Positions 1 to 64,000 of a stretch of DNA of 64,000 nucleotides are shown here, piece by piece. Source of the DNA: [Mycobacterium] crassicus (lineage in GTDB: Bacteria > Actinomycetota > Actinomycetes > Mycobacteriales > Mycobacteriaceae); contig NZ_CP084029.1 of assembly GCF_020181615.1 (NCBI RefSeq), forward strand, positions 4,710,837 through 4,774,836, in the 5' to 3' direction. Position numbers and translations under genes: made by a program. The stretch's first letter is position 1. Each line of letters starts with the position of its first letter. The notes below the pieces were generated by a model. The model saw only the letters and a program-made list of their open reading frames with translations, was not told the origin of the DNA and did not search any database.

Positions 1-323
1 ACGGGAAACTCAACCGGCTGGGCGTCGCGACATTAACCGCGATCGCCGGATGATGCGGCCGCTCGCGGCGCACCACCCGTTTGATCAGCACAGCGGCGGC
101 GTGCGCGGCGAACGCTCCCGCCCCGGCGGCCAGCCAGGCCCGGCGCCGCCGCGGCTGGGCCAGCGCCCCGGCCGCCGACACCGCCAGCCAGCCCAGGCTG
201 TGCTCACCGAAGTGCGACAACCCGCGCGCACCGGTCAGCACCCCGGTCCGGCCCGTCAGCGCGGACTGCACACCGACCAGCACGGCGTCCTCACCGTGCG
301 GCGGCCCGACCGGCGCCAGATCC

Positions 324-337
<14 letters not shown>
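1..337 (-). CDS. PAP2-family phosphatase, partial (Rv3807c-like)
   Basis: This is the N-terminal part of a membrane PAP2 phosphatase; the rest lies beyond the left edge. Reading leftward from ATG at 337, the protein has a hydrophobic Ala/Leu-rich stretch, then PAP2 motif 1 (KRVVRRERP, the K-x6-RP signature) and the beginning of motif 2 (PSRLSFP, from PSGH-type sites), where the window cuts. The start overlaps the end of glfT2 by 14 nt, so the two genes are translationally coupled. In M. tuberculosis the gene at this position, Rv3807c, is proposed to dephosphorylate decaprenyl-phosphoryl-5-phosphoribose on the way to arabinan precursors. That role is inferred here from synteny; the family call rests on the motifs. 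Confidence 0.85.
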
Positions 338-3781
<3,444 letters not shown>

Positions 3782-4702
3782 GTGCCGAACCGACGTCGAC
3801 GCAGGCTCTCGACCACTATGAGCGCAGTCGCCGCCCTAGCGGTCGCAAGTCCGTTTGCTGTTGTCGCAGTATCCGAGCTGGCGGCCCGCAGCAGCGCGCC
3901 GCAGCACCGCGACTTCGTCGCGGCCGCATCGGTCGCCGACCTGCCCGGCGAGCTGATCTCGGCCCTCTCGCAGGGGCTGTCCCAGTTCGGGGTGAACCTT
4001 CCGCCGGTGCCGGGCTTCGGCGGGGCGAGTTCCGGGATGCCGATGACATCGCCGGGCATGTACCCGGGCTTGACCTCGCCCGGTCTGACCGACCCGTCGC
4101 TGGGCACCTACCCCGGCCTGACCTCACCGAGCACCTACCCCGGTCTGACCTCGCCGGGCCTGACCTCGCCGGGTCTGACCTCACCGGGCCTGACCTCGCC
4201 GGGTCTGACCGACCCGTCGCTGGGCACGCCCGGCGTGTCGACGACCTCCGGCCTGACCTCACCGGGCCTGACCACGCCGTCGCTGGGCACACCCGGCCTC
4301 ACCTCACCCGGTCTGACCTCACCCGGCCTGACCTCGCCCGGTCTGACCTCGCCCGGTCTGACCGACCCGGCGCTGACCAGTCCGGGGCTGACCAGTCCCG
4401 GCCTGCTGACCAGCCCGGACACCGGTCTGCTGGGTTCCGGCGACCCGCTCACCTCTCCGGTGGGACTGGACCCGGGCCTGGACGGCACCTACCCGATCCT
4501 CGGCGACCCCTCACTGGGGATGCCGCAGAGCAGCGGTAGCGGCGGGGTCGTCAGCGACCTGATGAGTGCGGCCAACCAGTTGGGCGCCGGACAGGCCATC
4601 GACCTGCTCAAGGGTGTGGTGATCCCGTCCATCGCTCAGGCGGCACAGGGCGCCGGGCCGGCCGCCGCGGCCGTGCCCGCACCGCCGCTGCCGCTGCCGT
4701 AA
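3782..4702 (+). CDS. erp: Exported repetitive protein Erp (PirG)
   Basis: Erp is a cell-surface/secreted mycobacterial protein required for normal envelope and virulence in pathogenic species; its molecular activity is unknown. The GTG start at 3782 follows AGGAG at about 3771. Residues 1-38 form a twin-Arg-rich n-region (RRRRRLS) and an Ala/Val hydrophobic segment, a signal peptide. The middle (nt about 4050-4420) is a long run of PGLTS/PGLTD/PGLTSPG pentamer-type repeats, the species-variable hallmark of Erp. The C-terminus (MSAANQLGAGQAIDLLKGVVIPS, then an Ala/Pro tail) is the conserved hydrophobic domain. At 306 residues it is somewhat longer than the M. tuberculosis protein, because of more repeats. 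Confidence 0.95.
   Translation: MPNRRRRRLSTTMSAVAALAVASPFAVVAVSELAARSSAPQHRDFVAAASVADLPGELISALSQGLSQFGVNLPPVPGFGGASSGMPMTSPGMYPGLTSPGLTDPSLGTYPGLTSPSTYPGLTSPGLTSPGLTSPGLTSPGLTDPSLGTPGVSTTSGLTSPGLTTPSLGTPGLTSPGLTSPGLTSPGLTSPGLTDPALTSPGLTSPGLLTSPDTGLLGSGDPLTSPVGLDPGLDGTYPILGDPSLGMPQSSGSGGVVSDLMSAANQLGAGQAIDLLKGVVIPSIAQAAQGAGPAAAAVPAPPLPLP
4060..4425 (+). repeat. PGLTS-coding tandem repeat tract in erp
   Basis: Imperfect 15-18-nt units encode PGLTS, PGLTSPG and PGLTDPSLGT. Identical neighbours such as CTGACCTCGCCGGGT recur back to back around 4140-4210 and 4295-4370. The tract stays in frame throughout and varies in copy number between mycobacterial species, so length differences between strains are expected here. 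Confidence 0.9.
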
Positions 4703-4721
4703 CCAGAGGAGCCTGTTTCCC

Positions 4722-4782
4722 TAACGGCACCGCAGAGTCAGTCCGCATCAGGCGGGCAGCGTGGGACTCTGCGGTGCCGTTA
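4722..4782. terminator. Hairpin terminator after erp
   Basis: A perfect 18-bp inverted repeat has its left arm at 4722-4739 (TAACGGCACCGCAGAGTC) and its right arm at 4765-4782, with a 25-nt loop, starting 20 nt after the erp stop. There is no downstream T-tract, which is common for mycobacterial stem-loop terminators. It separates erp from the independently promoted amidase gene. Confidence 0.8.
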
Positions 4783-4840
4783 ACAATCGGCAGGTCCAAC
4801 CGAACGCGTGTCGCATCACTAACAACACAAGACACATACG

Positions 4841-4846
4841 TAACAT
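4841..4846 (+). promoter_or_regulatory. -10 box for a leaderless PGRP amidase transcript
   Basis: TAACAT ends 6 nt before the GTG start at 4853, and there is no purine-rich ribosome-binding site. This spacing places the transcription start on the start codon, the usual leaderless arrangement in mycobacteria. Inferred from spacing only. Confidence 0.6.
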
Positions 4847-4852
4847 CGGCAC

Positions 4853-6643
4853 GTGCCAACCCGTCGCCCACCGCCGACGATCAAGCTGACCGCTACCGTC
4901 GCGACCGTGCTGATCCTGCCGTGGGCGCTGGGCTACGGATCGGGGTTCAATCCGACCAATCCTTCCGACACTCCCCCGAGCGCCGCCGCGACCAAGCTGA
5001 ACCAACAACCGCTGCCCGATCTCGAACCGGGCGTCACCGTCCGCGAGATCACCCAGGATGAGCCGTTCACCATGGTCGCCCTCACCGGCGCCGATCTGAG
5101 CGGAACTTCGGCGCGGATCCGCGCCAAGCAGGCGGACGGATCCTGGGGGCCCTGGTACACCACCGCGCATGAGGTCAAGGAAGCCTCGCCGGTCCGGCCC
5201 TCCCCCGACGCTCCGGCCAAGGGCACATCCGCGCCCGGCCCGGACGGGACCGAACCGGTGTTCGTCGGTCGGACCACCGCCGTGCAGATCGCGGTGACCC
5301 GACCGGACCCGAAAGCCTCCCTCGACAAAGACAAGACCAAAGGCCTGGACAAGTCCGCGGCCACGCCGGCCAAGACGCCGGCCAAGACGCCGGCCAAGAC
5401 GCCGGCCAAGACGCCACAGCAGCCGAAGTCCACCGCCGAGGCGGGCGCCGCGCCCAAGCCCGACCTGGGCTACCTGCCGGCGACGGCCGCGCAGCCCTTC
5501 GCCCAGAACATCTCGGCGGTGCTGATCACCCCGCCGAAGGCCCCGGCCAACACGCAGTGGAACCCGCCCAGCGCGGTGCTGGGACCGGGACAGCCGCCCA
5601 ACATCATCCCGCGCAGCCACTGGGGTGCGGGCGCCCAATTCCGCTGCGGCAAGCCGGTGGAGAGCGGCCCGGTCCGCGCGGCGGTGGTGCACCACACCGC
5701 GGGTTCCAACGACTACTCCCCCGAGGATTCGGCGGACATCATCCGGGCCATCTACGCGTATCACACCCGGACCCTGGGCTGGTGCGACATCGGCTACAAC
5801 GCACTGGTGGACAAGTACGGCCAGGTCTTCGAGGGCCGGGCCGGCGGCGTCACCAAGGGCATCATGGGCAGCCACGCCGGCGGCTTCAACAACAACACCT
5901 GGGGTGTGTCGATGATCGGCACCTTCGACGAGGCGCCTCCCCCGCCGATTCAGCTCGAGACCGTCGGCCGGCTGCTGGGCTGGCGACTGGGGCTGGACCG
6001 CACCGACCCCCGCGGCATGGCCCAGCTGACCTCCGCCGGCGGTTCGTTCACCCACTACGCCCGCGGCTCCTCCCTGAACGTGCCTGCGATCATCGGCCAC
6101 CGCGACGTCGACGCGACCGAGTGCCCCGGTGAGCACGGCTACCTCGCACTCAACGAGATCCGGGAGATCGCGGCCCGCTTCGGCGAGCCCCCCGGACCCG
6201 AAGACATCGCCCGCGTGATGGAAGGCGGCGCCATCCACACCCGCTGGATGGAGTTGGGCGGTGCGGAGGGCATGCTCGGCGCCCCCACCTCGCCGGAGGC
6301 GATCGGCGAGGGCTCCACCAAGTACGCGACCTTCGAGCACGGCGCGGTGTACTGGTCACCCGAGACCGGCGCCCAGCCGATCACCGGCGCGATCTACGAC
6401 GCCTGGGCGTCGCTGGGTTACGAGCGCGGGGTGCTGGGGCTGCCCACCAGTGCCGAGCTGGCCGAACCGGAGTGGGTGGGCCAGAACTTCCAGCACGGCA
6501 CGTTGAACTACAACCGGGCCAGCGCCACCGTCATCCGGGTCGTCGACGGCAACGCCGAAGAGCTGCCGCCGCCCCCGCCGGAAGGCCCCCCGGTGCAGTT
6601 GGAGCGCTTCTCCCGGGTGATCGACCCGTTCGGAGTCGGCTAG
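4853..6643 (+). CDS. Secreted PGRP-type N-acetylmuramoyl-L-alanine amidase with LGFP repeats (Rv3811-like)
   Basis: This is a 596-residue exported peptidoglycan amidase. Residues about 9-30 form one hydrophobic export/anchor segment. A low-complexity linker includes four tandem KTPA units near residues 170-187. The PGRP/amidase-2 domain starts at about 249 (IIPRSHWGAG) and keeps the zinc and catalytic sites: VVHHTAG near 277, GYNALVD, and IIGHRDVDATECPG near 415. Two LGFP-type cell-wall-binding repeats follow (EGMLGAPTSPEA and RGVLGLPTSAEL, about 460-550). LGFP modules are associated with arabinogalactan and peptidoglycan attachment in corynebacteria and mycobacteria. It probably cleaves the stem peptide from muramic acid. 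Its position after erp matches Rv3811. It is convergent with the HAD gene at 6656. Confidence 0.92.
   Translation: MPTRRPPPTIKLTATVATVLILPWALGYGSGFNPTNPSDTPPSAAATKLNQQPLPDLEPGVTVREITQDEPFTMVALTGADLSGTSARIRAKQADGSWGPWYTTAHEVKEASPVRPSPDAPAKGTSAPGPDGTEPVFVGRTTAVQIAVTRPDPKASLDKDKTKGLDKSAATPAKTPAKTPAKTPAKTPQQPKSTAEAGAAPKPDLGYLPATAAQPFAQNISAVLITPPKAPANTQWNPPSAVLGPGQPPNIIPRSHWGAGAQFRCGKPVESGPVRAAVVHHTAGSNDYSPEDSADIIRAIYAYHTRTLGWCDIGYNALVDKYGQVFEGRAGGVTKGIMGSHAGGFNNNTWGVSMIGTFDEAPPPPIQLETVGRLLGWRLGLDRTDPRGMAQLTSAGGSFTHYARGSSLNVPAIIGHRDVDATECPGEHGYLALNEIREIAARFGEPPGPEDIARVMEGGAIHTRWMELGGAEGMLGAPTSPEAIGEGSTKYATFEHGAVYWSPETGAQPITGAIYDAWASLGYERGVLGLPTSAELAEPEWVGQNFQHGTLNYNRASATVIRVVDGNAEELPPPPPEGPPVQLERFSRVIDPFGVG
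5363..5410 (+). repeat. Four tandem 12-bp units coding KTPA
   Basis: The unit ACGCCGGCCAAG occurs four times without change (5363-5374, 5375-5386, 5387-5398, 5399-5410). It keeps the frame and extends a Lys/Pro/Ala linker of the amidase. Perfect short in-frame repeats of this kind are candidate variable-number loci. Confidence 0.9.
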
Positions 6644-6655
6644 CCCGTCGGCACC

Positions 6656-7486
6656 CTAGCCGCGCCACCAGCGTTCCAGCACCCGCGCCAGGCCGTCGTC
6701 GGTGTTGGGCGCGGTGATCTCGTCGCCGGCGGCCAGCACCTCCGGATGCGCATTGCCCATCGCCACTCCGTGACCGGCCCGCCGCAGCATCGGCAGGTCG
6801 TTGGGCATGTCGCCGAAGGCCACCACGTCCTGCGTGGCGATGCCGAGCGGGGCGATCAGCTCCTCGATGCCGGTGGCCTTGGTGATACCCGCCGGGACCA
6901 CCTCGACCAGGCCGTTGTTGGTGGAGTAGGTGAGCTCCGCGGCGTCACCGATGTGCGCCGCCAGCTCTGCGGCCATGTCCGCGCTGGCCGCACCCGCCTG
7001 GCGGATGAGCAGTTTGATCGCCGGCTGCGACAGCAGGTCCTCGACGGACACCTCGGTGTTGTCCGGGTTGAGCCAGGCGTGTTCGTAGCCCGGGGAGCTG
7101 ACGAACTGCGGCGTCGCCGCGTCGTGGGCGCGCTCGCCGATGCGCTCCACGGCCAAGCCCGCACCCGGCATGACCCGGCCGACCACGTCGGCCAGTTTGA
7201 CCAGGTTCTCGGTCGACAGCGTCCGCGCCGAGACCACCCGGTCGGTGGCGGGGTCGTAGAGCACCGCGCCGTTGGCGCACACCGCCATCGGGGCGAAGCC
7301 GAGTGCGTCGACCACCGGGGCGATCCAGCGCGGCGGGCGTCCGGTGGCCAGGATGAAGCGGGCACCGGAGTCCACGGCCGCCCGCACCGCCTCCCGGGTC
7401 CGGGCGGTGATCTGCTCGGTGTCGTCGAGCAGGGTGCCGTCGACATCGCTGGCGATCAACGCCGGCGGTGAGATCCGGTCTGCCAT
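6656..7486 (-). CDS. HAD superfamily Cof-type phosphatase (Rv3813c-like)
   Basis: A cytosolic HAD hydrolase of the Cof/type IIB subfamily, 276 residues. Motif I DVDGTLLD lies at about residues 13-20 with the nucleophile and acid/base Asp pair; motif II is ILATGRPP; motif III/IV is AFGDMPNDLPMLRRAG near the C-terminus. Substrates of such enzymes are sugar phosphates or flavin/pyridoxal phosphates and cannot be told from sequence. ATG at 7486 is preferred because it overlaps the stop of the acyltransferase gene by one base (TGATG); a TTG three bases upstream is the alternative. It is the last gene of a four-gene operon with three acyltransferases, so a lipid-phosphate role is possible but unproven. 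Confidence 0.88.
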   Translation of the reverse strand: MADRISPPALIASDVDGTLLDDTEQITARTREAVRAAVDSGARFILATGRPPRWIAPVVDALGFAPMAVCANGAVLYDPATDRVVSARTLSTENLVKLADVVGRVMPGAGLAVERIGERAHDAATPQFVSSPGYEHAWLNPDNTEVSVEDLLSQPAIKLLIRQAGAASADMAAELAAHIGDAAELTYSTNNGLVEVVPAGITKATGIEELIAPLGIATQDVVAFGDMPNDLPMLRRAGHGVAMGNAHPEVLAAGDEITAPNTDDGLARVLERWWRG

Positions 7487-8280
7487 CAACGCCTGCTCAG
7501 ACCGGCCAGCGTTCGGCGCAACGGGCCGCCTTCGGCCCGCCGCAGCCGTTTGCGGTCCCGTTCGGCGAGCTCGGCTTCACGCAACTTCAGCGCCTCGGCC
7601 ATGGTGGGCGCACTGCCGCCGAGTCGCCGCGGAACCCAGTACGCCCCGGCGGGGTGCGGGTATTGCAACTGTGCCTCCTCGAGCATCGCCGCCATCGTGT
7701 CACGCAGCTCGGCGGTTGTCGCCTCGACGTCGTCGGACGGCGTGATCGGCCGACCGATCTTCGTCAGCACCGGAACGTTGTTGCGCCACAGATGCTTCGG
7801 ATGGTCCTTCGTCCACACCCGGTGGATGCCCCAGACGATGACCGGGATGATCGGCACTCCGGCGGCAAGAGCCATCCGGACCGCGCCGGTCTTGAACTCC
7901 CGCAACTCGAAGCTGCGGCTGATGGTGGCCTCCGGGTGCAACCCGACCAACTCGCCTTCACGCAGCCGTTGCACCGCCACGTCGTAGGCGCCGACCCCGG
8001 CGGAGCGGTCGACCGGGATCAGCTTGATGTGCCTGATCACGTAGCTGATCAGCGGCACCCGGGTCATCTCGGCCTTGATCATGAAGCGCAGCCGGCGGCC
8101 CCGCCGCAGGGCAGCGATCGATCCGGGATACCAGTCCAGGTAGCTGGTGTGGTTGAGGGTGAGCACAGCTCCGCCGTGTTCGGGAACGTTGTCCAGGCCG
8201 TCGAACGTCAGCTGCGTGCCGTTCGCGCTTACCAGCCGCGGCACCACGATCTCCAGGGTCCGGAAGAAGGGTTCAGCCAT
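7486..8280 (-). CDS. PlsC-type 1-acylglycerol-3-phosphate acyltransferase paralogue 1 (Rv3814c-like)
   Basis: A 264-residue member of the LPLAT/PlsC family, which transfers acyl groups to lysophosphatidate or related acceptors at the membrane. Block I NHTSYLD (H-x4-D) is near residue 43 and block III HPEATISRSFEL near 115. The C-terminal segment YPHPAGAYWVPRRLGGSAPT is shared with the two upstream paralogues and is a family-specific extension. Like those, it has the basic stretch RRGRRLRFMIKAEM after block I, a plausible membrane-contact site. The gene is one of three in tandem, 33 nt from the next acyltransferase stop and overlapping the HAD gene by one base. The acceptor lipid is unknown. 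Confidence 0.9.
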   Translation of the reverse strand: MAEPFFRTLEIVVPRLVSANGTQLTFDGLDNVPEHGGAVLTLNHTSYLDWYPGSIAALRRGRRLRFMIKAEMTRVPLISYVIRHIKLIPVDRSAGVGAYDVAVQRLREGELVGLHPEATISRSFELREFKTGAVRMALAAGVPIIPVIVWGIHRVWTKDHPKHLWRNNVPVLTKIGRPITPSDDVEATTAELRDTMAAMLEEAQLQYPHPAGAYWVPRRLGGSAPTMAEALKLREAELAERDRKRLRRAEGGPLRRTLAGLSRR

Positions 8281-8313
8281 CCTCAGTGCTCCGCGCTCGG
8301 TGGGTGCGGCTGG

Positions 8314-9072
8314 CTAGTTCGGTCCCTGACCACCCGCACCTTTGCGCGTCCGATCAGCCTGCTCCCGCTGTTCCAAAACACTAGCCTCGTCCGGGGTGGG
8401 CGCGCTGCCGCCGAGTCGCCGTGGCACCCAGTACTCTCCGGCCGGATGCGGGTAATCCTGCTGCACCTGGGCCAGCATCGGCTCCATCTGCGCACGCAGC
8501 CGGGCATTGAGTCCGGCGGCGTCGCCGGTCGGCGCCAGCGACTCTCCCACCAGTACGGTGATCGGAATCCCACTGCGGATCAGTCGCGCCCGCGGGTGGT
8601 CCTTGGTCCACAGCCGGTGGGCGCCCCACACGATCAGCGGGACGATCGGCACCTGCGCCTCCAACGCCATCCGGGCGGCCCCGGACTTGAACTCCTTGAG
8701 CTCGAAGCTGCGGCTGATGGTGGCCTCCGGATAGACGCCGACCACCTCACCGGCGCGCAGCGCGGTCACCGCATGGCGGTAGGCGTCGGATCCGTCGCCG
8801 CGATCCACCGGGATGGTGCCGGTGTGGTGGATCAGGAAGTTGACCGCCCGCACCTGCTGCATCTCGGCCTTGATCATGAACCGCATCCGGCGGCCCCGAC
8901 GATAGGCGGCCAGCGCCGCGGGCAGGAAGTCGACGTAGCCGGTGTGGTTGATCGCGATCACCGCGCCACCGCCGGCCGGAATGTGGTCCAGGCCGCCGAA
9001 GTCGAGTCGCGCGCCGGCGACCTTCACCGCAGCCAGCGCGCTCAGCTCCAGCGCACGAAAGACCGGCTGCAT
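8314..9072 (-). CDS. PlsC-type acyltransferase paralogue 2 (Rv3815c-like)
   Basis: The middle of three tandem PlsC paralogues, 252 residues when started at ATG 9072 (MQPVFRALELSALAAV). This start is only 7 nt from the stop of the upstream paralogue and aligns with the N-termini of the others; a longer frame upstream would overlap that gene and is Arg-rich. Block I is NHTGYVDF, block III YPEATISRSFELKEF, and the C-terminal YPHPAGEYWVPRRLGGSAPT motif is retained. The tail is short and hydrophilic. Probably a glycerolipid or lysolipid acyltransferase; a division of labour among the three copies by acyl chain or acceptor is inference. Confidence 0.88.
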   Translation of the reverse strand: MQPVFRALELSALAAVKVAGARLDFGGLDHIPAGGGAVIAINHTGYVDFLPAALAAYRRGRRMRFMIKAEMQQVRAVNFLIHHTGTIPVDRGDGSDAYRHAVTALRAGEVVGVYPEATISRSFELKEFKSGAARMALEAQVPIVPLIVWGAHRLWTKDHPRARLIRSGIPITVLVGESLAPTGDAAGLNARLRAQMEPMLAQVQQDYPHPAGEYWVPRRLGGSAPTPDEASVLEQREQADRTRKGAGGQGPN

Positions 9073-9079
9073 GCCAGGG

Positions 9080-9868
9080 CTATTCCGCGGCGCCCGTCGG
9101 GCTCGGCGGCTGTTTGCGTGCAGCGGCACGCTTCTCGGCCTTGCGCGCCGCCTCGGCGGCATCGAGTTCAGCCGCCTGGGCCGGAGTCGGGGCTCCCCCG
9201 CCGAGCCGATGCGGCACCCAGTACGCACCGGCCGGATGCTCCGGGTAGGCGTCCTGGGCCTGCTCGAGCAGGTGCTGCATTCGGGTCTGCAGCAGCGCCC
9301 GCAGGTCCTCGACGGGCAGCGTCGGCATGATCGGCTCGCCGATCACCACCGAGATCGGCACCTTGATGCGGCCCAACCGCTTGGGGTGGTCCTTGGTCCA
9401 GATCCGCTGGGCGCCCCACACGATGTGCGGGATGATCGGCACCTGCGCATCGATCGCCATCCGAGCGGCGCCGCTCTTGAACTCACGCAGTTCGAAGCTG
9501 CGGCTGATGGTGGCCTCGGGGTAGACGCCGACCAGTTCGCCGGCCTTGAGGTACTCGACCGCGGCGTCATAGGCGTCGGCACCGCGGGTACGGTCCACCG
9601 CGATGTGCTTGCAGCCCCGCATGACCGGGCCGGTGAAGCGGTTGTCGAACGTCTCCTGCTTGACCATGAACCGCACCCGCCGGCGCGGCTTGCCCAGGTA
9701 ACTGGCCATCCCGGCGAACGTGAAGTCGAGGTAGCCGGTGTGGTTGATCGCGATCACCGCGCCCCCGGTGGCGGGTAAGTTCTCGGCACCGGTGACGGTG
9801 ATCTTCAGCCCCTGGAAGCGCCACAGCGTGCGGGCAGTTGTCGCGACACTTCCGTACCAGGGCTCCAC
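9080..9868 (-). CDS. PlsC-type acyltransferase paralogue 3 (Rv3816c-like)
   Basis: The first gene of the acyltransferase operon, 262 residues from GTG at 9868 (VEPWYGSVATTARTLW). The longer frame to 10012 is rejected because it overlaps the divergent gene at 9954 and adds a Pro/Arg-rich stretch with no homology. Motifs NHTGYLDF, VYPEATISRSFELREF and YPEHPAGAYWVPHRLGGGAPT match its two neighbours, and the C-terminus is longer, Ala/Lys-rich and hydrophilic. The divergent promoter region with the MBL/Rieske gene is 9869-9953. Confidence 0.88.
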   Translation of the reverse strand: MEPWYGSVATTARTLWRFQGLKITVTGAENLPATGGAVIAINHTGYLDFTFAGMASYLGKPRRRVRFMVKQETFDNRFTGPVMRGCKHIAVDRTRGADAYDAAVEYLKAGELVGVYPEATISRSFELREFKSGAARMAIDAQVPIIPHIVWGAQRIWTKDHPKRLGRIKVPISVVIGEPIMPTLPVEDLRALLQTRMQHLLEQAQDAYPEHPAGAYWVPHRLGGGAPTPAQAAELDAAEAARKAEKRAAARKQPPSPTGAAE

Positions 9869-9953
9869 AGCTGTCCAGCCTAGGCGATCCGGCCACCGGG
9901 GCCGAGACGATAAGCTCGCGGGGAATCTCTTTTCAGCGTTGGGAGTAGCACTA

Positions 9954-11513
9954 GTGCAGGTCACCGCCGTCGGGCACGCCGGCTTCCGGATCGAGACCGC
10001 CGCGGGCAGCATCCTGTGCGACCCGTGGGTGAACCCGGCCTACTTCGCGTCGTGGTTCCCGTTCCCGGACAACTCCGCGCTGGACTGGGACGCCCTGGGC
10101 GACTGCGACTACCTCTACATCTCGCATCTGCACCACGACCACTTCGACCCACGGCACCTGCGCAAGCACGTCAACAAGGACGCGGTGGTGCTGCTGCCGG
10201 ACTATCCGGTGCCGGACCTGCGCGGCGAGCTGGAGAAGCTGGGCTTCCACCGGTTCTTCGAGACCACCGATTCGGTGCGGCACAAAGTGTCCGGGCCCAA
10301 GGGCGAGCTGGACGTGATGATCATCGCGCTGCGCGCCCCGGCCGACGGCCCGATCGGCGACTCGGGGCTGGTGATCTGCGACGGCCAGACCACCTTGTTC
10401 AACATGAACGACTGCCGGCCGATCGATCTGGACGTGCTGGAGGCGTTCGATGCGATCGACGTGCACCTGCTGCAGTACTCCGGGGCGATCTGGTACCCGA
10501 TGGTCTACGACATGCCGGCCCGCGCCAAGGAGGCGTTCGGCATCCAGAAGCGCCAGCGACAGATGGACCGGGCCCGCCAGTACATCGCCCATGTCGGCGC
10601 GACCTGGGTGGTGCCCTCGGCCGGCCCGCCGTGCTTCCTGGACCCGGACCTGCGCGACCTCAACGACGACCACGGCGATCCGGCCAACATCTTCCCCGAC
10701 GAGATGGTGTTCTTAGATCAGCTGCGCCGCAACGGCCACGACCGCGGCTTGCTGATGATCCCCGGATCCACCGCCGGTTTCACCGGGGCGCAATTGGATT
10801 CACTGACGCACCCGGTGCCCACCGATGAGGTCGAGGCGATCTTCACGGGCGGCAAGGCGGATTACATCGCCGCCTACGCCGAGCGGATGGCCCCGGTCCT
10901 GGCCGCCGAGAAGGCATCCTGGGCCCCGGCGGCGGGGCCGGCGATGCTGGAGCCGCTGCGCGAACTTTTCGAGCCGATCATGGCCCGCAGCAACGAGATC
11001 TGCGACGGCATCGGGTATCCGGTCGAGTTGGTGCTCGACGGAGCCGGCCACCAAGAGACCGTGGTGCTGGACTTTCCCAAACGCCTGGTGCGCGAACCGA
11101 TCGCGGGCGAGAAGTTCCGCTACGGCTTCGGTATTCCACCTGAGCTGGTGCGCACCGTGCTACGCGACGGCGAACCGGACTGGGTCAACACCATCTTCCT
11201 GTCCACCCGGTTCACCGCGTGGCGGGTCGGCGGCTACAACGAGTACCTGTACACGTTCTTCAAGTGCCTCACCGAGGACCGGATCGTCTACGCCGACGGC
11301 TGGTTCGGTGAGAGCCACGACGACTCGGCGACGATCACGCTGGGCGACTGGCAGGTTCAACGCCGCTGCCCGCACATGAAGGCCGACCTGTCGAAGTTCG
11401 GGGTCGTTGAGGGCGACACCCTCACCTGCAATCAGCACGGCTGGCAGTGGGACCTCAAGACCGGCCGCTGCCTGACCGCCAAGGGCCACGAGTTGCGCTG
11501 CGAGAAGCTGTGA
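9954..11513 (+). CDS. MBL-fold protein with C-terminal Rieske [2Fe-2S] domain (Rv3818-like)
   Basis: A 519-residue cytosolic protein with two domains. The N-terminal half has the metallo-beta-lactamase signature SHLHHDHFD near residues 54-62. The C-terminal half is a Rieske ferredoxin domain with ligands in CPH (about residue 473) and CNQHGW (about residue 493). This MBL-then-Rieske arrangement resembles CMP-Neu5Ac-hydroxylase-like and UlaG-like oxidoreductases; the substrate is unknown. GTG at 9954 is preceded by GGGAG at about 9941-9945. It shares a 4-nt overlap with the next small gene, so the two are cotranscribed. Confidence 0.88.
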   Translation: MQVTAVGHAGFRIETAAGSILCDPWVNPAYFASWFPFPDNSALDWDALGDCDYLYISHLHHDHFDPRHLRKHVNKDAVVLLPDYPVPDLRGELEKLGFHRFFETTDSVRHKVSGPKGELDVMIIALRAPADGPIGDSGLVICDGQTTLFNMNDCRPIDLDVLEAFDAIDVHLLQYSGAIWYPMVYDMPARAKEAFGIQKRQRQMDRARQYIAHVGATWVVPSAGPPCFLDPDLRDLNDDHGDPANIFPDEMVFLDQLRRNGHDRGLLMIPGSTAGFTGAQLDSLTHPVPTDEVEAIFTGGKADYIAAYAERMAPVLAAEKASWAPAAGPAMLEPLRELFEPIMARSNEICDGIGYPVELVLDGAGHQETVVLDFPKRLVREPIAGEKFRYGFGIPPELVRTVLRDGEPDWVNTIFLSTRFTAWRVGGYNEYLYTFFKCLTEDRIVYADGWFGESHDDSATITLGDWQVQRRCPHMKADLSKFGVVEGDTLTCNQHGWQWDLKTGRCLTAKGHELRCEKL

Positions 11514-11839
11514 CCGGCACCTACGACGACGGCCTGGTGGTCCTGGACCGTCAGGCGATCACGTTGCGTCGCTATCACTTTCCGTCCGGTACCGCCAAGG
11601 TGATCGCTCTGTCGGCCGTTCGCGGCTACCGCGCCGAGCCACTGGGCATGCTGACCCAGCGGTTCCGGATCTGGGGCAGCTCGGATCTGCGGCGCTGGCT
11701 GCCGCTGGACGTCAAGCGCCCGTGGCGGACCACGCTGATCACCCTGGAACTGCAGGACAACCCGTGGCCACAGCCGGCATTCACCCCGGCCGATCCGGAG
11801 AGGTTCTGCGAGCTGCTCGACGAGTTGCTGGCCGACTGA
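11510..11839 (+). CDS. Conserved small protein, PH-like (Rv3819-like)
   Basis: A 109-residue protein whose GTG start (VTGTYDDGLVVLD) overlaps the stop of the MBL/Rieske gene by 4 nt. The sequence reads as an all-beta domain (GLVVLDRQAITLRRYHFPSGTAKVIALSAV, then WGSSDLRRWLPLD and TLITLELQDNPWPQPAFTPADP), similar in pattern to bacterial PH-like domains. No catalytic motif, signal peptide or membrane segment is visible. Its coupling suggests a function with the upstream Rieske protein. The domain guess is by eye. Confidence 0.75.
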   Translation: MTGTYDDGLVVLDRQAITLRRYHFPSGTAKVIALSAVRGYRAEPLGMLTQRFRIWGSSDLRRWLPLDVKRPWRTTLITLELQDNPWPQPAFTPADPERFCELLDELLAD

Positions 11840-11840
11840 C

Positions 11841-13400
11841 CTAGCAGCGGTCGGCCAGCACCTGCTGGGCGGCGTTGTAGCCGGGGATGAACGTGATCCC
11901 GGGCCCGCCGTGACATCCCGCACTACCCAGATACAGTCCCTCCACCGGCAGCGGTTGTCCGACAAAGCCCCTGGCCCCGGGCCGGTTGGGACCGATCTGG
12001 TCCGGGTTCAACAGGCCGTGGCAGTAGTCGCCGCCGGGCGCGCCGAACATGGTGCCCATATGGCGTGGGGTGAAGGTGGTGTGCCGGGTGATGCTGCGCT
12101 CGAAATTCGGTGCCAGCCGGGTGATCTTGTCGATCACCCGCTGCCCCATCTCCACCTTCATCGCCCCGTAGTTCCCGTCGCCTTCGATCGGGAACCACAG
12201 CGCGAACGCCGACGCGGCGTGTTTGCCCGGCGGGGCCAGCTCGGGATCGTGCAGTGACGGGATCTGCAGCACCACGGTCGGATCGGCCGGCACGATGCCG
12301 CGGCGTGCGTCCTCCCACTGCTGCTGCACCTCCTCGGGTGTGCAGAAGATCCCCAGCGAGGCCTGCATGGCGGGATCGTTGAGCGCCTGGTAGGGCGCGC
12401 TGAACACCGGCGCCTCCTCCAGCGCGAAATGCATCTGCAGGTAGGAGCCGCGATGATCGGTGCGGGCGTAGCGGGCGCGGACGTCGTCTGGGACCGAAGC
12501 GGGGTCGAGCAGTCCGGTGACGGTGACGTCGGGGGCGATCGCCGACACCACCACCGGTGCGCTGACCGTGTCGCCGGGTTCGGTGCGCACCCCGGCAACC
12601 CGCCCGTCGGCGACCAGGATCTCCGAGGCGGCGGTGCGCAGCCGCAGCTGCCCGCCGAGTCCGGTGAACGTGTCGCATAGGTGCCCGGTGAGTGCGCCGA
12701 TCCCGCCGCGCAGCTTCTTCATCAGCACGGTGTTCTCGTCGGGAACCCCCAGGCCGTAGGCCAGTGCCGCGGCACTGCCGGGGGTGGCGGGTCCGCGATA
12801 GAGCGTGTTGACGGCCAGCACGGTGAAGGACCCGCGCAGCGCGGCGTGCTTCTCCCGGTCGGGAAGGTAGCGGTCCAGCACATCGGTGACCGAACCGAAC
12901 AGCATGTCGTCGATGGCGGATCGTTCGAATTCATTTGTCGCACAGGCATACATCTGGTCGAGCGTCTTCGGTGGACGCCCCGCCTCAAAGCGTCCAAGCG
13001 CCCGGGTGGGCGCCTGACTCCAGGCCAGCAGCCCGGCCATGCCGTTGACGGCCTCGGCGCCGTGCACCTCGCTGAGATGGGTGAACAGCTTCATCGGGTC
13101 GGTGTACTGGATCAGCGGGTCGTCACCGACACCGCGCATCGCCACCGACATGACCTCGAGGTCGATGCTGTCCAGGCCGTCCAGGCCCAGCTCCGCGCTG
13201 ACCGCGGCCGACGTCGGGAACTGTACCGAGCCGGCGATCTCGAAGCGGTAGCCGTCGAACAACTCCACTGTCGAGGCCATCCCGCCGGCGTAGCGCCCGG
13301 CTTCCAGGCACAACGTGCGCAGTCCGGCGCGCTGCAGGATGAGCGCCGCGGCCAGGCCGTTGTGTCCGGCGCCTATGACGATCGCGTCGTAATCGGCCAT
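11841..13400 (-). CDS. FAD-dependent phytoene-desaturase-like oxidoreductase (Rv3829c-like)
   Basis: A 519-residue flavoprotein of the CrtI/amine-oxidase superfamily. The N-terminus has the FAD-binding motif DAIVIGAGHNGLAAALILQRAG, followed by LEAGRYAGGMAS, and the C-terminus has the flavin-closing segment GLYLGSAGCHGGPGITFIPG. Such enzymes desaturate or oxidise lipophilic polyenes and retinoid-like compounds; the substrate here is unknown. The ATG at 13400 follows GAAGGGGCGG. A 16-bp TTGTCA-type palindrome at 13450-13465, also found before the neighbouring tetR gene, sits 50 nt upstream and probably controls it. Confidence 0.88.
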   Translation of the reverse strand: MADYDAIVIGAGHNGLAAALILQRAGLRTLCLEAGRYAGGMASTVELFDGYRFEIAGSVQFPTSAAVSAELGLDGLDSIDLEVMSVAMRGVGDDPLIQYTDPMKLFTHLSEVHGAEAVNGMAGLLAWSQAPTRALGRFEAGRPPKTLDQMYACATNEFERSAIDDMLFGSVTDVLDRYLPDREKHAALRGSFTVLAVNTLYRGPATPGSAAALAYGLGVPDENTVLMKKLRGGIGALTGHLCDTFTGLGGQLRLRTAASEILVADGRVAGVRTEPGDTVSAPVVVSAIAPDVTVTGLLDPASVPDDVRARYARTDHRGSYLQMHFALEEAPVFSAPYQALNDPAMQASLGIFCTPEEVQQQWEDARRGIVPADPTVVLQIPSLHDPELAPPGKHAASAFALWFPIEGDGNYGAMKVEMGQRVIDKITRLAPNFERSITRHTTFTPRHMGTMFGAPGGDYCHGLLNPDQIGPNRPGARGFVGQPLPVEGLYLGSAGCHGGPGITFIPGYNAAQQVLADRC

Positions 13401-13449
13401 CCATCCGCCCCTTCCCGTTTTCCGGAAACGCTGGCACCCGTGGATAGTT

Positions 13450-13465
13450 TTGTCAATATTGACGT
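13450..13465. promoter_or_regulatory. TetR-type operator copy A
   Basis: TTGTCAATATTGACGT is a near-perfect dyad (TTGTCA-ATAT-TGACgt). It lies between the tetR stop at 13468 and the flavoprotein start at 13400. The same motif recurs at 14088-14103 in front of tetR itself, which makes this the likely binding site of that regulator. Confidence 0.7.
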
Positions 13466-13467
13466 AA

Positions 13468-14052
13468 CTAGAGATTGCCCAGCGAGTCCAGCGCGGCACG
13501 GCACATCCGGGCCAGCTCGGCCAGCGAGCGGTCGGCACCCAGCATCCAGACCTCCATCGCGGCGAACACGGCGGCCGCGATGCAGCGGGCCGTCACGGCG
13601 ATCCGCAGCGGGTCGGCTGGTTCGTGCGACGCGGTGGCCCGCAGCCGTTCGGCCACCGCGTCGGCGAAATCGGTCTCCACCTGCCGGATATGGCGCACGA
13701 TCCGCTCCGGGTCGAGCTCCTCGGCACGCAGCGCGGCGATACGGGTCACCGCCTCGAGGTCGTAGGGGAATGCGAAGATCGCCGCCTGGACCGCCTCGAT
13801 CATCGGCTCGGCCGGCGGCCGGGCGGCCAGGGCGCTGCGGAACCACTGCAATCCGGCGTCGTAGTCGGCGAACAGCAGATCGTGCTTGGAGGTGAAGTGC
13901 CGATAGAAGGTCCGCAGGGACACACCGGCGTCGGCGGCGATCTGCTCGGCGGAGGTGCCTTCCACACCCTGCGCCAGGAAACGAACCAGCGCGGCCTGGC
14001 GCAACGCTTCGCGGGTGCGTTCGCTGCGGGCGGTCTGGGGCGCTCTGGCCAT
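13468..14052 (-). CDS. TetR-family regulator (Rv3830c-like)
   Basis: A 194-residue TetR repressor. The N-terminal helix-turn-helix is typical: EALRQAALVRFLAQGVEGTSAEQIAADAGVS then LRTFYRHFTSKHDLLFADYD. The ligand-binding C-terminal half is Ala/Arg-rich and matches no ligand class I can name. ATG at 14052 is the only reasonable start. It lies between a divergent DUF2834 gene and a co-directional FAD oxidoreductase; identical dyads upstream of itself (14088-14103) and of the oxidoreductase (13450-13465) suggest autoregulation and control of both neighbours. Confidence 0.9.
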   Translation of the reverse strand: MARAPQTARSERTREALRQAALVRFLAQGVEGTSAEQIAADAGVSLRTFYRHFTSKHDLLFADYDAGLQWFRSALAARPPAEPMIEAVQAAIFAFPYDLEAVTRIAALRAEELDPERIVRHIRQVETDFADAVAERLRATASHEPADPLRIAVTARCIAAAVFAAMEVWMLGADRSLAELARMCRAALDSLGNL

Positions 14053-14087
14053 GCCGGTAAACGTACCTCAGCGCCCGCGCGCCCATA

Positions 14088-14103
14088 TTGTCACTATTGA
14101 CAA
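14088..14103. promoter_or_regulatory. TetR-type operator copy B
   Basis: TTGTCACTATTGACAA has perfect 6-bp arms (TTGTCA/TGACAA) around a 4-nt spacer. It sits in the 80-nt divergent gap between tetR (start 14052) and the DUF2834 gene (start 14133), so one bound dimer could repress both. It differs from copy A at only a few positions. Confidence 0.75.
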
Positions 14104-14132
14104 AACTTGCGGCGCGTGATGAGACTGGCCGC

Positions 14133-14606
14133 ATGATCTCGCTCATCGTGCATGCAGTGCTGGGCCTGGCGACGGTCTGGTGGATCGTGGCATCCAACCG
14201 CACGGTCTTCGCGAAACCCTCTGGGGGGAGCGCTTTCTCACCGCTGGAGATCGTGTACTACGTGATCGGTATCGCCTCGATCGCGCTCGGCTGGTACTTC
14301 AACATCCGCTTCGTCCAGGAATACGCGCACGGCGCCAACCACAATCCGATCTGGGGCGCGGGCAGCTGGACGCAGTACATCCAGCTGATGTTCACCAACC
14401 CGGCTGCCGGCTCGGCCAGCCAGGACTACACGATCATCAACGTCATTCTGCTGCCGCTGTTCACCATCGTCGACGGCTACCGCCGTGGGCTACGGCGCCC
14501 GTGGCTCTACTTCGTGTCGAGTCTGTTCACCAGCTGCGCATTCGCCTACGCCTTCTACTTCGCCACCATGGAACGCCAGCACCGGCACGCCCAGGCTGCG
14601 GCCTAG
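14133..14606 (+). CDS. DUF2834 membrane protein (Rv3831-like)
   Basis: A 157-residue integral membrane protein with about four hydrophobic segments: ISLIVHAVLGLATVWWIVA, IVYYVIGIASIALGWYF, IINVILLPLFTIVDGY and YFVSSLFTSCAFAYAFYFAT. The motif NPIWGAGSW before the third segment is typical of DUF2834. Function is unknown. ATG at 14133 (MISLIV) is chosen over an upstream TTG because that would begin inside the operator at 14088-14103. Divergent from tetR. Confidence 0.85.
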   Translation: MISLIVHAVLGLATVWWIVASNRTVFAKPSGGSAFSPLEIVYYVIGIASIALGWYFNIRFVQEYAHGANHNPIWGAGSWTQYIQLMFTNPAAGSASQDYTIINVILLPLFTIVDGYRRGLRRPWLYFVSSLFTSCAFAYAFYFATMERQHRHAQAAA

Positions 14607-14673
14607 CAGGTCGTTGCAGGACCACCTCCCAGCACACCGCGATAGGCTGGCCGCGTCGAGGAGGAGGAATGTC

Positions 14674-15234
14674 GTGGCCAAGCCGGTGGCACCGCGCGGA
14701 TCAGCGCGGGAGCGGGTGCTGCAAGCGGCATTGGCGCTGTTCATGGAGCACAGTGTCGGCGGCACGTCGATGCAGATGATCGCCGACCTACTGGGCGTGA
14801 GCAAACCCGCCGTCTACTACCAATTCCGGTCCCGCGACGAGATCGTCATCGCGCTGGTACAGCCGATGTTCGACGACATCGTCCGGGTCATCAAAATCGC
14901 CCAGTCCATGCCGACGCCCCAGGGCCAGCGGGACGTCACGGTCAGCGGCGTCGTCGAACTCGCCGTCCGATATCGCCGGCTCACGTTCCTGTTCTACGAC
15001 CGCGCCGTGGAGTACGCCGTGCGGGCCCGCGAGGATTTCATGGCCTCCCATGAGGACGTCGCGGCAATCTTGCACGGCCCCGAGCCGGATGCGGCGACAC
15101 GCATCATCACGACGACGATGCTGGCGGGGACCTTCACCGCCGCAGCCGATCCCGAACTCACCGACATCGACGACGAGGAGCTGCACGAGATCCTGCTGGC
15201 CACCGCGCGGCGGGTGATGGAACCGCTGAGCTGA
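14674..15234 (+). CDS. TetR-family regulator, left flank of mmpS-mmpL
   Basis: A 186-residue TetR protein started by GTG at 14674 behind a strong GGAGGAGGAA at about 14660-14669. The DNA-binding domain is ERVLQAALALFMEHSVGG, TSMQMIADLLGVSKPAVYYQF, RSRDEIVIAL. It is clearly paralogous to the TetR at 18713 (shared GGTSxQMIADxLGV, AVYYQFRS, VxRxxxIA, ELAVRxRRxT, DEELHxxLL). It is convergent with mmpL, 3 nt apart. The pair of paralogues flanking one efflux operon suggests both sense related ligands and act on mmpS-mmpL. Confidence 0.88.
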   Translation: MAKPVAPRGSARERVLQAALALFMEHSVGGTSMQMIADLLGVSKPAVYYQFRSRDEIVIALVQPMFDDIVRVIKIAQSMPTPQGQRDVTVSGVVELAVRYRRLTFLFYDRAVEYAVRAREDFMASHEDVAAILHGPEPDAATRIITTTMLAGTFTAAADPELTDIDDEELHEILLATARRVMEPLS

Positions 15235-15237
15235 GGC

Positions 15238-18138
15238 TCAGACCCGGCCGGCCCCGACGAGCTCGTCACGCGGATCGCGCCGCGGCGGCGCGGGCCACGG
15301 CGCCGGCTTGGGCCGCAGCCGCGGCACCTGCGGCCACCAGAACCACTTGCCGAGCAGCGTCGCGATCGACGGGGTCATGAACGCGCGGATGATCAGGGTG
15401 TCGAGCAGCAGGCCCAGGCCGATGGTGGTGCCGACCTGGCCGATCACCCGCAGTTCACTGATCGCCATCGTCATCATGGTGAACGCGAACACCAGTCCGG
15501 CTGCGGTCACCACCGACCCGCTGCCGCCCATGGCCCGGATCATGCCGGTGTGCAGCCCGGCGTGGATCTCCTCCCGCAGGCGTGACACCAGCAACAGGTT
15601 GTAGTCGGCGCCCACCGCCAGCAGGATGATCACCGCCATGGCCAGCACCATCCAGTGCACCGGCAGGCCGATGATGTGCTGCCACAACAACACCGACAGC
15701 CCGAAGGCACTGCCGAGCGACACCACCACGGTGCCCACGATCACCAGGGCGGCCACCACGGCACGGGTGATCACCAGCATGATGATGAAGATCAGGCACA
15801 ACGCCGCGACCCCCGCGATCATCAGGTCGTAGTCGGAGCCCTCCTGCATATCCTTGAACATCGCGGCGGTACCACCGACGTAGATCTTCGAGCCCTCCCA
15901 CGGGGTCGTCTTGATGGCCTCCTTGGCGGCGAGCTTGATCGCATCGATGTGCTCGATGCCGTCCGCGCTCAGCGGATCACCCTCATGGGTGACGATGAAC
16001 CGCACCCCGCGCCCGTCCGGAGACACGAACATCTTCATGCCGCGCTGGAATTCGGCGTTGTCGAAGATCTCCGGCGGCAGGTAGAACGAATCGTCGTTGC
16101 GGGCCCGGTCGAAGGCCTCCCCCATCGCGGCGGGGTCTCCCTGGGCTTCCTGCGCCTGCTTGGCCAGCCCGCTCTGGGTGGCGTAGGTGGTCAGCATCAT
16201 CGCCTTGGTGTTCTTCATCATCTGGATCATCGGCGGCATCAGCGTGAGCATCTGCGGCAGCTGTGCGGCCATCGCGTCCATGTCCGGAACGATCTGCTTG
16301 AAGCTGTCGGTCATGGTGTCCACGCCGTCCATGGCATCGAAGACCGATCGCAGCGAATAGCAGATCGGGATGTCGAAACAGTGCGGCTCCCAATAGAAGT
16401 AGCTGCGCATCGGCCGGAAGAAATCGTCGAAATTGGCGATCTTGTCGCGCAGTTCCTCAATGTCGGAGACCATCAGGTGCATCTTGCCCACCATGCGGCC
16501 CATGGTGGCGTTCATGTCCTCCATGAGCGCGATCATCTGGGTCATGTTGTCGATGGAGCCCTGCATCTCCTCGGCCTGGGCCAGCATCTCCACCGTGCGG
16601 TCGTCGTTGAACTTGCGGGTCATCTCCTGACTGACGGCCTGCATGCCCATCAGATAGCCGAACGTGGAGTGCTCCATCGGGATGCCCTGCGGTCGGGTGA
16701 TGGACATGACCCGGGAGATGCCGGGTACCCCGGTGACCCGCTTGGCGATTCGCTCGATCACCAGGAAGTCCGCGGAGTTTCGCACGTCGTGGTCGGTTTC
16801 GATCATCAGCATCTCGGGGTTCATCCGCGCCGACGGGAAATGCCGGTCCGAGGCCAGGAAGCCCTGGTTGGCGGGCAGGTCGGACGGCATGTAGGCGCGG
16901 TCGTTGTAGCCGGGCTGATAGGCGGGCAGCGCGAGCAGGCCGATCAAGGCGGTCGCGGTGGCGGCGATCAGCACCGGTCCCGGCCAACGGCTTACGGCCG
17001 CACCGATTTTGCGCCAGCCACGGCCGCGGTTGGCTCGCTTGGGTTCCAGCAGTGTGCCGAACCGGCCGGCCACCGTGATGACGGCCGACCCCATGGTCAG
17101 GGAGGTGATGACGACGACCGTCATGCCGATGCCCAGCGGGATGCCCAGGGACTGAAAATAGGGCAGCCGGGTGAAGTGCAGGCACAGCGTGGCGCCCGCG
17201 ATGGTCATACCCGAACCGAGCACCACATGCGCCGTGCTGCGAAACATGGTGTAGTACGCCCGTTCCCGGTCTTCGCCGGCCGCGCGGGCCTCTTGATATC
17301 TGCCGATCAGAAAGATCGCGTAGTCGGTGGCCGCGGCGATCGCGAGGGTCACCAACAGACTGGTGGCGAACGGCGAGAGTCCGATCAGGTTGTGATAGCC
17401 CAGCAACGCCACGATGCTGCGGGCCGACATCAGGCCGGTAATGACCATCACCAGGGCAAGCAGCACGGTGGTGATCGAGCGATACACCAGCAGCAGCATG
17501 GTGATGATGACGACGAACGTCAGGGACTCGATCACGTGCATGCTGCGGGTGCCGGCCTTGTCCTGGTCGGCCGCCAGCGCGGCCCCGCCGGTCACGTAGG
17601 CCTTCACACCCGGCGGTGCGGTGAAGCTGTCGACGGCCGCCTGGACCGCCTTGACCGATTCGTTGGCCAGCGCCTCGCCCTGGTTCCCGGCGGTATAGAT
17701 CTGCACGTACGCGCATTTGCCGTCCGGACTCTGCGCGCCGGCGGCGGTCAGGCGGTCGCCCCAGAAATCCTGGATGTGTTCGACGTGCACGGTGTCGGTC
17801 TTGAGTTTGGCGAGGATCTCGTCGTAGTAGCGATGGGCGTCCGCACCCAGCGGCTCGTCGCCCTCGAGCACCAGCATGACCGAGCTGTTGGAGCTGAACT
17901 CCTGAAAGACCTCGCCCTGGCGTTTGACCGCGATCATCGACGGCGCCTCGTCCGGTGTCATCTGCACGGCGCGCATCTCGGCGACTTGTTCCAGCTGCGG
18001 AACGGTCGCGTTCGCCAGGACGATGATCGCGATCCAGCCCAGCATGATCGGAATGGCGAGGCGCCGAATCCATTTGGCGATCCCACCGGGCGGCGCCTGC
18101 TCGTTGCCGTGGACGAGGTGCTTGGTGTGCGTGCTCAT
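15238..18138 (-). CDS. MmpL-family RND lipid transporter
   Basis: A 966-residue MmpL protein: proton-driven inner-membrane exporter of envelope lipids or siderophores. Two six-helix RND halves are visible, the first after TM1 ([19 protein letters not shown]). The proton-relay Asp-Tyr pairs are in [14 protein letters not shown] (TM4) and [15 protein letters not shown] (TM10). The second porter domain carries Met-rich helices ([21 protein letters not shown]), as in other MmpL proteins. ATG at 18138 overlaps the mmpS stop by 4 nt. The paired MmpS and siderophore-type arrangement resemble MmpS4/5-MmpL4/5; cargo cannot be assigned. Confidence 0.93.
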
Positions 18139-18560
18139 GCGGATTTCACCAGACAAAAGGTCAGGGCGCTGACGCCGGTGGCGGTTCGTTCGTCTTTGAG
18201 CTCGTTGTCGATGCTGATCCGGCATCCCAGCGTGGAGCCTTTGCCCTGCGCGTACAGGTTGGGCGACACCGCTGACAGGGTGGTGCTCAAGGTCAGTGAC
18301 CAGGGCAGCGTTGCGGCGTCGACGCGCTGCGGCTTGCTGTCGAGGTCGAGGTAGCTGATGTCGGCGGTCGCGCCGGGCTCGCCGAAGACCTCATAGGTGA
18401 CGACCTTCGGGTTGTACGGCTTGGTGTCGTCGACCTTCGTGCTGATGAGGTGGGAACTGTCGGCGCCGAAGAAGGTACGCAGGCGCAGCACGGTCAGCGT
18501 CCCCAGCACCACCACCACGACGATGAGCAACGGCAACCAGGCCTGCTTCAGCAGCCTCAT
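18135..18560 (-). CDS. MmpS-family accessory membrane protein
   Basis: A 141-residue MmpS protein with one N-terminal membrane helix ([25 protein letters not shown]) and a periplasmic beta-sandwich domain ([29 protein letters not shown], then [31 protein letters not shown]). The two Cys residues of the C-terminal half are conserved in the family. MmpS works as the periplasmic partner of the MmpL encoded directly downstream (ATGA overlap). Upstream, at 18640-18649, lies a dyad that could be the operator. Confidence 0.92.
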
Positions 18561-18639
18561 CGGGTGCCCCCTTCCACCGATTGCCTCTGGTTGAGCATGA
18601 CCGAAAGGGAAGTTATACGATCATTAAAGTCGAATCAAG

Positions 18640-18649
18640 TGATATATCA
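18640..18649. promoter_or_regulatory. Candidate operator between mmpS and tetR
   Basis: TGATATATCA is a perfect 10-bp palindrome in an unusually A/T-rich stretch (about 18605-18660) of the divergent mmpS/tetR spacer. Location between a TetR gene and its presumed target suggests a repressor site. No second copy was seen near the other TetR gene. Confidence 0.5.
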
Positions 18650-18712
18650 ATTAGTCTTGGGCGACACAGCTCACATCTGTGGGCGGTCCACCCGGACAGC
18701 AGGAGGCATGCG

Positions 18713-19270
18713 GTGGCGAAGGCAGTGACGACGCGCGGGTTCGCCCGCGATCGGGTGCTGGATGCGGCGCGGGCACTGTTCACCGAGCACGGGGTCGGTG
18801 GTACCTCGCTGCAGATGATCGCCGACCGGCTCGGGGTCAACACGTCGGCCGTGTACTACCAGTTCCGCTCCAAGGCCGACATCGTCGTCACCGTGTTTCG
18901 CCCGGTGTTCGAGGACATCACCCGCGTGGTCAGGATCGCCGCCGCCATCCCCTCCCAGGAGGTCCGGCGGGAGGCCACCATCAGCGGCATGATCGAACTG
19001 GCCGTTCGGCACCGCCGCACCACAGCACTGGTGCACACCGATCCCGCGGTCGCCGAGGTGGTCGAGGCCATCGGGGAATTCCGGGACGCCTTCCACAGCC
19101 TTCAGGTGATCCTGGCCGGGCCGGATCCCGACTCGGCGTCACGTACCGCGGTCGCCGTACTGGTGCCCGGGATCTTCGGCGCGGCAGGCGATCCCGACGT
19201 CTGCGACATCCCCGACGAGGAACTGCACCGACTGCTGCTGGACTGCTCGCGGCGACTCATCGCCGCCTAG
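18713..19270 (+). CDS. TetR-family regulator divergent from mmpS-mmpL
   Basis: A 185-residue TetR regulator, GTG start at 18713 with AGGAGG at 18701-18706. The helix-turn-helix is RVLDAARALFTEHGVGGTS then LQMIADRLGVNTSAVYYQF. It is paralogous to the TetR at 14674 over its whole length. Divergent placement 150 nt from mmpS makes it the more likely direct repressor of that operon. It is convergent with serS (10-nt gap). Confidence 0.9.
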   Translation: MAKAVTTRGFARDRVLDAARALFTEHGVGGTSLQMIADRLGVNTSAVYYQFRSKADIVVTVFRPVFEDITRVVRIAAAIPSQEVRREATISGMIELAVRHRRTTALVHTDPAVAEVVEAIGEFRDAFHSLQVILAGPDPDSASRTAVAVLVPGIFGAAGDPDVCDIPDEELHRLLLDCSRRLIAA

Positions 19271-19280
19271 AACGACCGAC

Positions 19281-20543
19281 CTAGGATCCGGCCGGCTCCA
19301 GCACCTCCACGCCGACGTAAGGCACCAGCGCCTGCGGCACCCGCACACTGCCGTCGGGCAGCTGATGGTTCTCCAGAATGGCCACCAGCCAGCGCGTGGT
19401 GGCCAGCGTCCCGTTCAACGTCGCAGCGGTCTGCGGCTTTCCGCCTGAGTCGCGGTAGCGGGTGACCAGCCGGCGCGCCTGGAAAGTGGTGCAGTTCGAG
19501 GTCGACGTCAGCTCACGGTAGGCGGCCTGCGACGGCACCCAGGCCTCACAGTCGAACTTGCGCGCGGCCGAGGAGCCGAGATCGCCCGCGGCGACGTCGA
19601 TCACCCGGTAGGGCACCTCGATCTGCGCCAGCATCTCGCGCTGCCAGCCCAGCAGTCGCTGGTGTTCGGCCTCGGCCTCATCGGGCCGGCAGTAGACGAA
19701 GCCCTCGACCTTGTCGAACTGGTGCACCCGGATGATGCCGCGGGTGTCCTTGCCGTAGCTGCCGGCCTCGCGCCGGAAACACGATGACCACCCGGCATAG
19801 CGCAGCGGTCCGCCGGACAGGTCCAGGATCTCGTCGGAGTGGTAGCCGGCCAGCGGCACCTCGGAAGTGCCCACCAGGTAGAGGTCGTCGGCTTCGAGCC
19901 GGTACACCTCGTCGGCGTGTGCACCCAGGAACCCGGTGCCGGACATGATCTCGGGGCGCACCAGGGCCGGGGTGATCATCGGCGTGAAGCCGTTGTCGAC
20001 CGCCACCCGGATCGCCAGCTGCAGCAGGCCCAGCTGCAGCAGCGCACCACGGCCGGTCAGGAAGTAGAACCGCGATCCGGAGACCTTGGCGCCGCGGCCC
20101 ATGTCGATCAGGCCCAGCGACTCGCCCAGCTCCAGGTGGTCGCGCGGGTTGTCGATCGCCGGCTGCTCGCCGACCACGTCGAGCACGGTGAAGTCGTCCA
20201 CCCCGCCGGCGGGCACCCCGTCGATGACGACGTTGGCGATCGCCATGTGCGCCGCGGTGAACGTCGCCTCCGCATCGGTCTGAGCCGTCTCGGCGACCTT
20301 GACCTGCTCGGCGAGTTCCTTGGCCCGCGCCAGCAGGGCGGGGCGCTCGTCCGGCGATGCCGCACCGACGGACCGGCTGGCGGCCTTCTGTTCGGCACGC
20401 AGGTTGTCGGCCGCCGCGATCGCGGAGCGCCGTGCGGTGTCGGCGGTCAGCAGGGCGTCCACCAGCGCCGGGTCCTCGCCGCGACCCTGTTGGGAGCGGC
20501 GGACACGGTCGGGGTCTTCGCGCAGCAGGTTCAGGTCGATCAC
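19281..20543 (-). CDS. serS: Seryl-tRNA synthetase
   Basis: Class II aminoacyl-tRNA synthetase that charges tRNA-Ser (and tRNA-Sec where present). Length 420 is normal. The N-terminal long antiparallel coiled coil that grips the tRNA variable arm spans about residues 30-105. Catalytic motif 2 is [26 protein letters not shown] and motif 3 is [19 protein letters not shown]. The GTG start at 20543 gives [12 protein letters not shown], matching the family N-terminus. Position corresponds to Rv3834c. Divergent from the septum-formation gene. Confidence 0.97.
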
Positions 20544-20627
20544 GGCGCAACCCTACAACCTGGGCCACCCCGGTCAGAGGTGTCACTATTCGCATCATTT
20601 GTCACGCTCGGACACCTGCCTGTCAGA

Positions 20628-21737
20628 ATGGACCCGATGTCGAAGCCAGCCGACCAGGAAAATCCACCCGCCAAGCGGGTGTCCTGGCTGCGCACCCTCC
20701 AGGCGGCCGCGACCCGGCGCACCTTATTGCTGACCGCGCTCGGCGGGCTGCTGATCGCCGGTCTGGTCACCGTGGTTCCGGTCGTCGACGAAGGGCCCGG
20801 TGGGCTGCTCGGGCACCTGAAATCCGCGCCTGCGCCCGGAACGGGCGCCGGCCCCGGGCTGGGGATCGGCATCGGCAAGGGCAACGAGGCCGTCGACCGC
20901 GCCGCTGCGGGCGACTGCCTGACCTGGCCCGAGGACGACCTGGACGGGGCGACCGTGGTCGGCTGCGAGAGCGAGCACAAGTTCGAGGTCGCCGGGCCGG
21001 TGGACATGAAGATGTTCCCCGGCGCCGAGTACGGACCGGACGCGCCGCCGCCGTCGACCGCCCGCATCGAGCAGATCACCCAGGAGCAGTGCGAGTCGTC
21101 GGTGCGCCGCTACCTCGGCGCCAAGTTCGATCCGCACAGCAAGTTCGTCGCCAGCATGCTGTGGGCCGGCGAACGCGCGTGGCGCCAGCACGGCGAGCGC
21201 CGGATGCTGTGCGGGCTGCAACTGCCCGGCGTCGGCGGGCACCAGATCGCCTTCACCGGCAAGGTCGCCGACATCGACCAGTCCAAGGTCTGGCCACCGG
21301 GCACCTGCCTGGGCATCGATCCAGCCACCAACCAACCCAACGACGTCCCGGTGGACTGCGCGGCACCGCACACCAAGGAGGTCAGCGGCACCGTCAATCT
21401 GGCCGAGCGCTTCCCCGACGCGCTGCCGCCCGAACCCGAGCAGGACGCGTTCATCAAGGACACCTGCACCCGGCTCACCGACGCCTACCTGGCACCGGTC
21501 CAGCTGCGGGACACGACGCTGACGTTGACCTATGCCACCATCTCGCTGCCGAGCTGGTCGGCGGGCAGCCGCGAGGTGGCGTGCAGTCTCGGCGCCACCC
21601 TGGGCAACGGCGGCTGGGCGGCGCTGGTCAACAGTGCTCGCGGGCCGCTGCTGATCAACGGGCAGCCCCCGGTCCCACCACCGTCGATCCCGGCCGAGCG
21701 GCTGAGCCAACTGCCCGCAGGTAGCCAGCCGCGGTGA
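20628..21737 (+). CDS. Septum-formation-domain membrane protein (Rv3835-like)
   Basis: A 369-residue protein with one N-terminal membrane helix (RTLLLTALGGLLIAGLVTVVPVV, about residues 25-48) and an extracytoplasmic region carrying two Cys-containing repeats of the Septum_form type: GDCLTWP...CESEHKFEVAGPVD and GTCLGI...DCAAPHTKEVSGTVNL, each with a following Cys pair. The repeat pattern C..W/I...C..H..EV recurs about 150 residues apart, indicating an internal duplication. Two in-frame ATG codons exist (20628, 20637); the first is listed. It is coupled by a 4-nt overlap to the zincin gene. Confidence 0.85.
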   Translation: MDPMSKPADQENPPAKRVSWLRTLQAAATRRTLLLTALGGLLIAGLVTVVPVVDEGPGGLLGHLKSAPAPGTGAGPGLGIGIGKGNEAVDRAAAGDCLTWPEDDLDGATVVGCESEHKFEVAGPVDMKMFPGAEYGPDAPPPSTARIEQITQEQCESSVRRYLGAKFDPHSKFVASMLWAGERAWRQHGERRMLCGLQLPGVGGHQIAFTGKVADIDQSKVWPPGTCLGIDPATNQPNDVPVDCAAPHTKEVSGTVNLAERFPDALPPEPEQDAFIKDTCTRLTDAYLAPVQLRDTTLTLTYATISLPSWSAGSREVACSLGATLGNGGWAALVNSARGPLLINGQPPVPPPSIPAERLSQLPAGSQPR

Positions 21738-22084
21738 GTGTGCAGATGGATCCAGGCCGGTTCGACGACCTCGTCGGCGACGCACTGGACCTGATCCCGG
21801 CCGAGCTGGCCGCCGCCATCGACAACGTCGTCGTGCTGGTGGAGGACCGCAACCCCGAGGAGCCCGATCTGCTCGGCCTCTACGAAGGGGTGGCGCTGAC
21901 CGAGCGCGACTCGAGCTATGCCGGGTCGCTGCCCGACACCATCACGATCTACCGCGGCGCGCTGCTGGAGATGTGCGACTCCGACGACGAGGTCGTCGAC
22001 GAGGTCAGGATCACGGTGATCCACGAGATCGCCCACCACTTCGGCATCGACGACGACCGGCTGCACGAACTGGGCTGGGCCTGA
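21734..22084 (+). CDS. Minimal-zincin metallopeptidase-like protein (Rv3836-like)
   Basis: A 116-residue protein of the DUF1025/possible-metallopeptidase family. The zinc motif HEIAHHFGIDDDRLHELGW near residues 95-113 has the HExxHxxGxxxxxL pattern of minimal zincins. The remainder is a small alpha/beta scaffold (ITIYRGALLEMC). No signal peptide, so cytosolic. GTG start overlaps the preceding stop by 4 nt (GTGA), implying co-expression with the septum-formation protein. Whether it has peptidase activity is unknown. Confidence 0.87.
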   Translation: MSVQMDPGRFDDLVGDALDLIPAELAAAIDNVVVLVEDRNPEEPDLLGLYEGVALTERDSSYAGSLPDTITIYRGALLEMCDSDDEVVDEVRITVIHEIAHHFGIDDDRLHELGWA

Positions 22085-22144
22085 AGGCTGCCCGCCGCGG
22101 CGCGCCGGAACGAAGTTGTCGGCGGGCGGTGCTATGAACGACGC

Positions 22145-22333
22145 ATGGATGACCACTGCCGAGCCTGCCGGGCGGGGCTGGAGCACTGTCACGGCACGCT
22201 CATCCACCATGTGCTGCAGGCCGCCGAGTGCACCGAGGACGGCTGCCCCGGCGAGGTGCTGCCGCATTCATTCGCCCTGGACTGCGAGGCGGTCGGCTGC
22301 CGCTGCGCGCAGGTGTACGCGCTGGCGGTCTAG
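22145..22333 (+). CDS. Small Cys/His-rich protein
   Basis: A 62-residue protein with eight Cys and six His residues: CRAC near the N-terminus, CHGTLIHH, CTEDGC, and DCEAVGCRC near the C-terminus. The spacing of CxxC and CxC pairs suggests binding of one or two zinc ions. There is no signal or membrane segment. ATG at 22145 has no strong ribosome-binding site. The stop overlaps the convergent mutase gene. I regard it as real because of its Cys pattern and clean stop-to-stop fit; function unknown. Confidence 0.6.
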   Translation: MDDHCRACRAGLEHCHGTLIHHVLQAAECTEDGCPGEVLPHSFALDCEAVGCRCAQVYALAV

Positions 22334-23019
22334 CCCATCGGGTCGGTGTCGGAGCGCAGCGCGTCACCGACCGGGTCCGCATCCGGTTCGGGGTAGAACG
22401 GCGGCGTCAGCGAGCCCCACTGCACGCAACTCCACCGGCCGTCGGTGATCGGGGCCAGCACCACGGCCTCGGTGTTGTTCAGGTGGTTTTCCAGCACGAA
22501 ACTGCCCTCCACGCCGGCCAGCGCGGCCGCCGCCAGGCGGATCGCCGCGCCGTGGCTGACCACGACGATGTCGCCGGTCCAGTCGTCGTCGTCGAGGTAG
22601 CGCCTCCGCAGGTCGGTGACCACCGGCAGATACCGGTCCAGCACCTGCTCGGCCGTCTCGCCGCCGGGCAGCGCCACCCCGGGTTCGCCGGAGTGCCAGC
22701 GCTGATAGATCGCGTTGAACTCGGCGATCGCATCATCGTCGTTGCGGTTCTCCAGCGAACCGGCCTGCACCTCATGGATGCCGTCGAGTTCTCGGGCGGT
22801 CACGCCCAGCCGGCCGCTGATCTCGGCAGCGGTCTGGGAAGCACGGATGGCCACCGAATGCGCGACCAGCATCGTGCGCTGCGGCCCGCCGAGCGTGAAA
22901 CCCCGGGCCTGGTCGCGGCCCAGCGGGGTCAGCTCCGAGCCGGGCGGGCGGGTGTCGAGCCGGCGGTCGACGTTGCCGTAGGACTGGCCGTGCCGGACCA
23001 GCACCAGCCGCCCGCTCAC
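22330..23019 (-). CDS. Histidine phosphatase (phosphoglycerate-mutase-like, Rv3837c-like)
   Basis: A 229-residue cytosolic histidine phosphatase. The catalytic RHG motif is in LVLVRHGQSYGNVD near residue 9, the second His in VVVSHGAAIR near 155, and the acid segment is HEVQAGSLENR. It begins with GTG at 23019, overlapping the pheA stop by 4 nt (GTGA), so translation is coupled to pheA. The family includes cofactor-dependent mutases and broad phosphatases; substrate is not clear. Long hydrophilic C-terminal tail (EPDADPVGDALRSDTDPMG). Confidence 0.88.
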   Translation of the reverse strand: MSGRLVLVRHGQSYGNVDRRLDTRPPGSELTPLGRDQARGFTLGGPQRTMLVAHSVAIRASQTAAEISGRLGVTARELDGIHEVQAGSLENRNDDDAIAEFNAIYQRWHSGEPGVALPGGETAEQVLDRYLPVVTDLRRRYLDDDDWTGDIVVVSHGAAIRLAAAALAGVEGSFVLENHLNNTEAVVLAPITDGRWSCVQWGSLTPPFYPEPDADPVGDALRSDTDPMG

Positions 23020-23882
23020 CTCGCCACCCCCTGTCGGCCATCCTGCCCGACGGGCCACGAGCCCAGGTACCGCACGTCGGCGCAGCCCTGGCGCAGCGCC
23101 TGCAGTGCGTCGGCGACCGTTCCGTCGTCGATGTGCCCGACACAGTCCAGGAAGAACAGGTAGGTACCCAACTCGGTGCGGGTCGGGCGGGACTCGATGC
23201 GGGTCAGATCGATTCCGCGGCTTCCGAATTCGGTCAGTGCGGCGGCCAGGGCGCCGGGCGCGTTGTCGAGGCGGAGTACCACCGAGGTCCGGTCGGCGCC
23301 GGTGCGCGCCGGCGGTGGCGCGGGCGTACCGACCAGCACGAAGCGGGTGCGCGCGTTGGGTTCGTCGATCACACCGGCGGCCAGTGTTGCCAGCCCGCGC
23401 TGCTCGGCGGCCAGCGCGGTGCTCACCCCGGCGTCGACCAGCCCGTCGCTGACCTGCTGCGCCGCAGCCGCATTGGAGTTCGCGGGCACCGTGCGGGCCC
23501 CGGGCAGATGCTCGGCCAGCCAGCGCCGCACCTGGGCGCCGGCCACGGGGTGAGCGGCGACGGTGCGGATGTCGGCCTCTGCCCGGCCCGGCGCGACCAC
23601 GATCGAGAACGCCACATGCAGGGTGGTTTCGGCGAACACCTGTAGCGGCGAACCGGCCGCGAGTCCGTCCAGGGTGGGGGTCACGCCGCCTTCGATCGAG
23701 TTCTCGATCGGCACGCAGGCGTAGTCGGCGGCGCCGGTGCGCACCGCGTCGAGCGCGGCCGGGGTGCTCTCGGCCGGCACCGGTCGATGATCGGCGCCGG
23801 GAACCTGGCCGGCGCTGGTCAAGGCGAGCAGCGCCGCTTCGGTGAAGGTCCCCGCCGGGCCGAGATAGCTGATGCGGGTCAC
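23016..23882 (-). CDS. pheA: Prephenate dehydratase
   Basis: PheA converts prephenate to phenylpyruvate in phenylalanine synthesis. The 288-residue protein is a monofunctional dehydratase. The catalytic domain starts at GPAGTFTEAAL and includes NSIEGGV and the essential TRF motif (NARTRFVLVG near residue 183). The C-terminal ACT regulatory domain has DLTRIESRPTRTELGTYLFFLDC, the ESRP phenylalanine-binding motif. GTG start at 23882 (VTRISYLGPAG). Position corresponds to Rv3838c. Confidence 0.95.
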   Translation of the reverse strand: MTRISYLGPAGTFTEAALLALTSAGQVPGADHRPVPAESTPAALDAVRTGAADYACVPIENSIEGGVTPTLDGLAAGSPLQVFAETTLHVAFSIVVAPGRAEADIRTVAAHPVAGAQVRRWLAEHLPGARTVPANSNAAAAQQVSDGLVDAGVSTALAAEQRGLATLAAGVIDEPNARTRFVLVGTPAPPPARTGADRTSVVLRLDNAPGALAAALTEFGSRGIDLTRIESRPTRTELGTYLFFLDCVGHIDDGTVADALQALRQGCADVRYLGSWPVGQDGRQGVAR

Positions 23883-23978
23883 CGGACAACCCTATCGGCC
23901 GCCCGCCGTGGACGCGGCCGCCGCGGCCCCGGCGAGGCGCTGCCGGCACTGAATGGTTGCGCCGACGGGCATCAGTTA

Positions 23979-23997
23979 TTAAGTTAGCCTTACCTCA
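23979..23997. promoter_or_regulatory. IdeR iron box upstream of the DUF2470 gene
   Basis: TTAAGTTAGCCTTACCTCA matches the 19-bp IdeR consensus TTAGGTTAGGCTAACCTAA at 15 positions. It is 20 nt before the start of the downstream gene, where bound Fe-IdeR would block transcription. In M. tuberculosis the corresponding gene, Rv3839, is known to be IdeR-regulated. Confidence 0.85.
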
Positions 23998-24016
23998 CTT
24001 ACCGAAAGGGTGATCG

Positions 24017-24838
24017 ATGGCCGTCAGCACCGCAGGAACCGTCCCGACGTCCGCGGAGCGGATTCGCAGCGCCTGCATCCGCGGTCAGGCACTACTGGCG
24101 ATCGCCGACTCGGCCGACGCCGAGCCGGTCACCGCGCCGGTCTGCCACCTGTTGCCGGACGGATCCCTGGTGATCGCCGTCCCGGCCGGCGACCCGGTCG
24201 CCGACGCTGCCGACACCGAGTCCGGCGTACCGGCGATGCTCGAGTTGACCGACCATTCACCGTTGCGGCTGCGCGAACGGGTGCGCGCACTGGTCTGGAT
24301 CCGTGGCCGGCTGCGGTCGGTACCGGAGCCCGAGATCGTCGCGCTGTTGGACCAGATCGCCGCAGCCGACCCGAATCCAGCTCTGCTGCAGGTGATCTCG
24401 CCGCGTTCCGCGGCCGGGCAATACCGCGCCGGGGACGGCGACATCGGCTACTCCCTGCTGCGCCTCACACCTGAGTCGGCCGTGCTGGCCGATACCACCG
24501 GGGCCGAGTCGGTTGCGGTGGACGAGTTGCTGGCGGCCCGGCCCGACCCGTTCTGCGCGATCGAGGCGCACTGGCTGCAGCACCTGGACTCGGCGCATCC
24601 CGAGCTGGTCGCCCGGCTGGCCACCATCAAGCTGCCGCCGCGGCTGCGCCGCGGACAGACCCGCCCCCTGGGCGTGGACCGCTACGGAATGTGGCTGCGG
24701 GTGGAGAACCTCGACGGTGACCACGACGTCCGGCTGAGCTTCCCGCGGCCGGTCGCCGACGTGCTGAGCCTGAACCGGGCGGTGCGCGCGCTGATGGGCT
24801 GCCCGTTCCTCAACGGACTGCAAGCCCGCCAACGGTAG
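24017..24838 (+). CDS. DUF2470 protein under IdeR control (Rv3839-like)
   Basis: A 273-residue cytosolic protein. The N-terminal two-thirds resembles the split-barrel/HugZ-like fold (SACIRGQALLAIADSADAEPVTAPVCHLLPDGSLVIAVPAGD; MLELTDHSPLRLRERVRALVWIRG). The C-terminal DUF2470 part has AIEAHWLQHLDSAHPELVARLA and LSFPRPVADVLSLNRAVRALMGC. Proteins with this pairing are linked to heme and iron metabolism. ATG at 24017 follows AAAGGG. An IdeR box lies just upstream, so expression should rise under iron limitation. Molecular function unproven. Confidence 0.85.
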   Translation: MAVSTAGTVPTSAERIRSACIRGQALLAIADSADAEPVTAPVCHLLPDGSLVIAVPAGDPVADAADTESGVPAMLELTDHSPLRLRERVRALVWIRGRLRSVPEPEIVALLDQIAAADPNPALLQVISPRSAAGQYRAGDGDIGYSLLRLTPESAVLADTTGAESVAVDELLAARPDPFCAIEAHWLQHLDSAHPELVARLATIKLPPRLRRGQTRPLGVDRYGMWLRVENLDGDHDVRLSFPRPVADVLSLNRAVRALMGCPFLNGLQARQR

Positions 24839-24849
24839 CGCCACCAGTC

Positions 24850-24898
24850 CAGCGGTTCAGCGAGCCTCGACGAAGGAGAGGCGAAGCTGGAACCGCTG
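24850..24898 (+). repeat. Dispersed 49-nt hairpin repeat, copy 1
   Basis: A 49-nt element starting 12 nt after the DUF2470 stop. Its ends form a perfect 9-bp inverted repeat: CAGCGGTTC (24850-24858) with GAACCGCTG (24890-24898). The interior is the purine-rich AGCGAGCCTCGACGAAGGAG... block. A second copy of exactly the same length lies at 60332-60380 inside fusA2, identical at 42 of 49 positions. The right arm can alternatively pair with CAGCGGTT at 24907-24914, giving a competing 8-bp hairpin next to the -10 box of the CPBP gene. Confidence 0.85.
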
Positions 24899-24913
24899 CA
24901 CCAACCCAGCGGT

Positions 24914-24919
24914 TACCGT
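24914..24919 (+). promoter_or_regulatory. -10 box for a leaderless CPBP protease transcript
   Basis: TACCGT is followed by exactly 6 nt and the GTG start at 24926, with no ribosome-binding site. The box directly abuts the inverted repeat CAGCGGTT at 24907-24914, so folding or binding there could affect promoter opening. Confidence 0.55.
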
Positions 24920-24925
24920 GTCGGG

Positions 24926-25678
24926 GTGACCGAGCCGGCGGCCCAGCGACACGCGCTGCGGCTGGAGATCGTCGTGGTACTGGCGGTCACCTACGGGCTC
25001 AGCGCTGTCACCGCCATGCTGCAGTTGGCCGACGCGGTACTGCGTGACCTCAGTGCCCAACGGATCGCCCTAAACCCACGCCGGTCCTACTTCGACGTCA
25101 TCGACCTGGGCCTCAACGCCGCATGGGCGGTGCAGCTCATCGCCTGGGGCGCGTTGGCGGTGTATCTGTTGTGGCGCAGCGGATACGGCCCTGCCCGAAT
25201 CGGGCTCACCCGGCTACCGCGGCGCTCCGATCTGGCCGGCGGCCTGGGCCTGGCGGCACTGATCGGCCTGCCGGGGCTGGGCCTGTACCTGCTGGCGCGC
25301 ACCCTGGGCCTCAACGCCGACGTCGTCCCCGCGGCCATCAGCGACACCTGGTGGCGCGCCCCGATGCTGATCGTGATCGCCTTCGCCAACGGATGGGCCG
25401 AGGAGGTGATCGTCGTCGGCTATCTGCTGACCCGGCTGCGGCAGCTGCGGGTCGCACCCTGGGTGGCGCTGGCCTGTTCGGCCCTGCTCCGCGGGGCCTA
25501 CCACCTCTACCAGGGGTTCGGAGCCGGCCTGGGCAACATCGCCATGGGGCTGGTGTTCGGCTACACCTGGCAGCGCACCGGCCGGCTGTGGCCGCTGATC
25601 CTCGCCCACAGCCTGATCGACACCGTGGCGTTCGTCGGGTACGCGTTGTTCGCCGACAAGCTCGGCTGGCTGCGCTGA
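24926..25678 (+). CDS. CPBP-family intramembrane metalloprotease
   Basis: A 250-residue membrane protein with about six hydrophobic segments (LRLEIVVVLAVTYGLSAVTAML, AVQLIAWGALAVYLLW, LGLAALIGLPGLGLYLLA, and three in the C-terminal half). The CAAX-protease/bacteriocin-processing (CPBP, Abi) motifs are present: AEEVIVVGYLLTRL (EExxxxGYLL), RGAYHLYQG and LAHSLIDT, which supply the Glu and His residues of the intramembrane active site. The substrate is unknown. It is probably leaderless from the TACCGT box, and it is convergent with the PGRS/GH5 gene (13-nt gap). Confidence 0.87.
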   Translation: MTEPAAQRHALRLEIVVVLAVTYGLSAVTAMLQLADAVLRDLSAQRIALNPRRSYFDVIDLGLNAAWAVQLIAWGALAVYLLWRSGYGPARIGLTRLPRRSDLAGGLGLAALIGLPGLGLYLLARTLGLNADVVPAAISDTWWRAPMLIVIAFANGWAEEVIVVGYLLTRLRQLRVAPWVALACSALLRGAYHLYQGFGAGLGNIAMGLVFGYTWQRTGRLWPLILAHSLIDTVAFVGYALFADKLGWLR

Positions 25679-25679
25679 T

Positions 25680-25701
25680 CGCGGGCAGACCTCAGCCCGC
25701 G
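25680..25701. terminator. Short bidirectional hairpin between convergent genes
   Basis: CGCGGGC (25680-25686) and GCCCGCG (25695-25701) form a perfect 7-bp stem with an 8-nt loop spanning the 13-nt gap between the CPBP and PGRS/GH5 stop codons. Likely a shared terminator; there is no T-tract. Confidence 0.5.
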
Positions 25702-28022
25702 GCGCGCGTCACCGTGACGGTGACCGTGCTCGCACCGCCGTTGGATCCGATGACCAGCACCGAGGCGTTGTCCGCCGAAACGACCTGGCCGCCGGTGACG
25801 CTGACCTGGTAGCCGTTCGGGAACTGGATGTCGGGGATCGAGATCTTGGTCTCCGATCCGGCGGCGAAGCTGCCCGAGCCGTCGGCCATCGCCGTGGAGT
25901 AGCTGAACGAGAAGACGCCGTTGGAGAACGACCAAGCACTTGGGATTCCGGCGATCACCTGCGGGTAGGGCTGCGCCAGCGTCGCCACGATCGGCTCGTC
26001 CACGTTGTCGCCGGTCGGCGGCAGGGTGGGGTTGTACACCAGTCGGCCCGTGTCGTTGTAGCCCCAGTAGAGCCAGCCGAACTTGTGCGGGTCGATCGAG
26101 TTCAGCTGGCTGGCGATGGTGTCGATGTTGCCGGTGGCACCGAACTCGGTCACCACCCCCGGGACGCCGTAGTGGTCGACGTACCGCTGAGCGCCGTCCA
26201 TCATCATCCCGTCCCAGATCGAGCAGCCGGTGGAGGTGCCACCGCCCAGGGCGTCGAAGATGCAGTAGTCGTGGAACGCGAAGACGGTGTTCTTGTCCTC
26301 GAGCCCGCCCAGGTGGGTCGCCGCGGTCGCGTTGCCGAACAGCACATTCGGCTCGTAGTACACGGTCGTGTTCGGGTCGACCGACCGGATCGCCGAGGTC
26401 ACCTGGTCGTAGAACGGGGTGAGCGTCTCGCGGTCGAAGTGGGGGTTGCCGAGCAGGCTGGCCAACCACGGCGAGCCGGCCCACGGCTCGTTCATGATCT
26501 CGTAGCCGGCCACCCCCGGCGTGCCACCCATGTAGTCGGCGACGGTCTGCCACATCCGGGCGTAGTGGTTCTGCAGCCCGACGCCGTCGACCTTCTCGTT
26601 GGCCCAGAACGCATCCCAGGCCTGATTCTGCGCGGGGTTGAGGGCGTAGCCGAACGGGAACGGTGCGCTGGTGTCGTTGTCGTCGGGGTTGAACATGGTC
26701 GCCCAGTCCGGTGCGCCATGGCCGCCGATCTCCACGCTGTAGAGGTCCTGGTGCATGTCGAGGATGCTGACGATGCCGTGCGCCTTGAGGGTCTCGATGG
26801 TCTCCTTGACCGACTCCAGGTAGGCGAAGTTGTACACGCCGGGCTGCGGTTCGATCTGGTCCCAGTACAGGCCGAGCCGCACCGCGGTGAATCCGTTGGC
26901 GGCCAGGAACGCCGCGTCGTCGTCGCCGAAGCCGTCGCCACCGGGTGTGAACGGCGCCGACTTGTACACCTGGTTGACGCCCTGCAGGATGACGACCCGG
27001 CCGTCGTGGTCGACGATCCATTTGCCGGCGGTGCCGAGTTCGGCCAGCCCCTTCTCCGGGGCTCCGTCCAGCACGCCGAAGTGGCCGACCGCACCGTGAG
27101 TGCCCAGGGCACCGGCCAGGCCGCCGGCCCCGCCCAGGCCGGGCAGATCTCCCTGGCCCTGGTAGACGCCGTTGCCGGCGTTGCCGCCGTCGCCGCCACC
27201 GCCGAACCAGGCCGAGCCGTTGCCGCCGTCACCACCGTTGCCGCCGAGGTGAGTGCCGTCGCCGCCGGCGCCACCGGTTCCACCGACACCGAGCATCCAC
27301 CCGATCCCGGCACCACCGGCACCACCGATGCCGCCGGTCACCCCGTCGCCGCCGGCGCCACCGGTCCCACCGACGCCCATGTACCAGCCGCCGGCACCGC
27401 CGATGCCCCCGGCGCCGCCCTCGCCGCCGGTGCCACCGACACCGCCGTTGCCGAAGAACCCGGCCGCGCCACCGGCGCCACCGACGCCACCGACCGCGGT
27501 GTTGTCCCAGCCGGCCCCGCCGTCGCCGAACAACCAGCCGCCCGCACCACCGGCGGCATGCTCCTGCGTACCGGCCGCACCGTCACCGATCATCGCGCCC
27601 AAGCCCAGCGCCCCACTGAGCTGGTTGAACCCGTCGACGATCGGCGCCATCCAGGAGCTGCTGACCAAGCTGTCGATGCCGGTGTAGAGCGGGGTGTAGA
27701 CCCAGTCGTGCACCATCCCCGTCAGGTCCGGGGCCAACAGGCTCGGCGATGCGGCCGCCGCCCCGGCCAGCAGTCCGTCCCACTGCGCCGGGCTGAAGAA
27801 CGCCTCCCAGGCGGCCGGGTTGAACACCGCATCCCAGTCCAGCCCGCCGGTCGTCACATCCACGAACGGCGTCAGCGCCTGGTCGAACACGTCGTCGAAG
27901 ACCTCGGCGGACGCCACCGGTGCGGCGGTCAGCGGTGTCACCCCGAACGCCAGGAACGCCCCTACGGCCGTACCCAACCCGACGACGCGACGGTTCCGCT
28001 TGGTGTTCCACCGACGAGTCAT
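25692..28022 (-). CDS. Secreted PGRS-like protein fused to an endoglycoceramidase-like GH5 domain
   Basis: A 776-residue exported protein in three parts. Residues 1-40 are a basic n-region and hydrophobic signal (RRVVGLGTAVGAFLAFGVTPLTAAPVASA). Residues about 40-145 (VFDQALTPFVDVTTGGLDWDAVFNPAAWEAFFSPAQWD) are typical of mycobacterial PGRS-family proteins without a PE domain. Residues about 145-307 are GGxGGxGG repeats. From about 330 there is a GH5 TIM barrel (VVILQGVNQVYKSAPF; LDMHQDLYS; acid/base Glu in YEIMNEPWAG near 511; nucleophile Glu in VVTEFGATG near 627) and a C-terminal beta domain ending in VTVTVTRAAG. LDMHQD, INEPWAG and TEFGATG patterns are those of endoglycoceramidases, which cut the glycan from ceramide. 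ATG at 28022 follows AGAGGT. Confidence 0.87.
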   Translation of the reverse strand: MTRRWNTKRNRRVVGLGTAVGAFLAFGVTPLTAAPVASAEVFDDVFDQALTPFVDVTTGGLDWDAVFNPAAWEAFFSPAQWDGLLAGAAAASPSLLAPDLTGMVHDWVYTPLYTGIDSLVSSSWMAPIVDGFNQLSGALGLGAMIGDGAAGTQEHAAGGAGGWLFGDGGAGWDNTAVGGVGGAGGAAGFFGNGGVGGTGGEGGAGGIGGAGGWYMGVGGTGGAGGDGVTGGIGGAGGAGIGWMLGVGGTGGAGGDGTHLGGNGGDGGNGSAWFGGGGDGGNAGNGVYQGQGDLPGLGGAGGLAGALGTHGAVGHFGVLDGAPEKGLAELGTAGKWIVDHDGRVVILQGVNQVYKSAPFTPGGDGFGDDDAAFLAANGFTAVRLGLYWDQIEPQPGVYNFAYLESVKETIETLKAHGIVSILDMHQDLYSVEIGGHGAPDWATMFNPDDNDTSAPFPFGYALNPAQNQAWDAFWANEKVDGVGLQNHYARMWQTVADYMGGTPGVAGYEIMNEPWAGSPWLASLLGNPHFDRETLTPFYDQVTSAIRSVDPNTTVYYEPNVLFGNATAATHLGGLEDKNTVFAFHDYCIFDALGGGTSTGCSIWDGMMMDGAQRYVDHYGVPGVVTEFGATGNIDTIASQLNSIDPHKFGWLYWGYNDTGRLVYNPTLPPTGDNVDEPIVATLAQPYPQVIAGIPSAWSFSNGVFSFSYSTAMADGSGSFAAGSETKISIPDIQFPNGYQVSVTGGQVVSADNASVLVIGSNGGASTVTVTVTRAAG
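27095..27590 (-). repeat. PGRS-like Gly-Gly-X coding repeat tract
   Basis: GGxGGxGGxG-coding degenerate repeats, rich in CCGCCGGCGCC/ACCGCC on the given strand, make up about 165 residues of the fusion protein. The tract is GC-extreme, and strain-to-strain length variation and assembly errors are likely here. Confidence 0.85.
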
Positions 28023-28062
28023 CCTGGGTAGACCTCTTTCCGCGATGGTGGCGACAATCAGT

Positions 28063-28084
28063 GTTGTCAACATAACAATTTGTT
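28063..28084. promoter_or_regulatory. Paired small dyads upstream of the PGRS/GH5 gene
   Basis: Two adjacent perfect dyads, GTTGTCAAC (28063-28071) and AACAATTTGTT (28074-28084), lie in an A/T-rich stretch 41-62 nt before the ATG at 28022. On the coding strand a TTGACA-like -35 element overlaps the first. Candidate promoter plus operator; the factor is unknown. Confidence 0.45.
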
Positions 28085-28143
28085 GGGAATACCGCTAATA
28101 TCACCTGAGAAAACAGGAGATTCATTCGGCAAATGGGGTGGGC

Positions 28144-28920
28144 TCAGCTCCAGAGTCGGTGGTGGCTGGCATAGAAATACGTATATCCGGTGGTCAGCGC
28201 ACACACCAGGCTGGCGATCGCCAACATATAGGTACCGCCGGCGACCAGGCCGATGAATCCACCGATCCCCGCACCCAGGACAAAGGCCCCGAAGAGCAAC
28301 AGATACCCCAGCCAGTCGGTGAGTTCTCCCCCGGCGTGGTGCCGCTCGATGCCCTGGCCCATTTTCACCAGCGTGCCGGTGACGTAGCTCAACGGGATCG
28401 ACACCTCGCCGTGCTTATCGACGAAGGTGGCGTTGAGTGCGCCGATACCGAACGTCATCAGCACGATCGGGAAGAAGGGCAGCGGAAGCTCGGGGCCGCC
28501 TAACAGGGTGGCGTCGAGCACCGTGGCGAGCACCAGCGCCAGCGTTGTCAAAACCGTGGTGGAATACGGCCGCGTCGGCCAGAGATGGCGGCGGCACAAC
28601 GACGCACTCACCACGCCGACGACGAACGCGACCAACAGCAGCGCGGCTGAGACCGCGAGCCAGGGCGATGCCGCTGCCCATTCGTCTTCGGCGTAATAGC
28701 CCATCACCGCGCGCTGGGCGTTGCCGGTCATGAAAGTGACGAAGTATCCCGCGGAATGGGTGAACGCGGTAGCGCCCAACAGCCCCGCCAGCCCGGCCAA
28801 CACCCACGACAGTTTCGTCACGCGGTCATACCCGGGACGGGTACGACGCGCCTCGGGTGGCGGGGGCTGGGTGACTTGAGCAGGCTCAGCGCATCGCTCG
28901 CAGGAGATCTCGTCGGGCAC
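28144..28920 (-). CDS. DUF1275 (YoaK-like) membrane protein, copy 1
   Basis: A 258-residue membrane protein with about six hydrophobic segments, beginning LSWVLAGLAGLLGATAFTHSAGYFVTFMTGNAQRAVMG. The motif GYFVTFMTGN is the signature of DUF1275/YoaK proteins, whose function is unknown. It is a paralogue of the gene at 56494-57174 (shared TKLSWVLA, AFTH, SIPLSYVTGT, MGQGIERH). A hydrophilic, Pro-rich N-terminal extension with CERC distinguishes this copy. The start is uncertain: GTG at 28920 has GGAAGGA upstream, while ATG at 28941 has none. It is encoded upstream of the PGRS/GH5 gene on the same strand, 121 nt away. Confidence 0.82.
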   Translation of the reverse strand: MPDEISCERCAEPAQVTQPPPPEARRTRPGYDRVTKLSWVLAGLAGLLGATAFTHSAGYFVTFMTGNAQRAVMGYYAEDEWAAASPWLAVSAALLLVAFVVGVVSASLCRRHLWPTRPYSTTVLTTLALVLATVLDATLLGGPELPLPFFPIVLMTFGIGALNATFVDKHGEVSIPLSYVTGTLVKMGQGIERHHAGGELTDWLGYLLLFGAFVLGAGIGGFIGLVAGGTYMLAIASLVCALTTGYTYFYASHHRLWS

Positions 28921-29196
28921 CAATGTGTTCCTTCCACTCATTCAGATCTGTTGACTGCCTTGATATTCGGACGGGCGCAGACGTCATCCGCCCAGCTGTT
29001 CGAAGGCGGATTCGTCATTGGTGCAGCAGGAATCGCGAAGCGTCGGCACGGCGAATAACTCGACTGGTCACACCATTTTCGGGGCGTGCCCCGGTCATCG
29101 CCATGGTGTTTGACACCCATTTACGGGCGATGGTTTCGCGTATAGGCAAGGCCGGTCAGCGAAATCACCACCTCGCCGGAGACCGGCCCTCATGCG

Positions 29197-29202
29197 TAGA
29201 TT
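29197..29202 (+). promoter_or_regulatory. -10 box for a leaderless LCP transcript
   Basis: TAGATT, then 6 nt, then the GTG at 29209. No Shine-Dalgarno sequence is present, consistent with a leaderless mRNA. Confidence 0.6.
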
Positions 29203-29208
29203 GGGCAG

Positions 29209-30420
29209 GTGAACGGCGATCGCAGACCCGGCGGGCCGCAGCGCCCCTGGGGGCAGCAGCCGCCGCCCCGGCGTGAGCCGCCACCGCTACTCCACCGCTA
29301 CCCGCACCAGTCACCGCCGCCGGCACCGCCGCGTCCGGCACCACCGCGTCCGGCACCACCGCTTCGGCCGGCGCCGGGTCCACCGCCGCCGCCGCCGACG
29401 CAACGGCGGGTGGCACCGTCGCGCACGGCCGGGTCCCCTCCGCCCAGATCCCGACCGCGCCGACGCCGATCCTGGCCGCGCCGGCTCGCGGTGTTCACGG
29501 TGCTGGTGGTACTACTCGGCGCGGCCGGCGTGATCGGCGCCGGCGCCTGGCTCGACACCGCACTGCAGCGCGCCGCGGTGTTCTCCGGTTACGCCGACCG
29601 GCCGCCGCAGGGGCGCGGTACGACGTGGCTGCTGGTCGGCTCCGACAGTCGCGCCGACCTCACCGTCGAGCAACAGCACGAGCTGACCACCGGCGGGGAC
29701 ATCGGCAACGGGCGCACCGACACCCTGCTGCTCATCCACCTGCCGGATCCGGGTTCGGACTCCCCTGCGACCGTGGTGTCGATCCCGCGGGACTCCTATG
29801 TGCCCATTCCCGGCTATGGCCACGAGAAGATCAACGCGGCCTTCACCCTCGGCGGGGCTCCGCTGCTGACCCGAACCGTGGAGCAGACCACCGGACTGCG
29901 GCTGGACCACTACCTGGAGATCGGGTTCGGCGGGTTTGCCGCGCTTGTCGACGCACTCGGTGGGGTCACGCTCTGCCCCGACGAGCCGATCGACGACCCG
30001 CTGGCCGGATTGAGCGTGCCGGCCGGTTGCCAGAAGCTGACCGGGCGGGCGGCCCTGGGTTATGTCCGCAGCCGGGCCACCCCACGGGCCGACCTGGACC
30101 GGATGGACCACCAGCGGTTGTTCCTGTCCGCGCTGCTGGCCCGCACCACCGACCCGACGGTGTGGCTCAACCCGGTGCGGTGGTACGCCGTGCCCCGCGC
30201 CGTCGCCCATGCGGTGACGGTGGACGCCGGGGCGGGCGTGCTGGACCTGGCCGCGCTGGGCTGGGCGCTGCGCGGGCCCACCACGATGCTGACCGTGCCG
30301 GTCGGCGAGTTCACCTACACCGATGCCGGTGACGCGGTGGTCTGGGACCACGCGGCGGCTGGGCGGCTATTCGACGCATTGAGCCGTGACGAGGCGCCAC
30401 CAACCGGAGGCGATAATTGA
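29209..30420 (+). CDS. LytR-CpsA-Psr (LCP) family protein (Rv3840-like)
   Basis: LCP proteins are membrane phosphotransferases; in mycobacteria and corynebacteria they ligate arabinogalactan to peptidoglycan. Residues 1-90 form a cytosolic Pro/Arg-rich tail, residues about 92-112 (LAVFTVLVVLLGAAGVIGAGAWL) the single membrane helix, and the rest the extracytoplasmic LCP domain. Key motifs are LLVGSDSRADL, GRTDTLLLIHLP, VSIPRDSYVPIPGYGHEKINAAFTLGG and LDRMDHQRLFL, which hold the pyrophosphate-binding Arg and Asp residues. Length 403. Older annotations call the family transcriptional attenuators, which the topology does not support. Located directly upstream of bfrB. Confidence 0.9.
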   Translation: MNGDRRPGGPQRPWGQQPPPRREPPPLLHRYPHQSPPPAPPRPAPPRPAPPLRPAPGPPPPPPTQRRVAPSRTAGSPPPRSRPRRRRSWPRRLAVFTVLVVLLGAAGVIGAGAWLDTALQRAAVFSGYADRPPQGRGTTWLLVGSDSRADLTVEQQHELTTGGDIGNGRTDTLLLIHLPDPGSDSPATVVSIPRDSYVPIPGYGHEKINAAFTLGGAPLLTRTVEQTTGLRLDHYLEIGFGGFAALVDALGGVTLCPDEPIDDPLAGLSVPAGCQKLTGRAALGYVRSRATPRADLDRMDHQRLFLSALLARTTDPTVWLNPVRWYAVPRAVAHAVTVDAGAGVLDLAALGWALRGPTTMLTVPVGEFTYTDAGDAVVWDHAAAGRLFDALSRDEAPPTGGDN

Positions 30421-30475
30421 CTGGGATCGAATTAAAACACGCCGTCGACGGAATTTGAGCCTATCCTATCTTTAC

Positions 30476-30509
30476 TTAGGCAAAGCTGTCCTGAGTAAGC
30501 CTCGCCTTG
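30476..30509. promoter_or_regulatory. Candidate tandem IdeR boxes upstream of bfrB
   Basis: Two overlapping 19-nt matches to the degenerate IdeR consensus TWAGGTWAGSCTWACCTWA: TTAGGCAAAGCTGTCCTGA (30476-30494, about 14 of 19) and CTGAGTAAGCCTCGCCTTG (30491-30509, about 13 of 19). They lie roughly 38-71 nt upstream of the predicted transcription start. IdeR is known to activate bfrB in M. tuberculosis from upstream tandem boxes, and this placement fits activation rather than repression. Confidence 0.6.
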
Positions 30510-30533
30510 GATGCACACCCTGTCTGACCTGGG

Positions 30534-30539
30534 TAGTAT
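30534..30539 (+). promoter_or_regulatory. -10 box for a leaderless bfrB transcript
   Basis: TAGTAT followed by 7 nt and ATG at 30547. This decides the bfrB start in favour of 30547 over upstream in-frame ATG codons at 30511 and 30538, the latter lying inside the box. Confidence 0.6.
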
Positions 30540-30546
30540 GGCGATC

Positions 30547-31086
30547 ATGACCGAGAACGACAACCATACTTCGAAATTCCACGCACTGCTGCAAGAACAG
30601 ATCTACCACGAATTCACGGCAGCGCAGCAATACGTCGCGGTCGCCGTTTATTTCGATGGCAGCGATTTGCCTCAATTGGCGAAATTCTTTTACGCCCAGG
30701 CCGTCGAGGAACGCAGCCACGCGATGATGATGGTGCAGTACCTGCTCGACCGCGACATCGCCGTCGAGATCCCCGGCACGGACGGGGTCCGCAACCGCTT
30801 CGACACCCCGCGCGACGCCCTGGTGCTGATGCTCGACCAGGAGAACACCGTCACCGACCAGGTCAGCAGACTGGCCAGCGCCGCCCGCGACGAAAACGAT
30901 CACCTCGGCGAACAGTTCATGCAGTGGTTCCTGCGCGAACAGGTCGAGGAGGTCGCCACCATGACCCGGCTGCTGCGGGTCGCCGACCGTGCCGGCCACA
31001 ACATGTTCGAGCTGGAGAACTTCATCGCCCGCGAGGTCGGCACCCCGGCACCGGAAGCCGGCGCACCCCGGATCGCCGGCGGATAG
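30547..31086 (+). CDS. bfrB: Ferritin BfrB
   Basis: BfrB is the 24-mer ferritin that oxidises and stores iron in the cytosol. The 179-residue protein has the four-helix ferritin fold with ferroxidase ligands: LLQEQIYHEFTAAQQYVAVAVYF (Glu17-type ligand), AVEERSHAMMMVQYLLDRD (ExxH), LDQENTVTDQ and EQFMQWFLREQVEEV. It lacks the heme-binding Met of bacterioferritins. ATG at 30547 gives MTENDNHTSKFHALL, which fits known BfrB N-termini and the leaderless promoter. IdeR-like boxes upstream suggest iron-induced expression. It is convergent with glpQ1. Confidence 0.95.
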   Translation: MTENDNHTSKFHALLQEQIYHEFTAAQQYVAVAVYFDGSDLPQLAKFFYAQAVEERSHAMMMVQYLLDRDIAVEIPGTDGVRNRFDTPRDALVLMLDQENTVTDQVSRLASAARDENDHLGEQFMQWFLREQVEEVATMTRLLRVADRAGHNMFELENFIAREVGTPAPEAGAPRIAGG

Positions 31087-31105
31087 TCCCCGCACTCACC
31101 TGCCG

Positions 31106-31147
31106 ATCAGCCCGCCCGCAACCGCGCCTTGGTTCGGGCGGGCTGAT
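31106..31147. terminator. Bidirectional hairpin between bfrB and glpQ1
   Basis: A perfect 13-bp stem (ATCAGCCCGCCCG at 31106-31118 with its complement at 31135-31147) and a 16-nt loop. It overlaps the last codons of glpQ1 and lies 20 nt after the bfrB stop, so it can end both transcripts. Confidence 0.75.
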
Positions 31148-31922
31148 TCGTAGCGATCCACGCGACGCCGACGTCCCGGCAGAAGTCGACGTCCTCGCCT
31201 TCGTCGACGGTCCAGCAGTACAACGCCCGGCCGCGAGCGGCCGCATGATCCACCAACTCCGGGTGCTCGCGCAGCGTCTCGATCGATGGACCGATGGCGG
31301 TGGCCCCGACCGTGGTCGCCGCACTACCGCCCAGGTAGCGGGCCGCCGAGCCGAGCAGCACGGTCGGCAGCATGGGCGCCGCCCGGCGGATTCGCCACAC
31401 CGCCGCCGCCGAGAAAGACATGACCACCGCGCGTGACCGGCTCGCCGAGGCCGGGGCGGCGATCCCGAACCGCTGCAGCAGGGCGAGCACCTGGCGCTCG
31501 ACCAAGGCGCCGTAGCGCACCGGATGCTTGGTCTCGATGAAGATCTTCACCGGCCGGTGCCAGTCCAGGACCATCGCCACCAGTGCATCGAGGGTGAGCA
31601 GACCGGTATCTCCATTGCCGGCGGCGTCCGGTGGGTCGGTCTGCGGGCCCTTGTGCCAGGCGCCGTAGTCCAGGCGCTGCAACTGCGACAGCGTCATCTC
31701 GCTGACCACCCCGGCGCCCGTGGACGTCCGATCCACCGTCCGGTCGTGCACGCAGACCAAGTGCCCGTCACTGGTCAGTCGCACGTCGCATTCGACGCCG
31801 TCGGCGCCCTCCTGCAGTGCCAAGTCGTACGCGGCCAGGGTGTGTTCCGGCCGATCGGCCGACGCGCCCCGGTGGGCGACCACGAACGGGTGCTTCACCA
31901 CCAAGTCGTCCGGCCGCGCCAT
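31107..31922 (-). CDS. glpQ1: Glycerophosphodiester phosphodiesterase GlpQ1
   Basis: GlpQ1 hydrolyses glycerophosphodiesters to glycerol-3-phosphate and an alcohol. The 271-residue protein keeps the GDPD motifs: HPFVVAHRGASADRPEHTLAAYDLAL with the catalytic HR and E, GADGVECDVRLTSDGHLVCVHDRTVDRTS with the metal-binding E-x-D and second His, and IFIETKH. No signal peptide is seen, so it is probably cytosolic. ATG at 31922 (MARPDDLVVKHPF) is 4 bases after the stop of the DUF4328 gene and matches homologue length. Confidence 0.95.
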   Translation of the reverse strand: MARPDDLVVKHPFVVAHRGASADRPEHTLAAYDLALQEGADGVECDVRLTSDGHLVCVHDRTVDRTSTGAGVVSEMTLSQLQRLDYGAWHKGPQTDPPDAAGNGDTGLLTLDALVAMVLDWHRPVKIFIETKHPVRYGALVERQVLALLQRFGIAAPASASRSRAVVMSFSAAAVWRIRRAAPMLPTVLLGSAARYLGGSAATTVGATAIGPSIETLREHPELVDHAAARGRALYCWTVDEGEDVDFCRDVGVAWIATNQPARTKARLRAG

Positions 31923-31926
31923 GGCC

Positions 31927-33039
31927 TTATGCTGCCGGTTCCCGCCCGTCGGACTCAAGAACCGCGGCCGGTGTCGCGCCGGCTCGCGTCCCCGAATCCA
32001 GCCCCGATTCCGGCCCGACCGCCCCCGTAGCCGCGGGCGGCGGTGTCGGCGCGGCGACTCGGTCGTCGGCGACCACCACCCAGTGGTGGGCGGGCCGTCC
32101 CATCGACCGTTGCTCGAATCCCTCGACCACGCGGGCCGCGGTCACCACCGCGGCCAGCCCGAGCAGGTAGGCGAACACCGTCGCCACCATGTTGTTGGCG
32201 ATGCCCTGGGCGTTGTCGGTCCAACTGGTGGCGGTCGCGAAGACGGCGGCCGCGGTGCTCGCCGCCCACACCAGCCACCACCGCACGATGGTTTTGCGCA
32301 GCGCGGCCGTCCGGTCCTCGCGCTTGGCCAGTTCCAGGACGTAGACCGGCGCCCAGGCCAGGTTGACCAACGGCACCAGACAGCCGGCCCACAGCGCCCA
32401 GGCCGGACGCGACTCGGGCAGGTGCAATCGGGTGAAGGCCGCCGACCGGCGAGCGAGCAGCCAACGGGTCAGCACCACCGCGCAGTAGATCACCGCCGCA
32501 ATCGCGGCGATGCCGGCCAGCCGGCCCAGCCAGACCGCGCCGTCGGCGATCACGGGATGCAGCAGCCTGGTGCGGTTGACGATCATCAGCAGATAAATCA
32601 GCGCATGCACCAGCGCAGCGATACCCAGCGCAGCGGTCGCGCCGCGGATCGCCTTCTCGATCGCCCGTGGCGGCGGCGCCGCACTCTCCGTTTTCTTTCC
32701 CTGCGCCGCAATCGGATTCGGCGCACCCATCAGCGTCCAACGCGGCATCACCGAGTAGCGCGGGGTGGGCCCGAGCGGACGTAGCGACCGGCGCCGGGGA
32801 GGCGGCGGGCCGGGGCGCACCGCGATCCAGCGGTAGCCCTGTCCCAGCCGGGGCGGCGACTCCGGGGGCGCGCCCTGCGGCACAGGGGGGCCCGCAGGCC
32901 CGGGCGCGGTCCACTGCAACTCGGCTTCCTGCTCAGGCGTCAGCGGGGCCCACAGCGCGCCGTTGCAGCGCGGGCACCAGGCCCGCCGCCGATCGCGCAC
33001 GTTCCACCGCGTGCCGCACCGGGAGCACACCTGAATCAC
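31927..33039 (-). CDS. Zinc-ribbon DUF4328 membrane protein (Rv3843c-like)
   Basis: A 370-residue protein. The N-terminus is a zinc ribbon (CSRCGTRW...WCPRCNGALW). A Pro-rich linker follows, then four to five hydrophobic segments from about residue 130 (ATAALGIAALVHALIYLLMIVN; LGRLAGIAAIAAVIYCAVVLTRWL; WALWAGCLVPLVNLAWAPVYVLEL; WWLVWAASTAAAVFA; MVATVFAYLLGLAAVVTAARVV). The segment PLVNLAWAPVYVLEL is typical of DUF4328. Function unknown. GTG start at 33039. Operon with glpQ1. The DnaA-box cluster lies upstream, beyond 33190. Confidence 0.85.
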   Translation of the reverse strand: MIQVCSRCGTRWNVRDRRRAWCPRCNGALWAPLTPEQEAELQWTAPGPAGPPVPQGAPPESPPRLGQGYRWIAVRPGPPPPRRRSLRPLGPTPRYSVMPRWTLMGAPNPIAAQGKKTESAAPPPRAIEKAIRGATAALGIAALVHALIYLLMIVNRTRLLHPVIADGAVWLGRLAGIAAIAAVIYCAVVLTRWLLARRSAAFTRLHLPESRPAWALWAGCLVPLVNLAWAPVYVLELAKREDRTAALRKTIVRWWLVWAASTAAAVFATATSWTDNAQGIANNMVATVFAYLLGLAAVVTAARVVEGFEQRSMGRPAHHWVVVADDRVAAPTPPPAATGAVGPESGLDSGTRAGATPAAVLESDGREPAA

Positions 33040-33198
33040 CGCACCAGCCTAGCGACGACCGCAAGGTCGACGGAGTCGACCGCTGCGGGTCGCCGCCATC
33101 AACACAGCGACGACCGCGGCGCCAGGCGCGAGACCTCCACAACGGAGTCGGTGGACAGCCCACCCCGCCGGGTCGGGACCCGGCCAGCAATCACCAAG

Positions 33199-33298
33199 CT
33201 ATCCACAGTTTCCACAGGTTTATCCACACATCCACAGGGTGGCTATACGGGCGATGAGGTGCCTTTTGCGCGCCATTGAACACACCGGCTGTGGATAA
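33199..33298. promoter_or_regulatory. Cluster of DnaA-box-like 9-mers
   Basis: Five sites related to TTATCCACA lie within 100 bp: CTATCCACA (33199-33207), GTTTCCACA (33208-33216), TTATCCACA (33220-33228, perfect), ACATCCACA (33228-33236) and the reverse-strand TGTGGATAA (33290-33298, perfect). Four are direct and nearly contiguous, and one is inverted about 60 bp away. Dense arrays of this kind bind DnaA cooperatively at origins, in gene control or in titration loci. Boxes are seen directly; binding is inference. Confidence 0.65.
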
Positions 33299-33441
33299 CG
33301 CGCCGCCGGTGGAGTGAGCTGACTAACAGCCCTGGGCGAAATCTCTTGATCCGCTAACCAGCTGCCGCCGGCCGCGCGATCCGCATTTCAAGCGAGAGGG
33401 GTGCATCGATGCGGGCGAGCCGGGCGGTACCGGTCGAATTT

Positions 33442-33491
33442 TTCCACTTGGCGGGCGAAGCGCTATGATCGTCGTCACAGATTGACTGTGA
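33442..33491 (+). promoter_or_regulatory. Sigma-A-type promoter with operator-like palindrome
   Basis: -35 TTCCAC (33442-33447), a 16-nt spacer and -10 TATGAT (33464-33469). The predicted start near 33476 falls within TCACAGATTGACTGTGA (33475-33491), a perfect 6-bp dyad with a 5-nt centre. A protein bound there would repress the small membrane-protein gene downstream. Confidence 0.6.
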
Positions 33492-33553
33492 TGCGCCTCA
33501 CGGGGGTGGGCGCACAGTGAGGTTGGGGGCACAGGGATGTTGGTGGCGGCGAA

Positions 33554-33712
33554 ATGACGGCACATCCGATGGGACCGCGACCGGTCGCTACGGCAACGGG
33601 CTGGTATCCGGGATCGTCGACCTACCGGCGTGGCTACCTGTTGGCGTCGCTGCGCGCCGGCCTGATCGCATTGGTGCTGCTGACAATCCTGCTTGCGCTC
33701 GTCCTGACCTGA
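33554..33712 (+). CDS. Small single-pass membrane protein, 52 residues
   Basis: ATG at 33554 opens a 52-residue frame: a hydrophilic Pro/Thr/Tyr-rich N-terminus (GWYPGSSTYRRGY) and a C-terminal hydrophobic helix (LRAGLIALVLLTILLALVLT), so an N-in or tail-anchored topology. It has a credible promoter (TTCCAC/TATGAT) and is followed by a hairpin at 33799-33831. The ribosome-binding site is weak (GGCGGCGAA). No family was recognised. It sits where M. tuberculosis has small genes and an insertion element (Rv3844-Rv3845). Confidence 0.55.
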   Translation: MTAHPMGPRPVATATGWYPGSSTYRRGYLLASLRAGLIALVLLTILLALVLT

Positions 33713-33798
33713 CGCGTTGCCGCCCCGGTCATCGCCGCAGGACGGTGCGACCCCTTGTTGCGGTACACCCGGCGTTGGAGCAATGTGGACCGAGGTGG

Positions 33799-33831
33799 CC
33801 CCACCACACCGCGTACGCGCCGGTGGTGGGG
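33799..33831. terminator. Hairpin upstream of sodA
   Basis: CCCCACCAC (33799-33807) pairs with GTGGTGGGG (33823-33831); the loop holds the further palindrome CGCGTACGCG. It lies 87 nt after the small membrane-protein stop and 82 nt before sodA, so it either ends the former or structures the 5' end of the sodA mRNA. Confidence 0.5.
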
Positions 33832-33912
33832 TACCGAAAGACCGTCAACGCAAGTCGACAATGATCAACGGTGATCGACACCGGATCAGGACTGTTTGAA
33901 GGAAGGAACCCC

Positions 33913-34533
33913 GTGGCCGACTACACCCTGCCCGACCTGGATTGGGATTACGGAGCCCTTGAGCCGCACATCTCGGGCCAGATCAACGAACTGCACCACA
34001 GCAAGCACCACGCCGCCTACGTCGCCGGCGCCAATGGCGCGCTGGCCAAGCTCGAAGAGGCCCGCGCGAACGACGACCACGGTGCGATCTTCCTGAACGA
34101 GAAGAACCTGGCATTCCACCTGGGTGGCCACGTCAACCACTCGATCTGGTGGAAGAACCTGTCCCCCAACGGCGGTGACAAGCCGACCGGCGAACTGGCC
34201 GCTGCCATCGACGACGCGTTCGGGTCGTTCGACAAGTTCCGTGCGCAGTTCACCGCCGCCGCCAACGGGCTGCAGGGATCGGGCTGGGCGGTGCTCGGCT
34301 ACGACACCCTGGGCGGCAAGCTGCTGACCTTCCAGCTCTACGACCAGCAGGCCAACGTGCCGCTGGGCATCATCCCGCTGCTGCAGGTCGACATGTGGGA
34401 GCACGCCTTCTACCTCCAGTACAAGAACGTCAAGGCGGACTACGTCAAGGCGTTCTGGAACGTCGTCAACTGGGCGGACGTGCAGTCGCGGTTCGCGGCC
34501 GCCACGTCGAAGACCTCGGGGCTGATCTTCTAG
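33913..34533 (+). CDS. sodA: Superoxide dismutase [Fe/Mn] SodA
   Basis: SodA converts superoxide to oxygen and hydrogen peroxide. The 206-residue protein has the metal ligands in [13 protein letters not shown] (His about 28), [12 protein letters not shown] (His about 76), and [15 protein letters not shown] (Asp and His about 160-164). GTG at 33913 with GGAAGGAA at 33901-33908 gives [16 protein letters not shown]. There is no signal peptide; in M. tuberculosis SodA is exported by the SecA2 route. Close similarity to the mycobacterial iron enzyme is evident by eye. A strong terminator follows. Confidence 0.97.
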
Positions 34534-34558
34534 CCGCATAGTCGCACTACCGACAGAG

Positions 34559-34591
34559 GTGGGGCATCGCGTCATTGACGCGGTGCCCCAC
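34559..34591 (+). terminator. Terminator after sodA
   Basis: GTGGGGCATCGCGTC (34559-34573) and GACGCGGTGCCCCAC (34577-34591) form a 15-bp stem with one wobble pair and a 3-nt loop, starting 26 nt after the stop. It is followed by TTGTCGTTT, a weak T-rich tail. Confidence 0.85.
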
Positions 34592-34722
34592 TTGTCGTTT
34601 CCTCACCGATTCGTTATCCGGCGCCCCGTCGTGTCTCCTTGCACCTGTCCGGCCGTTGTCGCATGCTGCCAGGCAACCCACCCGCTGAAATGCAGGCGAG
34701 CCAGTAACGCGGAGGGTGCGCG

Positions 34723-35259
34723 ATGGAGACGACAGGGTCCGGCCGGGCGATCGAAGTCGCCCCGTTTCATTCTCACGGCGAGCTGCACGGCTTCGTGGTC
34801 TTCGGCCGCTGGCCGGATTCCACCAAAGAGTGGGCGCAACTACTCGGTATCGCGGTCCGGGTCGCGTCCATGCCCGGATTACTCTCCACCACAACAGTGT
34901 TCGGCACCCGAGAGGAACTCCCTGACCATCCGGGCCCGGGCTCGGTCGGACTACTGATGGCCGAGGGCACCATTTCCGGCAGAAGCGCGATCGCGCCGGG
35001 ATACTTCGCCGACCATCAGCCGTCGGCACTGCTGATGCTGCACCCGCCTTCGGAAACCATTCCCTCCCTGCCGGAGTGCCGGGGCGCGGCGTCGGGATGT
35101 GTACTGCTGCCCGGCCTGCCCTACCTGGGCCTGGAACACCGGGCAGCCTGGGTCGAGGCCGAATCCGACGGCACCATCACATCGATGGTGAGCCGGGTCG
35201 GTGTGGACCCGGTCAGCCACCCCGATACCGCTGTCCTGGCCATGCTCCTTGCCGCATAA
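34723..35259 (+). CDS. Conserved hypothetical protein (Rv3847-like)
   Basis: A 178-residue protein of unknown function at the position of Rv3847. The sequence alternates beta-like segments (FVVFGRWPDSTKEWAQLLGIAVRVASMPGLLSTTTVFGTRE) with Gly/Pro loops; AAWVEAESDGTITSMVSRVGVDPVSHPD is near the C-terminus. No membrane segment, signal or catalytic motif is apparent. ATG at 34723 follows GGAGGG. The spacing from sodA includes a terminator, so it is independently transcribed. Confidence 0.8.
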   Translation: METTGSGRAIEVAPFHSHGELHGFVVFGRWPDSTKEWAQLLGIAVRVASMPGLLSTTTVFGTREELPDHPGPGSVGLLMAEGTISGRSAIAPGYFADHQPSALLMLHPPSETIPSLPECRGAASGCVLLPGLPYLGLEHRAAWVEAESDGTITSMVSRVGVDPVSHPDTAVLAMLLAA

Positions 35260-35381
35260 GGCAATTCGAATCCACTGATCCGCCGGCCGGATCATTCGAT
35301 TCGGATTCCCGAAATCCCGCTCGCACTGGCGCACCGGCCCGGGAGTCACTAGCCTCGGCAGCTGTCGAAAGGGCACGCCAC

Positions 35382-36071
35382 ATGCTTGCCGCCATGTTGA
35401 TCAGCCTCGGGGTGGTCTTCCTCGCCGAACTCGGCGACAAGTCACAGCTGATCACCATGTCCTACGCGCTGCGGCACCGCTGGTGGCTGGTCCTGAGCGG
35501 CGTGGGCATTGCCGCATTCGCCGTCCACGGCATCTCGGTGACCGTCGGGCATTTCCTGGGACTGACGCTGCCCGCTCGGCCGATAGCCGCGGTGGCGGGG
35601 GTCGCCTTCCTCGGCTTCGCGGCCTGGACGTGGCGGGAGGGCAACACCGGCGCCGGCGGGGACGCCCCGGTCCGCGAACCGCGGTTTGCGTTGTTCGCGG
35701 TGGTCTCCTCGGTGCTACTGGCCGAACTGGGCGACAAAACGATGCTGGCGACGGTCGCCCTGGCCAGTGACCACAGTTGGCTCGGGGTGTGGCTCGGCGC
35801 CACGATCGGCATGGTGCTGGCCGACGCGGTGGCGATCGCGGTCGGAGTGGTGTTGCATCGCCGGCTGCCGGAGAACCTGCTGCACAGCGCGGCTGCGCTG
35901 CTCTTCCTGGCTTTCGGACTGTGGATGCTGCTCGACGAGGTGCTCGGGCAGCGCGCGGTGGCAGTCGCATCGATCGTCGTAGTGCTTCTGCTGGCGCTCG
36001 GCGCGGCGCTTCGGCAGGCCACGTTGCGCCGTTCAGGACAGGCTGCGGGAGACGATTCGGCAGCGCGGTAG
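35382..36071 (+). CDS. GDT1/TMEM165 (UPF0016) family cation exporter
   Basis: A 229-residue membrane protein with about six to seven helices and the two duplicated family motifs LAELGDKSQL (near residue 15) and LAELGDKTML (near 115), one per inverted half. GDT1-type proteins export Mn2+ or Ca2+ in exchange for protons. The two halves are joined by a hydrophilic loop (REGNTGAGGDAPVREPR). ATG at 35382 has AAAGGG at 35368-35373; an in-frame ATG at 35394 is the alternative. The metal specificity is inferred from the family. It is close to sodA, so Mn export is a reasonable guess. Confidence 0.88.
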   Translation: MLAAMLISLGVVFLAELGDKSQLITMSYALRHRWWLVLSGVGIAAFAVHGISVTVGHFLGLTLPARPIAAVAGVAFLGFAAWTWREGNTGAGGDAPVREPRFALFAVVSSVLLAELGDKTMLATVALASDHSWLGVWLGATIGMVLADAVAIAVGVVLHRRLPENLLHSAAALLFLAFGLWMLLDEVLGQRAVAVASIVVVLLLALGAALRQATLRRSGQAAGDDSAAR

Positions 36072-36411
36072 CAAATTTTTCTGAAAATCGGACAGACGGT
36101 GCAAACTTCACTTCGCCGGAGGGCCGTCCAGCGCCGAGGACTGACTGTCCGGGTCTCGCACAGACTGCCGGCCACCTACGGCGACGGAATTGTGCTTGGT
36201 ACGCCACAAAAACAGACACCGAAGCCACCGAAGCGGTCGATAACCGAGTGCGCGAATGCACCGCTTCAAATCAAGATCGAATTAGCCGGAGAATCACCCT
36301 TGGTTGTGTCGGTATCTATGGCTACGATGAATCAGCAAATCATCAGACGTGACGGCGAACCCCCCGCCGACCGTTTACCGACCGCCTGCCGACCCCCTGG
36401 AGGTCCTATCG
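36072..36411. other. Long upstream region of espR
   Basis: A 340-nt stretch with no gene I can support, lower in GC than its surroundings between about 36075 and 36350. A TACGAT hexamer near 36330 could be a -10 box. A long 5' region is consistent with the complex control of espR known in M. tuberculosis, but no operator was identified. Confidence 0.55.
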
Positions 36412-36810
36412 ATGAGCGCGACGTTCGCTGTCCGCTTGAACCGCCTTTTCGACGTCGTCTATCCGCCCGGACGAGGACCGCACACGTCCGCCGAGGTGAT
36501 CGCGGCACTCAAAGCGGAGGGCATCACCATGTCTGCCCCCTATCTGTCCCAGCTCCGATCCGGCAACCGAACGAACCCGTCGGTGGCCACCATGGCCGCG
36601 CTGGCCAACTTCTTTCGGATCAAGCCCGCGTTTTTCACCGACGACGACTACTTCGCCAAGCTCGACACCGAATTGTCGTGGCTGGACAGTGTCCGCGACG
36701 CCGGTGTCCGGCGCATCGCGACCAATGCCGTCGGGCTGTCTCGGGAATCCCAGCAGGATGTGCTGGAGCGGATCGATGAGCTGCGCCGCAAGGAGCACCT
36801 CAGCGCCTGA
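36412..36810 (+). CDS. espR: Nucleoid-associated regulator EspR
   Basis: EspR is a dimeric DNA-binding protein that controls cell-wall genes and, in M. tuberculosis, the espACD operon needed for ESX-1 secretion. The 132-residue length equals that of M. tuberculosis EspR. The N-terminal helix-turn-helix covers TSAEVIAALKAEGITMSAPYLSQLRSGNRTNPSVATMAALANFF, and the C-terminal dimerisation helices end with VLERIDELRRKEHLSA. ATG at 36412 follows GGAGGT. It is retained although ESX-1 genes are not adjacent in this genome. Confidence 0.96.
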   Translation: MSATFAVRLNRLFDVVYPPGRGPHTSAEVIAALKAEGITMSAPYLSQLRSGNRTNPSVATMAALANFFRIKPAFFTDDDYFAKLDTELSWLDSVRDAGVRRIATNAVGLSRESQQDVLERIDELRRKEHLSA

Positions 36811-36874
36811 GGTGCCGGCACCGCCATTAGGGTTGGCTTGATCGGTTCCAGCGAGACACCGGGAGGCGGCCGCG

Positions 36875-37540
36875 ATGGGCCTGTTCAGAAAACGCAAGAG
36901 CCGCGCAACCCGGCGTGCCGAGGCGCGTGCCCTGAAGGCCGGCGCCAAACTCGAGGCACGACTGGCAGCCAAGGGCGAGACAAAGCGCTTCAAAGCCACC
37001 CAGCGCGCCGACGCCCGGGCCTTGAAGGCACAGCTCAAATCCGAGCGGGATCGCGACCGCACCACGCTCAAGGCGGCCGAGAGTCAGCTCAAGGCCGCCC
37101 GCGACGGGAAACTGCTGTCGCCCGCGCGCATCCGCCGGACCCTGGTGGTGTCCAGGATGCTGGCGCCCATCGTGGTGCCGGTGGTGTACCGGGCCGCCAT
37201 GGCGGTGCGAGGGCTGATCGACGAGCAGCGAGCCGCCCGCCTCGGGATTCCGCTGGCCCGCATCGGCGAGTTCTCCGGCACCTCAAACACTGCCCGGCTT
37301 TCGGCGCGGATCGCCGGGGCGGAGAAGACGCTGCGTGAGGTGCAGGGCCGCAAGCCCAAGGACGCCGAGACCAAGCAGTTCGTCGCGGCGATCACCGACC
37401 GGTTGAGCGACCTCGCCACCGCCGTGACGGCCATCGAGACCATGCCGGGCGATCGGCGCCGGGTCGGCTACGCCTCGATCAGCGAGCAGCTCGACGGAAT
37501 CGACGCCGATGTGATGGCCCGGCTGGGGTTGCCGTCATGA
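36875..37540 (+). CDS. Coiled-coil hypothetical protein (Rv3850-like)
   Basis: A 221-residue protein. Residues 1-75 are strongly basic and coiled-coil-like (RRAEARALKAGAKLEARLAAKGETKRFKATQRADARALKAQLKSERDRDR). A moderately hydrophobic stretch follows (LVVSRMLAPIVVPVVYRAAMAVRGL). The C-terminal part has ARIAGAEKTLREVQGRKPKDAETKQFVAAITDRLSDLATAV. Function unknown; membrane association possible. ATG at 36875 has GGGAGG upstream, and the stop overlaps the ycnI start (ATGA), so it heads a ycnI-copC operon. Confidence 0.82.
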   Translation: MGLFRKRKSRATRRAEARALKAGAKLEARLAAKGETKRFKATQRADARALKAQLKSERDRDRTTLKAAESQLKAARDGKLLSPARIRRTLVVSRMLAPIVVPVVYRAAMAVRGLIDEQRAARLGIPLARIGEFSGTSNTARLSARIAGAEKTLREVQGRKPKDAETKQFVAAITDRLSDLATAVTAIETMPGDRRRVGYASISEQLDGIDADVMARLGLPS

Positions 37541-38234
37541 GCCTCATAGGCGCCGCAAGCCGGGCCTGCGCACTGGTCGCCGCCGTCGCCGTCGCCGGTT
37601 CGATCGCCGGTACGGCGCCGGCCTGGGCCCATGTACACGCCAGCAGTCCCGGCGCGGTCCGCGGCAACTTCGCGATGGTCACCTTCGAAGTTCCCAATGA
37701 GTCGCCGACCGGTTCTGCCACAACCGAACTCACCGTGACACTGCCCGATGTGGCCGCGGCGCGCACCGAGACCAAGCCGGGCTGGACCGCTCGGCTGGAC
37801 CGCGACGCCAAGACCGGCGTGGTGCGGTCCGTCACCTGGACCGCGGCACCGGGCGCCGGCATCGGCGCCGACCAGTTCGGGCTGTTCCAGATCAAGATGA
37901 AACTGCCCGACACCGAGACCGTGGACTTCCCTCGGCGCAGGGCTATGCCGATGGGACCGTGGTGCGCTGGGACCAGCCGCCTCCACCCGGCGGCGGCGAG
38001 GCGGAGCACCCGGTGCCCTCGCTGCACCTGGCGAAGGGGCCTGCACAGGCGCCCGAACACCATGCCCAGCACCCGGCGCCGTCGGTCTCGGCAGCACCGG
38101 CACCGACCGATGAGTCGCAGGCCGATGCGCCGCGCGGCGGGCACGCCGACAACCCCGCCCGGCTGCTCGGCGGCGCCGCGCTGCTGGTCTCCGCGCTGGC
38201 CGCCGCAGTCGCCCTGAGCCGGCGGCGGCCATGA
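37537..38234 (+). pseudogene. YcnI-like copper protein, frameshifted
   Basis: YcnI (DUF1775) proteins are exported copper chaperones. The first frame (37537 to about 37932) encodes a signal peptide ending AWA, mature His1 (HVHASSPGAV, a copper-brace residue) and the DUF1775 domain down to KLPDTETVDFP. The reading frame then changes: the continuation GYADGTVVRWDQPP and the C-terminal helix ARLLGGAALLVSALAAAVALSRRRP lie in the +2 frame, up to the stop at 38232-38234. One missing base near 37930-37938 restores the whole protein. It may be a sequencing error or a recent mutation. Flanking ATGA overlaps on both sides argue that the intact gene is ancestral. Confidence 0.85.
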
Positions 38235-38776
38235 CGCGGGCCGTGCGACTGGCCTGCGCGGGGCTGTTCGCGCTGGCCGTGCTGGTGACGCCGGTGGTGC
38301 CCCCCGGGGTGGCCGCCGCGCACGCCGTGCTGGTGTCAACGGACCCGGTCGGGGGCGCCGAGGTGTCCCGCGGGCCGGAACGGGTCAGCGCCACCTTCAA
38401 CGAGCAGCTGCAGACCAACTTCGCGGCCATGACGGTGGTCGGTCCCGACGGGCACCTGTGGTCCACCGGCGAAACGCAGGTTCGCGGTGCGGTCGCCAGC
38501 GTCGCCGTCCGCCCACTCGGGCCGGCGGGCATCTACACCGTCAACTACCGCGTCACCTCCGCGGACGGCCATGTGGTGTCCGGTTCGTGGCCGTTCCAGC
38601 TGACGGTGGCCGGAACCGGCGAACCCGGGCCGGCGGTCTCCGACCACAGCGCCCCGACACCGCCGCTCCCCCGCCGCTACGCCGACCCCGGCGATGACCT
38701 GCCGATTTGGCCGTTCGTGGCCGGTGCGGTGGCACTTGTCGGGGCCGGTCTGTGGCTGAATCGGCGCCGGTCCTGA
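38231..38776 (+). CDS. copC: CopC-type copper-binding exported protein
   Basis: A 181-residue protein: signal peptide ending AAA, then mature HAVLVSTDPVGGAEV with the N-terminal His of the CopC copper site, a 95-residue beta-sandwich (PERVSATFNEQL, GIYTVNYRVTSADGHVVSGSWPF with the D-x-H copper ligands), a Pro-rich linker and a C-terminal membrane anchor (LPIWPFVAGAVALVGAGLWLNRR). CopC binds Cu(II) tightly in the cell envelope and accompanies YcnI in copper handling. ATG overlaps the ycnI stop by 4 nt. No CopD permease is present next to it. Confidence 0.9.
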   Translation: MTRAVRLACAGLFALAVLVTPVVPPGVAAAHAVLVSTDPVGGAEVSRGPERVSATFNEQLQTNFAAMTVVGPDGHLWSTGETQVRGAVASVAVRPLGPAGIYTVNYRVTSADGHVVSGSWPFQLTVAGTGEPGPAVSDHSAPTPPLPRRYADPGDDLPIWPFVAGAVALVGAGLWLNRRRS

Positions 38777-38878
38777 TCGCTGCCGATCGGTGACCACCGG
38801 CGGATGCTGGCATGATGGGCAACGTTGCCGGTGTTGCCGAGTTGATCTGAGACCAGTACCCCGCAGAGGAGCCGCCGT

Positions 38879-39349
38879 ATGACCGACCCGCAGGGCCAAC
38901 CCGACCACGAATCCGCCACCGCGCCTGAGCCCGCCGAACCCGCCGCTCCTGCTGCGGCCGATCCGCCGGCCGCCCCGCCGCCGGAGGCACCGGCCGCACC
39001 ACCGGCCAAGAAGGCCGCCCCGCCGGCCAAGAAGGCACCCGCCAAGGCCGCCAAGAAGGCTCCGGCTAAGAAGGCCGCCGCCAAGAAGGCACCCGCGAAG
39101 AAGGCTCCAGCCAAGAAGGCACCCGCCGCGGCTCCCGCACCCGCCGCCACCAATGGCGCAGGCAAGCTCACCGATGCCGCGAAAGAGACTGCGGCGCAGG
39201 CTAAGTCGACGGTGGATGCGGCCCGCAACCCGCTCGCCGTGGCACCGTCGCCGTCCGGGCAGTCGCCCGTTCCGCTGCTGGCCGCCGGCATCCTCGCCCT
39301 GTTCGGACTGCTGCTGCTCCGCCGGCTGCTTCACGCGCGCCGCGGTTGA
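38879..39349 (+). CDS. hns: Lysine-rich nucleoid protein Hns (Rv3852-like)
   Basis: A 156-residue DNA-binding protein. An acidic, Pro/Ala-rich N-terminus is followed by many [11 protein letters not shown] repeats (about residues 40-85), like the tails of eukaryotic H1 and of HupB. A short amphipathic segment ([22 protein letters not shown]) precedes a C-terminal membrane helix ([21 protein letters not shown]). The helix predicts anchoring of nucleoid DNA to the membrane, as proposed for Rv3852. ATG at 38879 follows GAGGAG. Confidence 0.92.
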
Positions 39350-39357
39350 GCCCGGCT

Positions 39358-39834
39358 GTGCCCGACGCCTTCCGGCCGACCGCCGATCTGGTCGATGAGA
39401 TCGGTACCGACGTGCGCAGCTGCGACATCCAGTTCCGCCAGCTGGGCGGGCGTACCGAGTTCGCCGGCCGGATCAGCACCGTGCGCTGCTTTCAGGACAA
39501 CGCCCTGCTCAAGTCGGTGCTGTCGAGTCCGGGCGACGGCGGGGTGCTGGTGATCGACGGCGCCGGGTCGCTGCACACCGCACTGGTCGGCGACGTCATC
39601 GCCGAGCTGGGCCGGGCCAACGGCTGGTCGGGGCTGATCGTGCACGGCGCCGTGCGGGATGCCGCGACGCTGCGCACTCTCGACATCGGCATCAAGGCGC
39701 TGGGCACCAATCCCCGCAAGAGCACCAAGACCGGCGCCGGTGAACGCGACGTCGTCATCGAACTCGGCGGAATCAGCTTCGCCCCCGGCGAGATCGCCTA
39801 CAGCGACGACGACGGAATCGTGGTCGTGGGATAG
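39358..39834 (+). CDS. rraA: Regulator of RNase E activity RraA
   Basis: A 158-residue RraA-fold protein, formerly mis-annotated as MenG methyltransferase. Family motifs: [62 protein letters not shown] and [21 protein letters not shown]. The protein inhibits RNase E in other bacteria; related proteins are oxaloacetate/aldol lyases. GTG at 39358 gives an N-terminus of the same length as Rv3853; a TTG at 39346 overlapping the hns stop is the alternative. Confidence 0.93.
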
Positions 39835-39836
39835 CC

Positions 39837-40571
39837 GTGTCGCTGCCGACTCAGCCCGACAGCCTGGCAACCCGTTGGAACACGATCCGGCAGCGGGTGA
39901 CCGCGGCATGTCAGGATGCCGGGCGCGACCCGGCGGAGGTGTCGATCCTGCCGGTCAGCAAGACGTTCGGCCCGGAGATGATCCGCTCGGCGGTGGACCT
40001 GGGCCTGCATCGGTTCGGCGAGAACAAGGTTCAGGAGATCCGGGACAAGTTCGAGCCGCTGGCCGACTGCGGAATCGACTGGGTGATGATCGGGCATCTG
40101 CAGACCAACAAGGCCGGCGTGGTGGCGCGGCTGGCCACCGAGGTTCAATCACTGGACCGGCCCAAACTGGCCGCAGCGCTGGACCGGCACCTGCGCGCCG
40201 AAGAACGCGTCATCGACGTGCTGGTGCAGGTCAAGACCTCTGATGAGCCCAGCAAGTACGGCCTGGAGCCCGATCGACTGCCGGCGTTTCTCGACGAGCT
40301 GGCCGGCTATCCCACGTTGCGGGTGCGGGGTTTGATGACGCTGGCCATCAACACCTCCGACCCCGAGACGGTCCGCGGCTGCTTCCGCCGGCTGCGCGAG
40401 CTGCGCCATGACGCCGCCGCACGCGGCCACCAACTGCCGCGGCTGTCGATGGGAATGAGCGGAGACTTTCCCCTGGCGATCGCCGAGGGCGCCACCGAGG
40501 TGCGGATCGGGACCGCGATCTTCGGGTCCCGACCCTACCCCGACTCCTACTACTGGCCCGAGGGCGGCTAA
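39837..40571 (+). CDS. YggS/PLPBP-family pyridoxal-phosphate protein
   Basis: A 244-residue fold-type III PLP-binding protein involved in pyridoxal-phosphate homeostasis. The PLP lysine is in ILPVSKTFG near residue 42; phosphate-binding and barrel motifs HRFGENKVQEI, WVMIGHLQTNKA, LMTLAINT, LSMGMSGDFPLAIAEGATEVRIGTAIFG follow. No substrate-converting activity is expected. It starts with GTG two bases after the rraA stop. As I recall, M. tuberculosis carries its yggS in the division cluster (Rv2148c) and none here, so this may be an extra copy. Its stop overlaps the convergent ethA stop. Confidence 0.9.
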   Translation: MSLPTQPDSLATRWNTIRQRVTAACQDAGRDPAEVSILPVSKTFGPEMIRSAVDLGLHRFGENKVQEIRDKFEPLADCGIDWVMIGHLQTNKAGVVARLATEVQSLDRPKLAAALDRHLRAEERVIDVLVQVKTSDEPSKYGLEPDRLPAFLDELAGYPTLRVRGLMTLAINTSDPETVRGCFRRLRELRHDAAARGHQLPRLSMGMSGDFPLAIAEGATEVRIGTAIFGSRPYPDSYYWPEGG

Positions 40572-42037
40572 ACGTTGACCGGTGCCCGGTGCTTGCTGAA
40601 CTTCAGCGACTTCTCGTCCACCTTGCCGTGCCGGATCAGCCGCAGGTCCAGCAGATAGTTCTGCTTGAGCCGCCACGGGGCCTCCGAGCCGGACCGGGGC
40701 AGTTCGTCCATCGCCCGGCGGAAGTAGCCGGGGCTGAAGTCCATGAACGGCTCTTCCTTCACCGCGGCACCGGGGTGCTGCGCCTCGACCCGGTCGAAAC
40801 CGTTCTCATCCATGTAGTTGAGCACCCGGCAGACGAACTCCGAGACCAGGTCGGCCTTGAGCGTCCACGACGCGTTGGTGTAGCCGAAGGTCACCGCGGC
40901 GTTGGGCACGCCGGAGAACATCAAGCCCTTGTAGGTCATCGCCTTGGGCAGGTCGATCGGCTCGCCGTTGCGCAGCAGTGACGCCCCGCCCAGCAGCTGC
41001 ATGTTCAGGCCGGTCGCGGTGATGATGATGTCGGCGTCGAGTTCCTGGCCGGAGCTCAGCCGGATCCCGGTCTTGGTGAACGTGTCGATCGTGTCGGTGA
41101 CGACGTCCGCCTTGCCGCTGCGGATGGTCTTGAACAGGTCGCCGTTGGGCGCCAGGCACAACCGCTCGTCCCACGGGTTGTACCGCGGCCCGAAGTGCTT
41201 CTGCACGTCGAAGCCTTCCGGCAGCCGGTGCTTGGCCATCGTCATCAGCGTCTTGCGCATGTACTTCGGGAACTTCCGCGCCAACTGGTACTGGAGGGTG
41301 CTGAAACCGATCGCCTTCCAGCGGTTGGCGAAGTGCGCCGCCTTGGTCGGCAGGAACCGGTTCGCCTGCACGGCGAACGGGTCGACCAGGGGCAGCGACC
41401 CGATGTAGGTCGGCGAACGCTGCAACATGGTCACGTGCCCGGCCCCGGAATTGGCCAGCGCGGGGATCAGCGTCACCGCGGTGGCACCGCTGCCGATCAC
41501 CACGATCTTCTTGTCGACGTAGTCCAGGTCCTCCGGCCAGTGCTGCGGGTGCACGATGGTGCCCGCGAAGTCCTCGGCACCGGGGAACTCCGGGGAGTAG
41601 CCCTCGGCGTAGTTGTAGTAGCCGCTGCAGGCGAACACGAACGACGCGGTGATCTGCTTCTGCTCGCCGTTGTTGTCGACGGTGACCGTCCACTGGTTGT
41701 CGGCGTCGGACCAGTCGGCCGAAACGACCCGGTGCTGGTAGCGGATGTGCTTGTCGATGCCGTTCTCGGCGGCGGCCTCGTTGATGTAGTTCCAGATGTC
41801 CGCCCCTTCGGCGATCGAGTGCGCCGACCGCCACGGCTTGAACCGGAAGCCCAAGGTGAACATGTCGGAGTCCGAACGGATGCCGGGGTACTTGAACAGG
41901 TCCCAGGTGCCGCCGAGGTTCTCCCGGCTTTCCAGGATTGCGTAGCTCTTGTTCGGGCAGCGGTCCTGCAGGTGCCAGGCCGCGCTGATACCGGAGATGC
42001 CGGCGCCGACGATCACAACATCGAGGTGTTCAGTCAT
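40568..42037 (-). CDS. ethA: Baeyer-Villiger monooxygenase EthA
   Basis: EthA is an FAD/NADPH Baeyer-Villiger monooxygenase that oxidises ketones and activates ethionamide. Length 489 equals the M. tuberculosis enzyme. Motifs: FAD-binding VVIVGAGISGISAAWHL, the BVMO fingerprint FAGTIVHPQHWPED near residue 160, NADPH-binding VVIGSGATAVTLIPAL, and the ATG motif IITATGLNMQ. It is divergent from ethR across 76 nt holding the EthR operator. Its physiological substrate may be a cell-wall-related ketone. Confidence 0.96.
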   Translation of the reverse strand: MTEHLDVVIVGAGISGISAAWHLQDRCPNKSYAILESRENLGGTWDLFKYPGIRSDSDMFTLGFRFKPWRSAHSIAEGADIWNYINEAAAENGIDKHIRYQHRVVSADWSDADNQWTVTVDNNGEQKQITASFVFACSGYYNYAEGYSPEFPGAEDFAGTIVHPQHWPEDLDYVDKKIVVIGSGATAVTLIPALANSGAGHVTMLQRSPTYIGSLPLVDPFAVQANRFLPTKAAHFANRWKAIGFSTLQYQLARKFPKYMRKTLMTMAKHRLPEGFDVQKHFGPRYNPWDERLCLAPNGDLFKTIRSGKADVVTDTIDTFTKTGIRLSSGQELDADIIITATGLNMQLLGGASLLRNGEPIDLPKAMTYKGLMFSGVPNAAVTFGYTNASWTLKADLVSEFVCRVLNYMDENGFDRVEAQHPGAAVKEEPFMDFSPGYFRRAMDELPRSGSEAPWRLKQNYLLDLRLIRHGKVDEKSLKFSKHRAPVNV

Positions 42038-42046
42038 GGCGCCAGG

Positions 42047-42088
42047 TTATCAACGGTGTGTTGAGTCGGTCAACACCCTGTTGATTAA
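42047..42088. promoter_or_regulatory. EthR operator region
   Basis: Nested dyads in the ethA-ethR gap: the inner perfect repeat GTGTTGAGTCGGTCAACAC (42058-42076) and outer arms TTATCAAC (42047-42054) and GTTGATTAA (42080-42088). A long multi-repeat operator fits EthR, which binds its M. tuberculosis operator as several dimers. Site by position and dyad; binding inferred. Confidence 0.75.
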
Positions 42089-42100
42089 GTCGACATCGTG

Positions 42101-42106
42101 TAAAGT
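42101..42106 (+). promoter_or_regulatory. -10 box for a leaderless ethR transcript
   Basis: TAAAGT with 7 nt to the ATG at 42114 and no ribosome-binding site. It lies just downstream of the nested EthR dyads, so bound EthR would cover the ethR promoter. Confidence 0.6.
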
Positions 42107-42113
42107 AGCCGCC

Positions 42114-42749
42114 ATGGCCAGCCCGAATGCGACCCGTCATGGACGCCGTGGGACACGGCCGTCCGGCGACGATCGCGAGCAGGCGATCCTGGCGACCGCC
42201 GAACGGCTGCTGGAGCAGCGTCCGCTGGCCGAGATCTCGGTCGACGACCTGGCCAAGGGCGCCGGGATCTCGCGGCCCACCTTCTACTTCTATTTCAAGT
42301 CCAAGGATGCGGTGCTGCTCTCCCTGCTGGAGCCGCTGATCGCGGCCGCCGACTCGGAGTTCGTCGGGGCGGTGCAACGGCTGCCCACCGACCCGCGCCG
42401 CATCTGGCGCAGCGGCATCAAGGCGTTCTTCATGGCGTTCAACTCGCACCGCGCGATCGCCCGGGCCGGCACCGAGGCGCTGGCCACCAGCCCGGAATTC
42501 AAGGCGATGTGGAACGGCTTCATGCGGAAGTGGATCGAGCAGACCGCCGCGATGATCACCGCCGAACGTGAGCGCGGCGCGGCGCCGGTGACCATCGACG
42601 CCCTGAATCTTGCGACGTCACTGAATCAGATGAACGAGCGCACCATGATGGCGGCGCTGGTGGCCGAGGAGCCGTCGGTCCCCCACGAGATGGTGGTCGA
42701 CACATTGACCCATGTCTGGGTCAGCAGCATTTACGGTCAGACTCCCTGA
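42114..42749 (+). CDS. ethR: TetR-family repressor EthR
   Basis: EthR represses ethA. The 211-residue protein has the helix-turn-helix LAEISVDDLAKGAGISRPTFYFYFKSKDAVLLSLLEPLI. The C-terminal domain shows the hydrophobic ligand tunnel residues expected for EthR (WRSGIKAFFMAFNSHRAIARAG, MWNGFMRKWIEQTAAMI, LATSLNQMNERTMM). The start at ATG 42114 fits the leaderless promoter. It is slightly shorter than the M. tuberculosis protein at the N-terminus. Confidence 0.95.
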   Translation: MASPNATRHGRRGTRPSGDDREQAILATAERLLEQRPLAEISVDDLAKGAGISRPTFYFYFKSKDAVLLSLLEPLIAAADSEFVGAVQRLPTDPRRIWRSGIKAFFMAFNSHRAIARAGTEALATSPEFKAMWNGFMRKWIEQTAAMITAERERGAAPVTIDALNLATSLNQMNERTMMAALVAEEPSVPHEMVVDTLTHVWVSSIYGQTP

Positions 42750-42755
42750 GGCCGC

Positions 42756-43178
42756 TCAGAACTGGGCGGCGCCGAATCCGGCCAGCAGGACCGCGAAGCC
42801 GCCGACCTCGCCGAAGATGAGCAGGACCATACCGACCCGCAAGAGCCAACCGGGCTTCTCAAATTGGTTTGTGGTGTCACGCAATGCGCCGTGCAGCATG
42901 TAGCTGCCGATCGCGGTCACGAAGAAGTACACCACCACCATCGCCGCGGTCAGGTTGACCCAGGTGGGCCAGCCGCTGAGTTCGACGAACACCGCGACCA
43001 GCAGGGTGGCGAAGGAGTACATCAGGGCCGCACGATGTGCGATGTCGACGTAGACATGGGCCTGGTGGTTCTCCGAGGTGGCGATCTGCTGGTACTTCCA
43101 GACGCCCAGCAGCAGCGCCAGCAGGAAGATCAGGCCGGCCGCCAGCAGCGTCACCTTGGTGTCGATTCCCAGAGCCAT
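42756..43178 (-). CDS. Small integral membrane protein, unknown function
   Basis: A 140-residue protein with four clear helices: VTLLAAGLIFLLALLLGVWKY, ALMYSFATLLVAVFVEL, WVNLTAAMVVVYFFVTAIGSYML and LLRVGMVLLIFGEVGGFAVLLAG. Between the first two lies SENHQAHVYVDIAHR, with two His that could coordinate a metal or heme. No family recognised. ATG at 43178 is preferred; GTG at 43184 is possible. Convergent with ethR (6-nt gap), divergent from the F420-type oxidoreductase. Confidence 0.75.
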   Translation of the reverse strand: MALGIDTKVTLLAAGLIFLLALLLGVWKYQQIATSENHQAHVYVDIAHRAALMYSFATLLVAVFVELSGWPTWVNLTAAMVVVYFFVTAIGSYMLHGALRDTTNQFEKPGWLLRVGMVLLIFGEVGGFAVLLAGFGAAQF

Positions 43179-43237
43179 CAGCACACCGGTGAGCCTAACC
43201 CGACGGTGATCTTCGTTCGCCGGGCGGGGAAACGCAC

Positions 43238-43243
43238 TACGCT
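43238..43243 (+). promoter_or_regulatory. -10 box for a leaderless LLM oxidoreductase transcript
   Basis: TACGCT, then 7 nt, then ATG at 43251. No ribosome-binding site precedes the start codon. Confidence 0.6.
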
Positions 43244-43250
43244 CGGCTGA

Positions 43251-44111
43251 ATGCGTTTCGCGTTCAAAACCTCACCGCAGAACACCACCTGGTCCGACAT
43301 GCTGGCCGTCTGGCAGGCCGCGGACGATATCGACGTCTACGAGTCCGGCTGGACGTTCGACCACTTCTATCCGATCTTCACCGATTCCGCCGGGCCGTGC
43401 CTGGAGGGCTGGACGACGCTGACCGCGTTGGCCCAGGCCACCACCCGGTTGCGGTTGGGCACGCTGGTCACCGGCATCCACTATCGGCACCCGGCCGTGC
43501 TGGCCAATATGGCTGCCGCGCTGGACATCATCTCCGGCGGTCGGCTGGAGTTGGGGATCGGTGCGGGCTGGAACGAAGAGGAGTCCGGCGCCTACGGCAT
43601 CGAGCTGGGCAGCCTCAAGGAGCGCTTCGATCGGTTCGAGGAGGCCTGCCAGGTGCTCGTCGGCCTGCTCAGCGACGAGACGACCGACTTCGATGGCCGC
43701 TACTACCAGCTCAAGGCCGCTCGCAATGAGCCCAAGGGGCCCCAGCGTCCGCACCCGCCGATCTGCATCGGCGGCAGCGGCGAAAAGCGCACGCTGAAGA
43801 TCACGGCGCGCTACGCCCAGCACTGGAACTTCGTCGGGGGCACACCGGAGGAGTTCGCCCGCAAGCGCGACGTGCTGGCCGGTCACTGCGCCGACATCGG
43901 CCGCGACCCGAAGGAGATTCGACTGTCGGCGCACCTGCGTCTGGAGCCCGATCGCGACTACCGCAAGGTGGTCGACGATGCGGCGGCGCTCGGCGCGCAC
44001 GGCCTTGACCTGGCGATCATCTATCTGCCGGTGCCATATGACCCGGGTGTCCTGGAGCCACTGGCCGAGACGATCCGGGACTCGGGATTATTAACCTCGG
44101 CCACGCGCTGA
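43251..44111 (+). CDS. LLM-class F420-dependent oxidoreductase
   Basis: A 286-residue luciferase-like TIM-barrel enzyme. Typical segments are ESGWTFDHFYPIF, TTRLRLGTLVTGIHYRHPAVLANMAAALDIISGGRLELGIGAGWNEEE (the cis-peptide and phosphate-binding regions), LKERFDRFEEACQVLVGLL and ICIGGSGEKRTLKITARYAQHWN. In mycobacteria most such proteins use coenzyme F420; the substrate is unknown. It appears leaderless. No functional link to its neighbours is evident. Confidence 0.88.
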   Translation: MRFAFKTSPQNTTWSDMLAVWQAADDIDVYESGWTFDHFYPIFTDSAGPCLEGWTTLTALAQATTRLRLGTLVTGIHYRHPAVLANMAAALDIISGGRLELGIGAGWNEEESGAYGIELGSLKERFDRFEEACQVLVGLLSDETTDFDGRYYQLKAARNEPKGPQRPHPPICIGGSGEKRTLKITARYAQHWNFVGGTPEEFARKRDVLAGHCADIGRDPKEIRLSAHLRLEPDRDYRKVVDDAAALGAHGLDLAIIYLPVPYDPGVLEPLAETIRDSGLLTSATR

Positions 44112-44172
44112 CACCGGCCAGCAAACTTCCCGAGAGGCGAGCGTCTCCGCCGGACGCCGCCATGGGAGCCAG

Positions 44173-44313
44173 CTAGGTCGCGAAGCGCAACAGCTCGTCG
44201 GCCGTGATCAGTCGCTCGTGCTTGGCCGGAAACTCACGACTCCTGCGCGGATGACGCAGCAGTGACCAGGCCATACGGCCCATCCGGTATCGGTATATCG
44301 GGTTGATGTGCAC
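44173..44313 (-). CDS. Possible small protein, 46 residues
   Basis: From GTG at 44313 the frame encodes VHINPIYRYRMGRMAWSLLRHPRRSREFPAKHERLITADELLRFAT-type sequence: aromatic and basic at the N-terminus, then an amphipathic, charged C-terminus. It could instead start at ATG 44283 (36 residues). There is no clear ribosome-binding site. It lies 42 nt downstream of the palindrome at 44355-44387, which could be its operator. Support is weak. Confidence 0.3.
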   Translation of the reverse strand: MHINPIYRYRMGRMAWSLLRHPRRSREFPAKHERLITADELLRFAT

Positions 44314-44354
44314 GGCGCTGACCCCCGCCCTGGCTCGGACCAGATTGGAAAATG

Positions 44355-44387
44355 CGCACTGAGTTAACGCATCGTTAACACAGTGCG
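44355..44387. promoter_or_regulatory. 33-nt palindrome, operator-like
   Basis: Arms of 15 nt with one mismatch surround a 3-nt centre. The core GTTAACGCATCGTTAAC (44362-44380 region) is a perfect 7-3-7 dyad, extended by CGCACTG on the left and CAGTGCG on the right. The A/T-rich core and tiny loop favour a dimeric DNA-binding protein over a terminator. Confidence 0.65.
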
Positions 44388-44485
44388 TACTGCCGACCAT
44401 TAGACACCCGTTCGGTGGCAAACAACACACGACTCGCCGAATCGTGTTGCTTCTGTTGCATTTGATACCGAAGTGCTCAGGGAGG

Positions 44486-45937
44486 CTAGTGAATCGGTAC
44501 CGCCGTCGGCGCGACCGGGGACGGCAGCGCGGTGGTGCCCATCAGGAACCGGTCGACACCGGCCGCAGCGGCACGGCCTTCGGCGATCGCCCAAACGATC
44601 AGCGACTGCCCGCGGCCCATGTCGCCGGCGACGTAGACGCCCGGAACCGCGGTGGCGAAGCCGCTGTCGCGAGCCACGTTGCCGCGGTCGGTGAACTCCA
44701 CCCCCAGGCCGGTCAGCAGCGCCGACCGTTCCGGGCCGACGAACCCCATCGCCAGTAGCACCAGATCGGCCTCGAGTTCGAAGTCGGTGCCGTCAACCTT
44801 CTCGAAGCTGCCGCCCTGGCGCCGCACCTCGTGGGCGCGAAGGCCCGCCACCTGCCCGTCGCGGCCGATGAACTCCTCGGTGTTGACCGCGAACACCCGC
44901 TTGCCGCCTTCCTCGTGCGCGGCGCTGGTTCGCATGATCAGCGGATAGGTCGGCCACGGCGTCGAGGCGTCACGGTTCTCCGGCGGGCACGGCATGATCT
45001 CGAACTGGTGCACGCCGGTGGCGCCCTGGCGGTGCACGGTCCCCAGGCAGTCCGCACCGGTGTCGCCGCCGCCGATGATGATCACCTTCTTGCCGTGCGC
45101 GGTGATCGGCGGCTCGGCCAGATCACCGGCCTGCACCCGGTTCGCCCACGGCAGGTACTCCATCGCCTGGTGGATTCCGCCGAGCTCACGGCCCGGGATC
45201 GGCAGGTCGCGCCAGGCGGTGGCACCACCGGCCAGCACCACGGCATCGAAGTCGCTGCGCAACTGATCGGCCGTCACATCCACGCCGACGTTCACGCCCG
45301 TGGCGAACACGGTGCCTTCGGCGACCATCTGCGCCAGCCGCCGATCCAGGATGCGCTTTTCCATCTTGAATTCCGGTATGCCGTAACGCAGCAGCCCGCC
45401 GATGCGGTCGTCGCGCTCGAACACCGTCACCGCGTGCCCGGCCCGGGTGAGCTGTTGCGCGGCGGCCAACCCGGCCGGCCCGGAACCCACCACCGCGACC
45501 GACTTCCCGGTGCGCACCGACGGTGGAATCGGGTCCGCCCAACCTTCTTTGAACCCTCGCTCAACGATCTCGTATTCGACCTGCTTGATCGTGACCGGGG
45601 GCTGATTGATACCCAGCACACAGGCCGGCTCACACGGTGCCGGGCAGAGCCGCCCGGTGAAATCAGGGAAGTTGTTGGTGGCGTGCAGCCGGTCGAACGC
45701 CTCGCGCCAACGCCCGGTGCGCACCAGGTCATTCCACTCCGGGATCAGATTGCCCAGCGGACAACCGGTGTGGCAGAACGGGATACCGCAGTCCATGCAG
45801 CGGCCCGCCTGCTGGCGCAGCGTGTCCTCGGCGAACTCCTCGTACACCTCGTTCCAGTCGCCGAGCCGCTCGGAGACCGGACGCCGCTGCGGCAGGATGC
45901 GCAGGGGATATTTGATGAAACCTCTCGGATCAGCCAT
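44486..45937 (-). CDS. gltD: Glutamate synthase small subunit
   Basis: GltD delivers electrons from NADPH through FAD and two [4Fe-4S] clusters to GltB. The 483-residue protein has the N-terminal cluster motifs [23 protein letters not shown] and [13 protein letters not shown], the FAD motif [17 protein letters not shown] and the NADPH motif [16 protein letters not shown]. The C-terminal flavin-closing segment is [26 protein letters not shown] at 45937 overlaps the gltB stop by 8 nt, so subunits are translated together. Confidence 0.97.
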
Positions 45938-48900
45938 GAGCTGCCGCCATGATCGCCTCGTTCGGGTCGGTGCCGCTCTCCTTCGCCTCGGCGACCGCCG
46001 CGAGCACCCTGCGGTAGTCACGTGGCATCACCTTGACGAAGTGGCGGCTCTGGTTGAGCCAGTCGCCCAGGATCGCCCGGGCGGGAGCAGAATCGGTGGC
46101 CTCGGCGTGCTCTCTCAAGATGCCGCGCAGCCAGGTGAGATCGTCGGAGTCGAAGTCGTCGAACTCGTCGAGATCCACCATCTCGGTATTGAGGCAGCCG
46201 TCGATGTGCCGGTCGGGGTCGTAGAGGTAGGCGACGCCCCCGGACATGCCGGCGGCGAAGTTGCGCCCGGTACGGCCCAACACCACCACCTTGCCCCCGG
46301 TCATGTATTCGCAGCCGTGGTCGCCGACGCCCTCGACCACCGCCACCGCCCCGGAGTTGCGGACCGCGAATCGTTCACCGGCCACGCCGCGCAGAAACGC
46401 CGTACCGCTGGTGGCACCGAACAGGATCACGTTGCCTCCGATGATGTTGTCCTCGGCGACATAGCCGTCGGGCGCATCGACCGGTGGGCGAATCACGATC
46501 CGGCCGCCGGACAGGCCCTTGCCGACGTAGTCGTTGGCGTCGCCGAAGACCCGCAGCGTCATGCCGGACGGCACAAACGCCCCGAAACTGTTGCCGGCCG
46601 ATCCGGTGAAGGTGATGTCGATGGTGTCATCGGGCAGGCCTTGGGCACCATAGGCTTTGGTGACCTCGTAGCCGAGCATCGTGCCGACCGTCCGATTGAC
46701 GTTGGAGATCTCGGAGCTGAACCGCACCGGGGTCCCGGCGTCCAGGGCTTCGCGGCTCATCACGATCAACTGCTGATCCAGAGCTTTCTCCAGGTCATGG
46801 TCCTGGCCAGAGGTGCAGTACAGATCCTGGTTCATGAACGCCGAATCCGGCTCGTGCAGCACCGCTGCCAGATCGAGCTTGTGCGCCTTCCAGTGCGCCC
46901 GGGCCAACGTGCTGTCCAGCGCGTTGACCTGGCCGACGGCCTCGTTGATGGTGCGGAATCCCAGGGCCGCAAGGTATTCACGTACCTCCTCGGCGATGAA
47001 CCAGAAGAAGTTCTCGACGAACTCGGGCCGCCCGGTGAAGCGCCGTCGCAACTCCGGGTTCTGGGTGGCCACCCCTACCGGGCAGGTGTCCAGGTGACAG
47101 ACCCGCATCATGATGCAGCCCGACACCACCAGCGGCGCGGTCGCGAAGCCGAACTCCTCGGCGCCCAGCAGCGCGGCGATCACCACGTCCCGGCCGGTCT
47201 TGAGCTGACCGTCCACCTGCACCACGATCCGGTCCCGAAGACCGTTGAGCAGCAGCGTCTGCTGGGTTTCGGCCAGCCCCAGCTCCCACGGCGCCCCGGC
47301 GTGCTTCAGCGAGGTGAGCGGCGCTGCCCCGGTGCCGCCGTCATGCCCGGAGATCAGCACCACATCGGCGTGCGCCTTGGACACCCCGGCCGCCACCGTC
47401 CCGACCCCGTTCTCGGCGACCAGCTTCACGTGGATGCGCGCGGTCGGGTTGGCGTTCTTCAGGTCGTGGATCAGCTGTTTGAGGTCCTCGATGGAATAGA
47501 TGTCGTGGTGCGGCGGAGGTGAGATCAGTCCGACGCCGGGGGTGGCGTGCCGAACCTCGGCGATCCACGGGTACACCTTGTTGCCCGGAAGCTGGCCGCC
47601 CTCACCAGGTTTGGCTCCCTGGGCGATCTTGATCTGCAGATCGGTGCAGTTGACCAGGTAGTCACTGGTCACGCCGAATCGGGCGGACGCGACCTGCTTG
47701 ATCGCGCTGCGCCGCCAGTCGCCGTTCGGGTCGGGCTGGTAGCGGTCGGCGTGCTCGCCGCCCTCGCCGCAGTTCGACCGGCCGCCGATCCGGTTCATCG
47801 CGATCGCCAGGGTCTCGTGCGCCTCGGCGGAGATCGACCCGTAGCTCATCGCGCCGGTGGCGAATCGCTTGACGATCTCGGTCGCCGGCTCCACCTCGTC
47901 GATCGGAACGGGCGGCCGCTGGCCGGCTTTGAACCTCAGCAGGCCGCGCAGGGTGGCCAGTCGCTCACTCTGGTCGTCGACCAGCGCGGTGTACTCCTTG
48001 AACACCGCGTACTGGCCGGTGCGGGTGGAGTGCTGCAGTTTGAACACCGTCTCCGGGTTGAACAAGTGGTACTCGCCCTCGCGGCGCCACTGATATTCAC
48101 CCCCGACCGGCAACTCGCGGTGGGCGCGCTCCTCGGGACGGTCCAGATAGGCCAGCCCGTGCCGGGCGGCGACATCGGCGGCGATGTCGTCGAGGGTGAT
48201 CCCGCCGATCGGACAGAACAGGCCGGTGAAGTATTCGTCGAGCACGTCCTGGGAGATGCCGACCGGCTGGAACAGCTGTGCGCCGGTGTAGGAGGCCCGC
48301 GTCGAGATCCCCATCTTGGACATCACCTTCAGCACGCCCTTGGCGGCGGCCTTGGCGTAGTTGGCCACCGCCCGTTCGTGGTCGACTCCCTCGATAAGGC
48401 CCCGATCGAGCATGTCCTCGACGGACTCGAACGCCAGGTAGGGGTTGACGGCGGCAGCGCCGAACCCCAGCAACGCCGCCAGGTGGTGTACCTCACGGGC
48501 GTCGCCCGACTCCACCACCAGGCCCACCTTGGTGCGGCTGCGCTCGGCAACCAGGTGATGGTGCACGGCGGCGGTGGCCAGCAGGGACGGGATGGGGGCC
48601 AGCGTCTCGTCGGACTCCCGGTCGGAAATCACCAGGAAGGAGGCACCGTTGTCGATCGCCGCCGAGGCCTGCTCGCAGACCCGCTGCAGCGCCGCACGCA
48701 ATCCGTCGCCGCCGTCGGCCACCGGATACCTGCAGTCGATGACGGCGGTGGACAGCCCGTGCGGGCCCCGCGCACCGATCCGCTGATCCGGGTCCAGCTT
48801 GACCAGTTTGGCCAGATCGGAGTTGCTCAGGATCGGCTGGGGCAGCACCACCTGGCGCCACGTGGGCTCGGCGGTGTTGAGCAGGTCGCCCTCGGGCCCG

Positions 48901-50552
48901 ACGGCGCCCTGCAGGCTGGTGACCACTTCTTCGCGAATGGCGTCCAGGGGCGGATTGGTCACCTGGGCGAACATCTGCTGGAAGTAGTCGTAGAGCATCC
49001 GGGGCCGTGCCGAGAGCACCGCGACCGGGGTGTCGGTGCCCATCGATCCGATCGGTTCGGCGCCGGTGCGGGCCATCGGCGCGAGCACCAGGTTGAGCTC
49101 CTCGTAGGTGTAGCCGAACACCTGCTGGCGCAACAACACCCGGTGGTGCTCCATCCGCGGGGCATCCCCCGGCGGCAGCTGTTCGATCGGGATCAGCGCC
49201 TCGTCGATCCACTCCTGGTAGGGACGTTCCGCCGCCAGCGAGGACTTGATCTCGTCATCGGAGATGATCCGGCCGGCGGCGGTGTCCACCAGGAACATCC
49301 GGCCCGGCTGCAGCCGCTGCCGGTGCACCACGGTGGCCGGATCCAGGTCGAGCACGCCGGCCTCCGACGCCATCACCACGAGCCCGTCGTCGGTGACCCA
49401 GATCCTCGACGGCCGCAGACCGTTGCGGTCCAGCACCGCACCCACCAAGGTTCCGTCGGTGAAGGTCATCGAGGCCGGGCCATCCCAGGGCTCCATCAAC
49501 GAGTCGTGGTACTCGTAAAACGCTCGGGTAGGCCCGTCCATGTTCTGGTGTCGCTCCCAGGCCTCCGGGATCATCATCAGCACCGCGTGCGGCAGGCTGC
49601 GGCCGCCCAGATGCAGCAGCTCGAGCACCTCGTCGAATCGAGCCGTGTCGGAGGCGCCCGGTGTGCAGATCGGGAACAGTTTGTCGGCTGTGCTTTTCGC
49701 GGTCACCGACCCCCCCGAATCCTTGGAGCCGAAGACGTCGGTGCGGATCAGCGCCTCCCGAGCACGCATCCAGTTCTCGTTGCCGGTGACGGTGTTGATC
49801 TCGCCGTTGTGCGCGATCCGCCGGAACGGGTGCGCCAGCGGCCAGGACGGAAAGGTGTTGGTGGAGAACCGGGAATGCACGATGCCCAGCGCGCTCTGCA
49901 TACGCGGGTCCGCCAGATCCGGGTAGAACGCCTTCAACTGCGGCGTGGTCAACATCCCCTTGTAGCACAGGGTGCGACCGGAAAGGCTTGGGAAATAAAT
50001 GGTTTCCCGACCCGGTCCATCCTGACCGGGGCCCTTGCTGCCCAGCTCGTGCTCGGCGCGCTTGCGAACGACGTAGGCGCGGCGTTCCAGGGTCATGCCG
50101 GATGCCCCGGCGAGGAACAGCTGCCGGAAGGTGGGCATCGCGTCGCGGGCCAACGCTCCCAGCGACGAGTCGTCGATCGGGACGTCACGCCAGCCGAGCA
50201 CCTGCAACCCTTCGGCCTCGGCGATCTTCTCCACCGCGGCGCAGGCCGACACCGCCTCTCTGGCCGACTGTGGCAGGAAGGCTATCCCGGTTGCGTAGGA
50301 ACCCTCAGCTGGAAGTTCGAAATCGGTTACCGCACGCAGGAATTGATCGGGCACCTGGATCAGGATCCCGGCACCGTCCCCACTGTGCGGTTCGGCGCCG
50401 GCGGCGCCACGATGTTCGAGGTTCAGCAGCGCGGTGATCGACTTGTCGACGATGTCGCGGCTGCGTCGCCCGTGGATGTCGACGACCATGGCCACCCCGC
50501 ACGCGTCATGTTCAAACGCGGGGTTGTAGAGCCCTATCCGGGTGGATGCCAT
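45930..50552 (-). CDS. gltB: Glutamate synthase large subunit
   Basis: GltB converts glutamine and 2-oxoglutarate to two glutamates. The 1540-residue protein begins [18 protein letters not shown], with catalytic Cys18 exposed after removal of a short propeptide. The class II amidotransferase domain covers about residues 18-420, then the central domain, the FMN/synthase domain with [12 protein letters not shown] and the [3Fe-4S] motif [15 protein letters not shown] near residue 1145, and a C-terminal beta-helix domain (GGRIVIRPP...[17 protein letters not shown]). ATG at 50552 is preferred; GTG at 50558 is in frame. Divergent from glnA. Confidence 0.97.
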
Positions 50553-50733
50553 CAGCACCTGACCTTCGCACGTACCTGTCGCATCGGCGGAGGGTTCGAC
50601 GATGCGATTCGGGAGTTCTGGTCCGTGCGACGTTGAACGGCTGACCTGTCTGAAAATTACCAGCAGGCATCGTCACGATATACCCGAATCCGCGGCGTGT
50701 GCCACCCGCTGCGCAAACGGTAATCCGGTGAGT

Positions 50734-50754
50734 ATTGCGTTACTTCAGCGCAAT
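50734..50754. promoter_or_regulatory. Dyad with GlnR-like half-site between gltB and glnA
   Basis: ATTGCG (50734-50739) and CGCAAT (50749-50754) form a perfect 6-bp dyad. It includes GTTAC-n6-GCAAT (50739-50754), close to one half of the actinobacterial GlnR site GTnAC-n6-GnAAC. Placement between two nitrogen-assimilation operons supports the idea; a second half-site was not found. Confidence 0.45.
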
Positions 50755-50821
50755 AACCGGATCATGTTCGGGAAATGTGGACTGCCTATCGTCTGGCTGT
50801 CTGCATGCGAAGGAGACCACT

Positions 50822-52246
50822 ATGACCGTCGATATCCTCAAGCTCGTCGCGGACGAGAACGTCGAATACATCGATGTCCGATTCTGCGACCTGCCGGGCG
50901 TGATGCAGCACTTCTCCATTCCTGCTGCAGCGCTCGACGAGAGCGTATTCACCGAAGGGCTGGCATTCGACGGTTCGTCGATCCGCGGCTTCCAGTCCAT
51001 TCACGAGTCCGACATGATGCTGCTGCCCGACCCGGCCACGGCACGCATTGACCCTTTCCGGACAGCAAAGACGCTGAACCTGAATTTCTTCGTGCACGAC
51101 CCGTTCACCCGCGAGCCCTACTCGCGCGACCCGCGCAACATCGCCCGCAAGGCCGAGGCCTACCTGGCCAGCACCGGGATCGCCGACACCGCCTACTTCG
51201 GCGCCGAAGCCGAGTTCTACATCTTCGACTCGGTGTCATTCGATTCGCAGATGAACGGCTCGTTCTACGAGGTGGATTCGGTCTCCGGGTGGTGGAACAC
51301 CGGCCGGCCCACCGAGGCGGACGGCAGCGCCAACCGGGGGTACAAGGTCCGGCCCAAGGGGGGCTATTTCCCGGTGGCGCCAGTCGACCAGTACGTGGAC
51401 CTGCGCGACACCATGACCACCAACCTGACCAACGCCGGCTTCACCGTGGAGCGCGGCCACCACGAGGTCGGCACCGGCGGCCAGACCGAGATCAACTACC
51501 AGTTCAACACGCTGCTGCACGCCGCCGACGACCTGATGCTGTTCAAATACATCATCAAGAACACCGCCTGGGCCCAAGGCAAGACCGTCACCTTCATGCC
51601 CAAACCACTGTTCGGCGACAACGGCTCGGGCATGCACGTGCATCAGTCGGTGTGGAAGGACGGCGAGCCGCTGTTCTACGACGACATCGGGTACGCCGGA
51701 CTGTCGGACACCGCCCGGCATTACATCGGCGGAATTCTGCACCACGCCCCGTCGCTGCTGGCGTTCACCAACCCGACCGTCAACTCCTACAAGCGCCTCG
51801 TCCCGCATTTCGAAGCCCCGATCAACCTGGTGTACAGCCAGCGCAACCGCTCGGCGTGCGTGCGTATCCCGATCACCGGCACCAACCCCAAGGCCAAGCG
51901 CCTGGAGTTCCGCTGCCCGGACTCCTCGGGCAACCCGTATCTGGCGTTCTCGGCCATGCTGATGGCCGGAATCGACGGGGTCAAGAACAAGATCGAGCCG
52001 GCCGCGCCGGTCGACAAGGACCTCTACGAGCTGCCCCCGGACGAGGCCGCCAACATCCCGCAGGCCCCGGGCACGCTGGCCCAGGTGATCGACAACCTGG
52101 AAGCCGATCACGAATACCTCACCGAAGGAGGGGTTTTCACCCCGGATCTGATCGACACCTGGATCGGCTACAAGCGCGACCATGAGATCAACCCGATCAA
52201 CCTGCGCCCGCACCCGTACGAGTTCGCGCTGTACTACGACTGCTGA
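50822..52246 (+). CDS. glnA: Type I glutamine synthetase (GlnA1-like paralogue)
   Basis: A 474-residue class I-beta glutamine synthetase, ATP-dependent ligation of ammonia to glutamate in a dodecamer. Motifs: [33 protein letters not shown] (metal Glu), [17 protein letters not shown], the ATP loop [25 protein letters not shown] and the adenylylation site [12 protein letters not shown] with Tyr402. It is very like M. tuberculosis GlnA1 (Rv2220) by eye, but lies next to gltBD, where M. tuberculosis has none. ATG at 50822 follows AAGGAG. Together with gltBD it forms a complete GS-GOGAT unit. Confidence 0.93.
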
Positions 52247-52276
52247 GTACTGGCCAGGACTGCTGAGGACTGCTGA
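52238..52276 (+). repeat. Three copies of GACTGCTGA at the glnA stop
   Basis: GACTGCTGA occurs at 52238-52246 (the last codons and stop of glnA), 52258-52266 and 52268-52276. The copies are 20 and 10 nt apart. This looks like local slippage duplication of the gene end, and it repeats the stop codon. Confidence 0.7.
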
Positions 52277-52369
52277 CGCGGGGTCGCAGCGGTAGGGACG
52301 CGTTCGCGGTTAAGCTGCACAGTTGTTGGCCCAGCTGGCCGCGTCGCCGCCGTATGTCCCGAGGAGCCT

Positions 52370-53476
52370 ATGAACCCCGACGACGACTTCCTGCGGAGTC
52401 GGCTGCCGCCGCAACAACCCCAACAGCAACAGCCCTGGGCGCAGCCGCCCCGGCAACCCGCCCAGGACCCGCGCTATCCATCTCCCACCCAGGACCCTCC
52501 CTACCCATCTCCCACCCAGGACCCGCCCTACCCACCTCCCGGTCCGGTGCGGCCGGTGCGACCGCAACCGGCCCGCGGCTGGCGGCGTGCCGTGCTGTCC
52601 GCGACGCTGGGGCTGGTCAACCTGGGCCCGTCGGCGGCCGAGCGTGAGGAGACCGCCTACGAGGCGGCCATCAGGGCTCTGCCGCGCGGCACCTACAAGG
52701 TGGGTGTCCTCGGAAAGGGCGGCGTCGGCAAGACGACGGTGGCAGCCAGTGTCGGTTCGGTGTTCGCCGCGCTGCGCCGAACCGACCACGTGGTGGCCGT
52801 GGACGCCGACACCGCGTTCGGTCGGCTCGGCAGCCGCATCGATCCGCGTGCCACCAGCTCCTACTGGGATCTGGCGGCCGATGCGGGCATGCAGTCGTTC
52901 GCGGACATCAGCAGCCGGGTGGGCGCCAACGCCGCGGGGCTGTACGTGCTGGTGGGTGAGCCGGCGGCCGGGCGGCGACGGATTCTCGACGCCGCGCTAT
53001 ACCGGGAGGCCACCCTGCGCCTGGACCGGCACTTCGCCATCTCGATCATCGACTGCGGTTCGACCATGGACTCGCCGGTCACCCAGGAGGCGCTGCGTGA
53101 CCTCGACGCGCTGATCGTGGTCTCCTCGCCGTGGGCGGACGGGGCCGGGGCGGCCGCCAAGACCATGGAGTGGCTGGCCGACCGCGGCCAGGGCGGCCTG
53201 CTGCACCGCACAGTGGTGGTGCTCAACGACTCCGACGGTCACGCCGACAAACGCACCCGGTCTGCCCTGACCGCGCAGTTCCTCCAGCACGGCCAGGCAG
53301 TGGTCGAGGTTCCGTTCGACCCACACCTACGCCCCGGCGGGGTGATCGACGTGATGCAGGAGATGGCGCCGGGCACCCGCCGCAGGTTCCTGCACATCGC
53401 GGCGATCATCGCGCGCCACTTCGCGTCCCGCCCCCGGGGCCGGGACGCCAAGCCGGCGTCGAATCAGAGCACGTAG
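52370..53476 (+). CDS. MinD/ParA-type ATPase with Pro-rich N-terminus (Rv3860-like)
   Basis: A 368-residue protein. Residues 1-65 are Pro/Gln-rich with three QDPxYPSPT-type repeats. A conserved linker (WRRAVLSATLGLVNLGPSAAEREE) precedes the ATPase domain with deviant Walker A KVGVLGKGGVGKTTVAASVG near residue 110 and Walker A' VVAVDADTAFGRLG. This architecture is that of EspI/Rv3860-type proteins at ESX loci. ATG at 52370 follows GAGGAG. In M. tuberculosis Rv3860 leads into the ESX-1 locus; here a MaoC gene follows, overlapping convergently by 13 nt. Confidence 0.88.
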   Translation: MNPDDDFLRSRLPPQQPQQQQPWAQPPRQPAQDPRYPSPTQDPPYPSPTQDPPYPPPGPVRPVRPQPARGWRRAVLSATLGLVNLGPSAAEREETAYEAAIRALPRGTYKVGVLGKGGVGKTTVAASVGSVFAALRRTDHVVAVDADTAFGRLGSRIDPRATSSYWDLAADAGMQSFADISSRVGANAAGLYVLVGEPAAGRRRILDAALYREATLRLDRHFAISIIDCGSTMDSPVTQEALRDLDALIVVSSPWADGAGAAAKTMEWLADRGQGGLLHRTVVVLNDSDGHADKRTRSALTAQFLQHGQAVVEVPFDPHLRPGGVIDVMQEMAPGTRRRFLHIAAIIARHFASRPRGRDAKPASNQST

Positions 53477-53919
53477 CGCACCACACTCTCGGCGACACAG
53501 GCCGGCTTGGCGCTGCCCTCGATGGCCACCGTGGTCGAGTAGGTCACCTGGTGGGCGCCACCACCCACATCGGCCACCTCGACCAGGGAGGTCTCGGCCC
53601 GGATCTTGGAGCCGACCGGTACCGGGGCCGGGAAGCGCACCTTGTTCAGCCCGTAGTTGATCGCCAGCTTGACCCCGTCGAGGCGGCTGATCTGCGCCAT
53701 CAGCTGCGGAAGCATGGCCAATGTCATGTAGCCGTGGGCGATCGTGGTCCCGAAGGGTCCGGCGGCGGCCCGCTCGGGGTCGACGTGAATCCACTGGTGG
53801 TCACCGGTCGCGTCGGCGAACAGGTTGACTGCCTCCTGGGTGATGGTCACCCAGTCACTGTGGCCGATCAGCTCCCCCTGGCATGCGCCGAGTTCTTCGA
53901 TTGATCCGAAAGTACGCAT
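53464..53919 (-). CDS. MaoC-type (R)-hydratase
   Basis: A 151-residue single hot-dog-fold hydratase. The catalytic motif FADATGDHQWIHVDPERAAAGPFGTTIAHGYMTLAMLP (hydratase-2 motif with Asp and His) is near residues 34-72. It hydrates trans-2-enoyl-CoA to (R)-3-hydroxyacyl-CoA. ATG at 53919 has GGGACGGGAC upstream. It is 35 nt downstream of a CoA-transferase gene on the same strand and probably acts on the same CoA thioester pathway. Substrate unknown. Confidence 0.9.
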   Translation of the reverse strand: MRTFGSIEELGACQGELIGHSDWVTITQEAVNLFADATGDHQWIHVDPERAAAGPFGTTIAHGYMTLAMLPQLMAQISRLDGVKLAINYGLNKVRFPAPVPVGSKIRAETSLVEVADVGGGAHQVTYSTTVAIEGSAKPACVAESVVRYVL

Positions 53920-53954
53920 GTCCCGTCCCACTTTCTTCGCTAATCTGACGATTT

Positions 53955-55169
53955 CTAATCCGTTGCCACCGTGCCGCTTTGGCACAACCGGTCGATATCG
54001 TCGGGAGTCATCCCGAGGCGTTCGGCGAGCACCTGCCCGGTGTCGGCACCCAATTCCGGTGCCACGACCGCAGGCGGGTGGGCGCCGTCGATGGACGCCG
54101 GCAGCCCGGCCGCCAGATACTGCCCCACCCCGGGCTGATGCAGCGCCGCGAACATCGCATTGTCGCCCAGGCGCTCGTCGGCGGCCACCTCGGCGAAGCT
54201 GCGGTACCGGTCCCACAGCAGTGCAGTACCCGCCAGAGCGGATTCGACCTGAGCCGCAGTGCATTCGGTGAACCACCCGCTGAACAACCCGCTCAACACA
54301 TCCCGGTAGCGGTAGCGCTGCCCCTCGTCGGAGAAGTCGATGTCCCGCGCCTGCGCCAGTGCGGCAATGACTTTCGTTGTTCCGGTCATCTCGGCCAGAT
54401 CACGGAAATGCCGGTCGGTCAGCGTGACGATCATGAACACCGCCCCGTCGCTGCTGGTGAAACTCTGACCGTATTGGCCGTAGACCGCGTTGCCGATGGG
54501 TTCGCGCCGGGTTCCGTTCACCATCGCCTCGGTGAGAAAACCCAGTGCACTGGCGGTGCCCAGGGCGACGTCCTCGAGCGCCAGCCGGATCTGGCAGCCC
54601 TGGCCGGTACCTTCGCGACGATGCACCGCGGCGGCGACGGCCAGTGCGCCGTGCAGCCCGCACGCCACATCCCAGGCCGGCAGCACGTGGTTGATCGGCG
54701 CGGCGTATTCGCTGGGCCCGGTCACCAAAGGAAATCCGACCGCGGCATTCACCGTGTAATCAACCGCGGTGGAACCGTCGGCACGTCCGAGCACCTCGAG
54801 GTGAATCAGATCGGGTCGCAGCGCGGACAGGGTGTCGAAGGAAAGCCACTGCCGGCCCGCCATATTGGTGAGCAGCACCCCACTGTCGGCGATCAGGCGC
54901 TGCACCAGTTGCTGTCCGTCGGGGGCCCGCAGATCGACGACGACCGAACGCTTGCCCTTGTTGAGCCCGGTCCAGTAGATGGAGGTGCCGTCCTCGGCGA
55001 TCGGCCAGCGGCGGTAGTCCGCGGCCCCGCCGACGGGGTCGATGCGCACCACCTCGGCACCCAGTTGTGCCAGCGTCATCCCGGCCAGCGGAACCGCAAC
55101 GAAGCTGGCGATCTCGATGACGCGCACCCCGGCCAACGGACCCGCGGGGGCCGTCCCAGTCGGCTGCAT
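53955..55169 (-). CDS. CaiB/BaiF family CoA-transferase
   Basis: A 404-residue class III CoA-transferase. Features: GVRVIEIASFVAVPLAGMTLAQLGAEVVRIDP at the N-terminus, LNKGKRSVVVDLRAPDGQQLVQRLI, the region around the catalytic Asp (WDVACGLHGALAVAAAV, with Asp near residue 167) and GQGCQIRLALEDVALGTASALGFL. Members swap CoA between carboxylic acids or isomerise 2-methylfumaryl-CoA. ATG at 55169; a perfect TCGACG/CGTCGA dyad lies just upstream at 55185-55200. Cotranscribed with the MaoC hydratase. Confidence 0.88.
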   Translation of the reverse strand: MQPTGTAPAGPLAGVRVIEIASFVAVPLAGMTLAQLGAEVVRIDPVGGAADYRRWPIAEDGTSIYWTGLNKGKRSVVVDLRAPDGQQLVQRLIADSGVLLTNMAGRQWLSFDTLSALRPDLIHLEVLGRADGSTAVDYTVNAAVGFPLVTGPSEYAAPINHVLPAWDVACGLHGALAVAAAVHRREGTGQGCQIRLALEDVALGTASALGFLTEAMVNGTRREPIGNAVYGQYGQSFTSSDGAVFMIVTLTDRHFRDLAEMTGTTKVIAALAQARDIDFSDEGQRYRYRDVLSGLFSGWFTECTAAQVESALAGTALLWDRYRSFAEVAADERLGDNAMFAALHQPGVGQYLAAGLPASIDGAHPPAVVAPELGADTGQVLAERLGMTPDDIDRLCQSGTVATD

Positions 55170-55184
55170 TGCCTGCTCCTCGCC

Positions 55185-55200
55185 TCGACGATTACGTCGA
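55185..55200. promoter_or_regulatory. Candidate operator upstream of the CoA-transferase operon
   Basis: TCGACGATTACGTCGA has perfect 6-bp arms around ATTA, 16 nt before the CoA-transferase start. Palindromes of this size bind TetR/GntR-type regulators; none is encoded next to it. Confidence 0.45.
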
Positions 55201-55322
55201 CTATATGCCTACCCGAATGCCCGCCCGGCCGGTTACGAGTCCGGGCCGAATCTCAATCGTTGCCGAACCGCGATATGAAAACCCGTGGCGGCGAACAGGA
55301 CACGTCCCGACACCGTGTTTGA

Positions 55323-56387
<1,065 letters not shown>

Positions 56388-56412
56388 TCGAAGGTCGCCA
56401 CACCGTCACAAC

Positions 56413-56471
56413 CCGAGACCGGCGTTTTGCAGACCAAGTCCGTGAGCGGACCTGCCAAACGCCGGTCTCGG
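56413..56471. terminator. Bidirectional hairpin after the antigen-85 gene
   Basis: A 20-bp stem with one mismatch: left arm 56413-56432 (CCGAGACCGGCGTTTTGCAG) and right arm 56452-56471, loop 19 nt. It sits between the antigen-85 stop (56387) and the convergent DUF1275 stop (56494) and can end both messages. Confidence 0.85.
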
Positions 56472-56493
56472 CGTTTCGGTTACGACAATCCGG

Positions 56494-57174
56494 TTACTGC
56501 CACAAGCCGCGGCGGTCGGCATAGCGATGGGTGTAGACGGTGGCCGCCGCGCAGACCCCCGAAGCGATGGCCAGCATCCAGGTACCGCCGGCGAACAGGC
56601 TGATGACGCCGCCGACGACCGCGCCGAAGGTGTACCCGCTGAAGAGCAGCAAATGCCCGAGCCAGTCGCGGATGCTGCCGCCACCGATGTGCCGCTCGAT
56701 GCCCTGGCCCAGCTTCACCACGGTGCCGGTGACGTAGCTCAACGGAATCGACACTTCGCCGTCGCGGACGAACGTGGTGTTCAGCGCCCCGACCCCGAAG
56801 GCGACCAGCAGGATCGGCAGCAGGGGCAGCGGCAGCGACGGCCCGCCCTCCCGGATCCAGTCGACGAGGGTGGCCGCCACCAGCGCCACCGCGGTCAGTG
56901 CCAGCCCGCCGTGCGGCTGCGACGGCCAGACGTAGCGCCGGAACAGCGAGGCGACCACCACCCCGGCCAGGAACGAGAACAGCAGCGCCGCGGCCGAGAT
57001 CGACAGCCACTGGTTGTCGTTGAAAACGCCCAGCACCGCACGTCCGGCGTTGCCGGTCATGAAGGTGACGAAGTAGCCCTCGGAGTGGGTGAAGGCCGCA
57101 GCGGCCAGCAGCCCGGCCAGTGCCGCCAGCACCCAGGACAGCTTCGTTTCGCTGTCGTAGTGCTCGCGTATCAC
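56494..57174 (-). CDS. DUF1275 (YoaK-like) membrane protein, copy 2
   Basis: A 226-residue six-helix membrane protein with the signature GYFVTFMTGNAGRAVLG near residue 33 and SIPLSYVTGTVVKLGQGIERH near 150. It is a paralogue of the gene at 28144 but lacks the Pro-rich N-terminal extension. GTG start at 57174 (VIREHYDSETKLSWVLA). It lies 17 nt downstream of pepA on the same strand and may be cotranscribed with it. Function unknown. Confidence 0.87.
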   Translation of the reverse strand: MIREHYDSETKLSWVLAALAGLLAAAAFTHSEGYFVTFMTGNAGRAVLGVFNDNQWLSISAAALLFSFLAGVVVASLFRRYVWPSQPHGGLALTAVALVAATLVDWIREGGPSLPLPLLPILLVAFGVGALNTTFVRDGEVSIPLSYVTGTVVKLGQGIERHIGGGSIRDWLGHLLLFSGYTFGAVVGGVISLFAGGTWMLAIASGVCAAATVYTHRYADRRGLWQ

Positions 57175-57191
57175 GCGTTGGTGGCCCGACC

Positions 57192-58241
57192 TCAGCCGAC
57201 CGGGCCGGGCACCAGGGTCACGGTGGCGCTGTGCTCACCGTTCGCCGGGCTGCGCCACGTCAGGGTGACGACGTCACCGGGGTGGCACTGGTCGAGCACA
57301 TCGGTCAGATCGGTGGCCGAGTTCACCGGCCGGCCGTTGATCGACGTGATCACGTCATCCTTGGCGATACCGGTCCCGGCGGCCGGGGTGTCGGCGAGCA
57401 CCGTGGCGACACGCGCCCCGCCGTTGTCGTCCACCACACCGACACCCATGAATGCCGTCTCACCGATGTGCACGGTGCTCGACGAGATACCGGCCCGGAT
57501 CTGTCCGGCGATGGCCATCGCCTGGTCGATCGGGATCGCGTAGCCCTCGCCGCCCGGCTGGGCGAACTTGTAGTTGTCGCTGGCCGCGGTGTTCATCCCG
57601 ATCACCTGGCCGGCGGCGTTGACCATCGGACCGCCCGAGTCGCCGGGACGGATCGGGGTGTCGGCCTTGATCATGTTGTTCAGCGTCTCGGTGGTGCCGG
57701 TCAGCTCGTCGGCGGCCGAGACGGTCTGGTTCAGGGCGACGACGCGGCCGGGCACCGCGGTGGGCGTGCCTCCGTGGCCGCCGGAATTACCCATTGCGAC
57801 CACCGGGTCACCGACCGCCACCCGCGACGAGGTACCGATGTTGGCGGCCGGCAGACCGGAGGCGCCGCGCAGTTGCAGCACCGCCACGTCGTGGCTGCGG
57901 TCGAAACCGAGCACATCGACGTCGTAGCTCTGGCCATTGCCGACCGAGACCGCCGTCAGGCCGGTGGCCCCCGCGATGACGTGGTTATTGGTCAGCACCA
58001 CGCCGCTCGGGTCCAACACGATGCCGGTTCCGGCGCCGACCGCGCTCTGGTAGTTCATCTGGGTGTCGATGTTCACCACGGCCGGACCGACCTGCGCGAC
58101 CATCGCCCCCGGGTCGAGCGGCGGGGCGGGCAGCGTCGGGGCGGCCTGGACCGGCGCCACCAGACCCAAACCGACTGTGGCTATTGAAGCCGCCGCCACG
58201 CTGAGCAGCCACCACCGGCTAGGGCGATGCGATCCGCTCAT
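57192..58241 (-). CDS. pepA: Secreted trypsin-like serine protease PepA (Rv0125-like)
   Basis: A 349-residue exported HtrA-like protease. The signal peptide ends PVQAA. The catalytic triad is visible: His in LTNNHVIAGA, Asp in FDRSHDVAVLQL and Ser in IRPGDSGGPMVN. A C-terminal PDZ domain starts near GETAFMGVGVVDDNGGARVATVL. It resembles the M. tuberculosis antigen Mtb32A (PepA) along its whole length by eye. ATG at 58241 has a strong AGGAGGTAA. In M. tuberculosis pepA lies near Rv0121c and fusA2, as here but in the opposite orientation relative to the flanking chromosome. Confidence 0.94.
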   Translation of the reverse strand: MSGSHRPSRWWLLSVAAASIATVGLGLVAPVQAAPTLPAPPLDPGAMVAQVGPAVVNIDTQMNYQSAVGAGTGIVLDPSGVVLTNNHVIAGATGLTAVSVGNGQSYDVDVLGFDRSHDVAVLQLRGASGLPAANIGTSSRVAVGDPVVAMGNSGGHGGTPTAVPGRVVALNQTVSAADELTGTTETLNNMIKADTPIRPGDSGGPMVNAAGQVIGMNTAASDNYKFAQPGGEGYAIPIDQAMAIAGQIRAGISSSTVHIGETAFMGVGVVDDNGGARVATVLADTPAAGTGIAKDDVITSINGRPVNSATDLTDVLDQCHPGDVVTLTWRSPANGEHSATVTLVPGPVG

Positions 58242-58369
58242 CAGGGTTACCTCCTGCGGTCAGGTCACGCTCCGGGCGCCTCGCCAAATCCTCAGCACGT
58301 CGCCGGTGGGTACGTTGACGAAACAAACACGTCAAGCTTAGCGGAACCGTCAGTACCGGCCGCAAACGA

Positions 58370-58375
58370 TAGGCT
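58370..58375 (+). promoter_or_regulatory. -10 box for a leaderless Rv0121c-like transcript
   Basis: TAGGCT, then 6 nt, then ATG at 58382. The spacing selects ATG 58382 over the GTG at 58379. Confidence 0.6.
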
Positions 58376-58381
58376 GACGTG

Positions 58382-58789
58382 ATGGGCGGTGGCGACCCGC
58401 GGGCCCGGTTCGCGCGGGCCCGGGTGGGGCGGCTGGCGACCGTGTCCCCCGATGGCGGACCACACCTGGTGCCGGTGGTGTTCGCCCTGCTGGACGACGT
58501 GGTCTACACCGCGGTGGATGCCAAACCCAAGACCACCCAGCGACTGCGCCGATTGACCAACATCGAGCACAATTCGCGGGTCAGCGTGTTGGTGGACCAC
58601 TACGACGACGACTGGTCGCAGCTGTGGTGGGTGCGGGCCGACGGGTCCGCGACGGTCCACCGCGACGGCCCGGTCATGCGTACCGGCTATCAGGCCCTGC
58701 GGGCGAAGTACCCGCAATACCAATCGATTGTGTTGGCCGGGCCGGTGATCACCATCGCCGTCGAGCGTTGGACGGCGTGGCAGGCCTGA
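58382..58789 (+). CDS. PPOX-class F420-type split-barrel protein (Rv0121c-like)
   Basis: A 135-residue flavin/deazaflavin-binding split-barrel protein. It has the N-terminal barrel [43 protein letters not shown], the cofactor segment [25 protein letters not shown] and the C-terminal helix-strand [19 protein letters not shown]. It belongs to the PPOX/FDOR-B type that usually binds F420. Substrate unknown. Predicted leaderless. Divergent from pepA across a 140-nt spacer. Confidence 0.86.
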
Positions 58790-58840
58790 TTCAGCGGCAC
58801 GGCATTCAACGGGACGGCGCCCTGCTGCGACGCAACGAGG

Positions 58841-58846
58841 TACTGT
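58841..58846 (+). promoter_or_regulatory. -10 box for a leaderless HugZ-like transcript
   Basis: TACTGT, then 6 nt, then ATG at 58853; no ribosome-binding site. Confidence 0.6.
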
Positions 58847-58852
58847 GCCGGC

Positions 58853-59659
58853 ATGGCCAACCGGGATCACGGCGACCCGGGCGATGCGCCCTCGGTGCCG
58901 CCGGCGTTGGCGTCCGTGGCGAACGACACCCGACCTTCGGCGGCCGAAGAGGCCCGGACGCTCACCGCTGCAACCAATGCCGCCACCCTGGCGACCCTGA
59001 CCGCTGACGGTGACCCGTGGGCGTCGCTGATCACCTACGGACTGCTCGACGGCGCTCCGGTGCTGTGCGTGTCCCATCTGGCCGAGCACGGCCGCAACCT
59101 GGCCCGCGACCCGAGGGCCAGCCTCGCCGTCGTGGAACCCGGCGCGCACGCCGATCCGCTGGCCGGCGGCCGCGTCACGCTGGCCGGGGTGGTCCACCAG
59201 CCCGGCGGCGACGAATACGCCGCGGCCCGCGACGCCTACCTGGCGCACGTACCGGCCGGCAGGTACTACATCGACTACAGCGACTTCTCGCTGTGGGTGC
59301 TGCACGTGCAGCGGGTGCGCTGGGTGGGTGGATACGGCCGGATGGATTCGGCCACCGGCGCGGACTACCTTGCCGCGCAGCCTGATCCGGTCTCACCGCA
59401 CGCGGCCGGCGCCATCTCGCACCTCAACGCCGACCACGCCGACGCGTTGCTCGCGATGGCGCAGGTACTGGGTGGATACCCCGATACCACGGCGGCGACG
59501 TGCTCCGGCGCGGACCGCTACGGCCTTGATCTGAAGGTCATCACCGAACGCGGCATTGCCTACACCCGGGTCGGATACCGGCAGCCGATCGATTCGATCG
59601 CCGAGCTGCGCGCCGCCACCGTGGAATTGGCGCGCTCAGCCCGCGAGCAGAACCCGTAG
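58853..59659 (+). CDS. HugZ-like split-barrel protein with DUF2470 domain
   Basis: A 268-residue protein. The N-terminal FMN-binding split barrel covers about residues 30-170 (NAATLATLTADGDPWASLITYGLLDGAPVLCVSHLAEHGRNLARDPRASLAVV; FSLWVLHVQRVRWVGGYGRM). The C-terminal DUF2470 part has HAAGAISHLNADHADALLAMAQVLGG, with His residues used for heme contacts in HugZ. HugZ-type proteins break down heme, but many relatives have unknown roles. Predicted leaderless from TACTGT. A related DUF2470 protein is encoded at 24017. Confidence 0.87.
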   Translation: MANRDHGDPGDAPSVPPALASVANDTRPSAAEEARTLTAATNAATLATLTADGDPWASLITYGLLDGAPVLCVSHLAEHGRNLARDPRASLAVVEPGAHADPLAGGRVTLAGVVHQPGGDEYAAARDAYLAHVPAGRYYIDYSDFSLWVLHVQRVRWVGGYGRMDSATGADYLAAQPDPVSPHAAGAISHLNADHADALLAMAQVLGGYPDTTAATCSGADRYGLDLKVITERGIAYTRVGYRQPIDSIAELRAATVELARSAREQNP

Positions 59660-59792
59660 CCGCGGCCCCGCTGCCCGCCGGGACGCAGACACCGGCGCCG
59701 TCGGCGCGGCGTTTTCGCTGAACTCCTTGTGTTGGGCGGCCGTTGAGGGAAGGGTGGCTATAGATCGATTGCCGAGACCAGGAGCGGCGCAG

Positions 59793-61946
59793 ATGGCAGA
59801 TAAGACGACCACGCCGAGAAACGGTGCCGCCCCCACCGCGGCCGATCCGGCCGCCATTCGCAACGTCGTGTTGATCGGCCCGCCCGGCTCCGGCAAGACC
59901 ACCCTGGTCGAGGCGATGCTGGTGTCCTCCGGAGTGCTGCCCCGGGCCGGCTCGATCATCGACGGCAGCACGGTCTGCGACTACGACGACGTGGAGATCC
60001 GTCAGCAGCGTTCGGTCGGAGTCGCCTGCGCGTCGCTGGCGCACGAGGGCGTCAAGATCAACCTGATCGACACGCCGGGTTACGCCGACTTCATCGGCGA
60101 GGTCCGGGCCGGACTGCGCGCCGCCGACAGCGCCCTGTTCGTCGTCGCAGCCAACGAGGACATCGACGACGCGACCACGGCACTCTGGCAGGAATGCAGC
60201 CGGATCGCCATGCCGCGTGCGGTGGTGGTCACCAAACTGGACCACGCCCGGGCCGATTACCCCGCCAGCCTGGCCGCCGCGCGGGCAGCTTTCGGTGCGA
60301 AGGTGATGCCGCTGTACCTGCCGATCGGGGCCGACGGTTCAGCGAGGCTCGACGAAGGAGAGGCGAAGCCGGGACCGTCGCGTGAACCCGCCGGCCTGGT
60401 CGCGCTACTGACAACCGAGCAGTGCCAGGCGGCCGATGCCGAGCTGCGACGCGGCGAGCTGATCGAGGCGATCATCGAGGAGTCCGAGGACGAGTCGCTG
60501 CTGGAGCGCTACCTGGGCGGCGAACAGATCGACCAGGTGGTGCTCACCGGCGATTTGGAGCGGGCCGTCGCACGCGGTTCCTTCTTTCCGGTCATCCCGG
60601 CGTGCAGCAGCTCCGGCGTCGGCATCTCCGAATTGCTCGGGGTCATCACCGCCGGATTCCCCTCCCCACCGGAGCATCGGCTTCCGGAGGCCTTCACCCC
60701 CGACGGCGTGGAGCGCTCCGGTCTCAGTTGCGACCCGACCGGACCGCTGCTGGCCGAGGTGGTCAGGACGACTTCGGACCCCTACGTCGGCCGGGTCAGC
60801 CTGGTTCGGGTGTTCTCCGGAACCATCAAGCCCGACAGCGGAATTCATGTCAGTGGGCATTGCACCGGATTCTTCGGCGAGGCCAGTGGCCACAGCGACC
60901 ACGACGAGGACGACCGGATCGGGGCGTTAGCGTTTCCGCTCGGGAGACATCAGCGGCCGGCCACCGCGGTGATGGCCGGCGACATCTGCACGGTCGGCCG
61001 GCTCAGTCATGCCGAGACCGGAGACACCCTGTCCGACAAGGCCGAACCGCTGGTGTGCAAACCCTGGTCGATGCCCGACCCGCTGCTGCCGGTCGCCGTC
61101 ATCCCGCATGCCAAGACCGACGAGGACAAGCTGGCCGTCGGGTTGGCCCGGCTCGCCGCCGAGGACCCGAGCCTGCGAATCGAGCGGAACCCGGAGACCC
61201 ACCAGACCGTGTTGTGGTGCATGGGCGAGGCGCACTCGGGCATCGTGCTCGACACGCTGGCCAATCGTTACGCGGTGGCGGTCGACACCGTCGCTTTGCG
61301 GGTGGCACTGCGGGAAACGTTCGGCACCAAGGCGAAAGGCCACGGTCGACACGTCAAACAGTCCGGCGGCCACGGGCAGTACGCCGTATGCGATATCACG
61401 GTGGAGCCGTTGGCACAGGGTTCGGGTTTCGAGTTCGTCGACCGCGTGGTCGGCGGCGCGGTACCCCGCCAGTTCATCCCCAGCGTGGAGAAGGGCGTCC
61501 AAGCACAGATGGAGCGGGGACTCACCGGGGTGAACGGGTATCCGGTCGTCGACATCCGGGTCAGTCTGCTCGACGGCAAGGCGCACAGCGTCGATTCCTC
61601 GGACTTCGCCTTCCAGATGGCCGGTGCTGCAGCGCTGCGCGACGCCGCCACCACCGGCCGGGTTCAGCTGCTCGAGCCGATCGACGACGTCACGGTACTG
61701 ATACCGGACGACCTCGTCGGCACGGTGATGGGCGATCTGTCCGCCCGGCGCGCACGGGTGCTGGGCACCGATAAAGTCGGCTCCGACCGCACGTGTGTGA
61801 AAGCAGAAGTGCCGCAGACCGAGCTGATCCGGTATGCGGTCGACCTGCGCTCGCTGACGCACGGGGCCGGCTCGTTCACCCGCGGTTTCGCTCGCTATGA
61901 ACCGCTTCCGGAGTCCGCGGCGGCGCACGCCGCCAACTCCGCATGA
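59793..61946 (+). CDS. fusA2: Elongation factor G-like protein EF-G2
   Basis: A 717-residue translational GTPase paralogue of EF-G. GTPase motifs: G1 GPPGSGKTTLVEAML near residue 30, G3 NLIDTPGYADFIGE and G4 VVTKLDHARADY. Domains II-V follow (GRVSLVRVFSGTIKPDSG; LWCMGEAHSGIVLDTL; GHGQYAVCDITVEPL; DLSARRARVLGTDKVG). EF-G2 of mycobacteria lacks clear translocase activity, and its role is unsettled. ATG at 59793 follows AGGAG. Unusual feature: the 49-nt dispersed repeat at 60332-60380 codes for GSARLDEGEAKPGPSRE in a loop of the G domain. Confidence 0.93.
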   Translation: MADKTTTPRNGAAPTAADPAAIRNVVLIGPPGSGKTTLVEAMLVSSGVLPRAGSIIDGSTVCDYDDVEIRQQRSVGVACASLAHEGVKINLIDTPGYADFIGEVRAGLRAADSALFVVAANEDIDDATTALWQECSRIAMPRAVVVTKLDHARADYPASLAAARAAFGAKVMPLYLPIGADGSARLDEGEAKPGPSREPAGLVALLTTEQCQAADAELRRGELIEAIIEESEDESLLERYLGGEQIDQVVLTGDLERAVARGSFFPVIPACSSSGVGISELLGVITAGFPSPPEHRLPEAFTPDGVERSGLSCDPTGPLLAEVVRTTSDPYVGRVSLVRVFSGTIKPDSGIHVSGHCTGFFGEASGHSDHDEDDRIGALAFPLGRHQRPATAVMAGDICTVGRLSHAETGDTLSDKAEPLVCKPWSMPDPLLPVAVIPHAKTDEDKLAVGLARLAAEDPSLRIERNPETHQTVLWCMGEAHSGIVLDTLANRYAVAVDTVALRVALRETFGTKAKGHGRHVKQSGGHGQYAVCDITVEPLAQGSGFEFVDRVVGGAVPRQFIPSVEKGVQAQMERGLTGVNGYPVVDIRVSLLDGKAHSVDSSDFAFQMAGAAALRDAATTGRVQLLEPIDDVTVLIPDDLVGTVMGDLSARRARVLGTDKVGSDRTCVKAEVPQTELIRYAVDLRSLTHGAGSFTRGFARYEPLPESAAAHAANSA
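60332..60380 (+). repeat. Dispersed 49-nt hairpin repeat, copy 2 (inside fusA2)
   Basis: Same length as copy 1 (24850-24898) and identical at 42 of 49 positions. The end arms CGACGGTTC (60332-60340) and GGACCGTCG (60372-60380) pair over 9 bp with one G-T wobble. Relative to copy 1, stem positions 2 and 3 and their partners 48 and 47 have changed together (A-T to G-C, G-C to A-T), so pairing is kept. The reading frame of fusA2 runs through it without a stop. Confidence 0.85.
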
Positions 61947-61971
61947 CCGTGCTGAGACGAAAGGACCCTCA

Positions 61972-62463
61972 ATGACGACAATCGCCGGACTGCCCGCGCA
62001 CGTCCTGCTGCTGCACTCAGTGGTGGTGCTGGTGCCGCTCACCGCCATCCTGCTGATCCTGTGCGCGTTGTGGCCGGCGGCACGCAGGCGGCTGGTCTGG
62101 CTGGTGGCGGCCTTGGCCGCCGTCACGCTGCTGGTCACGCCGGCGACGGTCAGGGCCGGGGAATGGCTGGCCGACACCGGCAAGATCGACGGGTCACCAC
62201 AACTCGACACCCACATGACCGCCGGCGAGTACGGCGTCTACATGGCCCTGGCCCTGGCGGCGGCCGCGACGCTGCTGGCCGGGCTGCACGTGGCCTCAGC
62301 CCGCGAACGAAGCGTGGCTCCGGTGGCTCGGATGGGGATCGTGGCCGTGGTGATCGCCCTGTCCGGCGGGGCGATGTTCGCCATCCACACCATCGGTGAA
62401 TCCGGAGCCAGGGCGGCCTGGGGCAGCCTGCTCGCGCCCGCCGAGAGCCCCCAGAGTCCCTGA
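61972..62463 (+). CDS. DUF2231-type membrane protein
   Basis: A 163-residue membrane protein with four helices: LPAHVLLLHSVVVLVPLTAILLILCALWP, LVWLVAALAAVTLLVTPATV, YMALALAAAATLLAGLHVA and MGIVAVVIALSGGAMFAIHTIGESGARAAW. The opening GLPAHVLLLHSVVVLVPLT and the HxxxE/HTIGESG ending are typical of DUF2231 proteins, some of which bind heme. ATG at 61972 has AAAGGA upstream. It is 25 nt after fusA2 and likely cotranscribed. Confidence 0.83.
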   Translation: MTTIAGLPAHVLLLHSVVVLVPLTAILLILCALWPAARRRLVWLVAALAAVTLLVTPATVRAGEWLADTGKIDGSPQLDTHMTAGEYGVYMALALAAAATLLAGLHVASARERSVAPVARMGIVAVVIALSGGAMFAIHTIGESGARAAWGSLLAPAESPQSP

Positions 62464-62502
62464 AGCTGCGCCAAACCCGTTTCGCTTGGCACAATGGTTG
62501 CC

Positions 62503-63273
62503 ATGTATAGCGTGAGGCGGGGAATTTTGGCGCTGGCCGGCTCGCTGGCCTTGGTGATGGCGGGAACCGCCGGGGTCAGCCAGGCGGCACAGACATCACC
62601 GGAACGGGGGCTCGCGGTTGCGGCCATCGAGCCGGCTGCCGGTTCGGTGGTGGGGGTGGGTTACCCGGTGATCGTGACGTTCGCCGGGCCGGTCGCAGAC
62701 CGGGCCGCGGCCGAACGCGGCATCCACATCGCGGTGTCCGACAAGGCGGCACACGGCACACCCCGCGGTCATTTTGAGTGGGTCAGCGCCGATGTGGTGC
62801 AGTGGATTCCGGACGGCTACTGGTCGCCGCACAGCAAGATCAGCGTCGACGCCCACGGGATGTCAACCGGATTCGAGACCGGTGACGCCGTGATGGCCGT
62901 CGCCGACATCTCCGAGCACACCTTCACCGTGAGCGTCAACGGCGAGGTGGTGCGGGTGATGTCGGCGTCGATGGGTAAACCGAAGCGCCCCACCCCGATC
63001 GGGTCGTTCACGGCACTGTCGAAGGAGCGCAGTGTCAAGTTCGATTCGCGCACCATCGGCATTCCCCTCAACGATCCGGAGGGCTACCTCATCGACGGCC
63101 AGTACGGCGTTCGGGTGACCTGGAGTGGGGTCTACGTTCACTCGGCACCTTGGTCAGTCGGTTCGCAGGGCTACGCAAACGTCAGCCACGGCTGCATCAA
63201 CCTGAGCCCGGACAATGCCGCCTGGTACTTCGACAGCGTGCATCTGGGCGACCCGATCATCGTGCAGGCCTAA
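62503..63273 (+). CDS. ldtA: L,D-transpeptidase LdtA/LdtMt1 (Rv0116c-like)
   Basis: An exported L,D-transpeptidase that makes 3-3 peptidoglycan cross-links and is inhibited by carbapenems. The 256-residue protein has a signal/anchor helix, an Ig-like domain (VVGVGYPVIVTFAGPVADRAAAERGIHIAV) and the YkuD catalytic domain from about 140 (HTFTVSVNGEVVRVMSASMGKPKRPTPIGSF). The active-site motif HSAPW...SHGCINLS is complete, with catalytic Cys231. It matches LdtMt1 closely along its length by eye. ATG 62503 is chosen with a CACAAT box 7 nt upstream; ATG 62494 is in frame. There is no gene for about 115 nt after it. Confidence 0.93.
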   Translation: MYSVRRGILALAGSLALVMAGTAGVSQAAQTSPERGLAVAAIEPAAGSVVGVGYPVIVTFAGPVADRAAAERGIHIAVSDKAAHGTPRGHFEWVSADVVQWIPDGYWSPHSKISVDAHGMSTGFETGDAVMAVADISEHTFTVSVNGEVVRVMSASMGKPKRPTPIGSFTALSKERSVKFDSRTIGIPLNDPEGYLIDGQYGVRVTWSGVYVHSAPWSVGSQGYANVSHGCINLSPDNAAWYFDSVHLGDPIIVQA

Positions 63274-63307
63274 GGCGATACGCAGTCGGGCGCTGGGGCA
63301 CTCCCCT

Positions 63308-63351
63308 ACCTACGGGGTGGACCCACCCGACCTACGGGGTGGGCCCACCCG
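63308..63351. repeat. Two tandem 22-bp repeats with palindromic cores
   Basis: ACCTACGGGGTGGACCCACCCG (63308-63329) and the same unit with one A-to-G change (63330-63351). Each contains GGGTGGRCCCACCC, a perfect 14-bp palindrome in the second copy. They lie 35 nt after ldtA and could act as terminator hairpins or binding sites. Confidence 0.8.
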
Positions 63352-63388
63352 CTTGCGAGGGACCGGTCGCTGTTTGGCACAGCCGCAC

Positions 63389-63568
63389 TCAGCAGGCGCC
63401 GAGCACCGCCGTCGGCATGTGCGCCACGTAGCGGTCGGCGCGCTGCTGCGGGCCCGCCTCCGACGGGGCGCCCAGGTGACGCAGCCGGCCGACCACGCGG
63501 CGGCTGGCCCGACGCACTGCCGATCCGTTGATCGGCGGAACAAAACGGGTGGAAGTAACGAAGGTCAT
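63389..63568 (-). CDS. Small basic hypothetical protein, 59 residues
   Basis: ATG at 63568 lies behind a good AGGAG (63577-63581, on the minus strand). The product is MTFVTSTRFVPPINGS..., strongly basic in the middle (AVRRASRRVVGRLRHLG) and ending PTAVLGAC. No domain recognised, no membrane helix. The ribosome-binding site is the main reason to accept it. It is convergent with ldtA, and the tandem repeats lie between. Confidence 0.5.
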   Translation of the reverse strand: MTFVTSTRFVPPINGSAVRRASRRVVGRLRHLGAPSEAGPQQRADRYVAHMPTAVLGAC

Positions 63569-63887
63569 GATTTTTCTCCTGCCGGGAAACCCACCGGCCG
63601 GCGCCACCCTTGCGGGATAGCAGTATTCGCTGTTCAGGCCTTCGCAGTTCAGGCCAGAGCGACAGCGCCGGGGACAATGGGGGACAAATTGGTTATCGAA
63701 TCGGGATACGGCCCGTCACTGGGACTCACTTCGCCCTCACCTCCTTCCGGCCAAGACACACGGGGATGTCGTCACTGTTGGGTCCATTTTGGCATCGAAT
63801 GCCGGGACCGTCAAACGTTAACGCGTTGAAGCGGTTCCGACGAACGCGGCGCCGCCGAGCGGAGCGGATGCTAAACCTATTGCGGCG
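63569..63887. other. Intergenic stretch with a possible leader ORF
   Basis: About 320 nt upstream of the small minus-strand gene. On the minus strand a 26-codon frame starts at GTG 63729 (VSPSDGPYPDSITNL...) and ends at 63649, with AGGAGG at 63740-63745, ten bases before it. It could be a leader peptide of the 59-residue gene. Nothing else is supported. Confidence 0.35.
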
Positions 63888-63928
63888 GTGAGCAATTCAC
63901 TCGCAATTCGGGACCTGACGCGAGCGGT
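63888..63928 (+). CDS. Possible 5' end of an ABC-transporter-like gene, cut by the poly-G tail
   Basis: GTG at 63888 opens VSNSLAIRDLTRAV, which resembles the first strand of ABC ATPase subunits (LxIRDLTR). Only 14 codons remain before the poly-G run, so the identification is a guess from a very short segment. Confidence 0.25.

Positions 63929-64000
<72 letters not shown>

Follow-up and report, generated by a model that had tools for sequence, protein, structure and literature searches.

A 57-nt palindromic repeat of the Mycolicibacter group, dispersed between genes and in frame within predicted genes

Palindromic repeats that lie in frame inside unrelated genes, where they encode the same peptide, are described in the accessible parts of two reports from Rickettsia (the Rickettsia palindromic elements, RPE), Wolbachia and Methanocaldococcus (PMC10969869, PMC2996958). 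One of these reports, as excerpted, also presents the PARCEL amphipathic repeat, a tandem palindromic coding repeat that encodes repeated protein domains (PMC2996958). The MIRU-VNTR of Mycobacterium tuberculosis are given in the excerpted account as tandem repeats of 46-101 bp found chromosome-wide, some with variable copy number (PMC3914561), and REP/RAYT systems, in the section available, carry the tetranucleotide GTAG or CGTC at one terminus (PMC3733652). Two hairpins in the window, as we call the whole 64,000-nt stretch of DNA analysed, can be set beside these systems. We consider it probable that both belong to a palindromic repeat, selfish in nature and typical of the Mycolicibacter (M. 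terrae) group, whose in-frame units would be tolerated as linkers and which would spread by an enzyme-free, homology-guided route.

The preliminary description had reported two 49-nt elements, identical at 42 positions and closed by a 9-bp outer stem with compensatory changes, and both the elements and the stem are borne out by the sequence. The hairpin of copy 1 occupies 24850-24898 (+ strand; arms CAGCGGTTC and GAACCGCTG, inner stem GCCTC/GAGGC) and that of copy 2 occupies 60332-60380 (+ strand; arms CGACGGTTC and GGACCGTCG). Compared by eye, they differ at seven of the 49 positions (2, 3, 16, 39, 42, 47 and 48). At two pairs both partners differ: copy 1 has A-T at 2-48 and G-C at 3-47, and copy 2 has G-C and A-T, respectively; the change at position 42 turns a T-A pair into a T-G wobble. 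Copy 1 is predicted to fold into 12 outer pairs (with one bulge) plus the inner stem, and the inner part of copy 2 is weaker. The + strand folding energies are -29.7 kcal/mol for copy 1 (z -5.7; none of 200 shuffles as low) and -22.7 kcal/mol for copy 2 (z -2.6; one of 200), and on the - strand the fold of copy 2 falls within the ordinary range (z -1.25; 21 of 200 shuffles as low). A 22-nt core matches the window twice, with 0.00 matches expected. Beyond what had been described, copy 2 lies in frame in a gene, the repeat unit measures 57 nt, and there are dozens more copies. The full unit of copy 1, hairpin plus tail, spans 24848-24904 (+ strand; phase taken from tandem arrays), and that of copy 2 spans 60330-60386 (+ strand) and reads ADGSARLDEGEAKPGPSRE within an EF-G-like protein. 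Copy 1 is bracketed by a direct repeat of its left arm, CCAGCGGTT, at 24849-24857 and 24906-24914 (+ strand), the latter being either the partial start of a next unit or a target duplication.

Upstream of copy 1 is a gene for a DUF2470 protein (24017-24838, + strand; Pfam, codon-usage caller) that ends 9 nt before the unit, and downstream is a gene of the Rce1-like CAAX protease family (24926-25678, + strand) that starts 21 nt after it. Among 17 aligned genomes, the copy 1 type is present at this site only in the genome of the window (G000); in two others (G150 and G086) its place is taken by a hairpin repeat of another kind, termed type B below, and no repeat was seen in the remaining 14. The sequence AGCGG followed by C or T was counted by eye at five of nine aligned empty Mycolicibacter sites of copy 1. 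Elsewhere in the window, a gene on the - strand (25692-27977) has a PGRS-like glycine-rich half, and the second half of its product is presumably a glycoside hydrolase domain. Positions 37543-37568 hold an empty site at CATGAGCC, the M. sinensis E1572 counterpart of which (L069) carries a three-unit array.

At genome scale, the proposed repeat family of many copies was recovered. In the 4.87-Mb genome, 83 places match the core with up to three mismatches and none matches the reversed control, a number on which a chance pair was rejected; a covariance model has 94 matches. In G000 the copies stand alone or follow one another head to tail in arrays, at steps of 55-58 nt, and from these we read the consensus unit CCCGGCGGTTCAGCGAGGCTCGACGAAGGAGAGGCGAAGCTGGAACCGCCGCATGAA. 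The same model matched G150 (106 times), G016 (18), G175 (13) and G117 (once) and none of the 14 other genomes searched alongside them; in a further set of 58 genomes, five of them shared with the first set, it matched four. Allowing two mismatches, the core is found in 16 of 198 genomes of the GTDB genus, 12 with 15-145 copies, which we refer to as Mycolicibacter-type, and four with one. The match in G117 (L245; G117:C1:1487282-1487333) is a single classic 41-nt unit in a 6.0-Mb genome with no other core match, possibly the result of horizontal transfer. Among named species the exact core occurs in at least 107 stretches, and all 80 records listed are Mycolicibacter or Mycobacterium sp.; because these loci were fetched with the exact core pattern, they favour the consensus type. 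Phage and plasmid collections gave no match (E 0.001, one 131-base query), and a phage- or plasmid-borne element was rejected. In the open-licence PMC literature, 19-base forms of the core and pieces of the peptide had no exact match, and none of the titles retrieved there named such a repeat in the Mycolicibacter group.

Collected over these genomes, 182 arrays reduced to 164 unique ones after removal of 18 that duplicated a place already counted or lay too close to the end of a locus. Single units make up 95 of them, and 45, 19, three and two arrays have two, three, four and five units respectively. Flanks long enough to assign context were available for 155 (nine dropped), which were merged by flanking homology into 116 distinct sites, two of them of mixed context. 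Where genomes share a site, array size varies from one genome to another in 16 of 24 cases, so that the arrays might serve as typing markers for the group. A replication-strand bias was rejected for G000, with 23 arrays on the leading and 28 on the lagging side (hand count, one chance match omitted; origin taken as the contig start and terminus as the contig middle).

The family extends beyond the classic unit. A pattern fixing only the outer parts was found in 32 of 396 genomes (control, 0), of which 20 have 8-74 matches, three have 5-6 and nine have 1-2. From GGTT to the closing CC, one locus from each of 30 of these genomes measured 41 nt (21 loci), 50 nt (one), 62 nt (seven) or 63 nt (one); the lengths 41, 50 and 62 differ by multiples of three, and 63 does not. 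The longer units keep the same outer parts with a different apical hairpin between them. At the loci examined, the half-sites are spaced by 30 in 238 places, by 39 in eight and by 51 in 10, and by 14, 29 and 52 once each. One longer copy (L247, in G059) lies, as judged by eye, in the same reading frame inside a protein sequence, which from its motifs we take to be a UvrD/PcrA-like helicase. Also seen was a related family, again tandem, in which the unit measures 66 bp and the apical hairpin is longer (G175, L246, L249-L260). The type B repeat has units of ∼55 bp (e.g. GCGGTGATCGCGAGCGCGGCGGAGCCGGGCGAAGCGGGTCACCGC) and was observed at L193 (G150), L201 (G086), L075, L088, L136, L143, L163 and L074, with 14 matches, some doubtful, in the loci examined. 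It resembles the present repeat in its unit of ∼55 bp, its inverted ends, a GCGAG...GCGAAGC-like inner motif and tandem copies at several loci, but differs in its arms (e.g. GCGGTGA/TCACCGC) and apical part.

The stem is preserved across the family as had been suggested from two copies, with covariation in excess of all 500 shuffles. In 107 distinct first units of the 57-nt class, 91.9% of cells are paired and nine of 17 pairs have changed on both sides; two-sided changes fill 33 cells, compared with 10.7 in shuffles, a value reached by none of the 500. The alignments A1 and A2 (71 and 54 units) were hand-picked for diversity out of 126. In the 54 units, 91.8% of cells are paired, as against 26-45% for slid structures, eight of 17 pairs are two-sided, and no shuffle out of 500 reached the observed value on any measure. 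A second class of units, one base shorter on both arms, was omitted because an ungapped alignment puts them out of register (17 of 71 rows; 19 of 126 in the larger count); this paired shortening is itself a coordinated change. The inner stem is the weaker part, since pair 16-32 is unpaired in 33 of the 54 units. In L006, L009, L027 and L045 the CAGCGG arms go together with further shared variants; we read these copies as a subfamily rather than as independent copies of each target, and an origin of the arms by copying from each target was rejected.

Copy 2 is an in-frame insert in the gene of an EF-G-like translation factor of 717 aa (59793-61946, + strand; Pfam GTP_EFTU, EFG_III, EFG_IV and EFG_C). 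It is placed after the stretch KVMPLYLPIG, with which a strand of the G domain presumably ends. The insert is common to G000 and G150 and is missing from all eight other Mycolicibacter-type orthologues and both outgroup orthologues aligned. The closest PDB chain to the host, 9k0z_7 (1092 bits), has by eye no GSARLDEGEAK-like stretch at the place of the insert, where the pairwise alignment is unreliable. In G150, a second and apparently broken EF-G-like copy (G150:C1:5120843-5121480) lies ∼54 kb from the intact one.

Copy 2 is not alone in its position. With genes called by a small codon-usage caller, so that all ORFs are predictions, 73 of the 155 arrays are genic (64 sense, nine antisense) and 82 intergenic; by distinct site, 58 are intergenic, 49 genic sense and nine genic antisense. 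At 44 of the 49 sense sites the repeat is read in one frame, encoding 19-mers like PGGSARLDEGEAKLEPPHE. Relative to the other open frame, this frame is used in a ratio of 57:2 arrays, as against 55:19 in chance targets (p 0.0005), or 44:2 by distinct sites (p 0.003). The antisense frame with a stop is occupied in none of nine cases, compared with 52 of 89 chance targets (p 0.0007); the chance targets were counted from two 7-mers in 64 kb. The sense bias persists after stop-bearing frames are discounted (p 0.002, by sites). Within G000 alone there are 17 sense, five antisense and 29 intergenic arrays, and a frame preference of 14:1 is not significant (p 0.17). In 53 arrays the 19-mer lies within ORFs, and it is missing in paired empty sites (e.g. 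those of L054, L081, L037, L006, L087, L078 and L060). A partner is listed for 12 of the 53, and in 11 of these pairs the length difference is divisible by three; L051 (56), set against a remote partner, departs from this. By Pfam, ten hosts are an Rv0428c-like acetyltransferase, an enoyl-CoA hydratase, an alpha/beta hydrolase, a WS/DGAT acyltransferase, an NAD(P)H-hydrate dehydratase, a 2-oxoglutarate dehydrogenase, an acetyl-CoA synthetase-like protein, another AMP-binding enzyme, an NRPS-like protein and a pyridine-nucleotide oxidoreductase.

Comparison with relatives revealed sites that are empty, in line with the mobile or structural family that had been suggested. An empty or shorter counterpart exists for 32 of the 164 arrays, the cleanest filled/empty pairs being L054/L234, L058/L244, L011/L226 and L081/L116. 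Nine of the 32 length differences are exact multiples of 57 nt (seven single units of 57, one triple of 171 and one quadruple of 228); the other 23 pairs differ by 41 to 170 nt, and some of their partners are remote. At L013, L033 and L052 the partner retains an apparent remnant (tail), which indicates loss rather than gain. We compared the unit boundary with 14 empty sites, hand-picked as readable, in several of which the best match is out of register with the break. The longest run was 5.86, as against 4.89 in random DNA (z 3.5; reversed control, 4.86); stretches overlapping the boundary gave z 2.1 to 3.4, and non-spanning stretches z -1.2 to 0.6. The edges of 140 arrays are ragged, on the left mostly at -10 to +3 of the unit start and on the right mostly 0 to +9 past the end. 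Short flanking duplications occur at many sites and vary in length, in place of a target-site duplication of fixed size.

The unit of ∼57 nt has an outer stem of 12 pairs, an apical hairpin that varies and a short tail that leads into the beginning of the one that follows. Units lie singly or in tandem runs, between and within genes, and in the reading that we propose the runs grow and shrink in place. A unit landing in the used frame may add a tolerated linker of 19 residues and survive, 57 being a multiple of three and one frame being both open and hydrophilic; copies by which a stop is introduced would be lost. We are less sure of the route of spread. The repeat may have no enzyme of its own, and a strand with a boundary-like sequence (CATGARCCCGGCGGTT) could pair with an existing copy or array, copy one or more units and then return. 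The unit-length steps, the boundary homology, the ragged edges and the arrays of near-identical units would fit homology-guided copying followed by tandem expansion. Tentatively, replication or repair strands that end in a few boundary bases might switch to an existing copy, copy one 57-nt unit or more and switch back, and a hairpin that is divisible by three and free of stops might provide a steady source of new linkers in mycobacteria; we regard this as possible.

The inverted ends, the discrete unit, the empty sites and the short flanking duplications at many sites would also suit a miniature element that depends for its movement on a transposase or recombinase from another locus, in the manner of a MITE or of REP/RAYT. 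We think this rather unlikely, given that edges and duplications are variable and that the Y1 (RAYT) transposase that the preliminary description had advised looking for was found in none of the six Mycolicibacter-type genomes searched. That search was positive in two of 12 genomes overall (nine matches in the related G002 and one in G105) and its control in five of 14, and mobilization by Y1/RAYT was rejected. Partnerless half-sites (40 listed of 75 on the left, and 30 of 30 on the right) were, as judged by eye, shorter-class units, incomplete units or matches due to chance, and at the loci examined none looked by eye like the terminus of a longer element. A recombinase of another kind possibly drives the spread, the transposase search having been one for the Y1 family. 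The small non-autonomous mobile or structural family originally envisaged is supported by the copies, the covariation and the empty sites, with a correction on two points, the Y1 transposase and the duplications.

A hairpin acting as RNA or DNA (a terminator, mRNA stabilizer or regulator) and selected at its sites would likewise show stem covariation. It would also agree with an excess of G-U over A-C type cells on the strand read here (60 versus 21) and with the position of the 42 intergenic arrays that follow a gene of the same direction: 15 start 0-3 nt past the stop codon of that gene and 12 contain the stop 13-16 nt inside. However, the wobble asymmetry comes mostly from one pair (27 versus 19 without pairs 8-42 and 16-32), and as a test for the active strand it is only suggestive. 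The sites moreover differ among close relatives, half of them lie in genes, and Rfam gives no family at gathering score within the window; in 24800-24960 there is one sub-threshold match, to mir-203, which scores 18.6 bits where 65 would be required, and a known Rfam family was rejected. A functional hairpin is therefore, in our judgement, improbable. The short class of units with TTAG is distributed over four genic and 14 intergenic places, compared with 69 and 68 for the long class (p 0.04). The frame common to 44 of the 49 sense sites might instead point to a peptide module conserved for protein function rather than to a DNA element. We find this very hard to credit: the stem is conserved at the DNA level, the ten named hosts belong to different families, and relatives have insert-free orthologues. 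A conserved protein-coding motif, named at the outset as a way to explain the copies away, does not explain them because 58 of the 116 sites are intergenic, the other 58 being in genes. A selfish repeat, probably tolerated in frame, is the reading that we retain.

In-gene palindromes are reported, in the sources as excerpted, from Rickettsia, Wolbachia and a methanogen (PMC10969869, PMC2996958); the present one comes from actinobacteria and was sampled here at 116 sites. With the related genomes, which are many, and the empty sites, which are clean, one could measure how insertions arise and which of them are tolerated. Central proteins are possibly altered, among them the predicted EF-G-like factor, 2-oxoglutarate dehydrogenase and acetyl-CoA synthetase-like enzyme.

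REP elements and REPINs are likewise short, palindromic and dispersed, but the consensus of the Mycolicibacter repeat has neither GTAG nor CGTC at either end, no Y1 was found, and its arrays are direct, head to tail. PARCEL, as far as the excerpt describes it, shares the palindromic coding unit in tandem; the Mycolicibacter unit, in contrast, interrupts otherwise ordinary proteins. MIRUs are placed at stop/start overlaps and are not known to have dyad symmetry; they are reportedly intergenic (Supply 1997, cited in PMC3914561). The Mycolicibacter repeat is a strong palindrome and has 58 of its 116 sites inside predicted genes. What it shares with the MIRU-VNTR, as these are outlined in the part available, is a tandem unit within 46-101 bp at tens of loci, with 95 of 164 arrays here being single units. 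The RPE, as portrayed in the accessible text, are palindromic and dispersed, lie in frame in unrelated ORFs and encode one peptide, all as here, where the ORFs are predicted and sites are empty in relatives; by description, their unit is ∼150 nt rather than 57 nt, and head-to-tail arrays and an actinobacterial host are particular to the present repeat. Collectively, and claiming membership in neither group, we suggest from these descriptions that the repeat resembles the RPE in its in-frame, palindromic character and the MIRU-VNTR in its short, arrayed units, and may work as they do.
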